DNA of 64,000 nt from Cliona cf. orientalis. Lineage: Eukaryota > Porifera > Demospongiae > Clionaida > Clionaidae. Position numbers and translations under genes: made by a program. A model generated the notes under the pieces. It was given only the letters and a program-made list of their open reading frames with translations. It was not told the DNA's origin and searched no databases. Positions 1 to 64,000 of this stretch are shown piece by piece. Every line of letters begins with the position of its first letter. Position 1 is the first letter of the stretch. Location of the stretch: contig OZ005689.1 in the NCBI GenBank assembly GCA_963930775.1, positions 29,341,079 to 29,405,078 on the forward strand. Reading direction: 5' to 3'.

Positions 1-130
1 AGGTTTGCCTACTGTACTCTATGATGCTGGTATTGCAGAGGGTGTGATCCTATAATACAGACACTTAGCCTACTAAGTACTTGTTAACCTCAGTGGTCAC
101 AAGCAGATGTATCCCTTACCTACATAATAG

Positions 131-270
131 TTAGAGACTGAGTCCAAGGTCTCTACGCTTTTTAAGAGACCCGAAGGCCCGAGGCTGTGGCATCCCGAGC
201 GCAGCGAGGGTGCTACTAAGGGCCTGAGGGTCTCTTAAAAAGCGTAGAGACCATTGGACGAGGTCTCTAA
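131..270. mobile_element. Foldback miniature element, copy 1
   Basis: A near-perfect hairpin. The left arm begins TTAGAGACTGAGTCCAAGG and the right arm, read on the other strand, begins TTAGAGACCTCGTCCAATGG; both then run through GGTCTCTACGCTTTTTAAGAG. The loop holds CCCGAGGCTGTGGC and CCCGAGCGCAGCGAGG. Related hairpins lie at 18828-18926 and 39882-40018. No coding capacity, so a non-autonomous element or structured repeat; its mobiliser is unknown. Confidence 0.7.
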
Positions 271-502
271 CTGATTTAGAATATAACAACTATAACCATG
301 ACATTTTGCCTGGGGACTAGGCTACTGTTGCACCGTGCATCTTTTCTTTGCCCTTGGCAGCCCAGTAATAGACCTACTTAGAAGACCTCTCAAGAGGTCC
401 ATAAGTGAAATAATGGACCTCCAACTGACCAATCAGATTGCTGCATTTATTACAAGTATATTCTAGTAAGTACTTATTAACCAAGTACTTATTAACCTCA
501 TG

Positions 503-722
503 CTCAGTGGTCACAAGCAGGTGTATCCCTTACCATACTAAGGCATTTGGAGGGTTTCACTAGACAGGTTGGCTCTCAGTGGTCACAGGCAGGCTTATCC
601 CTTACCATACATGGGCATTTGGAGTGTTTCACTAGACAGGTTGGCTCTCAGTGGTCACAGGCAGGCTTATCCCTTACCATACATGGGCATTTGGAGGGTT
701 TCACGAGACAGGTTGGCTCCTA
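503..722. repeat. 72-bp minisatellite, three units
   Basis: Three head-to-tail units start at 503, 575 and 647 with CTCAGTGGTCACA and end with CACTAGACAGGTTGG or a close variant. A partial related copy lies near 90-120. The short plus-strand open frames here are repeat artefacts. Confidence 0.85.
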
Positions 723-2273
723 ATGGAAGCCATACAAAAGGCACACCTGCACCCTAGGTCTAAATGTTACCAAATAGCAGCTGTGGCTTGTGACTTACAC
801 CAGAGTAGTGCACAAGTAAGGCTTGGTAGACAATAGCTGCTTTGAAAAGCCACCAACAATGCAATACTGGTTCCACGTGTGGTATTCTAGCTACTGCCCC
901 ACCCCTAGCCCTACAATTCCCTTTTTACCCCGCGCGTGCATGCGCAGCAAGGGGTAAAGCAATCGCTGTCAACACAAAAATCGCCAGATCTAGAGTTCTA
1001 GGCATCTGAGCAACTCGTAAGCATAACGACTCAATCGAATTTGGCAAAAAAATGGCCTCAGAATGCTTCAAATCGAGGGATAAGATCCACAAGCGTGACA
1101 AATAGTGTCTTTTAGTTGGGAATCGTAGCCACGCCTATCGATAAGCAGCCTGGGCCTACTCGGCATGCAGGCTTTTCTGCTCATGCGCATAACTGGCCTA
1201 GTACACTGGTAAAGATCGTCTCATGCAGTACCAGCAATGGCAGCACAGTCATCTCTGTAGCTCAACGTGCGCGCGGGGTATGTGCTCTTTCGAGCTCTAG
1301 TTTGGCCTTGTTTACTGTTCCACACTTCCCCAGGTTAATTCCCTTGTTATTCTAATCCAACCCTGGGACTTTTTAACACACTTCTGTATCCACCAACCTG
1401 TACCAGGCTCTTCCCTTCCCCCTCCCCTAAAAGCCTGGGTACAAGGCTATAGGGTCATAATTATTTAGATATCATATCTGGTAGTTGTAGTGCCTTAATT
1501 GGGGTACATGAGATGTAAGACACATATAAGATGTTTTATGGTTGCATGATAGGAAGTTGTGGGATCTTGCCACATGTAGGGTGGTGTTTTGATAGGTACA
1601 AGTACATACACTCTCCACTAGGAAGTGGGATTTAGCAACAGTGTTGTACGGTCAGTTTAGGGAGTGGCACCTGTCCCTGTCACTATATAGTCTTTGTGAC
1701 TTGTAGTATAACTGAATTAAGCACTTGAGAGCCACTGCCTATTTACCTGAATAAGTGACTTGCAAAGCACTGTAGGTGCAACTGGTGCACTGTAACACAA
1801 GTTGGTGCACTGTAACACACTTGTGTTACAGTGCACCAGTTAATGCGTCAGTTATCCATCAACACTGCCACAGATCACTCCAATAATGTCATAACTTTTG
1901 AGAGAAATATTTACAGCAAAATTCACAATTTGATAACTTCTAATTCTGACTGGGAAGACGTTCATACTCTTCTTGGATAGTGAACACCAATGGTGGAGCC
2001 AGAAAATTAATTCACACACACACACACCACTTGTGGCAGCATTTGGTATGCACATGCAGATTAGGGGGTCATTAGGCAGAGGGTAGGGTTTAGGGTTTGG
2101 GTTCAATGGGGTTGGGATTGTTATTGAGGGGTTAATTGGAAAGGTTACTACTGATTGAATCCCAAATCTTGCTCACTCACAACAATATTATGTATTAATA
2201 TTCCAATGAGTGTGATATGCTCCATTACTTAAGGTGGGAACCCCACAAGTAGGAAGTGCCAGTATAGTACCTA
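723..2273. other. Non-coding stretch, no gene recognised
   Basis: I see no convincing coding region or splice-bounded exon. It contains a palindrome at 1781-1840 and short CpG-rich patches near 920-960 and 1265-1280. Open frames are short and low-complexity. Confidence 0.5.
1781..1840. repeat. 60-bp palindrome
   Basis: ACTGGTGCACTGTAACACAAG is mirrored by CTTGTGTTACAGTGCACCAGT, with a direct copy of the TTGGTGCACTGTAACACA segment between. It could form a stable hairpin. No gene is associated. Confidence 0.75.
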
Positions 2274-2876
2274 CAGTAGCGGCCAATAAAAGTTAACGTT
2301 CCGTTTCGTTGTACGATCGTTTCGAGGTGACAGTGTTTCCGTTTTCGCACCGTTCCACAGCACGCGTGCGCGCGCATCCATCGTTTTTACGTTCGCGCGT
2401 CCGCTTAATTGGTAGGCGTGACCGTACTGCAATAATTGATCGTTCTCGATGCCGCGTGGAAGAAACAAGCTTTTGAGAAGCCGTGAGCCACGGAGAAGCT
2501 CAACCAACCCTTGTACAGACTCGCTAACGTAGCACACATCGAAAGAAGGCTGTCATTTTATGTCTTGACAGTTGCCAGGTACGTTTCGAGCGAGTAGTTC
2601 GAGCGATCGCCTCGAACAAAAAAGCATCCTCTTGGCTTCCAACGAGCGGGAATACCTGGCAGAGTGGAGCCGCCTGGCGATCGTAAAAGCCAGCGCAGTA
2701 GGCGACTACAGCTATCTTAGTATGCATTGCGCTCACTAAGAACGTTTTTCTCCCGCCATGAGATTGTTTGTCACCTTTTTGTCCGTACCGTTCAGCCACC
2801 GTTCGTTCTTGTTTTATCACCGTTCCACGATCGTAGAAATAGAAACGGAACGTTAACTTTTTATTGACCGCTACTG
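2274..2876. mobile_element. 603-bp TA-flanked miniature transposon
   Basis: The left end reads TA-CAGTAGCGGCCAATAAAAG and the right end, reverse complemented, TA-CAGTAGCGGTCAATAAAAAG. Both continue into GTTAACGTTCCGTTTC, giving inverted repeats of about 34 bp. A TA flank on both sides is the target duplication of the IS630-Tc1-mariner group. Two short minus-strand open frames inside match nothing I recognise, so this is probably a non-autonomous relative of a Tc1-like element. Confidence 0.8.
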
Positions 2877-4518
2877 TACCACAAGACCTGTATCCAATCA
2901 GATTTCACACATAACCACATCAGCAAGTAACTACAACACAAAGGCAAGTCAGATAACTCCAGCCACAACAACTACCTGGACAGCCCACACAGGGAGATAG
3001 CATGCACACACCTGTGGTGAGATAGTAGGGAGTCTAGGGACAAGGCCACACCTATGGTACCTGGATAGTTGATAGAAGTTGTGTCCTAACTGGACTTGAA
3101 ACAGTCCACCAGAGTTTTCAAATTAAATTGAATATTTTGGGTGCCCAGGCAGCTCATTCAAATTAAGGGCAAAATGCCATCAGACTGTCGTTAGGGTTAG
3201 CTAGGCAGTTAGGCACATACACACATGTACACTGCTACAATTAAGTGCCAACCTACAGTTCTCTGAAAGAATGTAAGGGAAGAGAGTTCTTTCTTCTGTT
3301 GCCTTTAAACAAGCTATTGATCAGGTAAAGCTGGTGTGTATGCAGTTTATTTTGCCCAAGTCTTATCTGGAGAATTAAAGAAAACCAGTCTACCCCAAGG
3401 CGCCCTACTTCTTAGAAAATAGGAAATTATATTCATACTGTGGCTTGTGGTAGCTTTAGATAGTAGCACATGGGCTCCATGAGGCCCCAGCAGGCCATAC
3501 TACGTGCAGCAGACCATGTACCACAAATATGCGCACACGTGGTCAAACTCCGTACACTATGTAAAGATACTACAGTAGTCTATAACGCGCGCCGCGAAGG
3601 ACTTAGTTGATTGCTCTCAAAATGAACTTTTTTCACAATTTGCAAGCCTGAATCTTCAACATAGGTGGATGTCCCAGTTCCACACTGAGCCAGCACAGTG
3701 GGCTAATGGTATGGATCGTGTAGAGCAAGTTCTGGAATTCTCAGATGTCTATTACTGATTTGATCCACTTGCAAAGTCCGATTCAGAAACCAAGTCAATC
3801 TGAATCCAAGTCAATCAAAGTCAGCGGTCAACATGGAGCACCACCAAAGAACTATTTGTTGCTAATCCTTCCCGCTTGGGATACTGTTAGTAGAAAGGCA
3901 GAAGTGTAGTTTAGTCTTTGTCTTGCTATTGTAGCTAGTGTAGTTCTGAAGTTATGTTTGTCAGAATTGCTAAATTTATTTCAAGATTAATACTAAAAGT
4001 TAGTGTACAAATCGGACTGACGTAGCTCTGGGACTCATCCAGTATACTCTACTGGTACTAACCTGATGTACAGGAGTGATTTTGGAGCGCTCAGATGTCC
4101 ATTACTGAAATGATCCACTTCGGAAAGTGCTGGCAGACATACAAGGTCTTATCTTACTTATCGTTTTATTTGGTGACTCCGGTCTTCTCTGGTCTTGTTT
4201 CAGGTATCAAATGAGAGTAGAAACGTTACTCTAGCTAGGCTATACTTAGTAGAGGCAAGCGCTTGTGATTCTAGAAAGTTACAGTCCTTTGCACTGTATA
4301 CAGTCTTGCCCATGTTGTCAAAGGTCACGCGTATCATTAACCCCCATACGTGCAATACATTGTGCTATTTTCCAATAAAACGTATGTACTTCCGGGCGCC
4401 TACGGGTAGACTGAAACTTTTAAATGCCGGCCACAGTATGAAATTGTTGATAATGAGAAATCTGGGCAAAACCCAAGCACTGACACTTCTATTGTTCTGT
4501 TAATGATATCCTGTAGTC
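2877..4518. other. Non-coding stretch with dispersed repeats
   Basis: No gene is supported. Segments around 3690-3790 and 4060-4130 share the core GATGTCYATTACTGA with copies near 13755 and 15170. The segment near 4325-4350 (TATCATTAACCCCCATA) recurs near 15405. A plus-strand frame at 4195-4503 has no recognisable domain. Confidence 0.45.
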
Positions 4519-4851
4519 ATGTACGAGTATAAACCTGTAGTCCATCAGGATTACTTTCGTATCGATATATCCGCAGTGATTGAGGTACTTTTGCAAGCAC
4601 ACTATTGTATGCGATACCACAAATTTGATACAGTGCTGCATTGTCTCACCGATTTAAGAACCTGGTACTACTATAAAATAGGTTTTAACAAAGGAACATC
4701 AAACCTTACCCTTAAATGGTGGTTCAAGATTGAACAGGAAGGTGTAGTATCTGAAAATCAATTGGAAGAGCATGCGAAATTCCTTGTTAAGGAGGTTTCT
4801 GAGCTGAAACTTGATATCCATGAGCTTGAGAAATCAAGTTCACAAAATTAG
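4519..4851 (+). CDS. Hypothetical 110-residue open frame
   Basis: An ATG-started frame encoding about 110 residues with a protein-like composition and an amphipathic, coil-like C-terminal third (FLVKEVSELKLDIHELEK). I do not recognise a family. Its end overlaps, on the opposite strand, the last part of the decayed Penelope GIY-YIG region, so one of the two readings is probably a shadow. No clear splice sites or promoter. Coding status uncertain. Confidence 0.25.
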   Translation: MYEYKPVVHQDYFRIDISAVIEVLLQAHYCMRYHKFDTVLHCLTDLRTWYYYKIGFNKGTSNLTLKWWFKIEQEGVVSENQLEEHAKFLVKEVSELKLDIHELEKSSSQN

Positions 4852-5582
4852 AGAGAGAGCTACTTCTATAGAAGAATTGTATGTTAACCATAAAATGCAC
4901 ACATAAGTAGATCCTTTTTTGGTTGATAATGTTATGATCATTTAACTGCTGGGTAGTAAGGCCGACATACTGTTTCTTGCATTTCGTGCAAGTGATTGAG
5001 TTGGATGAAGTACAGGTGAAGCTTTGCCTGATGATGTACCTGTTGCCGGTTTTACTTGAAGTAAAATACATGTACTTGCTGCAGTTGAGATGCTTACAAG
5101 TAACGTATCTTGGATGGTTGCATCGCTTTGTTCTAGCACCTTGTGTTTGGAGTTGTCTAGCAGTGGTGTAACTTGGAAGCAGTATGGTTGCTTAGGGTGA
5201 TGTGGATGTCAGCAAGTTGTTCATTTATTGGAGAGAGTCGGGTTCTCACTAGCTCATTGCTGAGTGTTGTGTGCCTTAAAGGGATGAAGCGAGGGGCGGG
5301 CAGCACTTTCTGTAGGGGGTGGTAGTTTTCTAGGACTATCTGTTTCAGGAGTTTGTATTGAGGGGGAGGAGGACATTTGTACAGTGGAGGATAGTACCTG
5401 GGTTGTGGGGGGCTTTGATTGATGGAGTAGCTGTGCTCTGTCCTTGTAGGATACTGTTGCTGCTGTTTTCTCCACTAAAGCTTTTGAGTAGCCTCGTGAG
5501 ACCAAACGTACACTAAATAGGGTTTTCATAGCTTCATAGTTGACCTCTGATGTGTTCGTTTTGACGTGTTCGTTCTGACGTA
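4850..5582 (-). mobile_element. Penelope-like element, connector and GIY-YIG part
   Basis: Minus-strand remnants of the C-terminal part of a Penelope-like retroelement. From 5582 downward the frames read into TSEVNYEAMKTLFSVRL and RGYSKALVEKT, typical of the region after the reverse transcriptase. Near 5130-4930 comes a GIY-YIG type segment with KYMYFTSSKTGNRY, ITCTKCKKQYVGLTTQQL and IYLCVHF. A 14-nt tandem duplication near 5555-5580 and further shifts break the frame. Known PLEs carry reverse transcriptase followed by this endonuclease. This piece continues the one ending at 12551: the two meet at the TA that flanks the 6,968-bp insertion. Dead copy; the exact 3' end is uncertain. Confidence 0.8.
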
Positions 5583-5606
5583 TAGTACACCTCCAAAGTT
5601 CTTGCA
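5583..5606. repeat. Left terminal inverted repeat of the 6,968-bp element
   Basis: TAGTACACCTCCAAAGTT followed by CTTGCA. It matches the reverse complement of 12527-12550 at 16 of the first 18 positions. TA at 5581-5582 precedes it. Confidence 0.8.
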
Positions 5607-5754
5607 CACTTTAGGAGTGAAAAGTAATGTGTCTAGCATCACTGTAAGGAGAAGCTCCCATACACTCTCAGTAGTAGTGTTGCTACACCGACGAACTCTT
5701 ACCTACTCTCAACATACACGGTACTTTGCTTGGATGGGTTTGACATGCACTCAA

Positions 5755-5976
5755 TACTCTCAGTAATAGCTGTCTGGCTAAGTGTAAAACTTCAGTTTAC
5801 TGGGGGTGGGTATATTATGCACTCACTCTCAGCTAAGTATGTCACTATACCAAAAAACTCCACACTCAACACACTTTGGGTGGGTGGGTTAGACACTCAA
5901 TAATATTATGTACTCTCAGCAATATTATTGCCTGTCCCAGTACAGAATCATTCACTTGGCACTCAGTCACACGCGT

Positions 5977-6016
<40 letters not shown>

Positions 6017-6237
6017 AATACTCTCAGTAATAGCTGTCTGGCTAAGTGTAAAACTTCAGTTTACTGGGGGTGGGTGTATGCACTCACTCTCAGCTAAGGA
6101 TGTCACTATACCAAAAAACTCCACACTCAACACACTTTGGGTGGGTGGGTTAGACACTCAATAATATTATGTACTCTCAGCAATATTATTGCCTGTCCCA
6201 GTACAGAATCATTCACTTGGCACTCAGTCACACGCGT

Positions 6238-6275
<38 letters not shown>

Positions 6276-6490
6276 AATACTCTCAGTAATAGCTGTCTGG
6301 CTAAGTGTAAAACTTCAGTTTACTGGGGGTGGGTGTATGCACTCACTCTCAGCTAAGGATGTCACTATACCAAAAAAACTCCACACTCAACACACTTTGG
6401 GTGGGTGGGTTAGACACTCAATAATATTATGTACTCTCAGCAATATTATTGCCTGTCCCAGTACAGAATCATTTACTCAGTCACACGCGT

Positions 6491-6537
<47 letters not shown>

Positions 6538-6545
6538 GATACACA
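5755..6545. repeat. ~260-bp tandem repeat, three units, each with a (CA)n tract
   Basis: Units begin with ACTCTCAGTAATAGCTGTC at 5755, 6020 and 6279 (spacing 265 and 259 bp). Each ends in a CACGCGTGCACACAC microsatellite. Units are nearly identical apart from small indels in the A-run and CA-run, and the third is slightly shortened before its CA run. Long Thr/His-rich open frames here are microsatellite artefacts. Confidence 0.9.
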
Positions 6546-6845
6546 CACACCACACACACACTCTCTCACTCAATCGCTATGCTTTCAAAGTCTGCACATG
6601 AGTTATGTAAAACCTATCCAACATGGGTGGTTTGCACATTGAATCTTCATCCATTTCTAGTTGTCTACAGATTCTGAAACACTTCTCCATAACTAAAATA
6701 AATACATGTAATAGTATACCAATGTGTAGAATAAATCGTTTATTAGGTAGCAGATTTCATTGAAATATACAATATACTATTACAATATTATAATAAATGG
6801 GTAAAAGATTAAGTCTCTTCAGTTTCAGTATTGCAAATTAAGTGT

Positions 6846-7859
6846 TCACACTTCGTCATCGACAACAGGCTCTCCATTTTTTTCAACGATTTTTGGAATC
6901 ACTTTATAGATGTGGTCAATATAGCGGCAACATTGTTCTGGCGTAAGCTTGGTTCGCCAAAACCTTTTAATTCCTTCAACAAGCTCCTGTTTGTTAGATG
7001 GCTTAATGGTGTATGCCAAGTAATACTTCATGTGACTCCAGACCCTCTCGATGGGGTTGAGATCCGGCGATTCAGCAGGAGTGCGCCACCAGTTGATTCC
7101 TTCATTTTCAAAGAACTCCTTTGCTTTGCGACTTGTGTGTTTCGGATCATTATCTTGTTGGAATCGATGATGCTCTGGGTACGTCGTCCGTATGAAGGGA
7201 AGGAGGCCAGCTTGGAGGATATTCACGTACAAATCAGCGTCCATGGTTTGAGTAAAAATGATCACAGATGTTGCACCTTTCCTAGAGATCCCCCCCCCCC
7301 ACACATAAACCTTGATTGGGTGTTTTGGTTTCGGCTTGTACTTCCTCGGCATTCCAACTTGGTGGTATGACCTTCGCACATGAGAGGTCAACTGAACCAT
7401 AGCTTCATCCGTGAATATGACATCCTCAAAAGTATCACCTGACTCAAGCAGTTGTTGGCAAAATTCAACTCGTTTTACTTTGTTAGGCTGGCGAATCATT
7501 TGGCAGTACCGTGTAGCTCTTGATGTCCACCCAAGCTTCTGTCGAGCACGAGCAACGGAAGACTTGCTTCCCCTTAGGCCAAGATTTTGCAGCTTTTGCA
7601 CTAGGTCTCGAGTGGTTGTTTCATCGTCTTCTTGCATGAAAGAGTTAATAGCTTGAAGAGCGCTTGAAGTTATCACGCTGGGACGACCACTCCTTGGAGC
7701 ATCATGTAATGATTGCGTTCTCCTGTAGCGAGCAATAAGGTAATAAACTCCTCGAAGAGAAACTTGAATATCTTCTTGCTGCAGTGCCTCCACTATCTCA
7801 GGAGGGCTTAGACTTTCAGCAAGTCTAATAATTCGCTCTCGACAGTACATGGAGTACAT
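6846..7859 (-). CDS. Tc1/mariner-type DD34E transposase
   Basis: An uninterrupted frame of about 337 residues from the ATG at 7859. The open frame extends to 7907, but a good acceptor (CTCTCCCGACACAG) lies just before the chosen start, so a 5' exon is possible. The N-terminus has a helix-turn-helix pair (RERIIRLAESLSPPEIVEAL, then PRSGRPSVIT). The catalytic RNase-H fold shows FTDEAMVQL, QQDNDPKHTS and SPDLNPIERVW. Between the second Asp and the Glu there are 34 residues, giving DD34E as in Tc1-like enzymes. It cuts and rejoins transposon ends at TA sites. No inverted repeats sit close around this gene, so the ends at 5583 and 12550 are the best candidate substrate. A TTTATT near 6738 gives a minus-strand AATAAA. 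It appears intact. Confidence 0.93.
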   Translation of the reverse strand: MYSMYCRERIIRLAESLSPPEIVEALQQEDIQVSLRGVYYLIARYRRTQSLHDAPRSGRPSVITSSALQAINSFMQEDDETTTRDLVQKLQNLGLRGSKSSVARARQKLGWTSRATRYCQMIRQPNKVKRVEFCQQLLESGDTFEDVIFTDEAMVQLTSHVRRSYHQVGMPRKYKPKPKHPIKVYVWGGGISRKGATSVIIFTQTMDADLYVNILQAGLLPFIRTTYPEHHRFQQDNDPKHTSRKAKEFFENEGINWWRTPAESPDLNPIERVWSHMKYYLAYTIKPSNKQELVEGIKRFWRTKLTPEQCCRYIDHIYKVIPKIVEKNGEPVVDDEV

Positions 7860-8154
7860 CACCTGTGTCGGGAGAGATAGTGTATAAAAGTACATAATGA
7901 TATGCATGGCATTTATGCTGACTTCACTATTAAATTTTAGTAATTATGAGTGAGAGAATGAGAGAGAGAGAGAGAGAGAGAGAAGTTGCTTTATGCTCAT
8001 ACCGTGGGAGTAGTAATAGTCGAAGTAGTTGAGTTGGATCACACGGAGGAAAGTTGGATCGACTTGACTGAGTTTTCGATGGGTGTCACTTTATAATCTT
8101 GTAGTCTTTCACCTAACTGAAACAAATGGCAGATGTGCTGCCAATTTTATATTC

Positions 8155-8835
8155 ATACAGGTTCACTCACACTCACACTCACACTCGCACTCACACTCGC
8201 ACTCGCACTTATTACTCGAAGAACAATCACACTCACATTCACAATAATAATGCACTGGCACACGATCTGAACACATAAAAACCACACCACACTCAAAATC
8301 AGAACACACTCACACTCAAAGTCAAAACACACTCAAAGTCCAACACACTTAAAGTTATCTCAATCAGAACATATATACAGTGTTTGTACACTCAAAGTTA
8401 GAACACACTCACACTCAAAGTCAGAACACACTCACACTCAAAGTCAGAACACACTCGAAGTCCAACACACACTCAAAGTCAGAACACACTCACACTCAAA
8501 GTCAGAACACACTCGAAGTCCAACACACACTCAAAGTCAGAACACACACTCAAAGTTAGAACACACTCAAAGTCAGAACACACACTCAAAGTCAGAACAC
8601 ACTCACACTCAAAGTCAGAACACACTCGAAGTCCAACACACACTCAAAGTCAGAACACACTCACACTCAAAGTCAGAACACACTCACACTCAAAGTCAGA
8701 ACACACTCGAAGTCCAACACACACTCAAAGTCAGAACACACTCACACTCAAAGTCAGAACACACTCGAAGTCCAACACACACTCAAAGTCCAAGGCACTC
8801 ACATCTACTCCAAATCAGAACACACACTCAGTAGT
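8155..8835. repeat. Minisatellite of ACACTCAAAGTCAGA-type units
   Basis: About 680 bp of short units such as ACACTCAAAGTCAGAAC, CACTCACACTCAAAGTC and ACTCGAAGTCCAACAC, arranged in larger repeating groups of roughly 50-60 bp. It begins with a TCACAC/TCGCAC stretch. It separates the transposase from the 3' end of the BEN gene. No coding function seen. Confidence 0.88.
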
Positions 8836-8971
8836 TTCTGATGTATGCACACTTAGAACTGAATTCAGCAAGATAGGTAAAATAGTTATTGTAACATTAT
8901 CCAGTGCCATTCTTAACTCAAAAGTATATAAGTAATAGTCATTTAGAATCCAAACCAAAATTGGTCCAAAT

Positions 8972-11900
8972 CTAGTCAGAAGAGGAAACAGACGTGGAAT
9001 CTCCTTTATTTTTCTTTTTCTTTTTCATTTTTTTTCTGTTTAGACGCCTACCAGCTTCATCGATGGCTTTTGTACATTTAGATGCCCAGTCTTTTTCTTC
9101 ACATGCGCCGGGTTTAAGTGGCCAATATGTATAAACAATTTGGCGTACTGTGGACATCTTATCAGGATCTAGCTTGCTTTTCCCCTTTCTACCGTTAACA
9201 TTACTGCTTGTTAGCACTTCTTGAGGGAAAATTTCATGGACCAGCTTCGCAGCAAAGTTCTTTCTAGAGCTGCTTGCCTCTTTAATCCTCCGGATCTGCT
9301 CCGTTGTTAGCTCAAAGAAAGAAGGTAGCAACACTGACGGTGGCTGCATTCCTGTAGGCTGATATTTAAATTTTTGTGGTGGGTTTAGCAGATGAGGAGG
9401 TTGCTGCTCGAGAGCGAGAGATTGTTGATGTTGCTGCCCGAGTGTGAGAGACTGTTGAGGTTGCTGCCCGAGTGTGAGAGACTGTTGAGGTTGCTGCCCG
9501 AGTTGCTGCCTGAGCGTGAGGGACTGTTGATTTTGCTGCCCGAGTGTGAGGGACTGTGGAGGTTGCTGCCCGAGTGTGAGGGACTGTGGAGGTTGCTGCC
9601 CGAGTGTGAGAGACTGTTGAGGTTGCTGCCCGAGTTGCTGCCTGAGCGTGAGGGACTGTTGATTTTGCTGCCCGAGTGTGAGGGACTGTGGAGGTTGCTG
9701 CCCGAGTGTGAGGGACTGTTGAGGTTGCTGCCCGAGTGTGAGGGACTGTTGAGGTTGCCCGAGTGTGAGAGACTGTTGAGGTTGCTGCCCGAGTGTGAGG
9801 GACTGTTGAGGTTGCTGCCCGAGTGTGAGGGACTGTTGAGGTTGCTGCCCGAGTGTGAGAGACTGTTGAGGTTGCTGCCCGAGTGTGAGAGACTGTTGAT
9901 GTTGCTGCCCGAGTGTGAGAGACTGTTGAGGTTGCTGCCCGAGTGTGAGAGACTGTTGAGGTTGCTGCCCGAGTGTGAGAGACTGTTGATGTTGCTGCCC
10001 GAGTGTGAGAGACTGTTGAGGTTGCTGCCCGAGTGTGAGAGACTGGGGATGTTGTTGAGGTTGCTGCCCGAGTGTGAGAGACTGGGGATGTTGCTGCCCG
10101 AGACTGTGAGACGGAGAAGGTTGCTGCTCAAGATCGAAAGACTGACGATGTTGCTGCCCGAGACTGTGAGTCGGAGAAGGTTGCTGCTCAAGATCGAAAG
10201 ACTGACGATGTTGCTGCCCGAGACTGTGAGTCGGAGAAGGTTGCTGCTCAAGATCGAAAGACTGACGAGGTTGCTGCTTGAGATTGAGAGACTGGGGAGG
10301 TTGTTGCCCGAGAGTGAGACAATGGGGTTGCTTTTGATTTAATGAGTGAAGGGGTTCTTGTTCAAGATTGTGAGCAGGGGTTTTCTGTTCAAGACTAACT
10401 GATTGCTCTTCAAAACTGGGCAAGAGAGAAGTCTCTTGAAAAAGTGCACGTGACACTCGCTGTTCGTCGAGAAAGAGTGACTGTTGTGGACCTGTGCGAG
10501 TGGACTGCACTGTCTTCAGGTCTTCGTTGCTTATCGACGGCTTAGTCTGATCGTCAAAACTCTGAGCCTGCACGTTGTTCAGACTTGCTTGAGATTCTTC
10601 CAAGTTAGAGAAGAGGTCCAGCAATATATCAGATTTTGGTTCAGTCAACTTGTTTAGCACTGTTTCAAGAGTTTTTTCAATGTCACTTAACCGTTCGTGT
10701 ATGTGTTCCAGTTCATTCTTAATGGGAGTGTTGTAGCATAACGCTTCTGAATCCTTTGATGAGGATACTTTTGACTTATAGTCTGGACTGCTGATGATTA
10801 AAGACTTTGGATCAACGTCTTCAGCTTTGGATGGCTGCTCACCATTCCCTTCATTCTGTATGTGGAAAGTAAAATAGACTGATACTGTATATTTATTAAA
10901 AAGTTACCGTATAGCGGGAAATTTTCGCTTGGTGCAAAATTTCGCGTTTTTTCGCGGATCAGTCGGCCGCCGCGAAAATAAGAACCGCGAAATTTTGAAT
11001 AGGCAGCGTACGTATACCATACTATGGCGTGGCGCGCGCTCGGTGACGCGAAAATTAAAACCACGAAAATTTCTTCTGAAGGGCTGACAAGCAATTCCGC
11101 GAAAGTTTGCACCAGCAAAAATTTCCTGCTATACGGTATGTATCATTCGGCTACATCTACACTATATAAGCTTTGTAACCACACCTTTCTTACCCTCTAG
11201 AAAATCTGCATGGTCAGTGCATGTAAAGGGAAGAGGTAATTAGGTACAACTGTACCTCAAGGTCTTTCTTTAGATCAACAGGTGGAGCCGAACCAATCTC
11301 TAGGCATGCCTCACCAGTGCTCTGCAGTTGCAGTGTGAGTGTGTATGTGCATTTGTGTGTGTGTGTTTTGGGGGGGGGGGGGTAATATACACATGTAAGT
11401 GAACGAGATGTAGATTCTGTGATTTCATACCAAGTAACAAAAGTGAACAAAGCAGTTAAACACTCCCTGAATTCATGCAAGGCTTGAAGCACAAAAGTCT
11501 GGATGTGTACCACACTCATGGCAGCTTATAGAGGTCAGCTTTTAAAGAGGGCTGATCAAAGGCAGCTGGAGATGTTACTATATAAGCTGGTTCACAATCA
11601 TTAAATTCTTTCATGAGTGCTACTGCCCAATACCAGCCTTATAGTACACAGTATTTACCAACCTTTGAAGAGTTGGTTGAAGATTTCTTCTTAGCTTTAG
11701 TCTCCTTCTTAGATTTAGTCTCCTTCTTTTCTGAACCCTATACATACATATATATAACAAAAATAATAATCAAGTGGTTGCAGATAATTAGCACAACTCG
11801 TATTATGAACTAAAAATATGCCAGACATTATCTATAGTTTTTTATGGCTGCATACCTGTGCATCTCCAGTTGTCACATTGCCAGGACCCAGGTAAACTGC

Positions 11901-12077
11901 AGCCCAGACCTTTGCTCCTGGGCTTTTTCCCAATTTAATTTGTATCTCTTGTCCCTCCAACAAAGCAGATGGGGGAGAAACACACCATTTCTTTTCAACT
12001 AGTTGCTCCCGCCCATCGCTGCTGCCACCCATCCATTTCACTCTCAGATACTCTTTGGATGCCATCAGGCGGCTCAT
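8972..12077 (-). CDS. BEN-domain protein with Gln/Leu repeat region, four exons
   Basis: I join four minus-strand exons, all phase 0: 12077-11856, 11737-11663, 11321-11256 and 10855-8972. The introns have GT donors (GTATGC, GTTGGT, GTACAG) and pyrimidine-AG acceptors; the product is about 748 residues. Residues 1-74 contain EYLRVKWMGG and KVWAAVYLGP, resembling the short N-terminal module I recall from BEND-type proteins. Residues 75-99 are Lys-rich (KKETKSKKETKAKKK). About 270-610 is a decapeptide repeat (SLTLGQQPQQ). About 635-730 is a BEN domain: SSRKNFAAKLVHEIF, SNVNG, LDPDKMSTVRQIV, CTKAIDEAGRRL, then a poly-Lys tail. BEN domains bind DNA or chromatin. It shares strand with the transposase inside the same transposon, so it may be cargo or an accessory factor; its role is inference. 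Earlier 5' exons are possible. Confidence 0.82.
9405..10335. repeat. 30-bp coding minisatellite in the BEN gene
   Basis: About 30 units of a 30-bp repeat (plus strand GAGTGTGAGAGACTGTTGAG and GTTGCTGCCC) encode SLTLGQQPQQ on the minus strand. Near 10090-10280 the unit changes to a longer form encoding SFDLEQQPSPTHSLGQQHRQ. Because the unit is a multiple of three and lacks stops, a second minus frame and a plus frame stay open for about 290-315 codons; those are shadows. Such arrays vary readily in copy number. Confidence 0.92.
10907..11136. mobile_element. 230-bp TA-flanked miniature element in a BEN-gene intron
   Basis: Ends are TA-CCGTATAGCGGGAAATTTTCGC and, reverse complemented from the right, TA-CCGTATAGCAGGAAATTTTTGC. 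Both continue to a shared TGGTGCAAA. It lies between exons 3 and 4 of the BEN gene, so it does not interrupt coding. It belongs with other TA..CCGTA-ended elements in this window (43008, 53378, 61426). Confidence 0.85.
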
Positions 12078-12099
12078 ATGCTCCTGGTATAACTGTACC

Positions 12100-12450
12100 C
12101 TGCTTCCAAAAACTGAGCTTACTTGTTACATACACTTTATATGCACGTAGCCAGCACGCATACACGCTGCTTGCACTCGCAGCTTAAGTGCTACGCGCAC
12201 GTGCACGAACGTGAGGCTCAAGCCACGCGGTGCACGGTGTTCTGTTCAATGAATATCATTAACATTAAACGCTGTTATGCGTGCGCGCGCACACGTACGT
12301 ATACCACGCGCTCGCGTACGTACGTAATTGCGCCATGCGCTAGCGCTAGCCGGCCCTCATATCGATGGCGTGCGCGGGCCTCGCGCTCGAGCGTCGAGCT
12401 AGTGCGAGCTGTAATGACATGCTGTTGTACTGCAAGGGCATGCATTCACA
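12100..12450. other. CpG-rich stretch upstream of the BEN gene
   Basis: Dense CG dinucleotides and alternating purine-pyrimidine runs (GTGCGCGCGCACACGTACG) lie directly 5' of the proposed BEN start at 12077. They may include its promoter, but I see no defined TATA box or initiator. The right inverted repeat of the transposon follows at 12527-12550. Confidence 0.35.
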
Positions 12451-12526
12451 TTCAAAACTACAGAATATAACACTCGTGTACAGTAGAAAGTCATGCAAGT
12501 ACTTGGCATGGCCCTCTCGAGTATAT

Positions 12527-12550
12527 TGAAGAAACTTTTGAGTTGTACTA
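12527..12550. repeat. Right terminal inverted repeat of the 6,968-bp element
   Basis: Reverse complement reads TAGTACAACTCAAAAGTT then TCTTCA, matching the left end at 5583. TA follows at 12551-12552. Confidence 0.8.
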
Positions 12551-13106
12551 TATCTGATTAGTTCTCCAGATATGATTGCCTTGTGCACAGATTTTTGGTG
12601 GTTCGAGGTGTAGTGAAGATACTGGAATAAGTTGTGAGGCTTTTGGAATGTTTATGTATCAAGAATATTGGTAACTGCAAACCTTGGGCTTTTGTAAATG
12701 GTTAGGATCCAGGAAATCGACTGTGGATAGAGAGTAGTGGTATGTATATGAGAGAGCAGAGTTATGGCTATTCAAGTCTGTGAGAAATTTCTTTAATTCA
12801 TCTTCAGTGTGGGTCCAGATCATGAAGATGTCATCAATATAGCGGACCAATAGAAGTGGTTTCTTATTCTGGGTACGTAAAAATCTTCTGATGGTTACTG
12901 ACATAAAGATATTAGCAGCTGTCGGAGAGAATGCTGCACCCATTGCTGTACCTTTAATTTGCTGGAAGATCAGGGATGCAAACTCAAAGTAGTTGTGGTT
13001 GACATTGATATGCAACAATTTTATGAAGAGATTAGGATCGAAAGGAAGGAGGTGCCTGTTTTGATTCATTTCATCATAAACTATTTGAAGCATGTCTGTC
13101 TGAGGA
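12551..13106 (-). mobile_element. Penelope-like element, reverse transcriptase part
   Basis: Minus-strand reverse transcriptase core. From 13106 downward: QTDMLQIVYDEM, then KGTAMGAAFSPTAANIFM (primer-grip side), LLVRYIDDIFMIW (the catalytic YIDD box) and TVDFLDPNHLQKP. After one frameshift come FQYLHYTSNHQKSVHKAIIS and GELIRY. These are family hallmarks of Penelope-like elements. The frame ends exactly at the TA flanking the 6,968-bp insertion and resumes at 5582. Upstream it is broken by the miniature element at 13107-13454. Dead copy. Confidence 0.9.
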
Positions 13107-13454
13107 CAGTGGCGTAGGAAGATGTTCCAGTAAAGGGGTGCACCAAACACTGAACTGCGCGCGAAAATTTCACCATGGCACGCCCACTGTCGATCGAAAA
13201 TCCCGCCCATTGTGGCATAAACGAGGCTGCTGGCTACAGTTTCTCAGTAAAGAAATAAACGATTGGTCCAGTATGGGCCTGGGCTTAGCTAATACGTTAT
13301 GTTATGAGATAAATCTAGTCATGCCTGGCCAGGATGGGGAGGCACCAGCCTTGAAACCACTCCTTCCAGTGTGCCACTTTACAAGCCTGTATGAACCCAA
13401 GAAAATTTCATGGGTGCGCCAGCATCCGGTGCACCCGTGCTTCCTATGCCACTG
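13107..13454. mobile_element. 348-bp miniature element with GAGGA target duplication
   Basis: Ends are CAGTGGCGTAGGAAG and, reverse complemented, CAGTGGCATAGGAAG. GAGGA lies on both sides (13102-13106 and 13455-13459). Removing the element and one GAGGA joins the flanking Penelope frame as YPSIP-QTDML, so the site is proven by the host reading frame. The superfamily is uncertain: 5 bp is unusual for hAT (8 bp) or Tc1 (TA). Confidence 0.85.
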
Positions 13455-13565
13455 GAGGAATAGATGGGTAGAGATTGCTGACATCCATGGTAACTAATAT
13501 GGCATCAGTGAGGTTTTGTAGGAGCATTAGCAGTGAGGTGGAATTATGTAGGACTCAGTCTACAC
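13455..13565 (-). mobile_element. Penelope-like element, reverse transcriptase motif A piece
   Basis: Minus-strand frame VLHNSTSLLMLLQNL then DAILVTMDVSNLYPSIP, the motif A block of Penelope reverse transcriptase (LVTMDVS-LY). It is contiguous with 13106 once the 348-bp insert is removed. An in-frame TGA precedes VLHNS, so the copy is degenerate. Confidence 0.85.
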
Positions 13566-13724
13566 TAAGGTGCCCATTTTATCGGAAAAAGGAAGTTGTA
13601 AAATATTCATAGCTGGCGCGCCACACGGGCCCCCATACTTGACATAGAAGCCAGGTAGCTCAATGAACTTTTTCCAGTTTTCCAAGGCTTCATTCTCAGA
13701 CGGTTTACACAGTATCGATTCCAT
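13560..13724 (-). CDS. Short open frame of unknown origin
   Basis: A 54-residue frame from the ATG at 13724 with a protein-like composition (ENWKKFIELPGFYVKYGG, then APAMNILQLPFSDKMGTLV). It ends in a TAG at the edge of the Penelope piece. It lies where the segment between the PKIHK and motif A blocks of that element would be expected, but I cannot match it to that segment. It could be a PLE remnant or part of another insertion. Confidence 0.3.
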   Translation of the reverse strand: MESILCKPSENEALENWKKFIELPGFYVKYGGPCGAPAMNILQLPFSDKMGTLV

Positions 13725-15910
13725 AGTATGGATCATAAATCTACCCTTGTGCTCATTCTAGGATGTCCATTACTGATTTGCACAAAATTCAAAGTTCATT
13801 CCAGACAACAGTTTGTCCAAGGTCAGCAGACAAGACAGCTCACTAGGCCACTCCAATTTGATTTATTGAGTAGGGTAACTAGAAAGACTGAGTCAGTAGG
13901 TAGGACTATATTTATATCATTATAAATTACAAGCAGGGGGGCTCGCTTCGCTCGCCCCCTGCTGCACATGACTTCTGTATTTTTGGCATTTGGAACTCAC
14001 AAAGTAGGGGATAGTTGTATGCACACACTGCACGCAGAAGACAGTCTGTGCACAATTATACTGATGATTAGTGCTACATAATGAAGTATACATACTGGGT
14101 GCATGGCCATAGGCCAGAGTGCTAGTTTAATTGCAACTGCAGATTAGCAAAGCGGCTATAAGACTGCCCTTTACCTGTGTTCTGGAACATTCTATTGAGC
14201 ATGCGCATTTACGACATCCTGTTTGAGCCCATGGCTAAATCAATCAACCGCCCAGAAAAGTCGTTAGCTTGCACGTAGCTCTCCTCGCAAGGCTTGAGAG
14301 CTGCAGAAGCCAAGGTCAGAATCTCCTACCTCCGTGATGACCACTCAGATAATGTCTCCTCACGAATCAAGCTACTTGCCTAAATGCAGGGCACTGAATA
14401 TAAGTCCCCATTTGTTGCTTGGTTTTGTACAGCCCGTCCAAGAAGCTAGTGTTCGTGCCTGTAGCTAGTGCCATGGCTGGCCCTCACAGAGATCCTCTTG
14501 TTCTAGCCTGTAATGCTCGAGGGCCGGAGATATCGCCTCTTGTGTCCCGGGGTCAAGTCACTTCCGGTGACCTTCCGTAACGGACGGACGGACGGACGGA
14601 CGGACAACTATAATCTTATATATATATGATGAATATCATTATTTTTGATCTGGACCACTGCCCCACCTTGTCGAATAAGTGAGCCAAAGACTGTGGCTGT
14701 CAAAAACTGTAGATGAAACAGCACAAAATTCCCCACTTTGTTTCAGCACTGACCCACAGCTGGTCATCTCCTGCAAAAATCTTGACGAAAACTGCCCCCA
14801 GCTACACCAAGTATAGCAGCAAAGTGCGCATGCGCATGTTTAAACCACACCCACTAATTTACATTTATGTGGCAAAATATTGAGTCGCCATACTAAACAT
14901 CAAATTGGAGTGGCCCTACGAAGAGTCTATGGTCACGAAGAACTTTCGCTTGGACTGTAGCTAGTACTAGTACTAAAGTTTAGCCTGACTTGTGTTTGAT
15001 AGCTTAGCTATGTTGTATTCTGGATGGAAGTCAGTCTAAAGTCATGAATTATTTTTTCTTTTAAAGTGTGTTTGGTGTTCACCAGGTATTAAGTCCAGTA
15101 GTCTCCAGATTATACATAAGGATAGCTCTGTTACTTACCTAATTGTGTACCGGGGCCTAGAGGTGCAGCATGCCCATTACTGATTTGCACAAAATTCAAA
15201 GTCTGCCCTAGCCAGGCGCGGTTTGACCACCGTGGCCGCCATTGTCACTAGTAAAGACTACCCTTCTTGGTGATCTTGGTACTGCTAGAAGGCACTTTTT
15301 GTGCTCTCTTCAATGGTACCTTAGATAAGGTCATAGCTTGTTCACAACAAAAGTTACAAGCTGAACAGTATAGCTATAATTTTTACCGCCACATGCGCGG
15401 CTTGCATATCATTAACCCCCATATACGTTAATGAGGGGCATGCAGTCGCGTGCATCGGATCGGACAGATGTCAGTACAGCACTGGAACATAATATAAACA
15501 GCAGATTGGTAATTTAGCACTTGTTAGCTGCGTCTCGAGAATCCCACTGATGCATGCTTTAATAGACTAGTAGTACGTGCCATGATGCAAAACAACACAG
15601 CCTGTGAGAGTGTCAAAAGATTAACAGTGGAACTTGTCCGGTAACCTGAATCAAAGATTAATCTTCAAGACTTGCATGTGTACGCTTATAGGCCAACCTT
15701 TTGATGGTGTATCCATGAACGAAATATTATTATACATATGCAGTCTCACACACATAAAATTGATACAATATTCATAGACTTATACATAGCTACTAACACA
15801 AAATTAAAGAAAACACATTATAGACTCAACCATGAAGTTGAAAATTGAATGGTAAACCATGCCATTGCAGATTGCTGGCTTTGCTCAGAGGCACTAAAAA
15901 AGGAACAGTA
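13725..15910. other. Non-coding stretch with dispersed repeats, inside the broken Penelope element
   Basis: No gene supported. It contains two copies (13755-13800 and 15165-15215) of a repeat with CCATTACTGATTTGCACAAAATTCAAAG, a GC-rich near-hairpin at 13931-13960 (GCTCGCTTCGCTCGCCCCC), a (GGAC)n run near 14580-14605 and CpG patches near 15220 and 15400-15460. It probably results from one or more insertions between the N-terminal and RT parts of the Penelope copy. Confidence 0.4.
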
Positions 15911-16335
15911 ACAAATATAAAAAGCAATTGAATAAAATTGAAGGATTAAGTAGGGATGGCAGGACCAAAAAGTACATAAACAAGATTTGTGGGGATAATC
16001 ACATCCACTATACATCCCTACGCTTGCTTTTGTCAAGTAGCTATATGGGGCGCAGGAATAGTAATGCAACAATCAACTGACTATCCAAGTCATAATAGTA
16101 ATAAGTTCTCCCACATGCATAGAGTCAAAATTCAAAGGATAGCACTTATAACATGCTGAAGCAAACCCGCTTCCCTATATGGAAATCGATATCAACAGGT
16201 GCATGATAATTGAGAAAAAAGCAAGCGTAGGGATGTATAGTGGATTTGATTATCCCCACAAATCTTGTTCATGTACTTTTTGGTCCTGCCATCCCTACTT
16301 AATCCTTCAATTTTATTCAATTGCTTTTTATACTT
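15911..16335. mobile_element. Foldback element with ~120-bp inverted arms
   Basis: The segment 15911-16037 (TATAAAAAGCAATTGAATAA, then GTAGGGATGGCAGGACC, then CATCCCTACGCTTGC) recurs inverted at 16215-16335. A third, single arm lies at 39755-39880. The outer edge at 16335 falls right after a Penelope FYGIPKIQ motif, indicating insertion into that element. No coding capacity. Confidence 0.75.
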
Positions 16336-17560
16336 TGAATCTTAGGAATACCGTAAAACTGTGGTATTCGGGAATGATCTGGTTCCGATAAAAGAAACTC
16401 GTATAGCCTTCTGCTGTAACCAGAGAGTTGTGGCTTAAAACTGGCAACCGTATTCATGAGCTGTCTTCTGATGGTTTCTCTGGGTACTGTTCCGCTAATC
16501 TATAGGTGGTAGTGTCTGCAAGATGGCTCATACACTGTGCTAAGGTAATCATTCGTGTCCATTCCCGAGGTTCTTGTCTGCCTGCAGGCTTAATAGTAAC
16601 TTAATCCTTTGAATTTTTTAATGGCTATTTCGTCCGCCTTTGAAACATTGCTAGTAAATCGTATGGTTATTATTGGGAATAGGGTGTTTAGATTATCCAT
16701 GGTTAATTCTATATAATGCTCTGCACTTGATATTCCTGAAAATTGTTGTTCTAATGTATTTTATTTTGATTTAGGCATGAATTTCATGGGTTGATAAATT
16801 TTGCTTGTTGTTGTCGGTTCTTCTTGAGCTACAGGGGTGGCCCTTGAAAAGTATTTGACAGTGTCTACATATTTTTGCCGTACAGATTTTGCAAATGAAT
16901 CAAAGCAGTCAAAAACTTGTGTGTATGCTTTTTTAACTGGTATCTTAGGGTGGGGGGCAAAAGATAAACCTTTACTTAGCAGCTGTAATTCTTCGAGGGA
17001 GAGAGTCAAACTGCTAAGATTATGCACCATCAAGGAGGTGTCCGGGTTTCTTGGGGGCCTAAGAATAAAAATGACCTTATTTCGTGTGTTTAGAGGGTCC
17101 AGGAGCTGGTGTTGGGCATTTCCTCTTTTGTCTTATCTGCTTCTTTGGTCTAGTACTGGTTGTAGGGGCCTTGCTTTCTTCTTGTAGCTTGATTTGCAAC
17201 TCTGGTATGGCAATTCGATCTTCGATGTGGTTGTCGACTAGAACTTTTTGGTATAGGCTCGTAATTTCAGTTGCTGATAGTTGAGATTTACTCCGTTTGG
17301 ACGATAATACTGGTGGGGGCTGACGTGTGCAACTGTAGCTCAATTTGATTATTGGTGACTACTTTTTCAAGGTACTTGAAGAATAGCTGGTTGTACTCCT
17401 TCATAAATTCTTCAGCAAGGGATGTTTTGCTAGCTTTCAGCTGTTTAGGTTGGTATTCTCTTGGGATGGTTTTGTACATCTCCATGTTCAGCTGTTGTTC
17501 CAGGGTGGCTCTTAGTTTGGATGCGTGCGAGGCATGGCGTTGGTATTCGAGGGACTGTGT
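16336..17560 (-). mobile_element. Penelope-like element, N-terminal part
   Basis: Minus-strand frames in order: LEQQLNMEMYKTIPREYQ and LFFKYLEKVV (17530-17370); HNLSSLTLSLEELQLLSKGL (17030-16960); LSFAPHPKIPVKKAY; YIELTMDNL and NVSKADEIAIKKF (16720-16620); and finally IIPEYH and FYGIPKIQ at 16380-16336. The NLSS...LLSKGLSF and PKIH-like blocks are typical of the region before Penelope reverse transcriptase. Several stops and frameshifts. Order and strand match the pieces at 13.5-12.55 and 5.58-4.85 kb, so all are probably one original copy. Confidence 0.78.
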
Positions 17561-18080
17561 TTATAGAAAAGTGGTCACATCCATATTTCTGATTATTTAT
17601 ATATTGTACATACAAGATGTGTAAATACGAGCAATAATGATGTATGCACAATGTATTTTGTAAGTCCAGCAACTCTAGTCATGTTGTCATTGGGAACATG
17701 CTTGTAGTGCTCAGACAGTAACCTCCCCCCAGCAAGCTGAGAGTTGCCGCCCCTGAGTCGACGACTGAGGTCCAGCCATTCCCGACTGACCATGGAGGGA
17801 CAGACCCCTTCCCAATCGTCAGCAAGGAGATCAAAGGTTGGGCCCTGCTTCACCAAAAACCAGCCCCGTACTCAAAGAGTACGTTGTGTGTAGAGATGAA
17901 TTAAAAATGCTTGGGAATGGCCTTGTCCGCTGTCACATTGAGCACAGGCTGTACGCACCTATTGTTTCATACCTACATTCAAGAGTTGCTGCACTGATCA
18001 TTACATGTAATATGCATTATTAAACTAGTACACGGTAATATATATGACTGTATAACAATATGTTAAGTAAGTTTTCAGTT
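17561..18080. other. Unassigned stretch
   Basis: A minus-strand frame near 17856-17690 (DLLADDWEGVCPSM, REWLDLSRRLRGG) has a protein-like composition but no recognised family and no clear splice sites. Otherwise nothing is identified. Confidence 0.25.
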
Positions 18081-18084
18081 CCAC

Positions 18085-18780
18085 TATTCCGGTCATCAGG
18101 GGAGAACCCAGTCTGTTCCTCACTGGCCATAGGTTTCGGTCCCATCAATCTCCCAACCTATGGTCAGCTACAGGAGGAGTCCGGTGGCGTGCTCTTTGGT
18201 GCACTTTGACTTTCTTGATTCTCCATATTATCACATGATAAGCTCATTCTATGTGTCACATGTCTATTTAGTGAGCTTGCGACATATTTCTGATCGATAA
18301 TAGGTAATATAAATTATTAGCATGCAGTAAATTGCTGGAAGCCGTTATTAATTTACAGTGAGTTGCTACTATTATCATAGGATCCTTGTTTGTATCAGGC
18401 TACACCCAGAGTTTAGTGCAGATTCAACTAGATTAAATCTTATTTTAGTGACTTACCCTCCTTATGGCTGGGGTTGGCTCTGTTACCATGTGCTTAGGCT
18501 ATTGCTATTGGGCCATGTGATATTAATGATATGCTGTGTTGCTAATTCTGTGGGATGTATATAACACGATAATTAACTGTGGTGTGACTAGTATATGTAA
18601 CCCTCTGCCTAGCATATGTGTATGGATGTGTTCATATCTGTGTGTGCATGTGCATGTGTATGTGTGTTGTATTTCGCATTCTAATGCTTATAGTGGGTCA
18701 TGACAACACTCCTAAGTGCATGTGTATGCTGTGTATGACACTGTTTCGTGTTTTAGTGCTTACAGTGGGTCATGACAGCT
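18085..18780. repeat. Dispersed repeat block, copy 1
   Basis: GTCATCAGGGGAGAACCCAG and CCATAGGTTTCGGTCCCAT near 18090-18150 recur at 19631-19700. CCCAGAGTTTAG with GACTTACCCTCCTTATGGCT (18405-18465) recurs at 20790-20850. GTGGGTCATGACAACACTCC (18690-18715) recurs at 21045-21070. The second copy is split, probably by insertion of the 19.8-20.75 kb segment. Non-coding. Confidence 0.7.
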
Positions 18781-18827
18781 TAATGTGAGTGTGTGTGTGT
18801 TTTTAGTAATAGAGTTTACACGTATAG

Positions 18828-18926
18828 GTTACATCACGAGGTGCAGGTCTCTATGGGATTTACTCACCGAGGGCCGCAGGCCCGAGGCTGTGTAAATCCC
18901 GTAGAGACCGAACCGAGTGATGTAAC
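18828..18926. mobile_element. Foldback miniature element, copy 2
   Basis: Arms GTTACATCAC...GGTCTCTATGGGATTTA and its inverse TAAATCCCGTAGAGACC...GTGATGTAAC enclose a loop with GCAGGCCCGAGGCTGTG. The loop motif matches the element at 131-270. Confidence 0.7.
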
Positions 18927-19624
18927 TGACTTGTACCATGGGCTACGTGGCCCTGACAATACATCTACGGCCTAGCAACTATAGCGTCGGCCATAAAAGG
19001 CTCGAGCGCGTACCTAGCAACAGTTCAAAACCATCGTCGTCGATCGAGTTGACGCTAGACATCGATGAACAGTGAGCCGACGCCGTTTTCAGTCCAACTT
19101 GAGCTTCTTCCTTGACATTCAGAACCACAATACTATCATCGCTGTGTAGAAAAGGTGCCGCATGCAGTCGCTGCGTCCATTTCAACTCGAGTGCACACAG
19201 CTACAGCTGCTTCTTTAAACTGCTGACTTGGCAATCATTTGCTCCACCCGCGGTAAGACCCGCCCACTGATCATTAGCATTATAGTATAGCACTATGCAT
19301 GGCACTATAGCTATCTGAGTCTTTCTCATCTTGCATTCAAAAGATACTTTAATTACCCTAGCAGTCATAATTATGTAAAATTTCATAGCCTCAGAGATAG
19401 GTGAATAAATATTTATTGACCTCCTATACTGCAATCTGATTGGTCAGAATGTTACAACCATGGTACAAAGGCAGGTTATAGACTTGCAGTAGATCATAGT
19501 ATAGGCAGCCTCAATGTTAGGTCTAATTTTACGTGATGATTGCTCAGTTCTACTCAATATGTTACAGTCATTTTGATATACAGTGATAAAAATACTACAA
19601 TTAGCTTAGTTTATTGTTATGATG

Positions 19625-21120
19625 TTCCAGTCATCAGGGGAGAACCCAGTCTGATCCTTACTTGCCATAGGTTTCGGTCCCATTTATCTACCGACCTATG
19701 GTCAGCTACAGAAAGGGCGGGACCACTCCCCTATGAGGAGTCCGGTAGTATGCTCTTTGACTCTCTTGGTTGTCGTTGTCGTCACATGATGAGCTCATTC
19801 ATTCTGTGTGCCATGTGTCTATTTTAGGTGGGCTAGCGACTGGTTGCGCTGACTAGTATGTAAGTGGTAATGCTAACATGCGGTAAATTGCTAGAGATCA
19901 TTATTGGGGCGAGCCTGAGCGAGCTCCACATAAACGGTGTGGCTGTGCGCGAATTGTATATGTATATATATATATATTGTCCGTACGTCCGTCACCCTGC
20001 ATGTCTCTATGGACATAAACGCGAAATATTCTATTGCGCATTCTCATGCATGGGCCTCTGGCCGCTCTAATTTATCGAAATTATTGTAAATTTACACGAA
20101 AGGAGAGGAGTCTCGGCTGCCCTTCGTTGTTGGCGACTTGAAAACTCTCTTGCTTGAGTTTCCCTTTGTTCAATGCATAGCTATGCTGATGACAAGCTCC
20201 AGGCTGTCCCCTCCACTGATCAGTACGGTGCCGTTCTATCCTAGCGAACCGTCGGCGTAATCTTATGTCTGGTATCAGTGAGCTGGTGAGGCGAGATAGA
20301 TTCACTCTGTCACCAATCGAGGAGATCATTGGTAAGTGACTGTGCCATCGAGCAGTATAGCATATACTGAATACTGCTCGATGGCACAGTCACTTAGATC
20401 TCCTCGATTGGTGAATCTAGCTAGCAAGTAAGTCGAATAATCACATTGTATGACACAATTTTTAATGCAGTAAATATGCATTCAGCAAGATCGTGTTCAA
20501 TGGCAGAGTGCATTATGTGCTTCTCTTGATCAGCCTGCTGTACACTCGCACAAAAGTTTATGAAATTCAACAAAATTTGATTATAACACAAATATTGTTA
20601 AAATTACACGTTTGTTATAGATTTACTATGATTGATAATGTTGAGAATTAGCTATAAAGTATAAATACAGTGTGCAACGTACAGCTATAGCTCGATCAGG
20701 CTCGCCCCAAAATGTTCTACATTTCTCTAGTTAACTTACTATTATACCAATATGTTCCCATCAAACCTTCCTATTATGGTTAAATACCCAGAGTTTAGCC
20801 CGATTCAACTGGATTTAATCGTACTTTAGTGACTTGCCCTCCTTATAGCTGTAGCTCTCTATGTCATATGCAGTGTTGGAGTCACTTGCTAATACTGTGG
20901 GATGTAACACCATAATTAGTTGTGGTGTATTTTATTGTCCCTTTACCCTTATTCAAAGCAGTGTGGATGTGTGTACTTACTTGTGTGTGCATGTGCATGT
21001 GCATGTGTGTTGAGTATGACACTGTTTCGCGTTCTAATGCTTACAGTGGGTCATGACAACACTCCTAAGTGCATGTGTATGCTGTGTATGACACTTTCGC
21101 GTTCTAATACTTACACACAT
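19625..21120. repeat. Dispersed repeat block, copy 2, split
   Basis: This carries the partners of the 18085-18780 segments at 19631-19810 and 20785-21110. Between them lie a GGCGAGCCTGAGCGAGCTC motif (about 19908; partners at 42512, 44893 and 61945), a TA microsatellite and the palindrome at 20310-20414. No gene confirmed. Confidence 0.55.
20310..20414. repeat. 105-bp near-perfect palindrome
   Basis: TCACCAATCGAGGAGATC and AAGTGACTGTGCCATCGAGC are mirrored by GCTCGATGGCACAGTCACTT and GATCTCCTCGATTGGTGA, with a short central loop. It overlaps the end of a minus-strand frame (ISSIGDRVNLSRLTSS) whose coding status is unknown. Confidence 0.8.
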
Positions 21121-22126
21121 GGTTAATGTGTGTGTGTGTGTGTGTGTACCTATTACCACGCTAACTGCTACATACATGTACAATGTACTTCATTTGCGAA
21201 TCCAAAATCTGGTACACTTCGCATCTCGGACTTGTTCTTCACACCCCACGGTACCTTGGAGCGTGGAAACCACTTGGAAGCTTTAATCTTTGGTTAATAC
21301 CTACGTAACTGGCCCATTTTTGCTTTGTGCAGAACAAGTAGGTGATTGGAAGTGTACCAAACCCTAGTCTTGTACCCAGGCGCCAGGCCCTTTTGGTGCA
21401 AAGGACATCTTTACGTACGCATGCTAGAGTGATGACATCGTGCACGCTTTGAGAACTTTGACCTTTGTGTCACATGAACATCACGTTAACATTTGACGAC
21501 CATTAACCTCAGAGGAGGTTGGACACGATCACGTGCGCATAAAATGTGGGCGTGTTGCTCCATATATAACACTATACAAAATCTAAGTCACGATCTAAAG
21601 CCTTGGAGACAGTCTTGAATGAGAAAGCATGTTGAAATCCACGAGAAAAGACGACCCGGCACCATACCCCGCCCGTCCACCCCTCAAACTCCTTGTAAAT
21701 CAAGAAAACTCGGTTCTCCGTGTGGCAAAACCGACAAACGTATTCTTCGATTGTAGTAAGATCCTTTCACTGTCAGAACATTAGATCTACACTATTGACC
21801 TCCGTTTCAGCTTCAGATTTGGCTATAGTTCACAAACGCAAACATTTTAGCTACCAGCTACTCTCGCAAATTGCATTCTTCAGAACGCGTAGATGTATAA
21901 TGTGCATGCCAAGGTCATGTGACTGTAGCGTAAATGTGCGTCATGTCCAACCTCCTCTGCCTTAACCTTTCACGAAAGAGCTCCGCCATTGCCGCTGTGT
22001 CCTTTCTCAGTGCCCCAGGATTCTCTCTCAGTGGTACAAGTTAGTGTACAGTACCTACTGTGTTTGTGTTGTGGTATTCTGGCATTGTATGCTCGCATAG
22101 TTAAGGTTTTTTTTTACTTCTACAGA
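21121..22126. other. Upstream region of the first twin gene
   Basis: No separate gene recognised. The last ~150 bp (from GAAAGAGCTCCGCC) are shared with the region upstream of the second twin at 24898-25058, ending in the acceptor TACTTCTACAG just before the ATG. It is therefore likely 5' UTR and intron of the twin genes. Confidence 0.45.
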
Positions 22127-23300
22127 ATGGCTATGAGTAAACCACCAGCGAAAGTACCAAAGATAGTGAGTGAATGTAGCTAAACAATATTCCTCCATCA
22201 AAAGAAAGTGCTAGGGCTATTAACTTACATACCTTTGTTCTCTGTAGGTGAAGAAATACTACTACTTTGTAAACATCAATTATCCATTCCTATCTCAATC
22301 AGAGGATGAAGCGAAAAAAAATTTGGAGCTTGCAAAAGAAGTCAACCCATCAGTACGATTTGATGGAGCACAATTTGCTGTGATTGCTAATTGGAAAGGG
22401 TGCGAATTCTACTATCTATACCAGTTTAAACATTCTATCCCTGCAAGTAAGGCAGTGGGTACTGATTTTACTGCGACTATTGTATATGAGGAATCTGGTG
22501 AGATACTCCCCAGAACAGAACACACCACCATACGCATCGATTTGCAGTTAACTACAGTGGCATGTGCAACTGCTGCTGCTGCAACTGCTGCTGCTTCAAA
22601 ATTGGAATCTGTATGTGAACTAATTTCAAAGTCCAGTGAAAATGTGTTTGATAAGCAAAGCATTATTACAATTATTCGGAACGAAGTCCCTGGCATACTG
22701 GATTTTTCTGTACAGCTTCCTCCTGTACCTGTACAGCTTCCTCATGAAGAGCTAGAGTTAGATGAAACGACAAAGAATAGAATTGTGTGCGCGGCAGTTC
22801 GTCGTAAAGCAGAAAAAATGGGATTCATAGTGACTACGAACACAAGTGGATCAGGTAATTCACGAGCATCTAAATATTATAATTCAAGACCTGATCTTGC
22901 CATGTACAAGGAAAACTGTGGGTTTATAGTGATGGAATCCAGTGCCTGTGAGGAATTAACTGATGAAACCACAACTGCTACTACTGCTGCCCTCCATGGT
23001 GGTATGACAGAAAATAAAAATAAAATTAATTCTGACGTAGAAGGACAATTACTTGCTGGGATGGAGAAGGTGGCGGGGGATCTAGCATATCAACAACTTA
23101 AACAAGCAAAGGAGAAAGTATTCCAATATATATACATTTATGGACTGGTTATTGATTTTGAGAACCTCAAATGCAAGCCATACAAGCTGACTATGGATTT
23201 TGTCTCGAACTCTTGTATATTAAGCATTGGTAGACAGGAGTTAGACCTGGACGATGGTATAACAAGATTGGTTTCAAAGCTGGAACGCACTAATGCTTGA
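22127..23300 (+). CDS. Unrecognised two-exon gene, twin copy 1
   Basis: Exon 1 is 22127-22165 (MAMSKPPAKVPKI), then donor GTGAGT. Exon 2 is 22248-23300 after TTCTCTGTAG; the 82-nt intron is phase 0. Product about 363 residues. An acceptor directly before the ATG suggests a 5'-UTR intron too. The N-terminal half (VKKYYYFVNINYPFLS, GAQFAVIANWKGCEF) and an Ala-rich linker come first. The C-terminal half carries RPDLAMYKENC, FIVMESSACEEL and DVEGQLLAGMEKVAGDLA. The PD...ME...Q spacing recalls a PD-(D/E)XK nuclease fold, but the usual E-x-K lysine is absent; that assignment is inference only. A second, truncated copy lies 2.9 kb downstream. Confidence 0.72.
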
Positions 23301-23439
23301 TTTCATCATAATATATTTTTTGTTCATACCATTGTGAGCTATATTAGATAAAAGTTTTAATTGCCAGATGCCGTAGTATCCTTGCATTCATTCATTACTG
23401 ATCAGTCCTAATTATTATATCAATATTATAGTTTGTAGT

Positions 23440-23640
23440 GAATATCATGCTCAATATTTAGCATGTCCTTGTATCATAGCAATAAATATATCATTGAGAA
23501 TATTGCTTATTGCCAATGATGCTCATGCTGTATGCTACAGACATCATTTGGATTATTGCCATGATACTCTAATATTGTATGATCAATGAGATTTTTTGGC
23601 AATTAAAAATAATATTCATGATATTGTATAGCTAGAATTT
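23440..23640. repeat. AT-rich ATGATACTC/ATCATTG repeat patch
   Basis: Loose repeats of GATACTCATG, AGATATCATTGGG and TTATTGCAATGATAC type occur here, at 24340-24860 and at 30380-30670. Spacing is roughly 50-60 bp and both orientations occur. Non-coding. Confidence 0.6.
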
Positions 23641-24345
23641 AGTGGACTATCACACGACTGAAACTTTATTATTATTATGACAACGTTTCGACCATGGTAG
23701 CTAGGTCTTCATCAGGTCAATGCAGAGAAGTTGACAAAACCAAACATTAAATACCAGTGGGGGGTATAAGGGTGAGACAGGTGTGAAAGGAAATGAATGA
23801 CAGTGTACATGCAGTTCAGGTGTTGAATTGCTGGACAGGTGGCTGCATGATAGGTGTTAAGTTCTGTCACTCAAGTGGCTGAGATATCACTATTCCATAT
23901 GGGACTTACTGTGAGCCCCTGGTCCTGATTAAAGTTACTGTGCTTCTTGATGTGTAGGGCTTCTTTGAGTCTTCTCCGGTGCCATTGTGGTTCTTTATCA
24001 ATTACCGTGCTGTTGCTCCAGTCTATCCTGTGATCCTCCTCAATGGCATGCTGTGCCACAGCTGATTTTTGTGATTCGAAGTTCCTACAGCAGCGCTGAT
24101 GTTCCTTTAGTCGTACATTGAGTGTTCTGCAGGTCTCTCCAATGTATGAACGGTCACAGTCCATACAGGGGATGCGGTACACGACTCCTGTTGTATCTGT
24201 TGGATCTGTTTTGGGCTTGACCTTGGTCAGGAGGGATCTGAGTGTTTTTCCCGATCTGAACATGACTCTGATGCCAACTTTAGCGCAGATTCTCTTGATC
24301 TTTTCACCGATTCCTCTGACGTAAGGTATGGAGGTGATTGCTTTG
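23640..24345 (-). mobile_element. 5'-truncated Penelope-like element with GIY-YIG domain
   Basis: A minus-strand open frame running from about 24345 to 23871. It starts inside YVRGIGEKIKRICAKVG, then RSGKTLRSLLTKVKPKTDP, then the GIY-YIG block TGVVYRIPCMDCDRSYIGET with CRTLNVRLKEHQR and AVAQHAIEEDHRID. This is the C-terminal endonuclease of a Penelope-like element, and the frame is intact to its stop. The 3' tail (GACAACGTTTCGACC, TCTTCATCAGGTC) is also of a type I associate with these elements. Everything 5' of the connector is missing, the usual result of incomplete reverse transcription. It sits between the two twin genes. Confidence 0.88.
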
Positions 24346-24870
24346 GTGTAATCATGATATTATATGATACAAGGAAATGCTACAATGGAAGTGTTATGAT
24401 GATACAAGGAGATGCTAGATATGGATCAAGATTTTCACTACGAAACATAATATTATTATGCAAATAATTACAAATGTGTATGCTTGTTATGATACGATAT
24501 CATTAGGATTATTGCTCTGACACTGATGAATAGTATCATGAGTATCATAGTTTTTTTTTACTATGATACCCATGTACATCAATACACATTTGTAATTATC
24601 TGTATCATAATATTAAGCATAATATTAATAATTATAGCAATAAATATACCATTGAGAATATTGCTTATGCTATATGCTATATGATTACAATGATACAGAT
24701 ATCGTAATATTATTTTCTGTCTCATGCAGCCTGACGCTAAATACCACATAGTATCATTGCAATAAACTATTGATTGATATTCGTATCAATTTGCGATATT
24801 CAGCTATAATTCCAATGATATCCAATGAATATTAGCAATAATTCCAATGATATACAGCATGAACATCACG
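24346..24870. repeat. AT-rich ATGATAC/ATCATTG repeat field
   Basis: Continues the family seen at 23440-23640: AATATTATGATAC, GATATCATTAGGATTATTGC and GAATATTGCTTATG, with many local inversions. It ends where the sequence shared with the upstream side of twin gene 1 begins (CATGAACATCACGTGAACATTTGACG). Confidence 0.6.
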
Positions 24871-25058
24871 TGAACATTTGACGCCCCTTAACCTTTCATG
24901 AAAGAGCTCCGCCGTTGACGCTGTGTCCTTTTTCAGTGCCCCAGGGTTCTCTCTCAGTGGTACAAGTTAGTGCACAGTACCTACTGTGTTTGTGTTATGC
25001 ATGATGGTATTCTGGCATTGTATGCTCGCATAGTTAAGGTTTTTATTACTTCTACAGA

Positions 25059-26142
25059 ATGGGTATCAGTAAACCACCAGCTAAAGTACCGAAGATGAGT
25101 AAATCAGTGAGTGAATGTAGCTAAACAATATTCCTCCATCAAAAGGAAGTGCTAGGGCTGTTAACTTACATACCTTTGTTCTCTGTAGGTGGAGAAATAC
25201 TACTACTTTGTAAACATCAATTATCCATTCCTATCTCAATCAGAGGATGAAGCGAAAAGAAATTTGGAGCTTGTAAAAGAAGTCAACCCATCAGTACGAT
25301 TTGATGGAGCACAATTTGCTATGATTGCTAATTGGAAAGGGTGCGAATTCTATCTATACCAGTTTAAACATTCTATCCCTGCAAGTAAGGCAGTGGGTAC
25401 TGATTTTGCTGCGACTATTGAATATGAGGAATCTGGTGAGATACTCCCCAGAACAGAACACACCACCATACGCATCGATTTGCAGTTAACTACAGTGGCA
25501 TGTGTAACTGCTGCTGCATCTACTGCTGCAACTGCTGCTGCTGCAACTGCTGCTGCAACTTCTGCTGCTTCAAAATTGGAATCTGTATGTGAACTAATTT
25601 CAAAGTCCAGTGAAAATGTGTTTGATAAGCAAAGCATTATTACAATTATTCGGAACGAAGTCCCTGGCATACTGGATTTTTCTGTACAGCTTCCTCCTGT
25701 ACCTGTACAGCTTCCTCATGAAGAGCTAGAGTTAGATGAAACGACAAAGAATAGAATTGTGTGCGCGGCAGTTCATCGTAAAGCAGAAAAAATGGGATTC
25801 ATAGTGACTACGAACACAAGTGGATCAGGTGATTCACGAGCATCTAAATATTATAATTCAAGACCTGATCTTGCCATGTACAAGGAAAACTGTGGGTATA
25901 TAGTGATGGAAACCAGTGCCTGTGAGGAATTAACTGATGAAACCACAACTGCTACTACTGCTGCCCTCCATGGTGATATAACAGAAAATAAAAATAAAAT
26001 TAATTCTGACGTAGAAGGACAATTACTTGCTGGGATGGAGAAGGTGGCTGGGGATCTAGCACTTCAAGAACTTAGAAGTCATAAAGAAGCAAAGGAGAAA
26101 GTATTCCAATATAATTATATACATTTATGGACTGGTTATTAA
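25059..26142 (+). CDS. Unrecognised two-exon gene, twin copy 2, C-terminally truncated
   Basis: Exon 1 is 25059-25106 (MGISKPPAKVPKMSKS); exon 2 is 25189-26142 after TTCTCTGTAG; phase 0. The product is about 333 residues, very similar to copy 1 but with a longer Ala/Thr run. A two-base difference near 26110 (TATAATTATATACA against TATATATACA) shifts the frame, so this copy stops at HLWTGY. It loses the ~60-residue tail that copy 1 has, although the DNA for that tail continues downstream to about 26280. The conserved PDLAMY, VMETSACEEL and EGQLLAGMEK blocks remain. Whether the short or the long form is ancestral cannot be told here. Confidence 0.65.
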
Positions 26143-26595
26143 TTTTGAGAACCTCAAGCCATATAAGCTGACTATGGATTTTGTCTCGAACTCTTGTAAA
26201 TTAAACACTGGTAGACAGGAGTTAGACCTGGACGATGGTATAACAAGATTGGTTTCAAAGCTGGAACGGACTAATGCTTGATTTCATCATAATATATTAT
26301 ATTTTTTGTTTATACCATTGTGAGCTATATTGTGAGCTGGTCCCACCTAGGCATCAGTAAGTTCACTGTATGATACAGTGAGCTGTCAATGTGCAACCAG
26401 AGTTGGGTTCTTAGCAATCAGGATGTTGGCAATGATGATGTTGGCGATAATGGTAGCACTGCAAACACAGTGGTGTACACAGAAGTTGTACACAGTGAAT
26501 GAGTGCACTTGATGCATACCTCACTAGAGTAAATGAGAGTCTATAATACAGCATCTCAACATCAGCAGAATAAGTGCAAACCTGTTGCACTTTCA

Positions 26596-28022
26596 TCTAG
26601 TCCACTTCTAGCATTCTAGTCCACTTCTAGTACTTCTAATAAACTTCTAGACTACTTCTATTAACTCTAGTTTACTTCTAGCACTTCTAATAAACTTCCA
26701 GTGCTTCTTGTAGTAGTTTATATATTTAGTTAGAGGCACTAGAAGTTTACTAGAAGTAGACTAGAAGCAGTTAACTTCTTGTGCTTTAACTAACTTCTAC
26801 TAGATATAGACTAGAAGTTTGACTATAAGAAGCACTAGAAGTTTATTAAGGACTACTAGTAGACTAGAAGTAGATTAGAAGAACTAAAAGTGTACTTCTA
26901 ATAAATTTCTAGTCTATATCTAGTAGAAGTTTGCTAGAAGTAGCAGAAGTAGACTAGAATTCATTAGAAGTGAACTAGAAGTTTATTAGAGGTTGTTAGA
27001 AGTACACTTTTAGTACTTCTAGTCTACTTCCAACAAACTTCTAGTGCTTGTAATCAACTTAATTCTAGTCTACTAGTAGTCCTTAAACTTCTAATAAACT
27101 TCTAGTGCTTCTTATAGTCAAACTTCTAGTCCATATCTAGTGGAAGTTAGTTAAAGCACTAGAAGTTAACTGTGCTTCTAGTCTACTTCTATAGTAATTA
27201 AATTAAACTTCTAGTCCACTTCTAGTGCCTCTAACTAAATATAGACTACTATACGAAGCACTGGAAGTTTGTTAGAAGTACTAGAAGTAAACTAGAGTTA
27301 ATAGAAGTAGTCTAGAAGTTTATTAGAAGTACTAGAAGTGGACTAGAAGAATAGACTAGAAGTTTAAGAGTGGTTAGAAGTACTAGAAGTGAACCAGAAG
27401 TTTATTAGACGTCGTTAGAAGTGCTAGGAGTTGACTAGAAGTTTGCAGAAGTAGACTAGAATTCATTAGAAGTGAACTAGAAGTTTATTAGAGGTCGTTA
27501 GAAGTACACTTTTAGTACTTCTAATCTACTTCTAGTGCTTCTTATAGTCAAACTTCTAGTCTATATCTAGTAGATGTTAGCTAGAGGCAGCACTAGAAGT
27601 TAACTGTGTTTCTAGTCTACTTCTAGTGCTTCTAATAAACTTCTAGTCCACTTCTAGTGCCTCTAACTAACTTCTACTAAATACTACTACTATAACAAGT
27701 ACTGGAAGTTTATTAGAAGTCCTAGAAGAAATACTACTACTGTAAGAAGCACTACTATAAGAAGCACTGGAAGTTTATTACAAGTCCTAGAAGAGTTAAT
27801 AGAAGTAGTCTAGAAGTTTATTAGAAGTACGTTGCATGCGTAAGTGGGACCAGCTGATGAATCCTCCCACTCTAAAAGTAATGGACGAAAAGACACACTG
27901 TATTGATACCGTGTATCTTCCTGGTTGCTCATATATTGTCATCCATTTCACAAAGATATTTACTAGTGAATAAAATAGTGCTTCTAGTTTATTTCTAGAA
28001 GTTTAAGAGTGGCATTTCAGTA

Positions 28023-28068
<46 letters not shown>

Positions 28069-30365
28069 TAGATTGTAAAATATTAGAAGTTTACTAGAAG
28101 CACTAGAAGTAGACTAGAAGCACAGTTAACTTCTAGTGCTGCCTCTAGCTAACCTCTACTAGATATAGACTAGAAGTTTGACTATAAGAAGCACTAGAAA
28201 TTTATTAGAAGTTTATTAAAAGGACTACTTCTAATAAACTTCCAGTGCTTCTTATAGTAGTTTATATTTAGTTAGAGGCACTAGAAGTGGACTAGAAATT
28301 TACTAGAAGTAGACTAGAAGCAGTTAACTTCTAGTGATGTGGATATTGATTCATTGATTATCCTTCATTCATGCTCACCAATACCTCTAATCCACTTCTA
28401 GTCTTCTTCCGGTTCGACTTCTAATATTAAGGACTACTAGTAGACTAGAAGTTAATTACAAGCACTAGAAGTAGACAAGAAGTTTGTTAGAAGTAGAGTA
28501 GAAGTACTAAAAGTGTACTTCTAACAACCTCTAATAAACTTCTAGTTCACTTCTAATGAATTCTAGTCTACTTATGCTACTTCTAGCAAACTTCTAGTCA
28601 ACTGCTAGCACTTCTAATGACGTCTAATAAACTTCTGGTTCACTTCTAGTACTACTAACCACTCTTAAACTTCTAGTCCATTCATCTAGTCCACTTCTTG
28701 TATTCATCTGAAACTTTTAGACTACTTCTATTAACTCTAGTTTACTTCTAAACTTCCAGTGCTTTTTATAGTAGTCTATATTTAGTTGAAGTTAGTTAGA
28801 GGCACTAGAAGTGGACTAGAAGTTTACTAGAAGCACTAGAAGTAGACTAGAAGCAGACTAGAAGCACAGTTAACTTCTAGTGCTGCCTCTAACTTCTACT
28901 AGTGCTTGTAATAAACTTCTAGTCTACAAGTAGTTCTTTTAATAAATTTCTAATAAACTTCTAGTGCTTCTTATAGTCAAACTTCTAGTCTATATCTAGT
29001 AGAAGTTAGAGGCAGCACTAGAAGTTAGCTGTGCTTCTAGTCCGCTTCTAGTCTACTTCTAGTGCTTCTAGTAAACTTCTAGTCCACTTATAGTCAAACT
29101 TCTAGTCTATATCTAGTGGAAGTTAGTTAAAGCACTAGAAGTTAGCTGTGCTTCTAGTCTACTTCTAGTGTTTTTAGTAAACTTCTAGATGGAGAAGTTT
29201 ATTTTTTGGATTTAAGAGATAGGGAAACATGACTTGTATTATAATAGAAGTGTATCATGATGGACTTATTTCAAATTCAACTTACACAGGCATATGTATT
29301 TTTGGCGTCCTGTGCCACGCAGGTCAAACGGGTGAGCTCGATCGCCTTCGATTGCATCATAGGCCACACAGTGCTTGGTGGGCAATGGAACTCACCCGTT
29401 TGACTCAAATTAGACTAGAAATTTGAATATAAGAAGCATATTAGAAGTTTGTGTGTAAGTTTATGTTTCATAATGAGTATGATATCTGAAGACTTCTAGC
29501 AAAGAACTAGAGGCAGCACTAGAAGTTAACTGTGCTTCTAGTCTACTTCTAGTGCTTCTAGTAAACTTCAAGTCCACTTCTAGGCGATCGAAAGTGATCA
29601 AAACCACCTGATTGACCCTGGTGGCACGCAGTGCTTGGCATCCTGTACCACCCGGGTCAAACGGATGAGTTTGACACGCAGTAGTTTGTCATAGTGCACA
29701 TTCTAGTGAGTGCAACAGGTTTGCACTCATTCCGGTGATGTTGAGCTGCCATATAGGTAGACTTCCATTCACTCCAGTGAGGTAGGCATCATGCGCATTG
29801 TAGTGTGTTTGACATTAAGTGCAACAGGTTTGCACTTATTCTGCTGATGTTGAGATGCTGTAGTTAACTTCTAGTGCTGCCTCTATATCTAGTAGAAGTT
29901 AGTTAAAGCACTAGAAGTTAACTGTGCTTCTAGTCTACTTCTAGTAAACTTCTAGTCCACTTCTAGTGCCTCTAACTAAATATAAACTACTATAAGAAGC
30001 ACTGGAAGTTTATTAGAGGTGCTAGAAGTAAACTAGAGTTAATAGAAGTAGTATAGAAGTTTATTAGAAGTACTAGAAGTGGACTAGATGAATGCTAGAA
30101 GTGAACTAGATGAATAGACTAGAAGTTTAAGAGTGGTTAGAAGTACTAGAAGTGAACCAGAAATTTATTAGACGTCGTTATAAGTGCTAGAAGTTGACTA
30201 GAAGTTTGCTAGATGTAGCAGAAGTAGACTAGAATTCATTAGAAGTGAACTAGAAGTTATTAGAGGCTGTTAGAAGTACACTTTTAGTACTTCTAATCTA
30301 CTTCCAACAAACTTCTAGTCTACTTCTAAATCTTGTAATAAACTTCTAGTCAAAATTCTAGTCTA
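26596..30365. repeat. 3.8-kb field of ACTTCTAG / CTAGAAGT repeats in both orientations
   Basis: Almost the whole stretch is built from CTAGAAGT, ACTTCTAGT, GTCTACTTCTAG, AAACTTCTAGT, GCACTAGAAG and close variants, in long sense and antisense runs. Larger modules recur (for example TTATTAGAGG-TTAGAAGTACACTTTTAGTAC at 26985, 27490 and 30255, and AACTTCTAGTGCTGCCTCTA). Unique islands sit at about 27830-27960, 29200-29420 and 29590-29870. The sequence could fold extensively on itself. No protein frame of note. Type unknown: satellite or foldback-derived array. Confidence 0.9.
29323..29404. repeat. Hairpin island within the AGAAGT field
   Basis: GTCAAACGGGTGAGCTC is mirrored by GAACTCACCCGTTTGAC. 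A related half (CGGGTCAAACGGATGAG) lies at about 29655, preceded by the same CCTGTRCCAC motif. It looks like a small inserted foldback. Confidence 0.6.
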
Positions 30366-30700
30366 GTCTCAGTAGCAGAGTATCAGTATTATCTGTATCA
30401 CATATAGAGTGAGTATTAGGACAATTGAGCCTCCGAGCCATGGATTACTGCCATGATACTAATACTTCATGATCATTGAGATTATTGCTGTGATACTTAT
30501 GCTGTTTGATAAAGATATAAATGTTATTCCTACGATACTGCATGTTGTATGATACAGATATCGATGGCTTTATTGCATGCTGTATGCTACAGATATCATA
30601 TCAGTATCATAGCCAACAATGGCTTTATTGCTATGATACTCATGTTGTATGATACAGACATCATTGGGACCTACGCTAAAGGACTTCCGCTGGCCCTGCC
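30366..30700. repeat. ATGATAC/ATCATTG repeat patch, third site
   Basis: GATCATTGAGATTATTGCTG, ATACTCATGTTGTATGATACAG and related phrases repeat here, as at 23440 and 24346. Non-coding. Confidence 0.6.
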
Positions 30701-30806
30701 TGCCTCGCGCAATGTAGCTTATATTGCTAGTGTCAGGCTCATGTGACTATCACGTTGCTCGTGGCGGCAAAACTAGTCAAGAGACGTCTTAGCATTGAGC
30801 AAAGCC

Positions 30807-30910
30807 ATGGATTCTCTACATGAACTTGTGAGTTTTGTTGAGTCTGTTTCCTAATTTTATATGTATTTTCTTTTTACGCAGTTTACGCCAAAATCTGTAG
30901 CTAACTATAA
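30807..30910 (+). CDS. Candidate 5' exons of a gene (MDSLHEL...)
   Basis: ATG at 30807 in AAAGCCATGG opens a 7-codon exon ending at a GTGAGT donor (30828). A 54-nt intron ends in TTTTCTTTTTACGCAG. The second exon (30882-30910) continues FTPKSVANY and meets a GTAAGC donor. Unspliced, it would stop one codon later. I find no third exon: a miniature element and a 3.9-kb transposon follow, and may have separated or destroyed the rest. The short first exon recalls the twin genes at 22127. Weak model. Confidence 0.3.
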
Positions 30911-31045
30911 GTAAGCTATTAGTTAAATGGTACCTTAATATACACTGTCTTTAGAAGAGCATATAGCCTCCAGTCATGGACAGCAGACAGACGTCACTCC
31001 ACCCCCTCTTCTATTTTTTCAAACACGCACACACACACACACACC

Positions 31046-31383
31046 TAGCCTCGTCCCCAGGCTCTCTTGGGGGAGGGGAAAAGAGAACCTGGTAACGACT
31101 GCATGCGCATGCGCCAAAATCTCCATATATTATCCGTGGACTACTTGATCGTACTACCAGTCAAGCTCAAAAGTCGCCCAAGCACTCGAAAAGTATCTTG
31201 CTATCGGCTAGTGATGGTGTCTAGGAGGCTATCACTCAAACGTTGGTTTTTGTCCCCTCGAAAGGCAATTTTACCTGTGAAAATTGCCTTACCATGTTTT
31301 GTTGGTAAGGGTTCGCGCATGCGCATGCAGTCGTTACCAGGCTCTCTTTTCCCCTCCCCCAAGAGAGCCTGGGGACGAGGCTA
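31046..31383. mobile_element. 338-bp miniature element with ~70-bp inverted repeats
   Basis: TAGCCTCGTCCCCAGGCTCT at the left continues through GGGGGAGGGGAAAAGAGA and CGACTGCATGCGCATGCG. The right end is its near-exact inverse over about 69 bp. It is inserted in a CA-rich tract. Related single ends (GGGGACAAGGCTAG) occur at 41010 and 61032. No coding function. Confidence 0.88.
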
Positions 31384-31553
31384 ACACACACCTACCTTTC
31401 TATCTAAATTTTTTATTAAGGCCACTACAATTTGATTCATTGTTTCCCATTTCCCGCCCGCATCGATTTTAGGCACCGCACGATTTTATTCATTATTTTC
31501 ATTATCGCGATCACGTGACCCCTCACAGGCGCCTCGTGTGTCAAGAATGCAAT

Positions 31554-34500
31554 ATGGTGGTGCTGATCAATGTGTGTGTTACTTGCTTGACGTCCAAGAA
31601 AACGCTTCTTCCGTGGAATATTAAGAGTGAAAGCGACGAACACCTCTCCTTTCGAGATTATTTCACTGCTTCGATTCTCCCTCACATTCCAACAACTTCT
31701 AGCGCGACGTACTACGAACTTGTACGAGCAGAAGTGGGGACCTCCAAGGAGAAAGTGGACGGAGTTGATTTGGACCTGCCAGTTGTACCTGTTGTGGAGA
31801 GCTTTGGTAGGTTTGTGAAGTATGCTGTACGTGTAAATGAAGAAGAGGATATACCGACTGCCACGAGAAATGCGTTTGAAGTTCTTATGGCGTCTCAACA
31901 AGCGCTACAGTCTATTGGAAAAGATTTACCCGACTCTATTCCTGAAAAGAATAAGAGGGACAGACTTTACAATGACATACTGCAGCTTATGCAATCGAAA
32001 CAGTTGAAATTGAGGCATGACGAGATCCAATCTTTTGGTGCACGGCTTGTGAGGGCACTACGTGATACCCTCTGGCATGTTGATGGGCATCATAAAGCAT
32101 TTTCTCAACGTTCCACATCACTGCCCACTGCTTTTGAGTCATTCAGTGGCTACAATTGCCCCCAAAAGACAAAGCACAGAAAGCGTGAGCTCAGAAATCT
32201 TTCTGGTGACTTCTTGCATGACCAGGCAAGTGAACTCGGTTTCTACTGTATTCATTCATACACACTTCATGATTGGTGGGCTCTGTTTTATTCATGCTTT
32301 CTAACATGCACACACATACAGGCAAGGGAACTATTGACTCTGCTGCAAGCTAATCTGTGGGAAAGAGAAGGCTGGCGTGATTTTAAGCAGGATGTTGCGA
32401 GTCTTGCTCAGTCACTGACTGGGTACGTGGAATACCTCACCAAAAAAAATAAAAGTATGAAATTGCATCATGCTTCTCCTGCACCTGTCAGAGAGCTGTC
32501 GACACACCTTCGCCTGAATTATATTTCACCGTCTACAAGCACCTTGACACCGACATCCTTAAACGCTATTGAAGAATCTTTGTATTCTCAGAGCAACTTC
32601 GAGTATATTGCTATAACCGACATGCTACCGTCAGATCCGCTGAAGAAACTTCGCACTGTGGAGACCATGACCACTTGTGGCCTTCGATTTCCCTGTATTC
32701 TTCTCGTTTACTCTCCTGGGAGTAATCTAGGAAATTTGCACTTCCTTTGGAAGGTTCCAAGTGGTGCTGATGTGGCCTCGAGTTTTGAGCAAAGCCAGTC
32801 AGTAATTGAAAGAATTCGATCACAGATTCCACATTATCACACACGTGCTATGCGTTCTGCAATGTACGAAAAGTTTGGTAGGATTTCTCCAGCTACTAAG
32901 CCTTCTGCTCTTCGCTACTTCTATCGAGAGCTCACTGGTGATCAGGCAGCAGCCTCTTCCACAGAGCAGGCAACAGTTGATGAGAGGATCAAACAGATCA
33001 TTGATATGGAAGATCCTAGTGTCCTACAAGATTTGCGAACACTCAACACTGGACAAGCCACAAAGTTCAACACATTTTGGGAAGAGTGTGCAAAGTTTTT
33101 GAGCGAAGATATTGGTGCTGCTGTTGATGATAGGCGACATGGCCAGATTACGCACCTTGCTCGTGCCATCTCTATTCGCGACCTTGTTGAGCAGGTGAAG
33201 TCCCGCTGCCCTACTGGAACTCAGATACCGAGTATCGAGTGGACAAGGCTTCAGTTTTGGCCGAAAACACCAGCTGCCAAATCTTCCATTCACTACACTG
33301 GTCGATTCAGAATGAAATTCATGATCCAGCAGCGGCAGTGGAGACACTCTCACGTTGATGCTCACTATGCAGCAGCAATATTCCGCTACATGCGTGAGTA
33401 TGTGCTTATGTTACGTGATTACTGTGCATTTGTTTGTCTGGACGACAAACATAAGCTTAAGGTTGGGGAGCCTGGTAGCCCTGTAGCTGCAGCAGAGAGG
33501 GGTAGACGTGTTCCGGTACGTTCCAACGAATTTTTTTCCGTTGCTGACCATGATTTTACCAAATTTGGTTTAGTACCCTCAGTAATTTTGATTAATGACA
33601 TACCAGATGATATATCAGGTTCCTGGTATCGTGGTCAGGTGTATGTCTCAATAAAGGATACAGCTTTTGAGCCATCTTCCCCTTTTAGACATGCCTGTGA
33701 ACTGTACCAGGTTTTACAGTCAGTGTCATTCTCCAAGTCTGTGCTTTTTTTGTACTCAGATGGTGGGCCAGATCACCGTTTAACTTATGTGTCTGTGCAA
33801 CTATCGCTAATCTGCCTCTTTCTTAAACTGGATCTTGATTTTCTGTGTGCTGGGAGAACCGCACCCTACCACTCATGGCGAAATCCAGTTGAGAGGATAA
33901 TGTCGATATTGAATTTGGGCCTGCAGTGTGTGGGGCTTGTGAGAGAGAAGATGCCTGACGAATATGAAAAGGAAGTAGCAAAGTGTAACACTCTCACTGA
34001 AATAAGACGGATTGCAGAAGGAAAAGACCAACTCATTGACGCTGTGAAAAATAGCCTCTCACCAGTTAAGATCTTGCTATGCAGAGTATTTTCTCGATTG
34101 CAATTGAAGGAAAGGCCCATCCAAACTTTCATTTCTGCTACACCTCAAGAGATCAGTGAATTTTGGACAGCTCTTATTGCTCTGGATGAAACACTGGAAG
34201 AAGGTGAAAAGTATGTGAAGCGAAATATCAGTGAACACGAGAAGGTTTCCGAATTTTTGCATCATTGTTGTCGCATGGGCCAGTATACGTTTGATATCCT
34301 TAAGTGTGGGAAGGACACGTGCGAAATTTGTAAGCCAGTACATTTACCCAGAGATGTTTTTGACCAAATAAAGCATATTCCTTTCCCCATTCCCGGTGAA
34401 GAGGGACACTACCGCCCTTTCACAGAGGTCTTGGGATTGGATACCACTGAAGAGCATCGTCCTTCTCTCAAGGAAAAAGCAAGAAAAACTAAACCAAAGA

Positions 34501-34871
34501 GCTTGCCATTCTATGCCAGCGTTCAACATGTGAAAAATTCACAACTGATGGTGCAGTGCGAGGAGTGCAATATGTGGAGGCTGGTGCTTTCAAAGTATAA
34601 GCTTACAGCTCAACAGCGTCGTCAACTGCAACAAGTTTTGAGCGATTATTCGTATTCCTGTGGAGCAAAACTTGAAGACATGAATCTAGGTGAGCAGTTC
34701 AAAAATGTGGAAATCAAAGATCATTGTTGCGGAGACACTATCGAAAAGCTTTATTATTCCACAGGATTTGAGCCGATCTGTATTTATTGTGGTACTGAAC
34801 AATCGTACACTTCAGATGACCAGTATCCACAATGTGAAGACTGTATCCATCTACCACCTCTGAAGAAGTAG
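31554..34871 (+). CDS. Large DDE-type transposase-like protein with cysteine clusters
   Basis: The open frame reaches back to 31515 but the first ATG is 31554 (1,105 codons unspliced). A likely 96-nt GC-AG intron (32226-32321) would remove a hydrophobic in-frame stretch, giving about 1,073 residues. Motifs: CLDDKHKLKVGEPG (33430-33475), YSDGGPDHRLTYV (33755-33795) and YHSWRNPVERIMSILN (33870-33915). These look like the D, D and E blocks of an RNase-H-fold transposase. The C-terminus has CEECNMWRLV, a later CG, HCCGD, CIYCG and CEDC, a probable zinc-binding module (the CxxCxMWR start recalls CW-type fingers). From memory, similar uncharacterised multi-copy proteins occur in sponges and cnidarians. 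It lies between inverted repeats, so it is the likely transposase. Function is inferred. Confidence 0.82.
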   Translation: MVVLINVCVTCLTSKKTLLPWNIKSESDEHLSFRDYFTASILPHIPTTSSATYYELVRAEVGTSKEKVDGVDLDLPVVPVVESFGRFVKYAVRVNEEEDIPTATRNAFEVLMASQQALQSIGKDLPDSIPEKNKRDRLYNDILQLMQSKQLKLRHDEIQSFGARLVRALRDTLWHVDGHHKAFSQRSTSLPTAFESFSGYNCPQKTKHRKRELRNLSGDFLHDQASELGFYCIHSYTLHDWWALFYSCFLTCTHIQARELLTLLQANLWEREGWRDFKQDVASLAQSLTGYVEYLTKKNKSMKLHHASPAPVRELSTHLRLNYISPSTSTLTPTSLNAIEESLYSQSNFEYIAITDMLPSDPLKKLRTVETMTTCGLRFPCILLVYSPGSNLGNLHFLWKVPSGADVASSFEQSQSVIERIRSQIPHYHTRAMRSAMYEKFGRISPATKPSALRYFYRELTGDQAAASSTEQATVDERIKQIIDMEDPSVLQDLRTLNTGQATKFNTFWEECAKFLSEDIGAAVDDRRHGQITHLARAISIRDLVEQVKSRCPTGTQIPSIEWTRLQFWPKTPAAKSSIHYTGRFRMKFMIQQRQWRHSHVDAHYAAAIFRYMREYVLMLRDYCAFVCLDDKHKLKVGEPGSPVAAAERGRRVPVRSNEFFSVADHDFTKFGLVPSVILINDIPDDISGSWYRGQVYVSIKDTAFEPSSPFRHACELYQVLQSVSFSKSVLFLYSDGGPDHRLTYVSVQLSLICLFLKLDLDFLCAGRTAPYHSWRNPVERIMSILNLGLQCVGLVREKMPDEYEKEVAKCNTLTEIRRIAEGKDQLIDAVKNSLSPVKILLCRVFSRLQLKERPIQTFISATPQEISEFWTALIALDETLEEGEKYVKRNISEHEKVSEFLHHCCRMGQYTFDILKCGKDTCEICKPVHLPRDVFDQIKHIPFPIPGEEGHYRPFTEVLGLDTTEEHRPSLKEKARKTKPKSLPFYASVQHVKNSQLMVQCEECNMWRLVLSKYKLTAQQRRQLQQVLSDYSYSCGAKLEDMNLGEQFKNVEIKDHCCGDTIEKLYYSTGFEPICIYCGTEQSYTSDDQYPQCEDCIHLPPLKK
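32226..32321 (+). other. Probable in-frame 96-nt GC-AG intron
   Basis: The donor side reads GACCAG|GCAAGTGAA and the acceptor side CACACATACAG|GCAAGGGAA. The segment is a multiple of three and open, so both forms keep the frame. Retained, it adds a Trp/Phe/Cys-rich stretch (FYCIHSYTLHDWW) unlike its surroundings. Splicing joins GDFLHDQ to ARELLTLLQ. Confidence 0.55.
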
Positions 34872-34964
34872 CCGATATCTCTTGTGTGTACATGCAAGTA
34901 TCTTGAAATTTCAATTGTGTCTGTGTTGTAACTACCTCTGGATTTATACTATTATGTCTTGTAT

Positions 34965-34966
34965 CA

Positions 34967-34998
<32 letters not shown>
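34965..34998. repeat. (CT)n microsatellite
   Basis: An uninterrupted CT run of about 30 bp lies in the 3' flank of the large transposase gene, inside the transposon. Confidence 0.9.
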
Positions 34999-35002
<4 letters not shown>

Positions 35003-35757
35003 AATAGTGCTTTTTTATATACTATATGATTGTGTATTGCTTTTGTATCACTTCACATATAGGTTTGTGACATGTCTGTACTGTACTCTCTTTGTGTGTG
35101 TGTGTGTGATGGTCTATGGCATATGAGTTGTGTATGTACTACCATATATGGAATTGCAGAGAGCCCTTGTGGTTTGTATAGACACTCAACTCAAGAGGGT
35201 TGTGGTAATGAAATAATGAATAATGGAGTACCCGCCCGCATGCCACAAGCATCCTGATGAAATGGGAAACAATGAATCTTATTGTAGTGGCCTAAAAGGG
35301 CAAGTATCCAGCAGCAAACTGTACACTTTGTCATATGGACAAGTATATGAAATTCCTAGAGTCACAGTATGAACTAAGGTTCTTACAGAGCTCACCTCTC
35401 CCTCAGCTTCTCCAGTCGTCTCACCTCTCCCTCACCCTCTTCAGTTGTCTCTAAACTATTATAGCAGGGAGGAAGAGAGGGGAAAAGTAGACTCCTACTA
35501 TTAATAGAAGCTGCGGGATACATCGCAACTCTTGGTTTAGCCCAGTAAGCCCGGACGCAGAGACGAACATGTATACAACTTGAGGGGGTCATGTGACACA
35601 ACGACAGTGTGCACGTGCCACTGATTATGATCTATATACCCAGTCGTACGTACGACGTACGTACGTACCGCCAGCGTACGATGACGTCATTAATTTACGT
35701 ATAAAGTATACGGAGCCCTATTTCTGTTCCACGTGCGCCAAGTTAGAAAATTTCAAG

Positions 35758-36030
35758 ATGGCCGACGCAGGGTGGTCGCTTTTCCAACAAAAATGGGACT
35801 CTTAGAACGGTGAGTCATACCTATAAATTTGATAAATCAATAGATATAGAGTAAAAGATTGTCTAGACACTGTAAAGGGAAGAGTAGTCTGATTTTTAAC
35901 TGTTTTTGAATGCGTAATGTCCCAACATAGGGATTTGAGGCGGTCTTCTTCAAAGCTGGCGGAAATCAGTTTGCAGCCTTATTGCTGCTGGATCAGCTGA
36001 CAGAGGTATTAAATATACATGAAATGAATA
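35758..36030 (+). other. Candidate promoter-proximal exon with YY1-like ATGG site
   Basis: TTTCAAGATGGCCGACG resembles the AAGATGGC initiator/YY1 element common at animal transcription starts. A 15-codon frame (MADAGWSLFQQKWDS) stops just before the donor GAACG|GTGAGT (35810). An acceptor (CCAACATAG, about 35930) is followed by GGATTTGAGGCGG and, near 36026, by AATAAA. This may be a short non-coding or uORF-bearing transcript. It points away from the gene at 36139-39752, whose 3' end is next to it. Confidence 0.3.
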
Positions 36031-36138
36031 AAAATATCCTACATTTCCAGAGCTGTCCTTTTGTGTGACTACTGTGTGTGTGTGTCATTGAAGTTCAGAC
36101 TATTGTTAGCTAGCTACATATTATTACAAGTGCTGGTA

Positions 36139-39100
36139 TTAAAATAGGTCTTGTATTTGCTCCATGTCTCCCACATCCATAAATACTATTTCCTCTTCCA
36201 CTCGTTCAGTTTCCATGTCCTCTTCGTCCTCTTCATCCTCTTCATTTTCTTCATCTGTGTCCTCATCTGAAAATGGAAAAAAAACAGTGAGTTAGCAGAT
36301 TCACAAACATGATAATGTCCCCATAAAAATTTTACCTTGTGAATGTTTGTTGTTGTGGCATCCTATACATGAGCACCCTGGTCCACATAGTCTATTGTTT
36401 TTGTGGCATGAGCATATATTGCTGCTACACTTTGATTTTTTACAAGTGCATCCTTTCATTAAGAATAAGACACGATCTCTGACTGCCTTTCTGTTCTTAT
36501 CACTTTCCCAATCTACAGTGAGTTTGTCTTCTTCCAGTTTCCACCCACATTCTAGGATGGGTGGCAAGTACACATTGTTTTGGGGTGTTTGCTTCCAGTA
36601 GGTTGTTGTCCATGTGGCACGTAAATAATGCCTTTTGAGTGCATCAGTCGAGGGTAGTAGATGGTCTTCAAATACTATTCGTTCCCATATTGCTGTTCTT
36701 ATTGTCTCTATGAATTCAGTATGAACCTCCTCTGCTGTCCTGCCTGAGTGTTGTAGGGAGTTGTACAGTGATTCTGGTGAAGTGTGTTCCGGGAAGCCAG
36801 GTCTATGGGCATGAAAATACACCGCTCCTATGAGTCGTAGAAAGGAATAAAATCCCGTCCCTCCATTTAGTTTGGCTAGTGATCCTGGTCTTTCTGCTGA
36901 ATCTTCACATATAAACTGAGCATTTTCAAAAAATACTTTCATTATGCTGACTTTGCCATGCCCGACGAAGAAGGAAGTGTAATCACATCCTGACAAAGCA
37001 TAGAGATTGACTAGAATTTTGGGGCGCTCTTCTTCGGGGATTCCCGCTAAGTCAGGGTCTCGCTCTAGTGCATTCACTAGTTTTGTAATTGATATGTATT
37101 CCCTTGGTTTTCCCAGCCTGTTAGTTTGTATACAAACGTCTTTTGCTATGGGGTTGACCATCAGTAGAGCGATGTGCATTACATCAGTATCGGGGGAATA
37201 CACAAGGAACCTTTTACCTGATGATTGGTTTGCATGTAACCATATCCTTGTATCGGCCTCTTCAGCACTGCATGTTAGATTGTGCTGGATGTTGTGTGAG
37301 CTTGTAGCCGTTGCATACTGTGCCATGTCAGTTAACTCTCCTTCACCATGACCTGCAACAAATAGTTTTTGATTATCAGAAAGCATGTATGTTGCATTCC
37401 GAAGAATACAGTTCCCAATGTACACAATTAAACATCTTTTGCATTTCCGACACTGAAGTAGTTCATTCCATTTACTGGGTACCCTCATTTGATCACTGAA
37501 CTCGTAATGGACATGTTGAGTTAGTGTTGCATTTCGATCTCTTAGTTCATGCTCAATGCACTTTGGATGAAGTGTAGCTTTGGGGTGATCAAAAATTATG
37601 TGCACTTCATTGACCCCACTGTCTGTGTGATGTTTGACAAATCTGTTTATTAGCAGCTTGACATAGTCTTCCATTGTTGTGTTAGGTATTGGAATGGTTT
37701 GAATTATGAACATACCGTCAAAGATAACAGTGTCAGGGCCAAAAGCATACATTTCTGCACTCTTTAAGTTGTACCTTTTTTCCAAAAACCGCCTAGCATT
37801 GGACTTGTCTCCTTTGTGGGGCATTCCGTTAGAATCAGCAATTGCCCTGGGTAGTTCAATATATTGTTCACACTGACCACTTGTATCATAGTTTTTGGCT
37901 TTCAACCTTTTCTTTAAGCACAACGATATCATTTTCTTTTCCTTTTCGGCATTGCTTAATCTCTTTTTGGTCACTTTAGCTTCACTGAATGTGTGAACAG
38001 ATTTACGTTTGAGACGCGGTCTCACACTAGACTCCACTAGAAATATGTAAGTGACATAAGTCTCAAAATCGTTTTGTCCCTTACTCCTCAAATTCAGTAA
38101 ATCATGTCTCTGCTCTGGTGTTCCTTCCTTATTAATGAAGGAATTTCTTAATGCATGTACTTTAGTGGTACTTGTGGGTGGTAATAGGGCACCAGATTGT
38201 ACCTTGGCTAGCATTGATCTGATGTTGTCAACAGATTTTAAATCTGGTTTTTTTGTTGTCTGTAGGCTCGTGTTGTTTGGCTTACTTGTTGGTTGGTTCA
38301 ACTGTCTTTTCAGGTTTTCAATGAGCTTTGTCCTGTGGCCAAGATACAGGGATAGTCTGTTCATATTTTCAGTGCTGGGTCTCACAATTGACGTCTTTAA
38401 ATCCTTATTGATTTTCATCTCGTGAGCCTCGTCTATGGCGACGCTGTGCCCAGGACGTCCACTGAGGCTGGCCACAAACTTTCCTGATTGAAGGTGCTCT
38501 AAAATTTCTTTAGGCATAACTAACAGATCCGACAGGTGTTGCACAATGAGCTTCTGGTAGTGTGGTCTATTAAATGCAAAGAACAATGCTGCCATTCCTT
38601 TAGGGATGCAACACGTAAATCCCACTCTTTTAACCTTACTGCTAAGTATAACGTTAGAAATACTGAGCAGTCTCGAAGAATAAACTGACCCCAGAACTTC
38701 CAATTTTCATCCTTTGATCCCTTGGAGGTCATGAACGATGCATAATCGGAGTACTCATCATATCCTTCTGGTTGTGTTGGTGTCTCGGCATTTTCGGTTT
38801 TGTACTGATGGAATATGTTGATTGTGTGGTGGTAGAGTGCCTCCCATACCTCAAATAGGAATGTGGTACTATTGGTGAAGTTTGAGCACCTACTTAAGCT
38901 TGTAAGTGTTTCTCCACGGTAACCACTGGCTGCAGCAATTTGCTTTAATCCAGCATCCCAATAAGCACTCATGAGCACTTCCTGGTAGATGCGCATTAAA
39001 TGAAAATCCCCAGGGAATGTTACAAGCCAATCAAGAGCCTCCCCGTACTCGGATTTTAGCTGGATCATATGATTGTAGGTTTTCTCATCACCAGCAACTA

Positions 39101-39752
39101 GCAGATACTTCGCAGCTGATCCAATCTGAAATTCTTTGTGTAGCCATGAAAGAACTTCAAGGATTGTTTCTGGATCATCTGCATTTTTGTCCAAAACCCT
39201 TAGGTAGGATACATCAGTCACTTCTGTCTCCTTGTTGAGAGTGCCTGAGCTACATGTTGTGTGTATTATGTATTCCTGTAGCCCTTGTATTACTGAGTCA
39301 GGCCTGGTTGTGTTGAGATCAAAAGCACAGTGACGATCACCTGTGTATGAAAACATCTTATGCTTAAAATTAGTCAAGGCTTTGTTTTCAACTTCCGTTA
39401 GGTGGTAACTAGTTATTTTGTGTGTTCTCAATGTGTCATAAGGTCTGGATGGTGTCATAGGAGTCAATAGTTGTACTTGATGTCCACACATTTCTGTTGC
39501 ATTTCCATTCTCCTTTTCAGTCCGTGCTCGTTTCCTCTGACCCTCTATTGAATTATCATTTACCCTTCTTTTTCTGGATTTAGTGGGCTTCTCTGAATGA
39601 GAATGAGTCATAGTAGCATTTCTGGGTTCTGGTTGAGCACTGCGTAGGGGCTCATGTGCATGTGAACTACCACTGTGTTCTAGCGATTGATCGAGAAAAC
39701 TTTGAGCGCAGTCATTGGGTTCACTGGCCTGCACACTAGTGCTAAGCTGTTT
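36139..39752 (-). pseudogene. DUF6589-like / FEN1-like nuclease / CXC zinc protein, one frameshift
   Basis: The main exon, 39752-36336, starts after CTCTCTCAAACAG. A 69-nt intron (36335-36267) leads to an acidic last exon, 36266-36139 (DEDTDEENEEDEED..., ending QIQDLF). The N-terminal part has a basic region, then AKYLLVAGDEKTYNHM, TFPGDFHLMRIYQEVL and ASGYRGETLT, as in DUF6589 proteins. At about 38592-38603 the frame changes: KEWDLRVASLK continues as GMAALFFAFNRPHYQK in another frame. Then come DEAHEMKINKDLK and a FEN1/XPG-like core: VIFDG, EEADTRIWLHA, VYSPDTDVM and SGCDYTSFFVGHGK. The end is a CXC zinc cluster (CTCKKSKCSSNICSC, CGPGCSCIGC). Such proteins are multi-copy in invertebrates and probably transposon-derived (inference). 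The shift may be a mutation, an assembly error or programmed. A further 5' exon is likely. Confidence 0.78.
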
Positions 39753-39754
39753 GA

Positions 39755-39880
39755 GAGAGGGATGTATAGTGGTTGTGATTAACTCTTATCCCTAAAAATC
39801 TTGTTTGTGTACTTTTTGGCATTGCCATCCCTACTTCATCCTTCAATTTTATTCAATTGTTTTTATACTTGTACATAATA
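39755..39880. repeat. Single arm of the 15911-16335 foldback family
   Basis: AGGGATGTATAGTGG, GTACTTTTTGGCATTGCCATCCCTAC and CCTTCAATTTTATTCAATTG match the arms of the foldback at 15911-16335. It abuts the acceptor of the DUF6589-like gene, so insertion may have cut off that gene's 5' exon. Confidence 0.75.
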
Positions 39881-39881
39881 G

Positions 39882-40018
39882 TTGAGACACTGTTTAGGAG
39901 GTTTCTATGTGATTTAGAAGACTGAAGGACTCTATATAGAATCCCGAGCGAAGCAGAGGGTTCTATGAGAGCCCTGAGATCTTCTAAATCACATAGAAAC
40001 CGACTAAACAGTGTCTAA
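39882..40018. mobile_element. Foldback miniature element, copy 3
   Basis: TTGAGACACTGTTTAG...GGTTTCTATGTGATTTAGAAGA is mirrored by TCTTCTAAATCACATAGAAACC...CTAAACAGTGTCTAA. The loop has CCCGAGCGAAGCAGAGGG and GAGCCCTGAGA. Same design as 131-270 and 18828-18926, with diverged arm sequence. Confidence 0.72.
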
Positions 40019-41676
40019 CATAGTACTAACACAGTAGAGCCACACATTACAGGATAAGTGTGTGCAGCCATGAAGCGTTGCAAACGTACGACTTCCCTTT
40101 ACAAACATATTATTATAGGAAACGTTTCAAAGTGCCATAACTTTTAATTCAACGCCCTTATCAACGGGTTCCGTGTGCTCCACCGACTAGGTAGGTAGGT
40201 CAAGGGGCCTGTAAGTAAAGACTTATTTCATGGAGGGTACTCCATACGCGACGGCAATAGTAGAAAGGTCGACATGAATATGACAAAAATTGGACTTTGA
40301 CAATTTTCAACCTGAGCTACTAAAAACATGCATTGCACGACTTGTACGTTCTCGCGACATGCCTTGTTTTCGTAAATCCAATCATATTCTCATTGATCTC
40401 GCAACAAAAGTCAATAAAAGAAGTATAGGAAGAGATTATATTAAGCAACTGCATCTTTATTAAGATCTTTTTGTTCACCCACCCACACACACACACACAC
40501 ACAATCGGCTGACTGCTCGGTCGTGTTGTTTGGATTTGTCTTAGGTTTACACTCCTGGCCTAGAGTCGGTTGCACACATTCATGCTTGTTATGTGTCCTT
40601 AGTTCACCCTCCAGCTTGCCGCTTCAAGTATTTAAGTAAGAGCAAAATAATGTACCCAGAAGTGCATGATGGCACAGTGTCATGATGATCGATCATGACG
40701 TGGAATGACATGACGCAAATGAAAAGTAGGTCAATCGAGCTCAACAAAACCAGGCCGTTTCTACGCTATCCATGCCTTCTATCAACTACAAACATACAAT
40801 TTGAGCCGACGAAGGATCACCTTTTACTCGTATGACAGCGATATCTCTATGTCTCTTATCATTTGTGAGCTGTAGCGCTCATAAGTCCGGTGACCTTCGA
40901 CCCGCGAGATGTTGTGGACCTTCTCTCACCTTCTCTCTCCATCACCTGACTTCGCGTACCAGGCCCTCCCCCTTTTCTGCGTGTAACATTGAAAACGTGG
41001 GAGTGGCCTGGGGACAAGGCTAGTGATTTTTACATTTCTGGCCACATGTCCTGCTGTTTTATGCCATAATTGTTATCCTAAGGTATGAGCATGAGCAGCA
41101 AACTTGAGTATTATTCATGAGCATTATTCCTTACCAAGTTTGACTCCTTTGCTTGCACATCCTGGCAACCTTCAAGAGTGCAAATGTCTCATAACTCTAG
41201 ATTTGTGCATGACTTAACTCGTCTCTTCTAATGTAATCTGGGAATAGTACATACAGTACAGATCAGTGGAAAGGTAAACATTGCCCACGTGCTACCCGCA
41301 TGGTATTGGATGCTAACACACGCGGACATGCTGCAGAGTACCCGTGGATAATTTGCAACTTGACCGCATCCATCTGTGTGCACCAAGAGTATAATGTTAT
41401 TCATTGCAGATGTGCCTGGTAGGGTAGATGTCCATATAAGGTAATGCCACCATAATTGCTTGTAGTGTGCTAAGGCCAGGCAAAACAAAATCTTTCATCT
41501 CTGCATTTAATGTATTTGACAACTAGTGAATGTACAATGTCATGTATTGTTATGTTGTGAGTGTTGTATATATATTAATAATACTAGGGAAATGCACAGC
41601 ATTGTGCGGCAAGCCTGAGCGACAGTGATCATGCACAGTGATTTATGTTGTGCCATGCCCAACTACAAACTATATG
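40019..41676. other. Non-coding stretch
   Basis: No gene supported. About 40190-40350 loosely resembles 55295-55425 (GGTAGGTCA and TACTAAAAACATGCATTGCAC). A short (CA)n lies at 40490-40502. GTGGCCTGGGGACAAGGCTAG at about 41005-41025 matches the end of the 31046-31383 family. Confidence 0.45.
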
Positions 41677-41841
41677 CTAAAGGATGCACGCTCGTAGCCT
41701 GGCCTCTTTCTCTTCTGCCAACTCTGTGGCTAGTAAATTCTGTCTCTTCCAGCTTTTGAGCTGAGGCTCCAATTGATGACGAACTCCGTTTCGGTCTTGC
41801 CTCCTACCCTCTGAAGCCTCATTTCTGAGCTTTTCGCTGGT
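41677..41841 (-). pseudogene. Remnant of an Arg/Glu-rich coiled-coil frame
   Basis: A 54-residue minus-strand frame: EKLRNEASEGRRQDRN, QLEPQLKSWKRQNLL, ATELAEEKEARLRACIL. Just upstream, in another frame, RAMNAEQSINQRKAQ looks like its continuation. The charged repeats recall the basic coiled-coil N-terminal parts of some invertebrate transposon proteins, but I cannot name a family. Too short and broken to be a gene. Confidence 0.35.
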
Positions 41842-41969
41842 TTATGCTTTGTTCAGCGTTCATAGCGCGAGCGATCAGAGCCTGAATGTAAATTTGTAAG
41901 TTGACGTCGTTGAATTAGAGGAGCATATATACGGAATGATTGATGTTGGGCGGGGCGTAACTAAGGACA

Positions 41970-42465
41970 CTTTGGGCTCAATTTCCTGCTAAGGTCTAGT
42001 GTTTACTCGAATATGCGCCCATGTGTAGCTGCCCTTGAGAACGCAGCTTAAATGGCTGGTTTATGAGGACTGAACTTCGAATAGTCCATATAAGATCGAT
42101 AAATAATGTGCTAAATAGCTGGAAAACTAAGCCTAGCTAGCTTTATGCCACGTTTAAGCAGAAATCAACGATCGCACACGGCTAGCGATCTTAGCCACGC
42201 CCGGGCCACTTAATAGGGCTACACTCAACGACACATGGTGAAGTATCGCTGCATCCCTTGCTCTGGAGTGGCAACCGAGCTTGAATAAGGCTGAAATCAA
42301 TAGTAGTCGCTGCTACTATTCAAATTATGAAGCTAGCATGGGTAACTTACCTGGGCGCTCTTTCGCGTATAAACGCGATACTGATACCTCGAATATCGGC
42401 CCACCCCCCAATCTTGGCCCAACGTAGGGTGCACCGCCCATGGGCCCTCTTTCGCGAGGGTACGG
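41970..42465. mobile_element. Diverged, end-truncated copy of the 43008-43539 miniature element
   Basis: GGGCTCAATTTCCTGCTAAGG at 41977 through CCTCTTTCGCGAGGGTACGG at 42465 parallels 43065-43539 closely. The right end (CCGTACCCTCGCG when reversed, TA outside) is present. The left terminal repeat is not found at the expected place. Confidence 0.75.
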
Positions 42466-42559
42466 TATATACATATATCTCATTCGCACAGTTCATACCC
42501 GTTTATGTGGGGCTCGCTCAGGCTCGCCCCAATTATGTAAAGTTTACAGTTTTAAGTCA

Positions 42560-44036
42560 TCACTTCTTGGCTTGCTTCTCACTCTGTATCAGCTTTCTAG
42601 AATTTTCATCAATGGCATTTTGGCAGCTGGACCAGGCCTTTTCACAAGTTTTCACCTGTCTCCAGCTGAAAGTGATTAAGCACGATCTGCTTGATCCTCT
42701 CGATCCGATTAGGGGATAGTTGTTTTTTCCCTAGAACCCCCTTCACGTTGCTGGTCATCCTCTCTTATCTTGTGAATGCCAGTACAGCAACATTTTTTGC
42801 AAAGTTTCTTCTCGATGAGGATTGAATCCTCATGCTGACAAGCTTTTCTGCATCGGGAAACCTAGGAATAGTTTCCCGTTGAATAGGCTGATCTGGCTGA
42901 GATGTTGGTGGGTGCCTGGCTGGAGTGGTCAGTTGGGAATTGTTACATGTAGAGGGTCCAGGCTGCAGAGTAAACCCTTAGATACATGTAAATGAAAAAT
43001 ACATATACCGTACCCTCGCGAAAGAGGGCCCACTACGGAATGTCGGCCCACCCCCCACTTTGGGCTCAATTTCCTGCTAAGGTCTAGTATTTACTCGAAT
43101 ATGCACCCATGTGTAGCTGCCCTTGAAATCGTAGCTCAAATGGCCGGTTTATAAGGACTGAACCTCGAATATTCTATATAAAATCGATAAGTAACCTGCT
43201 AAACAGCCGTAATACTAAGCCTAACCAGCTCTACGCCACGTTTCAGCACAAATGGACGATCGTGCACGGCTAGCGATTGTAACCACGCCCACTTAGAACG
43301 GCTGCTGTCAGCAACACATGGTGAAGTATCGTGGCCTCCCTTGCTCTGGATTGGTAAGCGTGCTTGAATAAGGCTGAAATCAATAGTAGCCGCTCAAATT
43401 ATGAAGATAGCGTGGGTAACTTACCTGGGCGCTCTTTCGCGACTAAATGCGATACTGATACCTCGAATATCGGCCCATCCCCCAATCTTGGCCCAATGTA
43501 AGGTGCACCGCCCATGGGCCCTCTTTCGCGAGGGTACGGTACTATACTACTTACACAATCAGAAGGCCTTTGAGAAAGAGAGTCCTGCTGAGGTGGAGGA
43601 GAAAGCCTAGCAGGAGTTGTCAGCTGAGAGTAGGAAGGAGTATGGCATGGTAACATATACATGTATGTACATGTACATGACAGTTTCAGATGTAAGAAGT
43701 ACTACTTACATGATCAGTAGAAGGATGCAGAGCATCTTGGAAGAGTGGGTCCTGGTGAGATGGAGGAGAGTGCCTGATAGTTGTTCTCTGAGAGTGGTTA
43801 GAAGTTCCTGGCTAAGGAGCAAAGTAGGATAAAAAATATAGTTTGAATTATACATGTACATGTACTACTTACACAATCAGTAGGCTGCTGAGTAACTGGT
43901 TCTTGTTCCTGTGGAACATCATCTGAGGACTTGGAGGGCTGGGAGCTGCTCGGCTGGGATCCACCTTCCACCGAGGGAGTGTTAGACTTTGGCTTAGATC
44001 AAGGGATTTTGGGCTTGGATGGTGAGCCCAGTTCCA
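42560..44036 (-). pseudogene. Second BEN-domain locus, decayed, with duplicated small exons
   Basis: Minus-strand exon candidates: A 44036-43873, B 43811-43710, C 43623-43555, D 42962-42560, all phase 0 with GTAAGT donors after A, B and C. A is Ser/Pro/Gln-rich (SQPSSSQPSKSSDD) with an in-frame TGA. B, C and the start of D are diverged copies of one unit (SQRTTIRHSPPSHQD, LTTPARLSPPPQQD, SQLTTPARHPPTSQPD). D ends in a BEN domain: SSSRRNFAKNVAVLAF, ERMTSNVKGVLG, LSPNRIERIKQIVLNHF, AWSSCQNAIDENSRKLI. An in-frame TAA splits it just before ERMTS and a one-base shift comes before KAWSSC. The BEN blocks parallel the gene at 8972-12077. A 532-bp miniature transposon lies in the C-D intron. Probably dead; a very divergent active gene with undetected splicing is less likely. 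Confidence 0.7.
43008..43539. mobile_element. 532-bp TA-flanked miniature element
   Basis: TA-CCGTACCCTCGCGAAAGAGG at the left; the right end, reversed, reads TA-CCGTACCCTCGCGAAAGAGG as well, continuing GCCCA. TA lies at 43006-43007 and 43540-43541. It is inserted in an intron of the decayed BEN locus. It shares the CCGTA terminus with 10907, 53378 and 61426. Confidence 0.9.
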
Positions 44037-44039
44037 TTA

Positions 44040-44880
44040 CAATCTTATCATGTGTAGTGGACAGCTAGTCTACACACTACTAATATTGAAATGAATCGAT
44101 TGCTGTCCATTTCTTTGATCGAGAGTTCATCAGGAGGCGAAGAAGGCAGTGGTGATCAGCATATGTCGAGAGAACTTTTGAACAAAGCGTTTTCAACGAA
44201 ATTCACACAATACATGCGTTGAGATTGCCGTGGAAAGCCTAACAGCACCTTGTTTTCAATGTATAAACCAAGTATGTGGCAGTTAGATAGGTAACAGACA
44301 CACAGACAGACACGCAGAACGACTACCGTAACCCTTTCGGCGCATGCGCACCAAGGGTTAATTATTTGCATAAATTTAAAAAAGGGACAGAACATCGATA
44401 TGTCCTTGCAAACACGAGTACACTATATAATGTATATCAAAGAAAATGCACCCAATTTTATTATAGTCCAATATTAGGCGTCACTGGTGTGAGAGGTTGA
44501 CTGTGCATATCCTCATGAAAATGTTAATATTCCATCATGTTTGGCCGATGTAAGATTCTATATCTCTTGGGGGGGGGGGGGGGGAAGCACCTCAAAGCAC
44601 CTATAATGTAGGAAAAAAAAACTGGGGAAGCTGACCCAGACCTGCCTAGAAGGCAGTAGATCTTACATGCATGCAGTCATGCTTTATATGTCTGATATAC
44701 ATGTATAATTATAGTATCCAGAATTTATACAAAGAGCAGAGCATTCAACCTCTTAAATATTCACATTGCTGCTGGGCCTATACTGATTCCTGCCCGTATG
44801 TGAACTTTTAGCGGACGCTTTGGTCTTGGCTTGTTTGTTTCACAGAACAATGAGATTCCGCCTGAATGGAGTACTCGTCC
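44040..44880. other. Non-coding stretch
   Basis: No gene supported. Includes a poly-G run near 44568-44583 and TACCGTAACCCTTTCGGCGCATGCG near 44325, which looks like one end of a CCGTA-type element without a recognised partner. Confidence 0.4.
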
Positions 44881-44884
44881 ATGA

Positions 44885-45190
44885 AGATTATTCAGGGCGA
44901 GCCTGAGCGAGCCCTGAATACACGAGAGACAGGAAGCGATTTTATTATATATATATACAACGAAAAATATTTTTCAGAGCGACAAATTTCTTATATAGTC
45001 CGTGTCATTACATGAGGGCATGGATACGCGTCTTGGAAGTGCCCGGTTGCTATGAACGCGTGGCCCTGACGGAAAGAAAGTCCGCACTACAAAGGTTCAG
45101 GATTGGTCAGAACTGTAGGGCCGTGTGGACAAAGAAGAGTGGCTTTAATGCCTCGGGCCATAGCTACAGCTAGAGACGCATTTTGTTGAT
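44885..45190. repeat. Dispersed repeat (GGCGAGCCTGAGCGAGCCC type), copy 1
   Basis: Starts with a self-complementary AGGGCGAGCCTGAGCGAGCCCT. Then AACGAAAAATATTTTTCAGAGCGAC, and further on GGATTGGTCAGAACTGTAGGGCC. The same order appears inverted at 59420-59760. Related starts occur at 19908, 42512 and 61945. Confidence 0.65.
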
Positions 45191-45222
45191 CAAACGATCG
45201 GCGCGAAAGCATTCGACAATGC

Positions 45223-45289
45223 ATCTGCCAGTAATTGGGGTGCATGAGATGCAGATGCATGGTAGAATGCACCCCAATTACTGGCAGAT
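45223..45289. repeat. 67-bp hairpin
   Basis: ATCTGCCAGTAATTGGGGTG and CACCCCAATTACTGGCAGAT are exact inverses around a loop with repeated GATGCAGATGCATG. A related half (GTGCACCCCAATTAATG) is at 62405. Confidence 0.8.
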
Positions 45290-45462
45290 AACTATTTTGT
45301 TGGTAGTTGACCTCAGTTCATCATTGGCCTACTTTATGATGACCCAACCCCTTCCCATAGCCGGCAAATTGCCTATAAAAATTTTGGTTGCTAAGCAGTT
45401 ATTAACAAATACTGTTATTAGATACATGATCATGCATGCTATAGCCACATTATCCCATGGTT

Positions 45463-48400
45463 GTGACATTAAACATACTTGTAATTACTGTAACACATTT
45501 TCAAACAAAAACAATTCAGCTGTTTATTATACATGCAAATGGTGAAGTTTAACATAGTTAGTTCTGCGAATATTTGGCTATGATTGTCCTCGGTGTCTGG
45601 ATCCTTCCAGGGATTCCAGCAGTAAAGCTTTTTGTTATCGTCGTCAAAATATGACGATACTCGTGCTCAATCTTTTCCTTTTTCTCAGCTCCTGGACTCT
45701 TCAAATCGGTTGCTAGCTTACGTGGTGATTCACCCCAGGGAGGCACTTCAGTCATGGCAAAGGCTGACTGGTATATACACGTTATACGTACTAGCCTCAT
45801 TGCCATAGTATGTAATCGTACCAAGTGTTGGGTTCAGTTGCTGACGAGAGCACCGTAGCTTGTCACATGCATCAAGGATGGTAGGAATATCTTCTTCATA
45901 CGCACCAGCTTCCTTTAATGAAGAGGTATTCATGTACACATTAGCTTCTTCTAGCATTTCAGTGTTAGCTTAACTGGAATTTTGATTAAACTAAACACAG
46001 AACTCCAGGTTATATCCGAGTCGCTGCCACAGATCTTGAGGTGGGGTCGTCCTTGCTGTCAATTGAATCTTGCATCATGTACCGTACAATTCTTTGATCT
46101 GCAGAATGATCCTCGTCAAGCAAGTCTGTGAATTGGTTACGACCACAATAATTACCACCATAATCATAACCAATGTCACTATAATGAAAATCCAGATCCT
46201 TGCTGTGTGGGAAGTATGGGAACAAAGACTTATACTCGTCACTTTGCACGACAGGTTGAACAGTGACATTAAACATACTTGTAATTACTGTAACACATTT
46301 TCAAACAAAAACAATTCAGCTATTTATTATACATGCAAACGGCGAAGCTAAACATAGTTCTGCGAATATTTGGCTATGATTGTTCTCGGTGTCTGGATCC
46401 TTCCAGGGATTCCAGCAGTAAAGCTTTTTATTATCGTCGTGAAAAATATGACGATAGTCGTGCTCAATCTTTTCCTTTTTCTCAGCTCCTGGACTCTTCA
46501 AATCGGTTGCTAGCTTACGTGGTGATTCACCCCAGGGAGGCACTTCAGTCATGGCAAAGGCTGACTGGTATATACACGTTATACGTACTAGCCTCATTGC
46601 CATAGTATGTAATCGTACCAAGTGTTGGGTTCAGTTGCTGACGAGAGCACCGTAGCTTGTCACATGCATCAAGGATGGTAGGAATATCTTCACACACACC
46701 AGCTTCCTTTAATGAAGATGCATTCATGTACACATTAGCTTCTTCTAGCATTTCAGTGTTAGCTTAACTGGAATTTTGATTAAACTAAACACAGAACTCC
46801 AGGTTATATCCGAGTCACTGCCACAGATCTTGAGGTGGGGTCGTCCTTGCTGTCAATGGAATCTTGCATCATGTACCGTACAATTCTTTGATCTGCAGAA
46901 TGATCCTCGTCAAGCAAGTCTGTGAATTGGTTACGACCACAATAATTACCACCATAATCATAACCAATGTCACTATAATGAAAATCCAGATCCTTGCTGT
47001 GTGGGAAGTATGGGAACAAAGACTTATACTCGTCACTTTGCACGACAGGTTGAACAGTGACATTAAACATACTTGTAATTACTGTAACACATTTTCAAAC
47101 AAAAACAATTCAGCTATTTATTATACATGCAAATGGCGAAGTTAAACATAGTTCTGCGAATATTTGGCTATGATTGTTCTCGGTGTCTGGATCCTTTCAG
47201 GGATTCCAGCAGTAAAGCTTTTTGTTACCGTCATCAAAAATATGACGATAGTCGTGCTCAATCTTTTCCTTTTTCTCAGCTCCTGGACTCTTCAAATCGG
47301 TTGCTAGCTTACATGGTGATTCACCCCAGGGAGGCACTTCAGTCATGGCAAAGGCTGACTGGTATATACACGTTATACGTACTAGCCTCATTGCCATAGT
47401 ATGTAATCGTACCAAGTGTTGGGTTCAGTTGCTGACGAGAGCACCGTAGCTTGTCACATGCATCAAGGATGGTAGGAATATCTTCACACACACCAGCTTC
47501 CTTTAATGAAGATGCATTCATGTACACATTAGCTTCTTCTAGCATTTCAGTGTTAGCTTAACTGAAATTTTGATTAAACTAAACACAGAACTCCAGGTTA
47601 TATCCGAGTCGCTGCCACAGATCTTGAGGTGGGGTCGTCCTTGCTGTCAATGGAATCTTGCATCATGTACCGTACAATTCTTTGATCTGCAGAATGATCC
47701 TCGTCAAGCAAGTCTGTGAATTGGTTACGACCACAATAATTACCACCATAATCATAACCAATGTCACTATAATGAAAATCCAGATCCTTGCTGTGTGGGA
47801 AGTATGGGAACAAAGACTTATACTCGTCACTTTGCACGACAGGTTGAACAGTGACATTAAACATACTTGTAATTACTGTAACACATTTTCAAACAAAAAC
47901 AATTCAGCTATTTATTATACATGCAAACGGCGAAGCTAAACATAGTTAGTTCTGCGAATATTTGGCTATGATTGTTCTCGGTGTCTGGATCCTTCCAGGG
48001 ATTCCAGCAGTAAAGCTTTTTATTATCGTCGTGAAAAATATGACGATAGTCGTGCTCAATCTTTTCCTTTTTCTCAGCTCCTGGACTCTTCAAATCGGTT
48101 GCTAGCTTACGTGGTGATTCACCCCAGGGAGGCACTTCAGTCATGGCAAAGGCTGATTGGTATATACACGTTATACGTACTAGCCTCATTGCCATAGTAT
48201 GTAATCGTACCAAGTGTTGGGTTCAGTTGCTGACGAGAGCACCGTAGCTTGTCACATGCATCAAGGATGGTAGGAATATCTTCACACACACCAGCTTCCT
48301 TTAATGAAGATGCATTCATGTACACATTAGCTTCTTCTAGCATTTCAGTGTTAGCTTAACTGGAATTTTGATTAAACTAAACACAGAACTCCAGGTTATA

Positions 48401-51016
48401 TCCGAGTCGCTGCCACAGATCTTGAGGTGGGGTCGTCCTTGCTGTCAATGGAATCTTGCATCATGTACCGTACAATTCTTTGATCTGCAGAATGATCCTC
48501 GTCAAGCAAGTCTGTGAATTGGTTACGACCACAATAATTACCACCATAATCATAACCAATGTCACTATAATGAAAATCCAGATCCTTGCTGTGTGGGAAG
48601 TATGGGAACAAAGACTTATACTCGTCACTTTGCACGACAGGTTGAACAGTGACATTAAACATACTTGTAATTACTGTAACACATTTTCAAACAAAAACAA
48701 TTCAGCTATTTATTATACATGCAAATGGCGAAGTTAAACATAGTTCTGCGAATATTTGGCTATGATTGTTCTCGGTGTCTGGATCCTTCCAGGGATTCCA
48801 GCAGTAAAGCTTTTTGTTACCGTCATCAAAAATATGACGATAGTCGTGCTCAATCTTTTCCTTTTTCTCAGCTCCTGGACTCTTCAAATCGGTTGCTAGC
48901 TTACATGGTGATTCACCCCAGGGAGGCACTTCAGTCATGGCAAAGGCTGACTGGTATATACACGTTATACGTACTAGCCTCATTGCCATAGTATGTAATC
49001 GTACCAAGTGTTGGGTTCAGTTGCTGACGAGAGCACCGTAGCTTGTCACATGCATCAAGGATGGTAGGAATATCTTCACACACACCAGCTTCCTTTAATG
49101 AAGATGCATTCATGTACACATTGGCTTCTTCTAGCATTTCAGTGTTAGCTTAACTGGAATTTTGATTAAACTAAACACAGAACTCCAGGTTATATCCGAG
49201 TCGCTGCCACAGATCTTGAGGTGGGGTCGTCCTTGCTGTCAATGGAATCTTGCATCATGTACCGTACAATTCTTTGATCTGCAGAATGATCCTCGTCAAG
49301 CAAGTCTGTGAACTGGTTACGACCACAATAATTACCACCATAATCATAACCAATGTCACTATAATGAAAATCCAGATCCTTGCTGTGTGGGAAGTATGGG
49401 AACAAAGACTTATACTCGTCACTTTGCACGACAGGTTGAACAGTGACATTAAACATACTTGTAATTACTGTAACACATTTTCAAACAAAAACAATTCAGC
49501 TATTTATTATACATGCAAACGGCGAAGCTAAACATAGTTAGTTCTGCGAATATTTGGCTATGATTGTTCTCGGTGTCTGGATCCTTCCAGGGATTCCAGC
49601 AGTAAAGCTTTTTATTATCGTCGTGAAAAATATGACGATAGTTGTGCTCAATCTTTTCCTTTTTCTCAGCTCCTGGACTCTTCAAATCGGTTGCTAGCTT
49701 ACGTGGTGATTCACCCCAGGGAGGCACTTCAGTCATGGCAAAGGCTGACTGGTATATACACGTTATACGTACTAGCCTCATTGCCATAGTATGTAATCGT
49801 ACCAAGTGTTGGGTTCAGTTGCTGACGAGAGCACCGTAGCTTGTCACATGCATCAAGGATGGTAGGAATATCTTCACACACACCAGCTTCCTTTAATGAA
49901 GATGCATTCATGTACACATTAGCTTCTTCTAGCATTTCAGTGTTAGCTTAACTGGAATTTTGATTAAACTAAACACAGAACTCCAGGTTATATCCGAGTC
50001 GCTGCCACAGATCTTGAGGTGGGGTCGTCCTTGCTGTCAATGGAATCTTGCATCATGTACCGTACAATTCTTTGATCTGCAGAATGATCCTCGTCAAGCA
50101 AGTCTGTGAATTGGTTACGACCACAATAATTACCACCATAATGAAAATCCAGATCCTTGCTGTGTGGGAAGTATGGGAACAAAGACTTATACTCGTCACT
50201 TTGCACGACAGGTTGAACAGTGACATTAAACATACTTGTAATTACTGTAACACATTTTCAAACAAAAACAATTCAGCTATTTACTATACATGCAAATGGC
50301 GAAGTTAAACATAGTTCTGCGAATATTTGGCTATGATTGTTCTCGGTGTCTGGATCCTTCCAGGGATTCCAGCAGTAAAGCTTTTTGTTACCGTCATCAA
50401 AAATATGACGATAGTCGTGCTCAATCTTTTCCTTTTTCTCAGCTCCTGGACTCTTCAAATCGGTTGCTAGCTTACATGGTGATTCACCCCAGGGAGGCAC
50501 TTCAGTCATGGCAAAGGCTGACTGGTATATACACGTTATACGTACTAGCCTCATTGCCATAGTATGTAATCGTACCAAGTGTTGGGTTCAGTTGCTGACG
50601 AGAGCACCGTAGCTTGTCACATGCATCAAGGATGGTAGGAATATCTTCACACACACCAGCTTCCTTTAATGAAGATGCATTCATGTACACATTAGCTTCT
50701 TCTAGCATTTCAGTGTTAGCTTAACTGGAATTTTGATTAAACTAAACACAGAACTCCAGGTTATATCCGAGTCGCTGCCACAGATCTTGAGGTGGGGTCA
50801 TCCTTGCTGTCAATGGAATCTTGCATCATGTACCGTACAATTCTTTGGATTGCTTTGCAGAATGATCCTCATCAAGCAAGTCTGTGAATTGGTTACAACC
50901 ACAATAATTACCACCATAATCATAACCAATATCACTAAAATAAAAATCCAGATCTTTGCTGTGTGGGAAGTAGGGGAACAAAGACTTTTACTCGTCACGT
51001 TGCAGGACAGGTTTAA
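45463..51016. repeat. Seven tandem ~794-bp units from the 3' part of an oxygenase-like gene
   Basis: Units begin with GTGACATTAAACATACTTG at about 45463, 46263, 47057, 47851, 48649, 49443 and 50220. On the minus strand each carries the same coding remnants: DEYKSLFPYFPHSKDLDF and DIGYDYGGNYCGRNQF; MLEEANVYMNASSLKEAG and TITYYGNEAS; and, in a shifted frame, MTEVPPWGESP with YCWNPWKDPD. Units 2-7 alternate: type A (ACGGCGAAGCTAAAC, TTATTATCGTCGTG, TTACGTGG) at 2, 4, 6; type B (AATGGCGAAGTTAAAC, TTGTTACCGTCATC, TTACATGG) at 3, 5, 7. Unit 1 is more diverged and unit 6 has a 21-bp deletion (about 50139). The frameshift between YYGNEAS and EVPPW is in every unit, so it predates amplification. The plus-strand frames are shadows. 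Confidence 0.92.
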
Positions 51017-51560
51017 CAGTCACTCTCAGATCAAGGAATTTGGCTGAGGAATAGATCAAATAATCAACTTCCTTTTGAACGTGGGGTAGTAGCTCCTTTT
51101 CGCTGAGTAAGCCAAAAGCATAGAGGTGATCACATTTGAAAGCGAGACAACCTCCGTCCCTCATGAAGTGGGGTGTACCAATAGCCGTCTGGAGACAATT
51201 ATAGAACGGATTACCCGATGGAATTGAATGCAGTCTTTCTTGCACCGCATAAAGGTTGTAGGTAAGGGTAATGCGATGGCCGGCAGACACAGGTAGAATC
51301 TCGTGCTCACCATCCCTGAAGAAAGCGGCCCAACAGACCTCACTCAGGGAAGAATCAGGCAAAGAAGACCAGTTAAAGACCACCTCCTGGTCTCCATGAT
51401 GAGTTACTAAAGCTCCACCAGAGAAATGAGTTGGAAGACAGATGACCAAACTTCCAAACATGTGGCTTGAAGTGACCTCCTGGACCGGTGTATTACTTGA
51501 GCTTGTGTAGTTCAGCTCGAATGCTTCGGTTGGGGTCCATCAGTGTTTCAATCTCTCTTA
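50810..51560 (-). pseudogene. Degenerate 2OG-Fe(II) oxygenase-like gene, source of the tandem units
   Basis: Minus-strand order: ETLMDPNRSIRAELHKLK, an in-frame TAA, YTGPGGHFKPH, then in another frame MFGSLVICLPTHFSGGALVT, HHGDQEVVFNWSS, CWAAFFRDGEHEILPV and SAGHRITLTYNLY. This matches the pattern of prolyl-4-hydroxylase-like 2OG-Fe(II) proteins (HFKPHxDTPR...MFGTLVVCLP...GHRVTLTYNLY, recalled from fungal and protist members). The segment after HFKPH that should supply the metal-binding Asp is missing, and the frame shifts there. Past VTVKPVLQRDE a TAA stands where the tandem units have TAT. Several independent lesions, so dead. The tail continues into unit 7 of the array. Confidence 0.75.
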
Positions 51561-51639
51561 TTATTATGAGGGCAGATTGATGTCATTAGCTTATCTGGGT
51601 CAATGATGTATGTATATATATATATTCTTTTATGTTTAT

Positions 51640-51890
51640 GGGGTGATCATTTCAGTGAGGAGAGAGTTAATGAAATTCACTACACGTAGGTAATGGTTGT
51701 TGAGCGCATGCCAGTACACTCAACTTGAACTGCACACAATCTGAAAGACAACTTGGCAGATGATCTGTACGTATAGGCAAAGGCATGAAACTGAAAAGGT
51801 GAGTGCTGGACCTCACTGGCAAGGCTCAGGTCCACAATTAACATCACTGATACTTCCCTGAGCATGACTTGGACTCGTGATAGTCATTGA
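51640..51890. repeat. Dispersed repeat, partner at 62060-62290
   Basis: Shared phrases: GAGGAGAGAGTTAA, GGTAATGGTTGT, AAAGGTGAGTGCTG, GGCAAGGCTCAGGTCCAC and ATTAACATCACTG, same orientation. Both copies are preceded by TA/CA-rich repeats. Divergence is substantial. No function known. Confidence 0.75.
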
Positions 51891-51959
51891 CTGGAGTACA
51901 CTATTTAATATAGGTGATCAACAACATAGGACTACTAGCAGACTATGATACCTTCACTC

Positions 51960-52433
51960 TCATTGTAGCTTCTTAGACGGGAACCAGGCAGCGTATGGGG
52001 ACCATGCACAGCTGCTGTGGACAGTCGGGGGACCACTCAAAAGAGTGTGACAAGCAACTAAATCAGCCTGACATACTGCTGTAGTCTGGGGTATCAGCCC
52101 CATGCCGCTGATGCATGTGATGCTAGATGACATGAGGAATATTATGATTTGCGCGAAGGCTCGCCCCGCACAGATGATTTTCATCACCACTAGTATTATT
52201 GAAGTTCTGCTGTGCAAAGGAGTCTCTTCTCCTTGTTCACTCCAGGCAATACAAGCTCCCGTGAAACATCCATCCAAGTGAGAGCGTACAGCGAAGAACG
52301 GTACAGAGAGAGATAATTCAGCAACTTCTTCAACTATAGCCTTGATTTCCTTTGATATCCTTACACTTCCTGGCAACCGATGAATAATAGTTCCACTTCT
52401 TTCAAGCGTCTGGCGAATTTCAAGATGCCTCAC
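51960..52433 (-). CDS. Unassigned 157-residue open frame
   Basis: A minus-strand frame with a plausible N-terminal half (RISKEIKAIVEEVAELSLSV, PFFAVRSHLDG) and a less convincing Ile/Ser/Cys-rich second half. It lies upstream of the degenerate oxygenase on the same strand, so it could be an earlier exon, but I see no clear splice signals and no family match. Confidence 0.3.
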   Translation of the reverse strand: MRHLEIRQTLERSGTIIHRLPGSVRISKEIKAIVEEVAELSLSVPFFAVRSHLDGCFTGACIAWSEQGEETPLHSRTSIILVVMKIICAGRAFAQIIIFLMSSSITCISGMGLIPQTTAVCQADLVACHTLLSGPPTVHSSCAWSPYAAWFPSKKLQ

Positions 52434-52439
52434 CTGCTG

Positions 52440-53375
52440 GCCTTGATGCCTTCTTCATGTAGAATCTTTGCGATTTGTAGGCACTTTGTGTTGCTCTTAA
52501 AACTGCTTTGCATAGTTACTAAACATCTACACGTGCAATAAAAAAAAATTAAATCGTCCTCCATGAACAAGAACTGGACATCCCTCCTTTCCTATTTATC
52601 ATCGTTCTGTGTAGAAAGAGAGGGGTACCAACAAGAAACAAGCCAAGACCAAACCCCCTTATAAAATCAATGCTTACCTTCCCACAAGTAGTCAAGACTC
52701 TTCTCACGAGGACCTTGTCCACTTCAGTATGCTCGCTATCACTTTTGAGCTTTCAATTAAACGTTTATATGTGGTGACGTTGGCTTTAATTAGAAACAGT
52801 TGTGGATGTGCCCTATTTAAAACATAAACATACTCAAAATGCAGCGCTATTTAGAATAGAACGGGAATGCAACGCAGCATAGAAAACAATTGTATTACGA
52901 AGACAGAACGGGAACTTTTCTGTATCCCATCCTCTCCATAGCCAGCGATCCAGGATCTTGTAGTTCAATATCCAAGTCTTGTAACTTTCAAAAGTGTTGA
53001 TAAGTAAGTTGAAAGTCGCTCATGCATGTAGCGCAGCAAGCGCGATAGAACCACACATCATTCTTATCAACCAGTGGCAGACACCTAATATCCTATATTG
53101 CACTTTTGAGCAAATCTGGGAAAGTCATTATGTTCACATGCTCACGTGGCCACACCCACACATGTAGCGCATGGGCGTAAAACATTAGCTTCAGTATACA
53201 AACACATGGGAAACACTTGAGAGGCTTGGGGTCCATCTTTATGTATGAATCAACAATTTTACTTTGTCCATCATTTCTATGCTTGTGCATATGTGACCGT
53301 CCATGAGAAAACCATGCATATTGCGCTGGATTTCCATCTGAGGTATAGGCCAAACTAGTAGCCAATGGTGATAAC
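52440..53375. other. Non-coding stretch
   Basis: Nothing recognised beyond short A-runs. No exon with good splice sites seen. Confidence 0.4.
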
Positions 53376-53377
53376 TA

Positions 53378-54273
53378 CTGTACTCGCTCTAATTATCCGA
53401 ACGGCCAAAAATAATTATTAATATTGCCGTTCGGTGCTAAATAGAAAGTAAATAAATTCGGGCAATGGTTTGTTCGAGTGTAAATAGAACGGATCCGGTG
53501 CAAATCGAGAAAGCACTATTGTAGCGACGAAGAAACAGCAGTCGATCGATGTCCAACTATAGGTTTATCGTTGTCAGCTCTAGAGTTCTCAGTATCGCTG
53601 TGCTCTCAGGAGCGATCACAAAATGATCGCTGTCTCAGGGCCGGGGGAGCCGCTCCGGCTGCTCAGGCCATGGCCTGAGCAATATTTGGTCTGATTTTCG
53701 AAGCTATGTGCTAGTTGAGCATTCCTGCAATATGAACCACGCCTACGGCGTGTTCTGCGCAAGCGCTTAAATGCACGCTCGAGCAACCACATGCACGTGC
53801 AACTACCATTATAATAGCATCTATAGATCTGTAGTCCTGGTCTTAGAGATTTTAGCGACCAGGCATCATCCATGAACTGACAGTCAATACAGCTGAAGGT
53901 GTCCATCTCAGAAATATAATTCTGGGGGAAGGACATGCTAGGCCCCCCCCCCCCCCCCCCCCCCCCCGTACCCCTTTCCATTAGTATGCTGCCACTTTAG
54001 CCTCACCATAATTTTCTACCTACCCCCGGCCCTGTGTCTGTGTCTGTGTTACCTTTCTACTCTTTACTGTCCAAGATGTGGTAGTCACACTCTTCGATGA
54101 ACGTGGAAGAGTTGTCTCGAGCTCCTGCCATGCCGTACCGTGTGGCTGTTTGGTTGATTTAGAGCGGATGAGAAAACTTGAAATTCAAGATGTTCGACGA
54201 ATTAGGAAGGAAATAATTACTTAAACTTACCATTCGGGCTATTAGAATGTTCGAATAATTAGAGCGAGTACGG
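53378..54273. mobile_element. 896-bp TA-flanked element with CYGTACTCGCTC ends
   Basis: Left TA-CTGTACTCGCTCTAATTAT, right reversed TA-CCGTACTCGCTCTAATTAT, both then YCGAAC. TA at 53376-53377 and 54274-54275. Contains an internal inverted GCCGTTCGG pair near the left end and a poly-C run of about 26 at 53942-53967. A minus-strand frame (53981-53616) has no recognisable domain. Non-autonomous. Confidence 0.88.
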
Positions 54274-54275
54274 TA

Positions 54276-55580
54276 TCCATGTTCAGATTTTGGTATAGAT
54301 GAATAGAGGAATCAATTCCTTTACACAAAAATCTGCTTTGTAGCTTCTAGAACGCTACCAAGTTATGGCTTGAAGAAGTCAGCTGGGTAGCTACATAGAG
54401 CGTCCATGATACGGAGCAGTTGCCGTTGGATAAGCATGGCAGCTGCTCAGAAAAAGTCTCCAGCCACTTCTTTCTTTTGATTTTATGTACTACCGAGCTT
54501 TAGAAACGTTAGTCTTCTTGTTTTGTTTTGTTTTATTTTTTTTAGTGTGTAACTTGTTCTGAGTATTTTGCTGCCATCTAGCTCACTGACTTAGGGCAGG
54601 GCCACATATTCTTGCATAAATGGCGAGTATATGGACTTCTGCGTGCAACCTACATAGCAATATTTCGCTGTATTTTCTGGAAAATTTTAGTATGGGCGAT
54701 CCGTGTACATTTTGGCTCATATATCGGGCTAGAGACTTCAAATTTGAAGGAGCAGTTCAAACATTGTAGTTGATGATGGTGTCCTTAACTCAAAATTGGT
54801 TGTCAGTGCAATATGCATGATTTTGTCATGAAAGGTCACATATTGTGACCGTTTACGAGAAAACCCGACATTAGGGATATTTTGTGAAAGTTGAGTTTGA
54901 TGTATGGTAGATAAGCTCTACCATAGAGCAAACCCACGTTCAAATTTCAGACCGATTGTGCACTTCTGATACAGTGCTTTGTTTGCAATCGCGCCATGCC
55001 CCCAATAATCGAGAAATTATGGCTCAAAGGCATTGCTATGCACGCGTTTGGCCATACTATGCGTGAATCGGAAATCAATTGAATGAACCTGGGCGGAGCC
55101 GTTCGAAACGAACGTAAAGATTGAGCAAGGGTTGGATTTCGTCGTTGACAACAGGTGCTGATAGTTCTTCGATGCCCAAGAAGCTTAAAAGGTGAGCGAA
55201 CGTACAGTAGTTCGATGAATATAGCTGTATGTAGATATGAATTCTAATTAGCACCAATGCATAGCAATGGGCTGCATGCAGGACAACAGTACAGACTAGG
55301 TAGGTCAAAATGAAGGGTTATTTCGCCTTTCTAACTTATGGTTAGCCTTCTGTAGACGACGTCAAAGGTTAGCAATTTTGACATTTTTCGACGCGAGGTA
55401 CTAAAAAACACACATTGCACAAGTAGCATGCGGATCCCGTATGCCGGGTTTGTCAGATGTGGTCACATATACTGCATGCCCATAAAAAACATACCTTCAA
55501 GTAGTGCCCAGAGCTCCAATAATTATTTGATTTATTCATTTATTTTATTTTTTGTCATTGTAACTTTTCCCGTTTTTGTT
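54276..55580. other. Mostly non-coding; possible first exon at 55172-55191
   Basis: ATG at 55172 opens MPKKLK and meets a strong donor (AAAAG|GTGAGC). This resembles the short basic first exons of the twin genes at 22127 and 25059. The phase does not fit directly to the acceptor at 55584, so a further exon would be needed. The rest shows no gene. Confidence 0.3.
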
Positions 55581-55584
55581 GCAG

Positions 55585-56554
55585 GTATTATTTATCAATC
55601 TCAACTGGATGCTGATTTTGTAACAGAAGTTATACGGGAGCTGACTACTACATTAGGTGTATTAAACAAAGTTCCTTCGCGAACTAGAGAATACCACCTT
55701 GTATGCCGCAACCCACTCCTATATGTTCATGTCTTTGATAAAAGCGAACTGACGAGCAATTGTTGTGTGCCCATAATAGCTTGGGATAAATTTGCAACAA
55801 TCTTTTGTTTGCAGTCAGTACCACCAGAACCCTTGCCAGAACCTACAATATCCATTGATTTTCGACCTGTATACATGGATAACATTGCCCTCAAGGAGGT
55901 GGGGGTTACAGGTTCACGATTTGATAGTGTGTTGAGTGGAGATACCCCTTTTGTGAACAGGTTGGTATTAACTGGGACGAGAGAATATGGACAGTGTATT
56001 GGGTACTGAAGGAGAAGGAACAACGACTGGGTGTGAAAGTTTACAACATAAGCCAGCATGGACAACACTGGGAAAGTACATTGTCAGATTTACTCAAAAC
56101 GTCCAAGGTAGCTTTGAATGCAATACCCTTTAAAGGGGTTACCGACATTTTGTTGCTGGGTAAGACCAATGCTCTTTTAATCTTTGTCAAAGAGGACGAT
56201 GCAGTCAATGCTGCTTGCAGCTACGAGGGGATCGACACCAAGACCATATGGATTGAAATAGGCGTGGGACAAATTGCTCGAGTTTATTGTCCGAACTACC
56301 AAAGCGTATTACCTACTATTGAATTGCTGTCGGTAATGTATCTCATCGGGGTGGCACTCTCCTTGAAGATGATGCCTAAGGGCCTATGCCACAGGATAAA
56401 AATATATGGCTGGTTAATTTTCAAAGGCAACTTCAACTTGGGTGTTGAACTGCTTATCTCTAATGATAAACCTCAAGTGAACATCCTTTTTATTTCATCA
56501 AACTTTGTGATGTTAAATCATTATTTTAATTATTTGCATAAATTTGTAAAATAG
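55585..56554 (+). pseudogene. Unrecognised gene with one frameshift
   Basis: The exon begins after TTTTTGTTGCAG (55584): IIYQSQLDADFVTEVIREL, then EYHLVCRNPLLYVHVF, PIIAWDKFATIFCLQ and FRPVYMDNIALKEVG. Near 55962-55990 the reading changes frame to GINWDERIWTVYWVLKEKEQ and continues KVYNISQHGQHWESTL, FKGVTDILLLGKTNALLIF and IWIEIGVGQ to a stop at 56554. Composition on both sides is clearly protein-like. I recognise no family. TDILLLGKTNALLIFVK might be a degenerate PD-(D/E)XK-type strand pair, but that is speculation. A single-base change, sequence error or missed splice could explain the break. Confidence 0.5.
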
Positions 56555-56752
56555 TAACATGGCATGACAAGTACAATTTACATAATGTATATTGAAGAAA
56601 TGTTTTCACACAATTCCATAGTCCGTAATGTTCAGGTATGTGACAGGATTATCTACGGCAGTAGTCAAAACTTGGTGCATGCGAGGGGGATGGTGTCGAT
56701 TTTTGGCCTGATGCAAATGGCAGCAGTGGTGGTAGGATCTGGAGGGATGGAG

Positions 56753-57057
56753 TCACTTCGGTCGGGAACACCCTTCAGCATCGAAATACTTCTGGATGTC
56801 CCTTACCTTCTGTGGAGGAAGGGATATGCCCAACACCTTCTGGTTGTTGGCGATGGCAAAGCCAACAACTATAGTGTCCTCGAGGATAGTCCTCACCTGG
56901 TCCCGAACATGTGAAAAGTCCACCTGTCCAGCACCGGCCACCAGAAACTGCCTGCATGTCTGACACAGGGCAATGGCTTTTCGCTTTACCAGGGATGACT
57001 CTGGCACCAGCAGATGGGGCATATGGCCTCGTAAATAACTTGGCCAGCAGCGTTGAC
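56753..57057 (-). pseudogene. REXO4/ISG20-type 3'-5' exonuclease pseudogene exon
   Basis: Begins after the acceptor TATGTATTGCAG. In one frame VNAAGQVIYEAI matches the start of the exonuclease fold (VNxxGxVVYD). In the next frame AGAGQVDFSHVRDQVRTIL, EDTIVVGFAIANNQKVLG and VRDIQKYF match the REXO4 pattern (DFSxVQxQV...GRILVGHALHNDLKVL...IRDTQKY). The catalytic GHxLxND is GFAIANN, so His and Asp are lost. With the frame break, this makes it a dead fragment. Confident as homology, less so about exact ends. Confidence 0.65.
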
Positions 57058-57329
57058 CTGCAATACATAACATACAAGTGTCAAAATTTTCGCCAAATTC
57101 CCAGTGAACGTGCACATCCTGTATGCTATACATCCCTCACGCTGGTGCTATTAGTCACACACACATAGTAGTTATGATAAGTGCGTGTATGTGTATGTGT
57201 GTGTTGAGTGTGTACTTGTATGTGTTTAGAATAGACGGCAGGATATGGGGGTTGAAGTAATTACTGTGTGTGTATTTACATTTTGCACTCTCTCTCTCTC
57301 TCGCTCTCTACCACAAATCTTCCCTTCAT

Positions 57330-57560
57330 TTTGCATGCAGGGCTGGTGGTGGGACACGGTGGATGAGACAAAAAGTTTTAGCCACGCATACTCTTAGAGG
57401 GATTTTCTAGGAGTTTTTGAAGGGGAGGGAGGAAGCTCTTTTGTATGGAAAACAACTACAAATGTGTGAGGGACCTAACATTTTGAGAAGCGGAAGATAC
57501 ATGTAGTGTATGGGTGTAGCTTTTTTTTGGGGAGTGGGGGGGGGGGGGGGGGGGAGGCTG
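57330..57560. repeat. Dispersed repeat, partners at 58700-58900 and 61610-61720
   Basis: TTTTGCATGCAGGG-TGGTGGTG, GCATACTCTTA, TTTCTAGGA and GGGAGGAAG are shared with 58700-58850. The later part (TTGAGAG, GGGGAATAAAAAAACATGTC) links 58860-58925 with 61645-61715. Poly-G near 57537-57553. Confidence 0.6.
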
Positions 57561-58699
57561 CTAAATGAAATCCTGATGATCCAAAGTTATTAATACCGTA
57601 AGCTGGATTTTTGAGTGCGTAGTTACAAAACTTGCCAATGGTGTATACAAGTCAGCTAGATTGCAATTTTAATGAAGCCTTGACCATCATCTCCCCAGTA
57701 ACTGCACAGTATTCCTTCCGAAGTTCAGGTTGGTCACGCTGCTGCAGTCGCCCCTTCTGGCAGTGATGCGTGCTATATATAGCGCAAGGCTAGCTTTATT
57801 TATCCATGGCATTACGTAAGCCAAGAAAACACGTGAAGTTCAACCAACAGTGCTTCTCAGAGAAAGTAGCGCTCAGCTTGTAATCTATTCGCTGGATACA
57901 CGCGTAAGATACTCTACATATTTACTGATTTTCAAGTCTCAGAAAGGCTCCAGCGAGGCCCTGAATTTTCTCATAATTACCTCATAGATTACACCATAGG
58001 TTTCATCATAATTACACTATAATTACCTCATAACCACAGAAAAGTAAATTGCTACTGGGAAGATAATGATTGCTAATTGCCAAGTGGGCAATCCACATGA
58101 TGCATTGTACTTTTGCTTTTACCCCCACTTGGTCTGGTTTCTGGATTCAATTGCTATAGTCATTGCTTAGTCGACCTCTCTGTGTGACGTTTGGAGACAG
58201 TTGTGCTTGGCTGGGTGTTGGCAGGATCACTGTTAACAGTATCAGTGAGGCTCATTCAAGGCATCACGTCACAATGCCCTGGCTCAACTTTAAGGGAGAG
58301 AATAAAGGAATGGCTTGTAACAGCAGCATTGCATGCTCTGTATACAGGGGCATACAAAATGTACCTCATTTCTACTAAGTGTAATTTGGATGATTCTATA
58401 GTATGCTCAGGATAATACAAGCAAGTCAGCTGTTTCAGTACAACACCACAAAACCACTGAATTACCTTACATGGAATTGCACAATTACATGCCCAGTCAG
58501 CAAACATCTCTATGATGGAAAAACAAACTACATGTAAATCTGATGGGTGTATGAATAGCTGCATAGTGGACAGTAGTCTGGTTTGTGGCATCATGGAACT
58601 GTACTACAGTTTTCTAAAATATACTGGCCACTATATTATACACACTACCTGGAGCAGCTGTAGTGTCACTACTTGAAGCATTAACACCAAGGTCGTATT
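57561..58699. other. Non-coding stretch
   Basis: No gene supported. Contains TAATACCGTAAGCTGGATTT near 57593, possibly one end of a CCGTA-type element without an identified partner. Confidence 0.4.
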
Positions 58700-58900
58700 T
58701 TTAGCAATGTTTTTGCATGCAGGGTTGGTGGTGGATGAAGTTTTGAGATAAAAGTATGCATACTCTTATTACAAGACTTTCTAGGAATTTTTTCAAAGGA
58801 GAGGGGAGGAAGATGAAAAACAACTATAAGTACATAAGGACCTAATAATTATTGAGAGGGTGAAGACAACTCTGTATGTGTGGGGAGGGGGGGTTGGTGA
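58700..58900. repeat. Second copy of the 57330-57560 repeat
   Basis: Same order and orientation as 57330-57560 with many substitutions and small indels. Confidence 0.6.
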
Positions 58901-59419
58901 ATAAAAAAAATGTCATGTCTTGTTAAAGCAGAAATGTAGCTAAAGGAGGAGTGGGGCCACACTGTACATGTGCGCAGTGACATACACACATACGTACAGA
59001 CACACACACACATGGATACATACACATACGTATAGAAGAGATGCATCCTAGTGGTGCATATTTAGCTCATGTTGCTTTACCTACTTTGCAATGGAGTACA
59101 GGCTCTATAGATTAGTATACAACTGCGTACACATAAAATCAACTATGGTTGCTAGACAACAGCCAAGCCACATGACTGTATATTACAGTTTATGTGTATT
59201 TATGTGTGTATATGTGTACGTATGTGTATTTTAATGATCAACTCACAAACAGAAATATTTCTACGTAGCTCCTTGCTACTTAAAATCACCATGTGTGTTA
59301 ACTACTTAAGGTGGTTAAGAAGTCACAATCATGGGATAATATGACTGAACACTACTAATAGCATGCTATAGTACAATCGAGTGCCAGTTCGTACAGCGCA
59401 CACGCGCAGATGAAGACCA

Positions 59420-59760
59420 CACCCCTCACTGCAGGCCAAGAGTAGCTGATCAAACTCACCGTGTAATGGCGACGTTCGAGCGGAGTGAGAACGTCGAATG
59501 AGGCTCGGTGGCCTGCCGAGCAGGCCTGTCGAAATGTGCGGTGCTCGCACCGCTTGCTCGAGCTCGAGAATGCATCTTTATGGGCCGTAGGCCCTGGCAA
59601 CCTCATTTGTACACACGGCACACAACAATTCTGACCAATCGTGAGTCTTCTGAACTTGTAGGAGAGCGCATCTTTTATGCCCTCCAGGTTAGGACACAAA
59701 CTATACAAGAAAAATTGTCGTCGCTCTGAAAAATATTTTTCGTTGTATATACATGTATAT
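59420..59760. repeat. Inverted copy of the 44885-45190 repeat
   Basis: GTCGCTCTGAAAAATATTTTTCGTTG (59718-59743) and ATTCTGACCAATC (59629) are reverse complements of phrases at 44885-45190 in the expected order. CpG-rich near 59460-59570. Confidence 0.65.
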
Positions 59761-61425
59761 AATTACTTCTCAAAAATGTACCCCCCTATTGCAAAACACT
59801 AATTATAGGATGTACTCACAAGGACAAACAATTCTAGATTAGGTCCTGGAGAGAGGGAGAATAAGGGGGAGTGTGTATGAGAGAGAATGAAACAGAGGGG
59901 AGAGAGAGGACTATAGCCAGGTGATGGGATCCAGATGGCTAGGTACTGACACAATGCATAATAATCCAAAGGTGCATTCTGGTATGCATGGATATAATTT
60001 CAGGGGAATTGGACACTCTGATACTACTGGGTGCCATATCTAAATCAGAATGAACATAAATACACAGAAGGCTGTCTACACTCCCTGTAAATCGATCCTT
60101 ACTCAAAGTTTTGGATTCAAATAGTCCTTTCTATCACTCTCTAAAAAAGAATTAAATTGATTATACATGTTCAGAGAGAGAGAGATTTTTTTACTTTATA
60201 GGGGAGGGAGAGAGAGAGAGAGAGAGTTGATAAATATACACACATGCGTGTGCACTATTGTGTATTTTGAGTAGCTCTCTCTCAAGTGTACATGTCTGTA
60301 GCAGTAGAACAGTACACAGATCACATGCGCAGCTAATCCTGCTCCGATGTGCTTGACCCAATTCTACCAATTAGGTTTCGGCCAATGCCAGGCCTCATCA
60401 GCAGCACTGTGGGCTTCGAATTCTCCAATGTCATCTTCATCCAGTTTAGTCACAACTTAGACCGAGTCAGCAACTATACCGTGCTAATTCCACAGAGAGA
60501 GGAGTGTGTGGCAGCATTGATAGGTACACACACATACATGTACATTGCTTTTTCTTTCTTCTACTATTATGGTGCATGTTAAGTACATGTATCTATCTCT
60601 CAATATGTAACAGTAGAACAGTACATATGTAGATCACAGCACTCACCCAGGCCTAAGTATTGTGCATGCACACACTGTATTAGATGTTTGCTGACTTAGC
60701 AATTGTGCAAATATAAGGTAACTAAGTGGTTTTGTGGTGGTGTACTGAAACACATGACTATTGCTGTGCATACACACAAAAATTAATGCTGAGTGTGCCA
60801 ATTCTAATATTGCAGTGTATGTTGAGTAGCTGATCTCTCTCACTTTCAATGCACTTGTACACTGTAACATACATCTGTAGCACTCTGACTAAAGTTATCA
60901 ATTTGGAGTAGATGTATAACTCAAAATAAACGTGAATATGTTTTCAAGCAACACATTATATTACATTTTTTCAGAAAAAAAGATTGTTGCAAAAAAGCAT
61001 CAGTTACTGCACTGCGCGTGCACAGCCATCATAGCCTTGTCCCCAGCCCACTCCTGATTTTTTCAATGAAGGGTATTCTTTGTGGCATATTTTTTTTAAT
61101 TTTTTACTAGGACCCCAGGGGTCACAACACTCAGAGTAAATCCCTTAGAAACCAAGAAGTACATGTGCATGTAGGTACATACCTTGAGCCAAGCACTCCA
61201 CATATAGATATGGACTGTCAGTCTATCCTCTGAATGACAGTACAACCCTGTGGAGGCGAGAGAGTGAGAAAGAGAGGGGGGTGCGTGCGGAGCATAGTGC
61301 TGTGTGTCTGTCTGTCTCTGATCATGAGCCACCCTTAGCTGCTTCTCCAGGAATACCACGCTCTGACAACATCCAGTTCAACCTTCTTAAGCCTACAGCA
61401 ATCATAGAGGGGAAAAAGTTGATTA
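59761..61425. other. Gene-poor stretch
   Basis: Plus-strand 60349-60516 (NVIFIQFSHNL, VSNYTVLIPQREECVAAL, then a GTACAC donor) is protein-like and could be one exon, but the upstream acceptor leads into a stop in that frame. (GA)n tracts at 60170-60230. CATAGCCTTGTCCCCAGCCC at 61030 matches the end of the 31046-31383 family. Confidence 0.35.
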
Positions 61426-61594
61426 CCGTACTTTATCTAATACTACGTATGGAAAAAATTAATTTCAATTTTGAAAAACGCGCGTTTTTCTGGTAAAGGT
61501 CGTCAATCGCTCCATATATATACGTTATGAGAATTCATAAAAATCTAATTTCTTACGTTAGATTGGATCATACATTGTATTCGATTAACTACGG
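61426..61594. mobile_element. 169-bp TA-flanked miniature element
   Basis: Left TA-CCGTACTTTATCTAATAC, right reversed TA-CCGTAGTTAATCGAATAC, similarity going on to about 26 bp. TA at 61424-61425 and 61595-61596. Same CCGTA terminus as the other TA elements here. Confidence 0.75.
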
Positions 61595-61599
61595 TATTA

Positions 61600-61997
61600 A
61601 TGATTTGAATATAGGGTGGGTGCATGAGGGAGACGAAGATCTGAACATAATATTTGAGAGGGGAAAGACAGCTTTGTGTGCATGGTGGTGTGGGGAATAA
61701 AAAAACATGTCTTGGAGGGACTGGCGATAAGCAATACTAAATTACCTGCCATTGGCTGGCCTTGCTGTTGACTAGTGTCATGATTTGACATGATTCGGAG
61801 TCTTTCCCCACGGTTGCTGACCTGACCCTCCAGAGGACAGCATTCCTCTCCTCCAACACATGACAGTGAGAGCCAGCCTTAGACAAGGCTACCTGGATGG
61901 TGAGGGATGACACAATAATGCATCAGTATTGCCAATATATATTTTGGGGTGATCCTGAGCGAGCACCGAATACACGAGGTACAGGAAGCAATTTTTT

Positions 61998-62036
<39 letters not shown>

Positions 62037-63570
62037 TTGTACATGCATGTGTTTGTGGGGTACGTGATCACCTTAGTGAGGAGAGAGTTAAATTTTTAAC
62101 ATGTAAGGTAATGGTTGTCATGCGCATGCTCATATGCCCGCACTGCACCCATCAATCTGAGAGAAAACTCAAGTGTAAAGGCAAGGCATAAAACTTGGAA
62201 AGGTGAGTGCTGTACCACTCTGGCAAGGCTCAGGTCCACGATTAACATCACTGGTAGACTCCACTTTCCTGAGCATGAAGATGACTGCATGGAGGCTTAC
62301 CATTCAAGCTTGCCATTCTTGTCAGAGTCAGCAAAAGAGGCCTTGGGAAATAATGTGCACCCAACGTAACGATTTCGTGAGTTTGAGGGGCAATCCCTCT
62401 TGAGTGCACCCCAATTAATGTAACTGATTTATTGGTATTTGGACCTCCATTCATCTAACCCTAACGGAACCCAAACTGAAAACTGCTATGAAGATACACA
62501 GGTCTAAGAACTGACCCTCAGGGCCACCTTAGTGTATCGCTTCCAAGGCAGGCACAATCACACCAAAAAATTACACACTCAGCCATATTACATTGTGGTC
62601 CGGTGTCAGCACAACCCTATAATATAGTGATAGCTTGCATAGTAAGCAGACACTTCAGACATTGTTGCTAGTTAGGTGGTGAAGCTATAAGGAATAGCAT
62701 GGCATGGAGTGGCATTATGTCTTTCATGGAAGGATCTAGTGCAGCACAAACACCGCAGATTATATGCATTGAAGTTCCTGGTCCAAAGGAATCTCCCTCG
62801 CCCTTGCTATTCACAACCCCATGCATCCGTCAGCTGTTAAAGACTACACATGTCTAAGCTCTGCTGGATGTATACAACTGAGTGGTGCCTTGATCTGTAT
62901 ATATGGTACAATTCCCAATAGCTTCACCAACTACATGTAGCAAGAGTGTCAGACGTGTTTTGCTGTGTCATAACAATGGAGCACTCCATTTATGCTCAGT
63001 TTGGTTAGATTACAGCACAAGGTACAGGCTACAAAACAGACCAATACTTCTCAGATTACCGGCCTGTCTGCATGATAAAGAGGTGTAGCTGCTAAAACTT
63101 ACTAAGATGCATGTAAAAGATGATCTGAAACCTACGTAATAGCAGCTGAGACCATTACCAATTCTTACAAGGACCATATACTAAGTATCTATAACGAGCA
63201 TTGTCAGTTTTGGAGACAGAGAGAGATGTATACCACCGCATGGTGGGTATATGTAATCATTTTTTTGGTTGACTTGGCAGTCATGAAAATTCTACCCACG
63301 ATGATGGGCATGATCAAAAACATGGCAGCATGGCCAGTATTAGCAAGCAAGAGTAGCCACTGTCCTCCAGCTAGTAGTGTACACCAATATTCTTCTATCT
63401 CATGCTATTTGTCCATGTCTCTTTGCAGGTGTGGCTTGAAAATTGTGAGCGAAATTCAGCATGTGCATTGATTACATATCATTTGTGTAGCGCAACGCCC
63501 CTAGATTGGGTTGCCGTTATGAATAAAATAAACTCTGAGGGCCCTCTCTGAATTTCCACAAATTACCCAC
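61600..63570. other. Gene-poor stretch with dispersed repeats
   Basis: Contains the partner of 51640-51890 at 62060-62290, a (TA)n run at 62000-62035 and GTGATCCTGAGCGAGCACCG at 61949. The minus-strand frame near 61900-61740 (GEECCPLEGQVSN, NHDTSQQQGQPM) ends at a possible donor but has no second support. No gene confirmed. Confidence 0.4.
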
Positions 63571-63577
63571 CACATAT

Positions 63578-63963
63578 GCAAGGGCGTAGCCAGAATTTTT
63601 TTATACGGAGGCAGATAATAAAGATTGCGCACGAATTTTTTAGTCACGCCCCCTTAGTGGACAAACCACGCCCATTTTCGAGTGTCTACCGCGATCGTAA
63701 CAACATAGAAAGTCTTCTCGAGTGTAGAACGGTGCGCAAAGCCGTTTTGTCGACGTTACTTACATAATCTCAGAGAGAGGCATCCGTCTTGCTCTCTTAG
63801 AGATGGAGCTATGCAGTGAAAGTTCGAGTGCTTAGTCAGCAAACAAACTTATCATGGCATGCGCGCGGCTCGGTGAGTATTGTTGTGTATTTAAGTATAT
63901 AGCTGGCTGAATTGATGACCGAGGCAGCTGCCTCGGTTGCCTCTATGGTAGTTACGCCCTTGC
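63578..63963. mobile_element. 386-bp miniature element ending GCAAGGGCGTARC
   Basis: Left GCAAGGGCGTAGC, right reversed GCAAGGGCGTAAC, with ATAT on both sides as a possible target duplication. Internally it has a second inverted pair around GAGGCAG near both ends. Ends loosely resemble the CAGTGGCGTAGG ends of 13107-13454. Confidence 0.7.
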
Positions 63964-64000
63964 ATATGGTACTGACTGCATTTCCTTAATTCTGCTGCAC

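Follow-up and report, generated by a model that had tools for sequence, protein, structure and literature searches.

The stretch of sponge DNA analysed here, 64,000 nucleotides long and referred to below as the window, contains at positions 5583-12550 a Tc1/mariner-type element of 6,968 bp that is flanked by TA on both sides and carries, on the minus strand, a transposase gene and a spliced BEN-domain gene. Its features, in window coordinates, are:

5581..5582, no strand assigned: left copy of the TA target dinucleotide, from the sequence and a single-TA empty site
5583..12550, no strand assigned: whole element, from its end sequences, flank joining and the empty site
5583..5600, plus strand: left terminal inverted repeat, TAGTACACCTCCAAAGTT
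5743..6566, no strand assigned: tandem repeats in the left subterminal region, with a unit of about 260 bp
6846..7907, minus strand: DD34E transposase, 353 aa, open, with DDE_3 and HTH_32 matches and counted spacing
8258..8801, no strand assigned: second tandem-repeat block, CACTCAAAGTCAGAA units recognised by eye
8972..10855, minus strand: BEN exon 3, with a coiled-coil-like segment (by eye), a Q-rich tandem peptide repeat and a C-terminal BEN domain
9053..9259, minus strand: BEN domain, PF10523 match
11663..11737, minus strand: BEN exon 2, splice model
11856..12077, minus strand: BEN exon 1, from the ATG, splice model, with a weakly predicted Tudor-like module
12083..12550, no strand assigned: right-end CpG-rich block, CpG observed/expected 1.38, with 8 CGCG and 2 CACGCG
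12533..12550, minus strand: right terminal inverted repeat, TAGTACAACTCAAAAGTT in minus-strand reading
12551..12552, no strand assigned: right copy of the TA target dinucleotide, on the same evidence as the left

The terminal inverted repeats are imperfect, the left end and the inverse of the right end, which finishes at 12550, being alike at 16 of 18 bases; those of element groups I and II are 43 and 60 bp long. A preliminary description had noted these inverted ends, the TA outside each of them and a Penelope reading frame repaired by excision, and all three observations hold: the flanks of the element joined at one TA read through the junction in an open frame of 144 aa, and the search for empty sites that it proposed yielded one, on contig C9 (C9:3865529-3865738), which matches the joined flanks at 96% identity over 210/210 bases. 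Because this same Penelope site is empty there with one TA, the ends of the element are exact. The left end, the right end and a BEN exon occur together at four places in the genome, three of which are separate sites, since C1:37.29M duplicates the window region; the C4 copy lacks the final bases of its right end. Separate insertions of the element are seen, with the TA duplicated in the window and single in the empty site.

The transposase frame matches DDE_3 (E 1.8e-19) and HTH_32, and a manual count of residues in its translation gives D-34-E spacing, in agreement with the intact DD34E enzyme first reported. By these sequence features, a DDE_3-type D-34-E transposase, insertion at TA with its duplication, and terminal inverted repeats, the window element belongs to the Tc1/mariner superfamily. 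Related transposases in the same genome are diverged, mostly 43-59% identical.

The BEN gene runs from 12077 to 8972 and, in a splice model from the ATG, has three coding exons, all in phase 0, for a protein of 726 aa; the model agrees with the preliminary description on a spliced gene on the transposase strand, but the predicted coding exons number three, not four. The BEN domain scores 37.4 bits with PF10523 against a gathering cut-off of 23.2, and the element protein has the BEN fold. Among solved BEN domains its closest kin, by profile comparison, are BEND3 and BANP, which account for eight of nine matches at E up to 10, the ninth being TAF9B (E 1.4). Both are CGCG-binding BEN proteins in the excerpted accounts of PMC11472053 and PMC10206803, and, as far as these excerpts describe them, the element protein shares with them the fold and an arginine for CpG choice, and with BANP a coiled-coil-like segment (by eye here) ahead of the BEN domain; BEND3 and BANP are host genes, whereas this BEN gene lies between transposon ends. 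Arginine occupies the position of BANP R316 in 21 of 25 ungapped rows, the position being matched through aligned ranges rather than residue by residue. Against our preferred explanation, set out below, the group V BEN frames stop before this key arginine.

Is the BEN gene a regular part of these elements? Searching the genome with four end patterns, all taken from BEN-bearing elements, so that transposases with other ends lie outside the scope, we found among the end matches listed 43 matching end pairs, of which 18 hold both transposase and BEN gene, 25 hold neither, and none holds only one. The 18 gene-bearing elements measure 3.6-8.4 kb; 22 of the 25 gene-less pairs are about 600 bp (593-636 bp), keep the same ends and have no gene match. 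For one pattern, 5 of 14 places (1-2 mismatches), none of which forms a pair, were left out of the counts, and for another, 100 of 148 places were listed and used; group V ends and the BEN loci C17, C4:7.66M, C9, C11:5.5M, C14:4.88M, C8 and C1:35.17M form no end pair. For 30 of the 44 BEN matches a related transposase is no more than 8 kb away, against 0.32 expected, and 62 other transposase loci have no BEN nearby. Diverged transposases carry, within ends of their own, BEN genes that are likewise diverged; the same elements cluster in the BEN tree as in the transposase tree, and the BEN-associated transposases sit in three places of the latter. In this genome the window element and its relatives have BEN as a standing second gene, not as a one-off capture. 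The preliminary description had inferred that it is element-encoded, a view that one-gene copies between these ends would have undone, and the counts support it; its term "cargo" is probably too weak for what looks like the element's second gene.

Candidate binding sites for the BEN protein cluster at the element ends: CACGCG occurs in 11 of 14 ends and in 0 of 14 flanks, and groups I and II have CGCG sites at both ends. The right-end CpG-rich block of the window element is likely the BEN promoter together with candidate binding sites, and the left subterminal repeats contain CACGCGTG palindromes at 5970, 6231 and 6484. Several observations count against our preferred explanation: the full BEND3 site CCCACGCG is present in only 1 of 14 ends, the left end of the window element has no CACGCG in its first 300 bp, the motif first appearing at 387 bp, and CGCG is lacking from the presumed C1:35.17M end. 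The dN/dS values of 18 of 22 BEN pairs given below, and the large dS of two others, also count against it. The CpG-rich ends may also simply be promoters, because the sole BEN-less control end read, that of a transposase element at C2:7.4496M with no detected BEN, is CGCG-rich too (8 CGCG, 1 CACGCG, CpG observed/expected 1.83).

We consider it probable that this is a two-gene Tc1/mariner transposon whose standing BEN protein binds the CGCG/CACGCG sites of its own ends, most likely keeping promoters and ends open. As read from the anatomy, the copies and the empty site, the transposase would cut and paste the element at TA. The BEN protein most probably oligomerises and contacts CGCG/CACGCG in the terminal regions through its BEN domain, as the likeness of this domain to BEND3 and BANP, its conserved arginine and the clustering of sites at the ends suggest. 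The element would most likely gain protection from methylation and silencing; a close alternative is that the protein directly assists the transposase. Among the roles first suggested (targeting, end binding and silencing escape), the sequence data tend to favour binding to the ends of the element itself. The more specific reading, a two-component Tc1/mariner class in which an oligomeric, CpG-reading BEN protein recognises unmethylated CACGCG at its own ends and prevents silencing, is tentative.

Could the protein instead be a structural partner in transposition, binding subterminal sites and helping to assemble the ends for the transposase, with no action on silencing? The short, diverged terminal repeats of the window element, for which extra end recognition would help, speak for this, as do the CGCG sites at both ends of groups I and II, of which just one would be a gene start if the two genes are co-oriented, and the retention of the same ends by the 22 small gene-less copies among the end matches listed; ordinary Tc1/mariner transposases, however, need no second protein, and we regard this partnership as possible but doubtful. 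Less likely still is that the protein acts on the host, as a general repressor or insulator softening insertion harm or as a brake on the transposase. Human BEN proteins are mostly chromatin-related and BEND3 can repress, according to the excerpted PMC11472053, and the weak Tudor-like N-terminal module would suit chromatin reading, but the candidate sites concentrate in the element's own ends.

A captured passenger without function for the element is improbable. Large elements can bear passengers, the length of the Q-rich repeat varies between copies, and 18 of 22 BEN pairs show no strong purifying selection: dN/dS is 0.36-0.70 in 11 and 0.81-1.75 in six, four of which differ at 4-9 positions only, and one pair is saturated. 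Yet dN/dS is 0.10-0.15 in the other four, although the pairs at 0.10 and 0.14 have dS above 1.7, where the method is rough; every gene-bearing end pair among the matches listed (18/18) has BEN; and BEN accompanies transposases at three places of the tree, though not at the 62 other loci. That most Tc1/mariner elements are small and have one gene might suggest an ordinary small element located in or next to a BEN gene of the host, with the large ends arising by chance. We reject this as extremely improbable: the empty site is exact for the entire 7-kb unit, whole two-gene units lie at different sites, and the small inner element around 6846-7859 that the preliminary description had offered as a counter-case has no inverted pair of at least 14 nt in 6560-8290, nor, with up to 4 mismatches allowed, further end-sequence copies close to the transposase.

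Tc1/mariner elements typify the minimal one-gene transposon, and those described here share with them the DDE_3-type DD34E transposase, the TA target, short inverted ends and small copies that have these ends but no genes, but differ in their size of 3.6-8.4 kb and in the second, spliced BEN gene of all 18 gene-bearing pairs among the end matches listed. VANDAL elements are Mutator-like and VANC is, to our knowledge, no BEN protein; the DDE_3 Tc1/mariner transposase excludes the present elements from that family, the comparison being one of mode of action alone. According to the excerpted PMC5735166, VANDALs too have a second gene, VANC, whose DNA-binding product contains tandem peptide repeats that vary, and short motifs in non-coding tandem repeats; anti-silencing is demonstrated for VANC in these plant elements and only proposed for BEN here. 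The ciliate Tec and TBE elements are likewise Tc1/mariner-related with more than one gene, the extra gene encoding a site-specific recombinase rather than a BEN protein, as excerpted from PMC7325037. BEN genes on mobile DNA are also known from bracoviruses, in wasps and Lepidoptera, as a viral gene family for which the excerpt of PMC5704228 names no Tc1/mariner partner.

The recurrence of a second gene from a chromatin-factor class points to some Tc1/mariner elements bringing their own DNA-binding regulator, and makes it testable whether non-plant transposons, as VANDALs do, encode methylation-sensitive, end-opening proteins. If the two-component reading were true, the system would have a counterpart in plant VANC anti-silencing, and host CpG readers could have been recruited from a store of BEN domains kept in transposons. 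Counts of BEN genes in such a genome may include genes of transposons, given the 30 of 44 matches here within 8 kb of a transposase. The second tandem-repeat block varies in length over four copies (544, 584, 590 and 815 bp).

The window element is a TA-inserting Tc1/mariner element whose transposase and BEN-domain genes travel together, between ends in which 16 of the 18 outermost bases are identical.

Features of the window element (contig C1, window at C1:29341079-29405078)
5583-12550: Tc1/mariner element, TA on both sides
6846-7907, minus strand: transposase frame, 353 aa, with DDE_3 and HTH_32 domains
12077-11856, 11737-11663 and 10855-8972, minus strand: predicted coding exons of the BEN-domain gene (splice model, 726 aa)

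The preliminary description had given the BEN gene four exons; the predicted splice model supports three coding exons, all of phase 0. A fold-back element with CCGTATAGC ends was seen by eye within the last BEN intron (10895-11140), and the copy on contig C4 has a 10-base gap at that site.

The ends of the window element are exact. Joining the flanks at one TA gives a 144-aa frame spanning the junction, and over their full length the 210 bases so joined are 96% identical to C9:3865529-3865738; this empty site reads GACGTATCTG with one TA, where the window has TA-element-TA. Restored frame and single-TA site together fix both ends by removal of the element, as had been proposed. Might the transposase belong to a small inner element, the arrangement earlier named as speaking against BEN cargo? 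Between 6560 and 8290 there is no inner inverted pair of at least 14 nt around the transposase, nor any extra end-like sequence near it at up to 4 mismatches.

The earlier reading of the BEN gene as cargo, open to refutation by one-gene copies between these ends, held up across the 216.8-Mb genome. An outer TAYAGTAC is common to all six end types, and we searched with patterns for the ends of the window type and of related element groups I, II and III/IV, pairing hits less than 12 kb apart by script. Among 43 end pairs, transposase and BEN gene lie inside 18 (including the duplicate of the window copy), neither inside 25, and one gene alone inside none, groups III and IV being represented by a sample (100 of 148 end places listed) and the window type by only the nine zero-mismatch places that entered pairing; the patterns, derived from BEN-bearing elements, cover no transposases with other ends. 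Most gene-less pairs (22 of 25) span 593-636 bp, and 47 ends have no partner. Reversed-pattern controls gave 0, 7, 0 and 0, the seven arising with the most permissive pattern, which allowed up to 2 mismatches. Because homology between the C13 and C2 elements breaks at the repeats, or within 3 bp of them, on both sides, these two are separate insertions carrying both genes. Tc1/mariner relatives with extra genes, Tec and TBE of ciliates, are known (PMC7325037); titles and abstract openings in the literature yielded no BEN-bearing Tc1/mariner element.

Hits to the left end, to the right end and to the BEN exon coincide in the genome and define four members of the window family: the window copy and those at C1:37.29M, C14:6.09M and C4:4.00M. 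Flanking sequence common to the window and C1:37.29M extends over most of window 1-32,711 plus 3.6 kb upstream, which makes the latter a duplicate, not a separate insertion; the C14 and C4 copies have different flanks, and the right end of the C4 copy is missing its final bases. The BEN exon-3 frame is open in all four, its Q-rich repeat varying in length in frame (643, 643, 728 and 520 codons, stop to stop). The transposase frame is open in two; in the others it is interrupted at a C tract (7288-7298), whose length varies among copies through slippage or assembly error. In the segmental duplication, window 1-32711 aligns to C1:37.28-37.32M as seven pieces, 98.8-100% identical, with a few insertions. 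Solitary perfect window-type ends, TATAGTACAACTCGAAAGTT, lie at C3:6201263 and C9:5768107, with no partner within 12 kb.

Genome-wide, transposase searches gave at least 124 matches, merging into at least 92 loci, and BEN searches at least 44. Among the matches listed, 30 of 44 BEN matches have a transposase within 8 kb (chance expectation 0.32), and 30 of 92 transposase loci have a BEN match nearby; the other 62 include a group with a match split in two. The 14 BEN matches lacking a partner comprise C6:3.04M, where there is a remnant of a transposase; ten that duplicate described types or are relics of them, judged by sequence or place; and three others (C1:36.16M, C16:4.00M and C2:5.94M). 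A second, decayed element of the same kind lies at window 41252-43905, with a group II-type end at 41252 and a BEN remnant at 42651-42848, minus strand; between 42532 and 43905 it resembles the C14:4.88M element at 93-95%, over two stretches. At C6:0.16-0.94 Mb, ten related BEN matches form a cluster. The six loci compared (L054, L060-L062, L064, L065) are 73-95% alike in pieces, their BEN frames stop ahead of the key arginine (the BANP R316 position), and the cluster was duplicated in place, since in five of the six the likeness continues beyond the element end. Loci L031 and L032 (C2:7.45M, C4:5.62M) hold a recent transposase element with no BEN gene detected, 99.9% alike over 2.9 kb, with the end sequence ACAGTTGTGGTCAATG and a CGCG-rich end.

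Did such elements gain the BEN gene once or repeatedly? Both genes are read in one direction in the window family and in groups I and II, and towards each other in III and IV. In a tree of 93 transposases, the 16 BEN-bearing rows occupy three positions: one is the window row, grouped with four database kin; 14 of our rows make up a supported clade together with one database row; and the last is C1:35.17M. The BEN gene may have been gained once or several times, because database rows (74 of the 93, BEN status not known) intervene between these positions and the BEN label count would fit a single change. A BEN tree (100 columns, modest support) recovers the same element groupings. P0001 (558 aa, E 5.5e-45), the nearest BEN relative in the protein database, and P0007, a transposase relative (80%), are each placed on one contig, its length 2,246,383 bases, and database proteins P0097 and P0151 have a common longest contig of 680,963 bases; the genes likely adjoin in those relatives too.

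The BEN gene carries a signal of purifying selection among diverged copies, weak or absent in young or decaying ones, as the dN/dS spread over 22 pairs indicates. Ratios are 0.10 for C4-C17 and 0.14 for C4-C5, both at dS values (above 1.7) for which the method gives rough estimates, and 0.13 for C1:36.47M-C6:5.69M and 0.15 for C6:9.32M-C6:5.69M, from 24 and 29 differences respectively. Groups II and V contribute eleven pairs at 0.36-0.70, and group V a further two above 1. The remaining group IV pair has a ratio of 0.81 with 7 differences, the three group I pairs range over 0.88-1.75 with 4-9 differences, and C17-C5 has reached saturation. One transposase pair, of group IV, gives 0.34.

What might the BEN protein do? 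We infer that it would gather at CpG sites within the element's ends and there protect them or aid their assembly. A working parallel is offered by the anti-silencing VANC proteins of VANDAL elements (PMC5735166), where the non-coding DNA of the element holds tandem motifs and the protein varies in its peptide repeats; the window element likewise has non-coding tandem repeats and a variable peptide repeat. Sites at the ends are at most suggestive of BEN binding there. Against it, full CCCACGCG is rare (1 of 14 ends), and the single control end, from an element with a transposase but no BEN gene detected, carries 8 CGCG and 1 CACGCG. Across 14 ends of our choosing, one per group and side and including the relic in the window, CGCG occurs 109 times in the inner 300 bp and 5 times in the outer 300 bp; 500 random sequences with the same first-order transitions averaged 65.7 (sd 9.1, maximum 90). 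CACGCG occurs in 11 of 14 ends and in none of the 14 flanks (random mean 6.4 ends; 11 reached in 0 of 500). None of the eight CACGCG in the window element is more than 1 kb from an end, though six of them come from three repeats.
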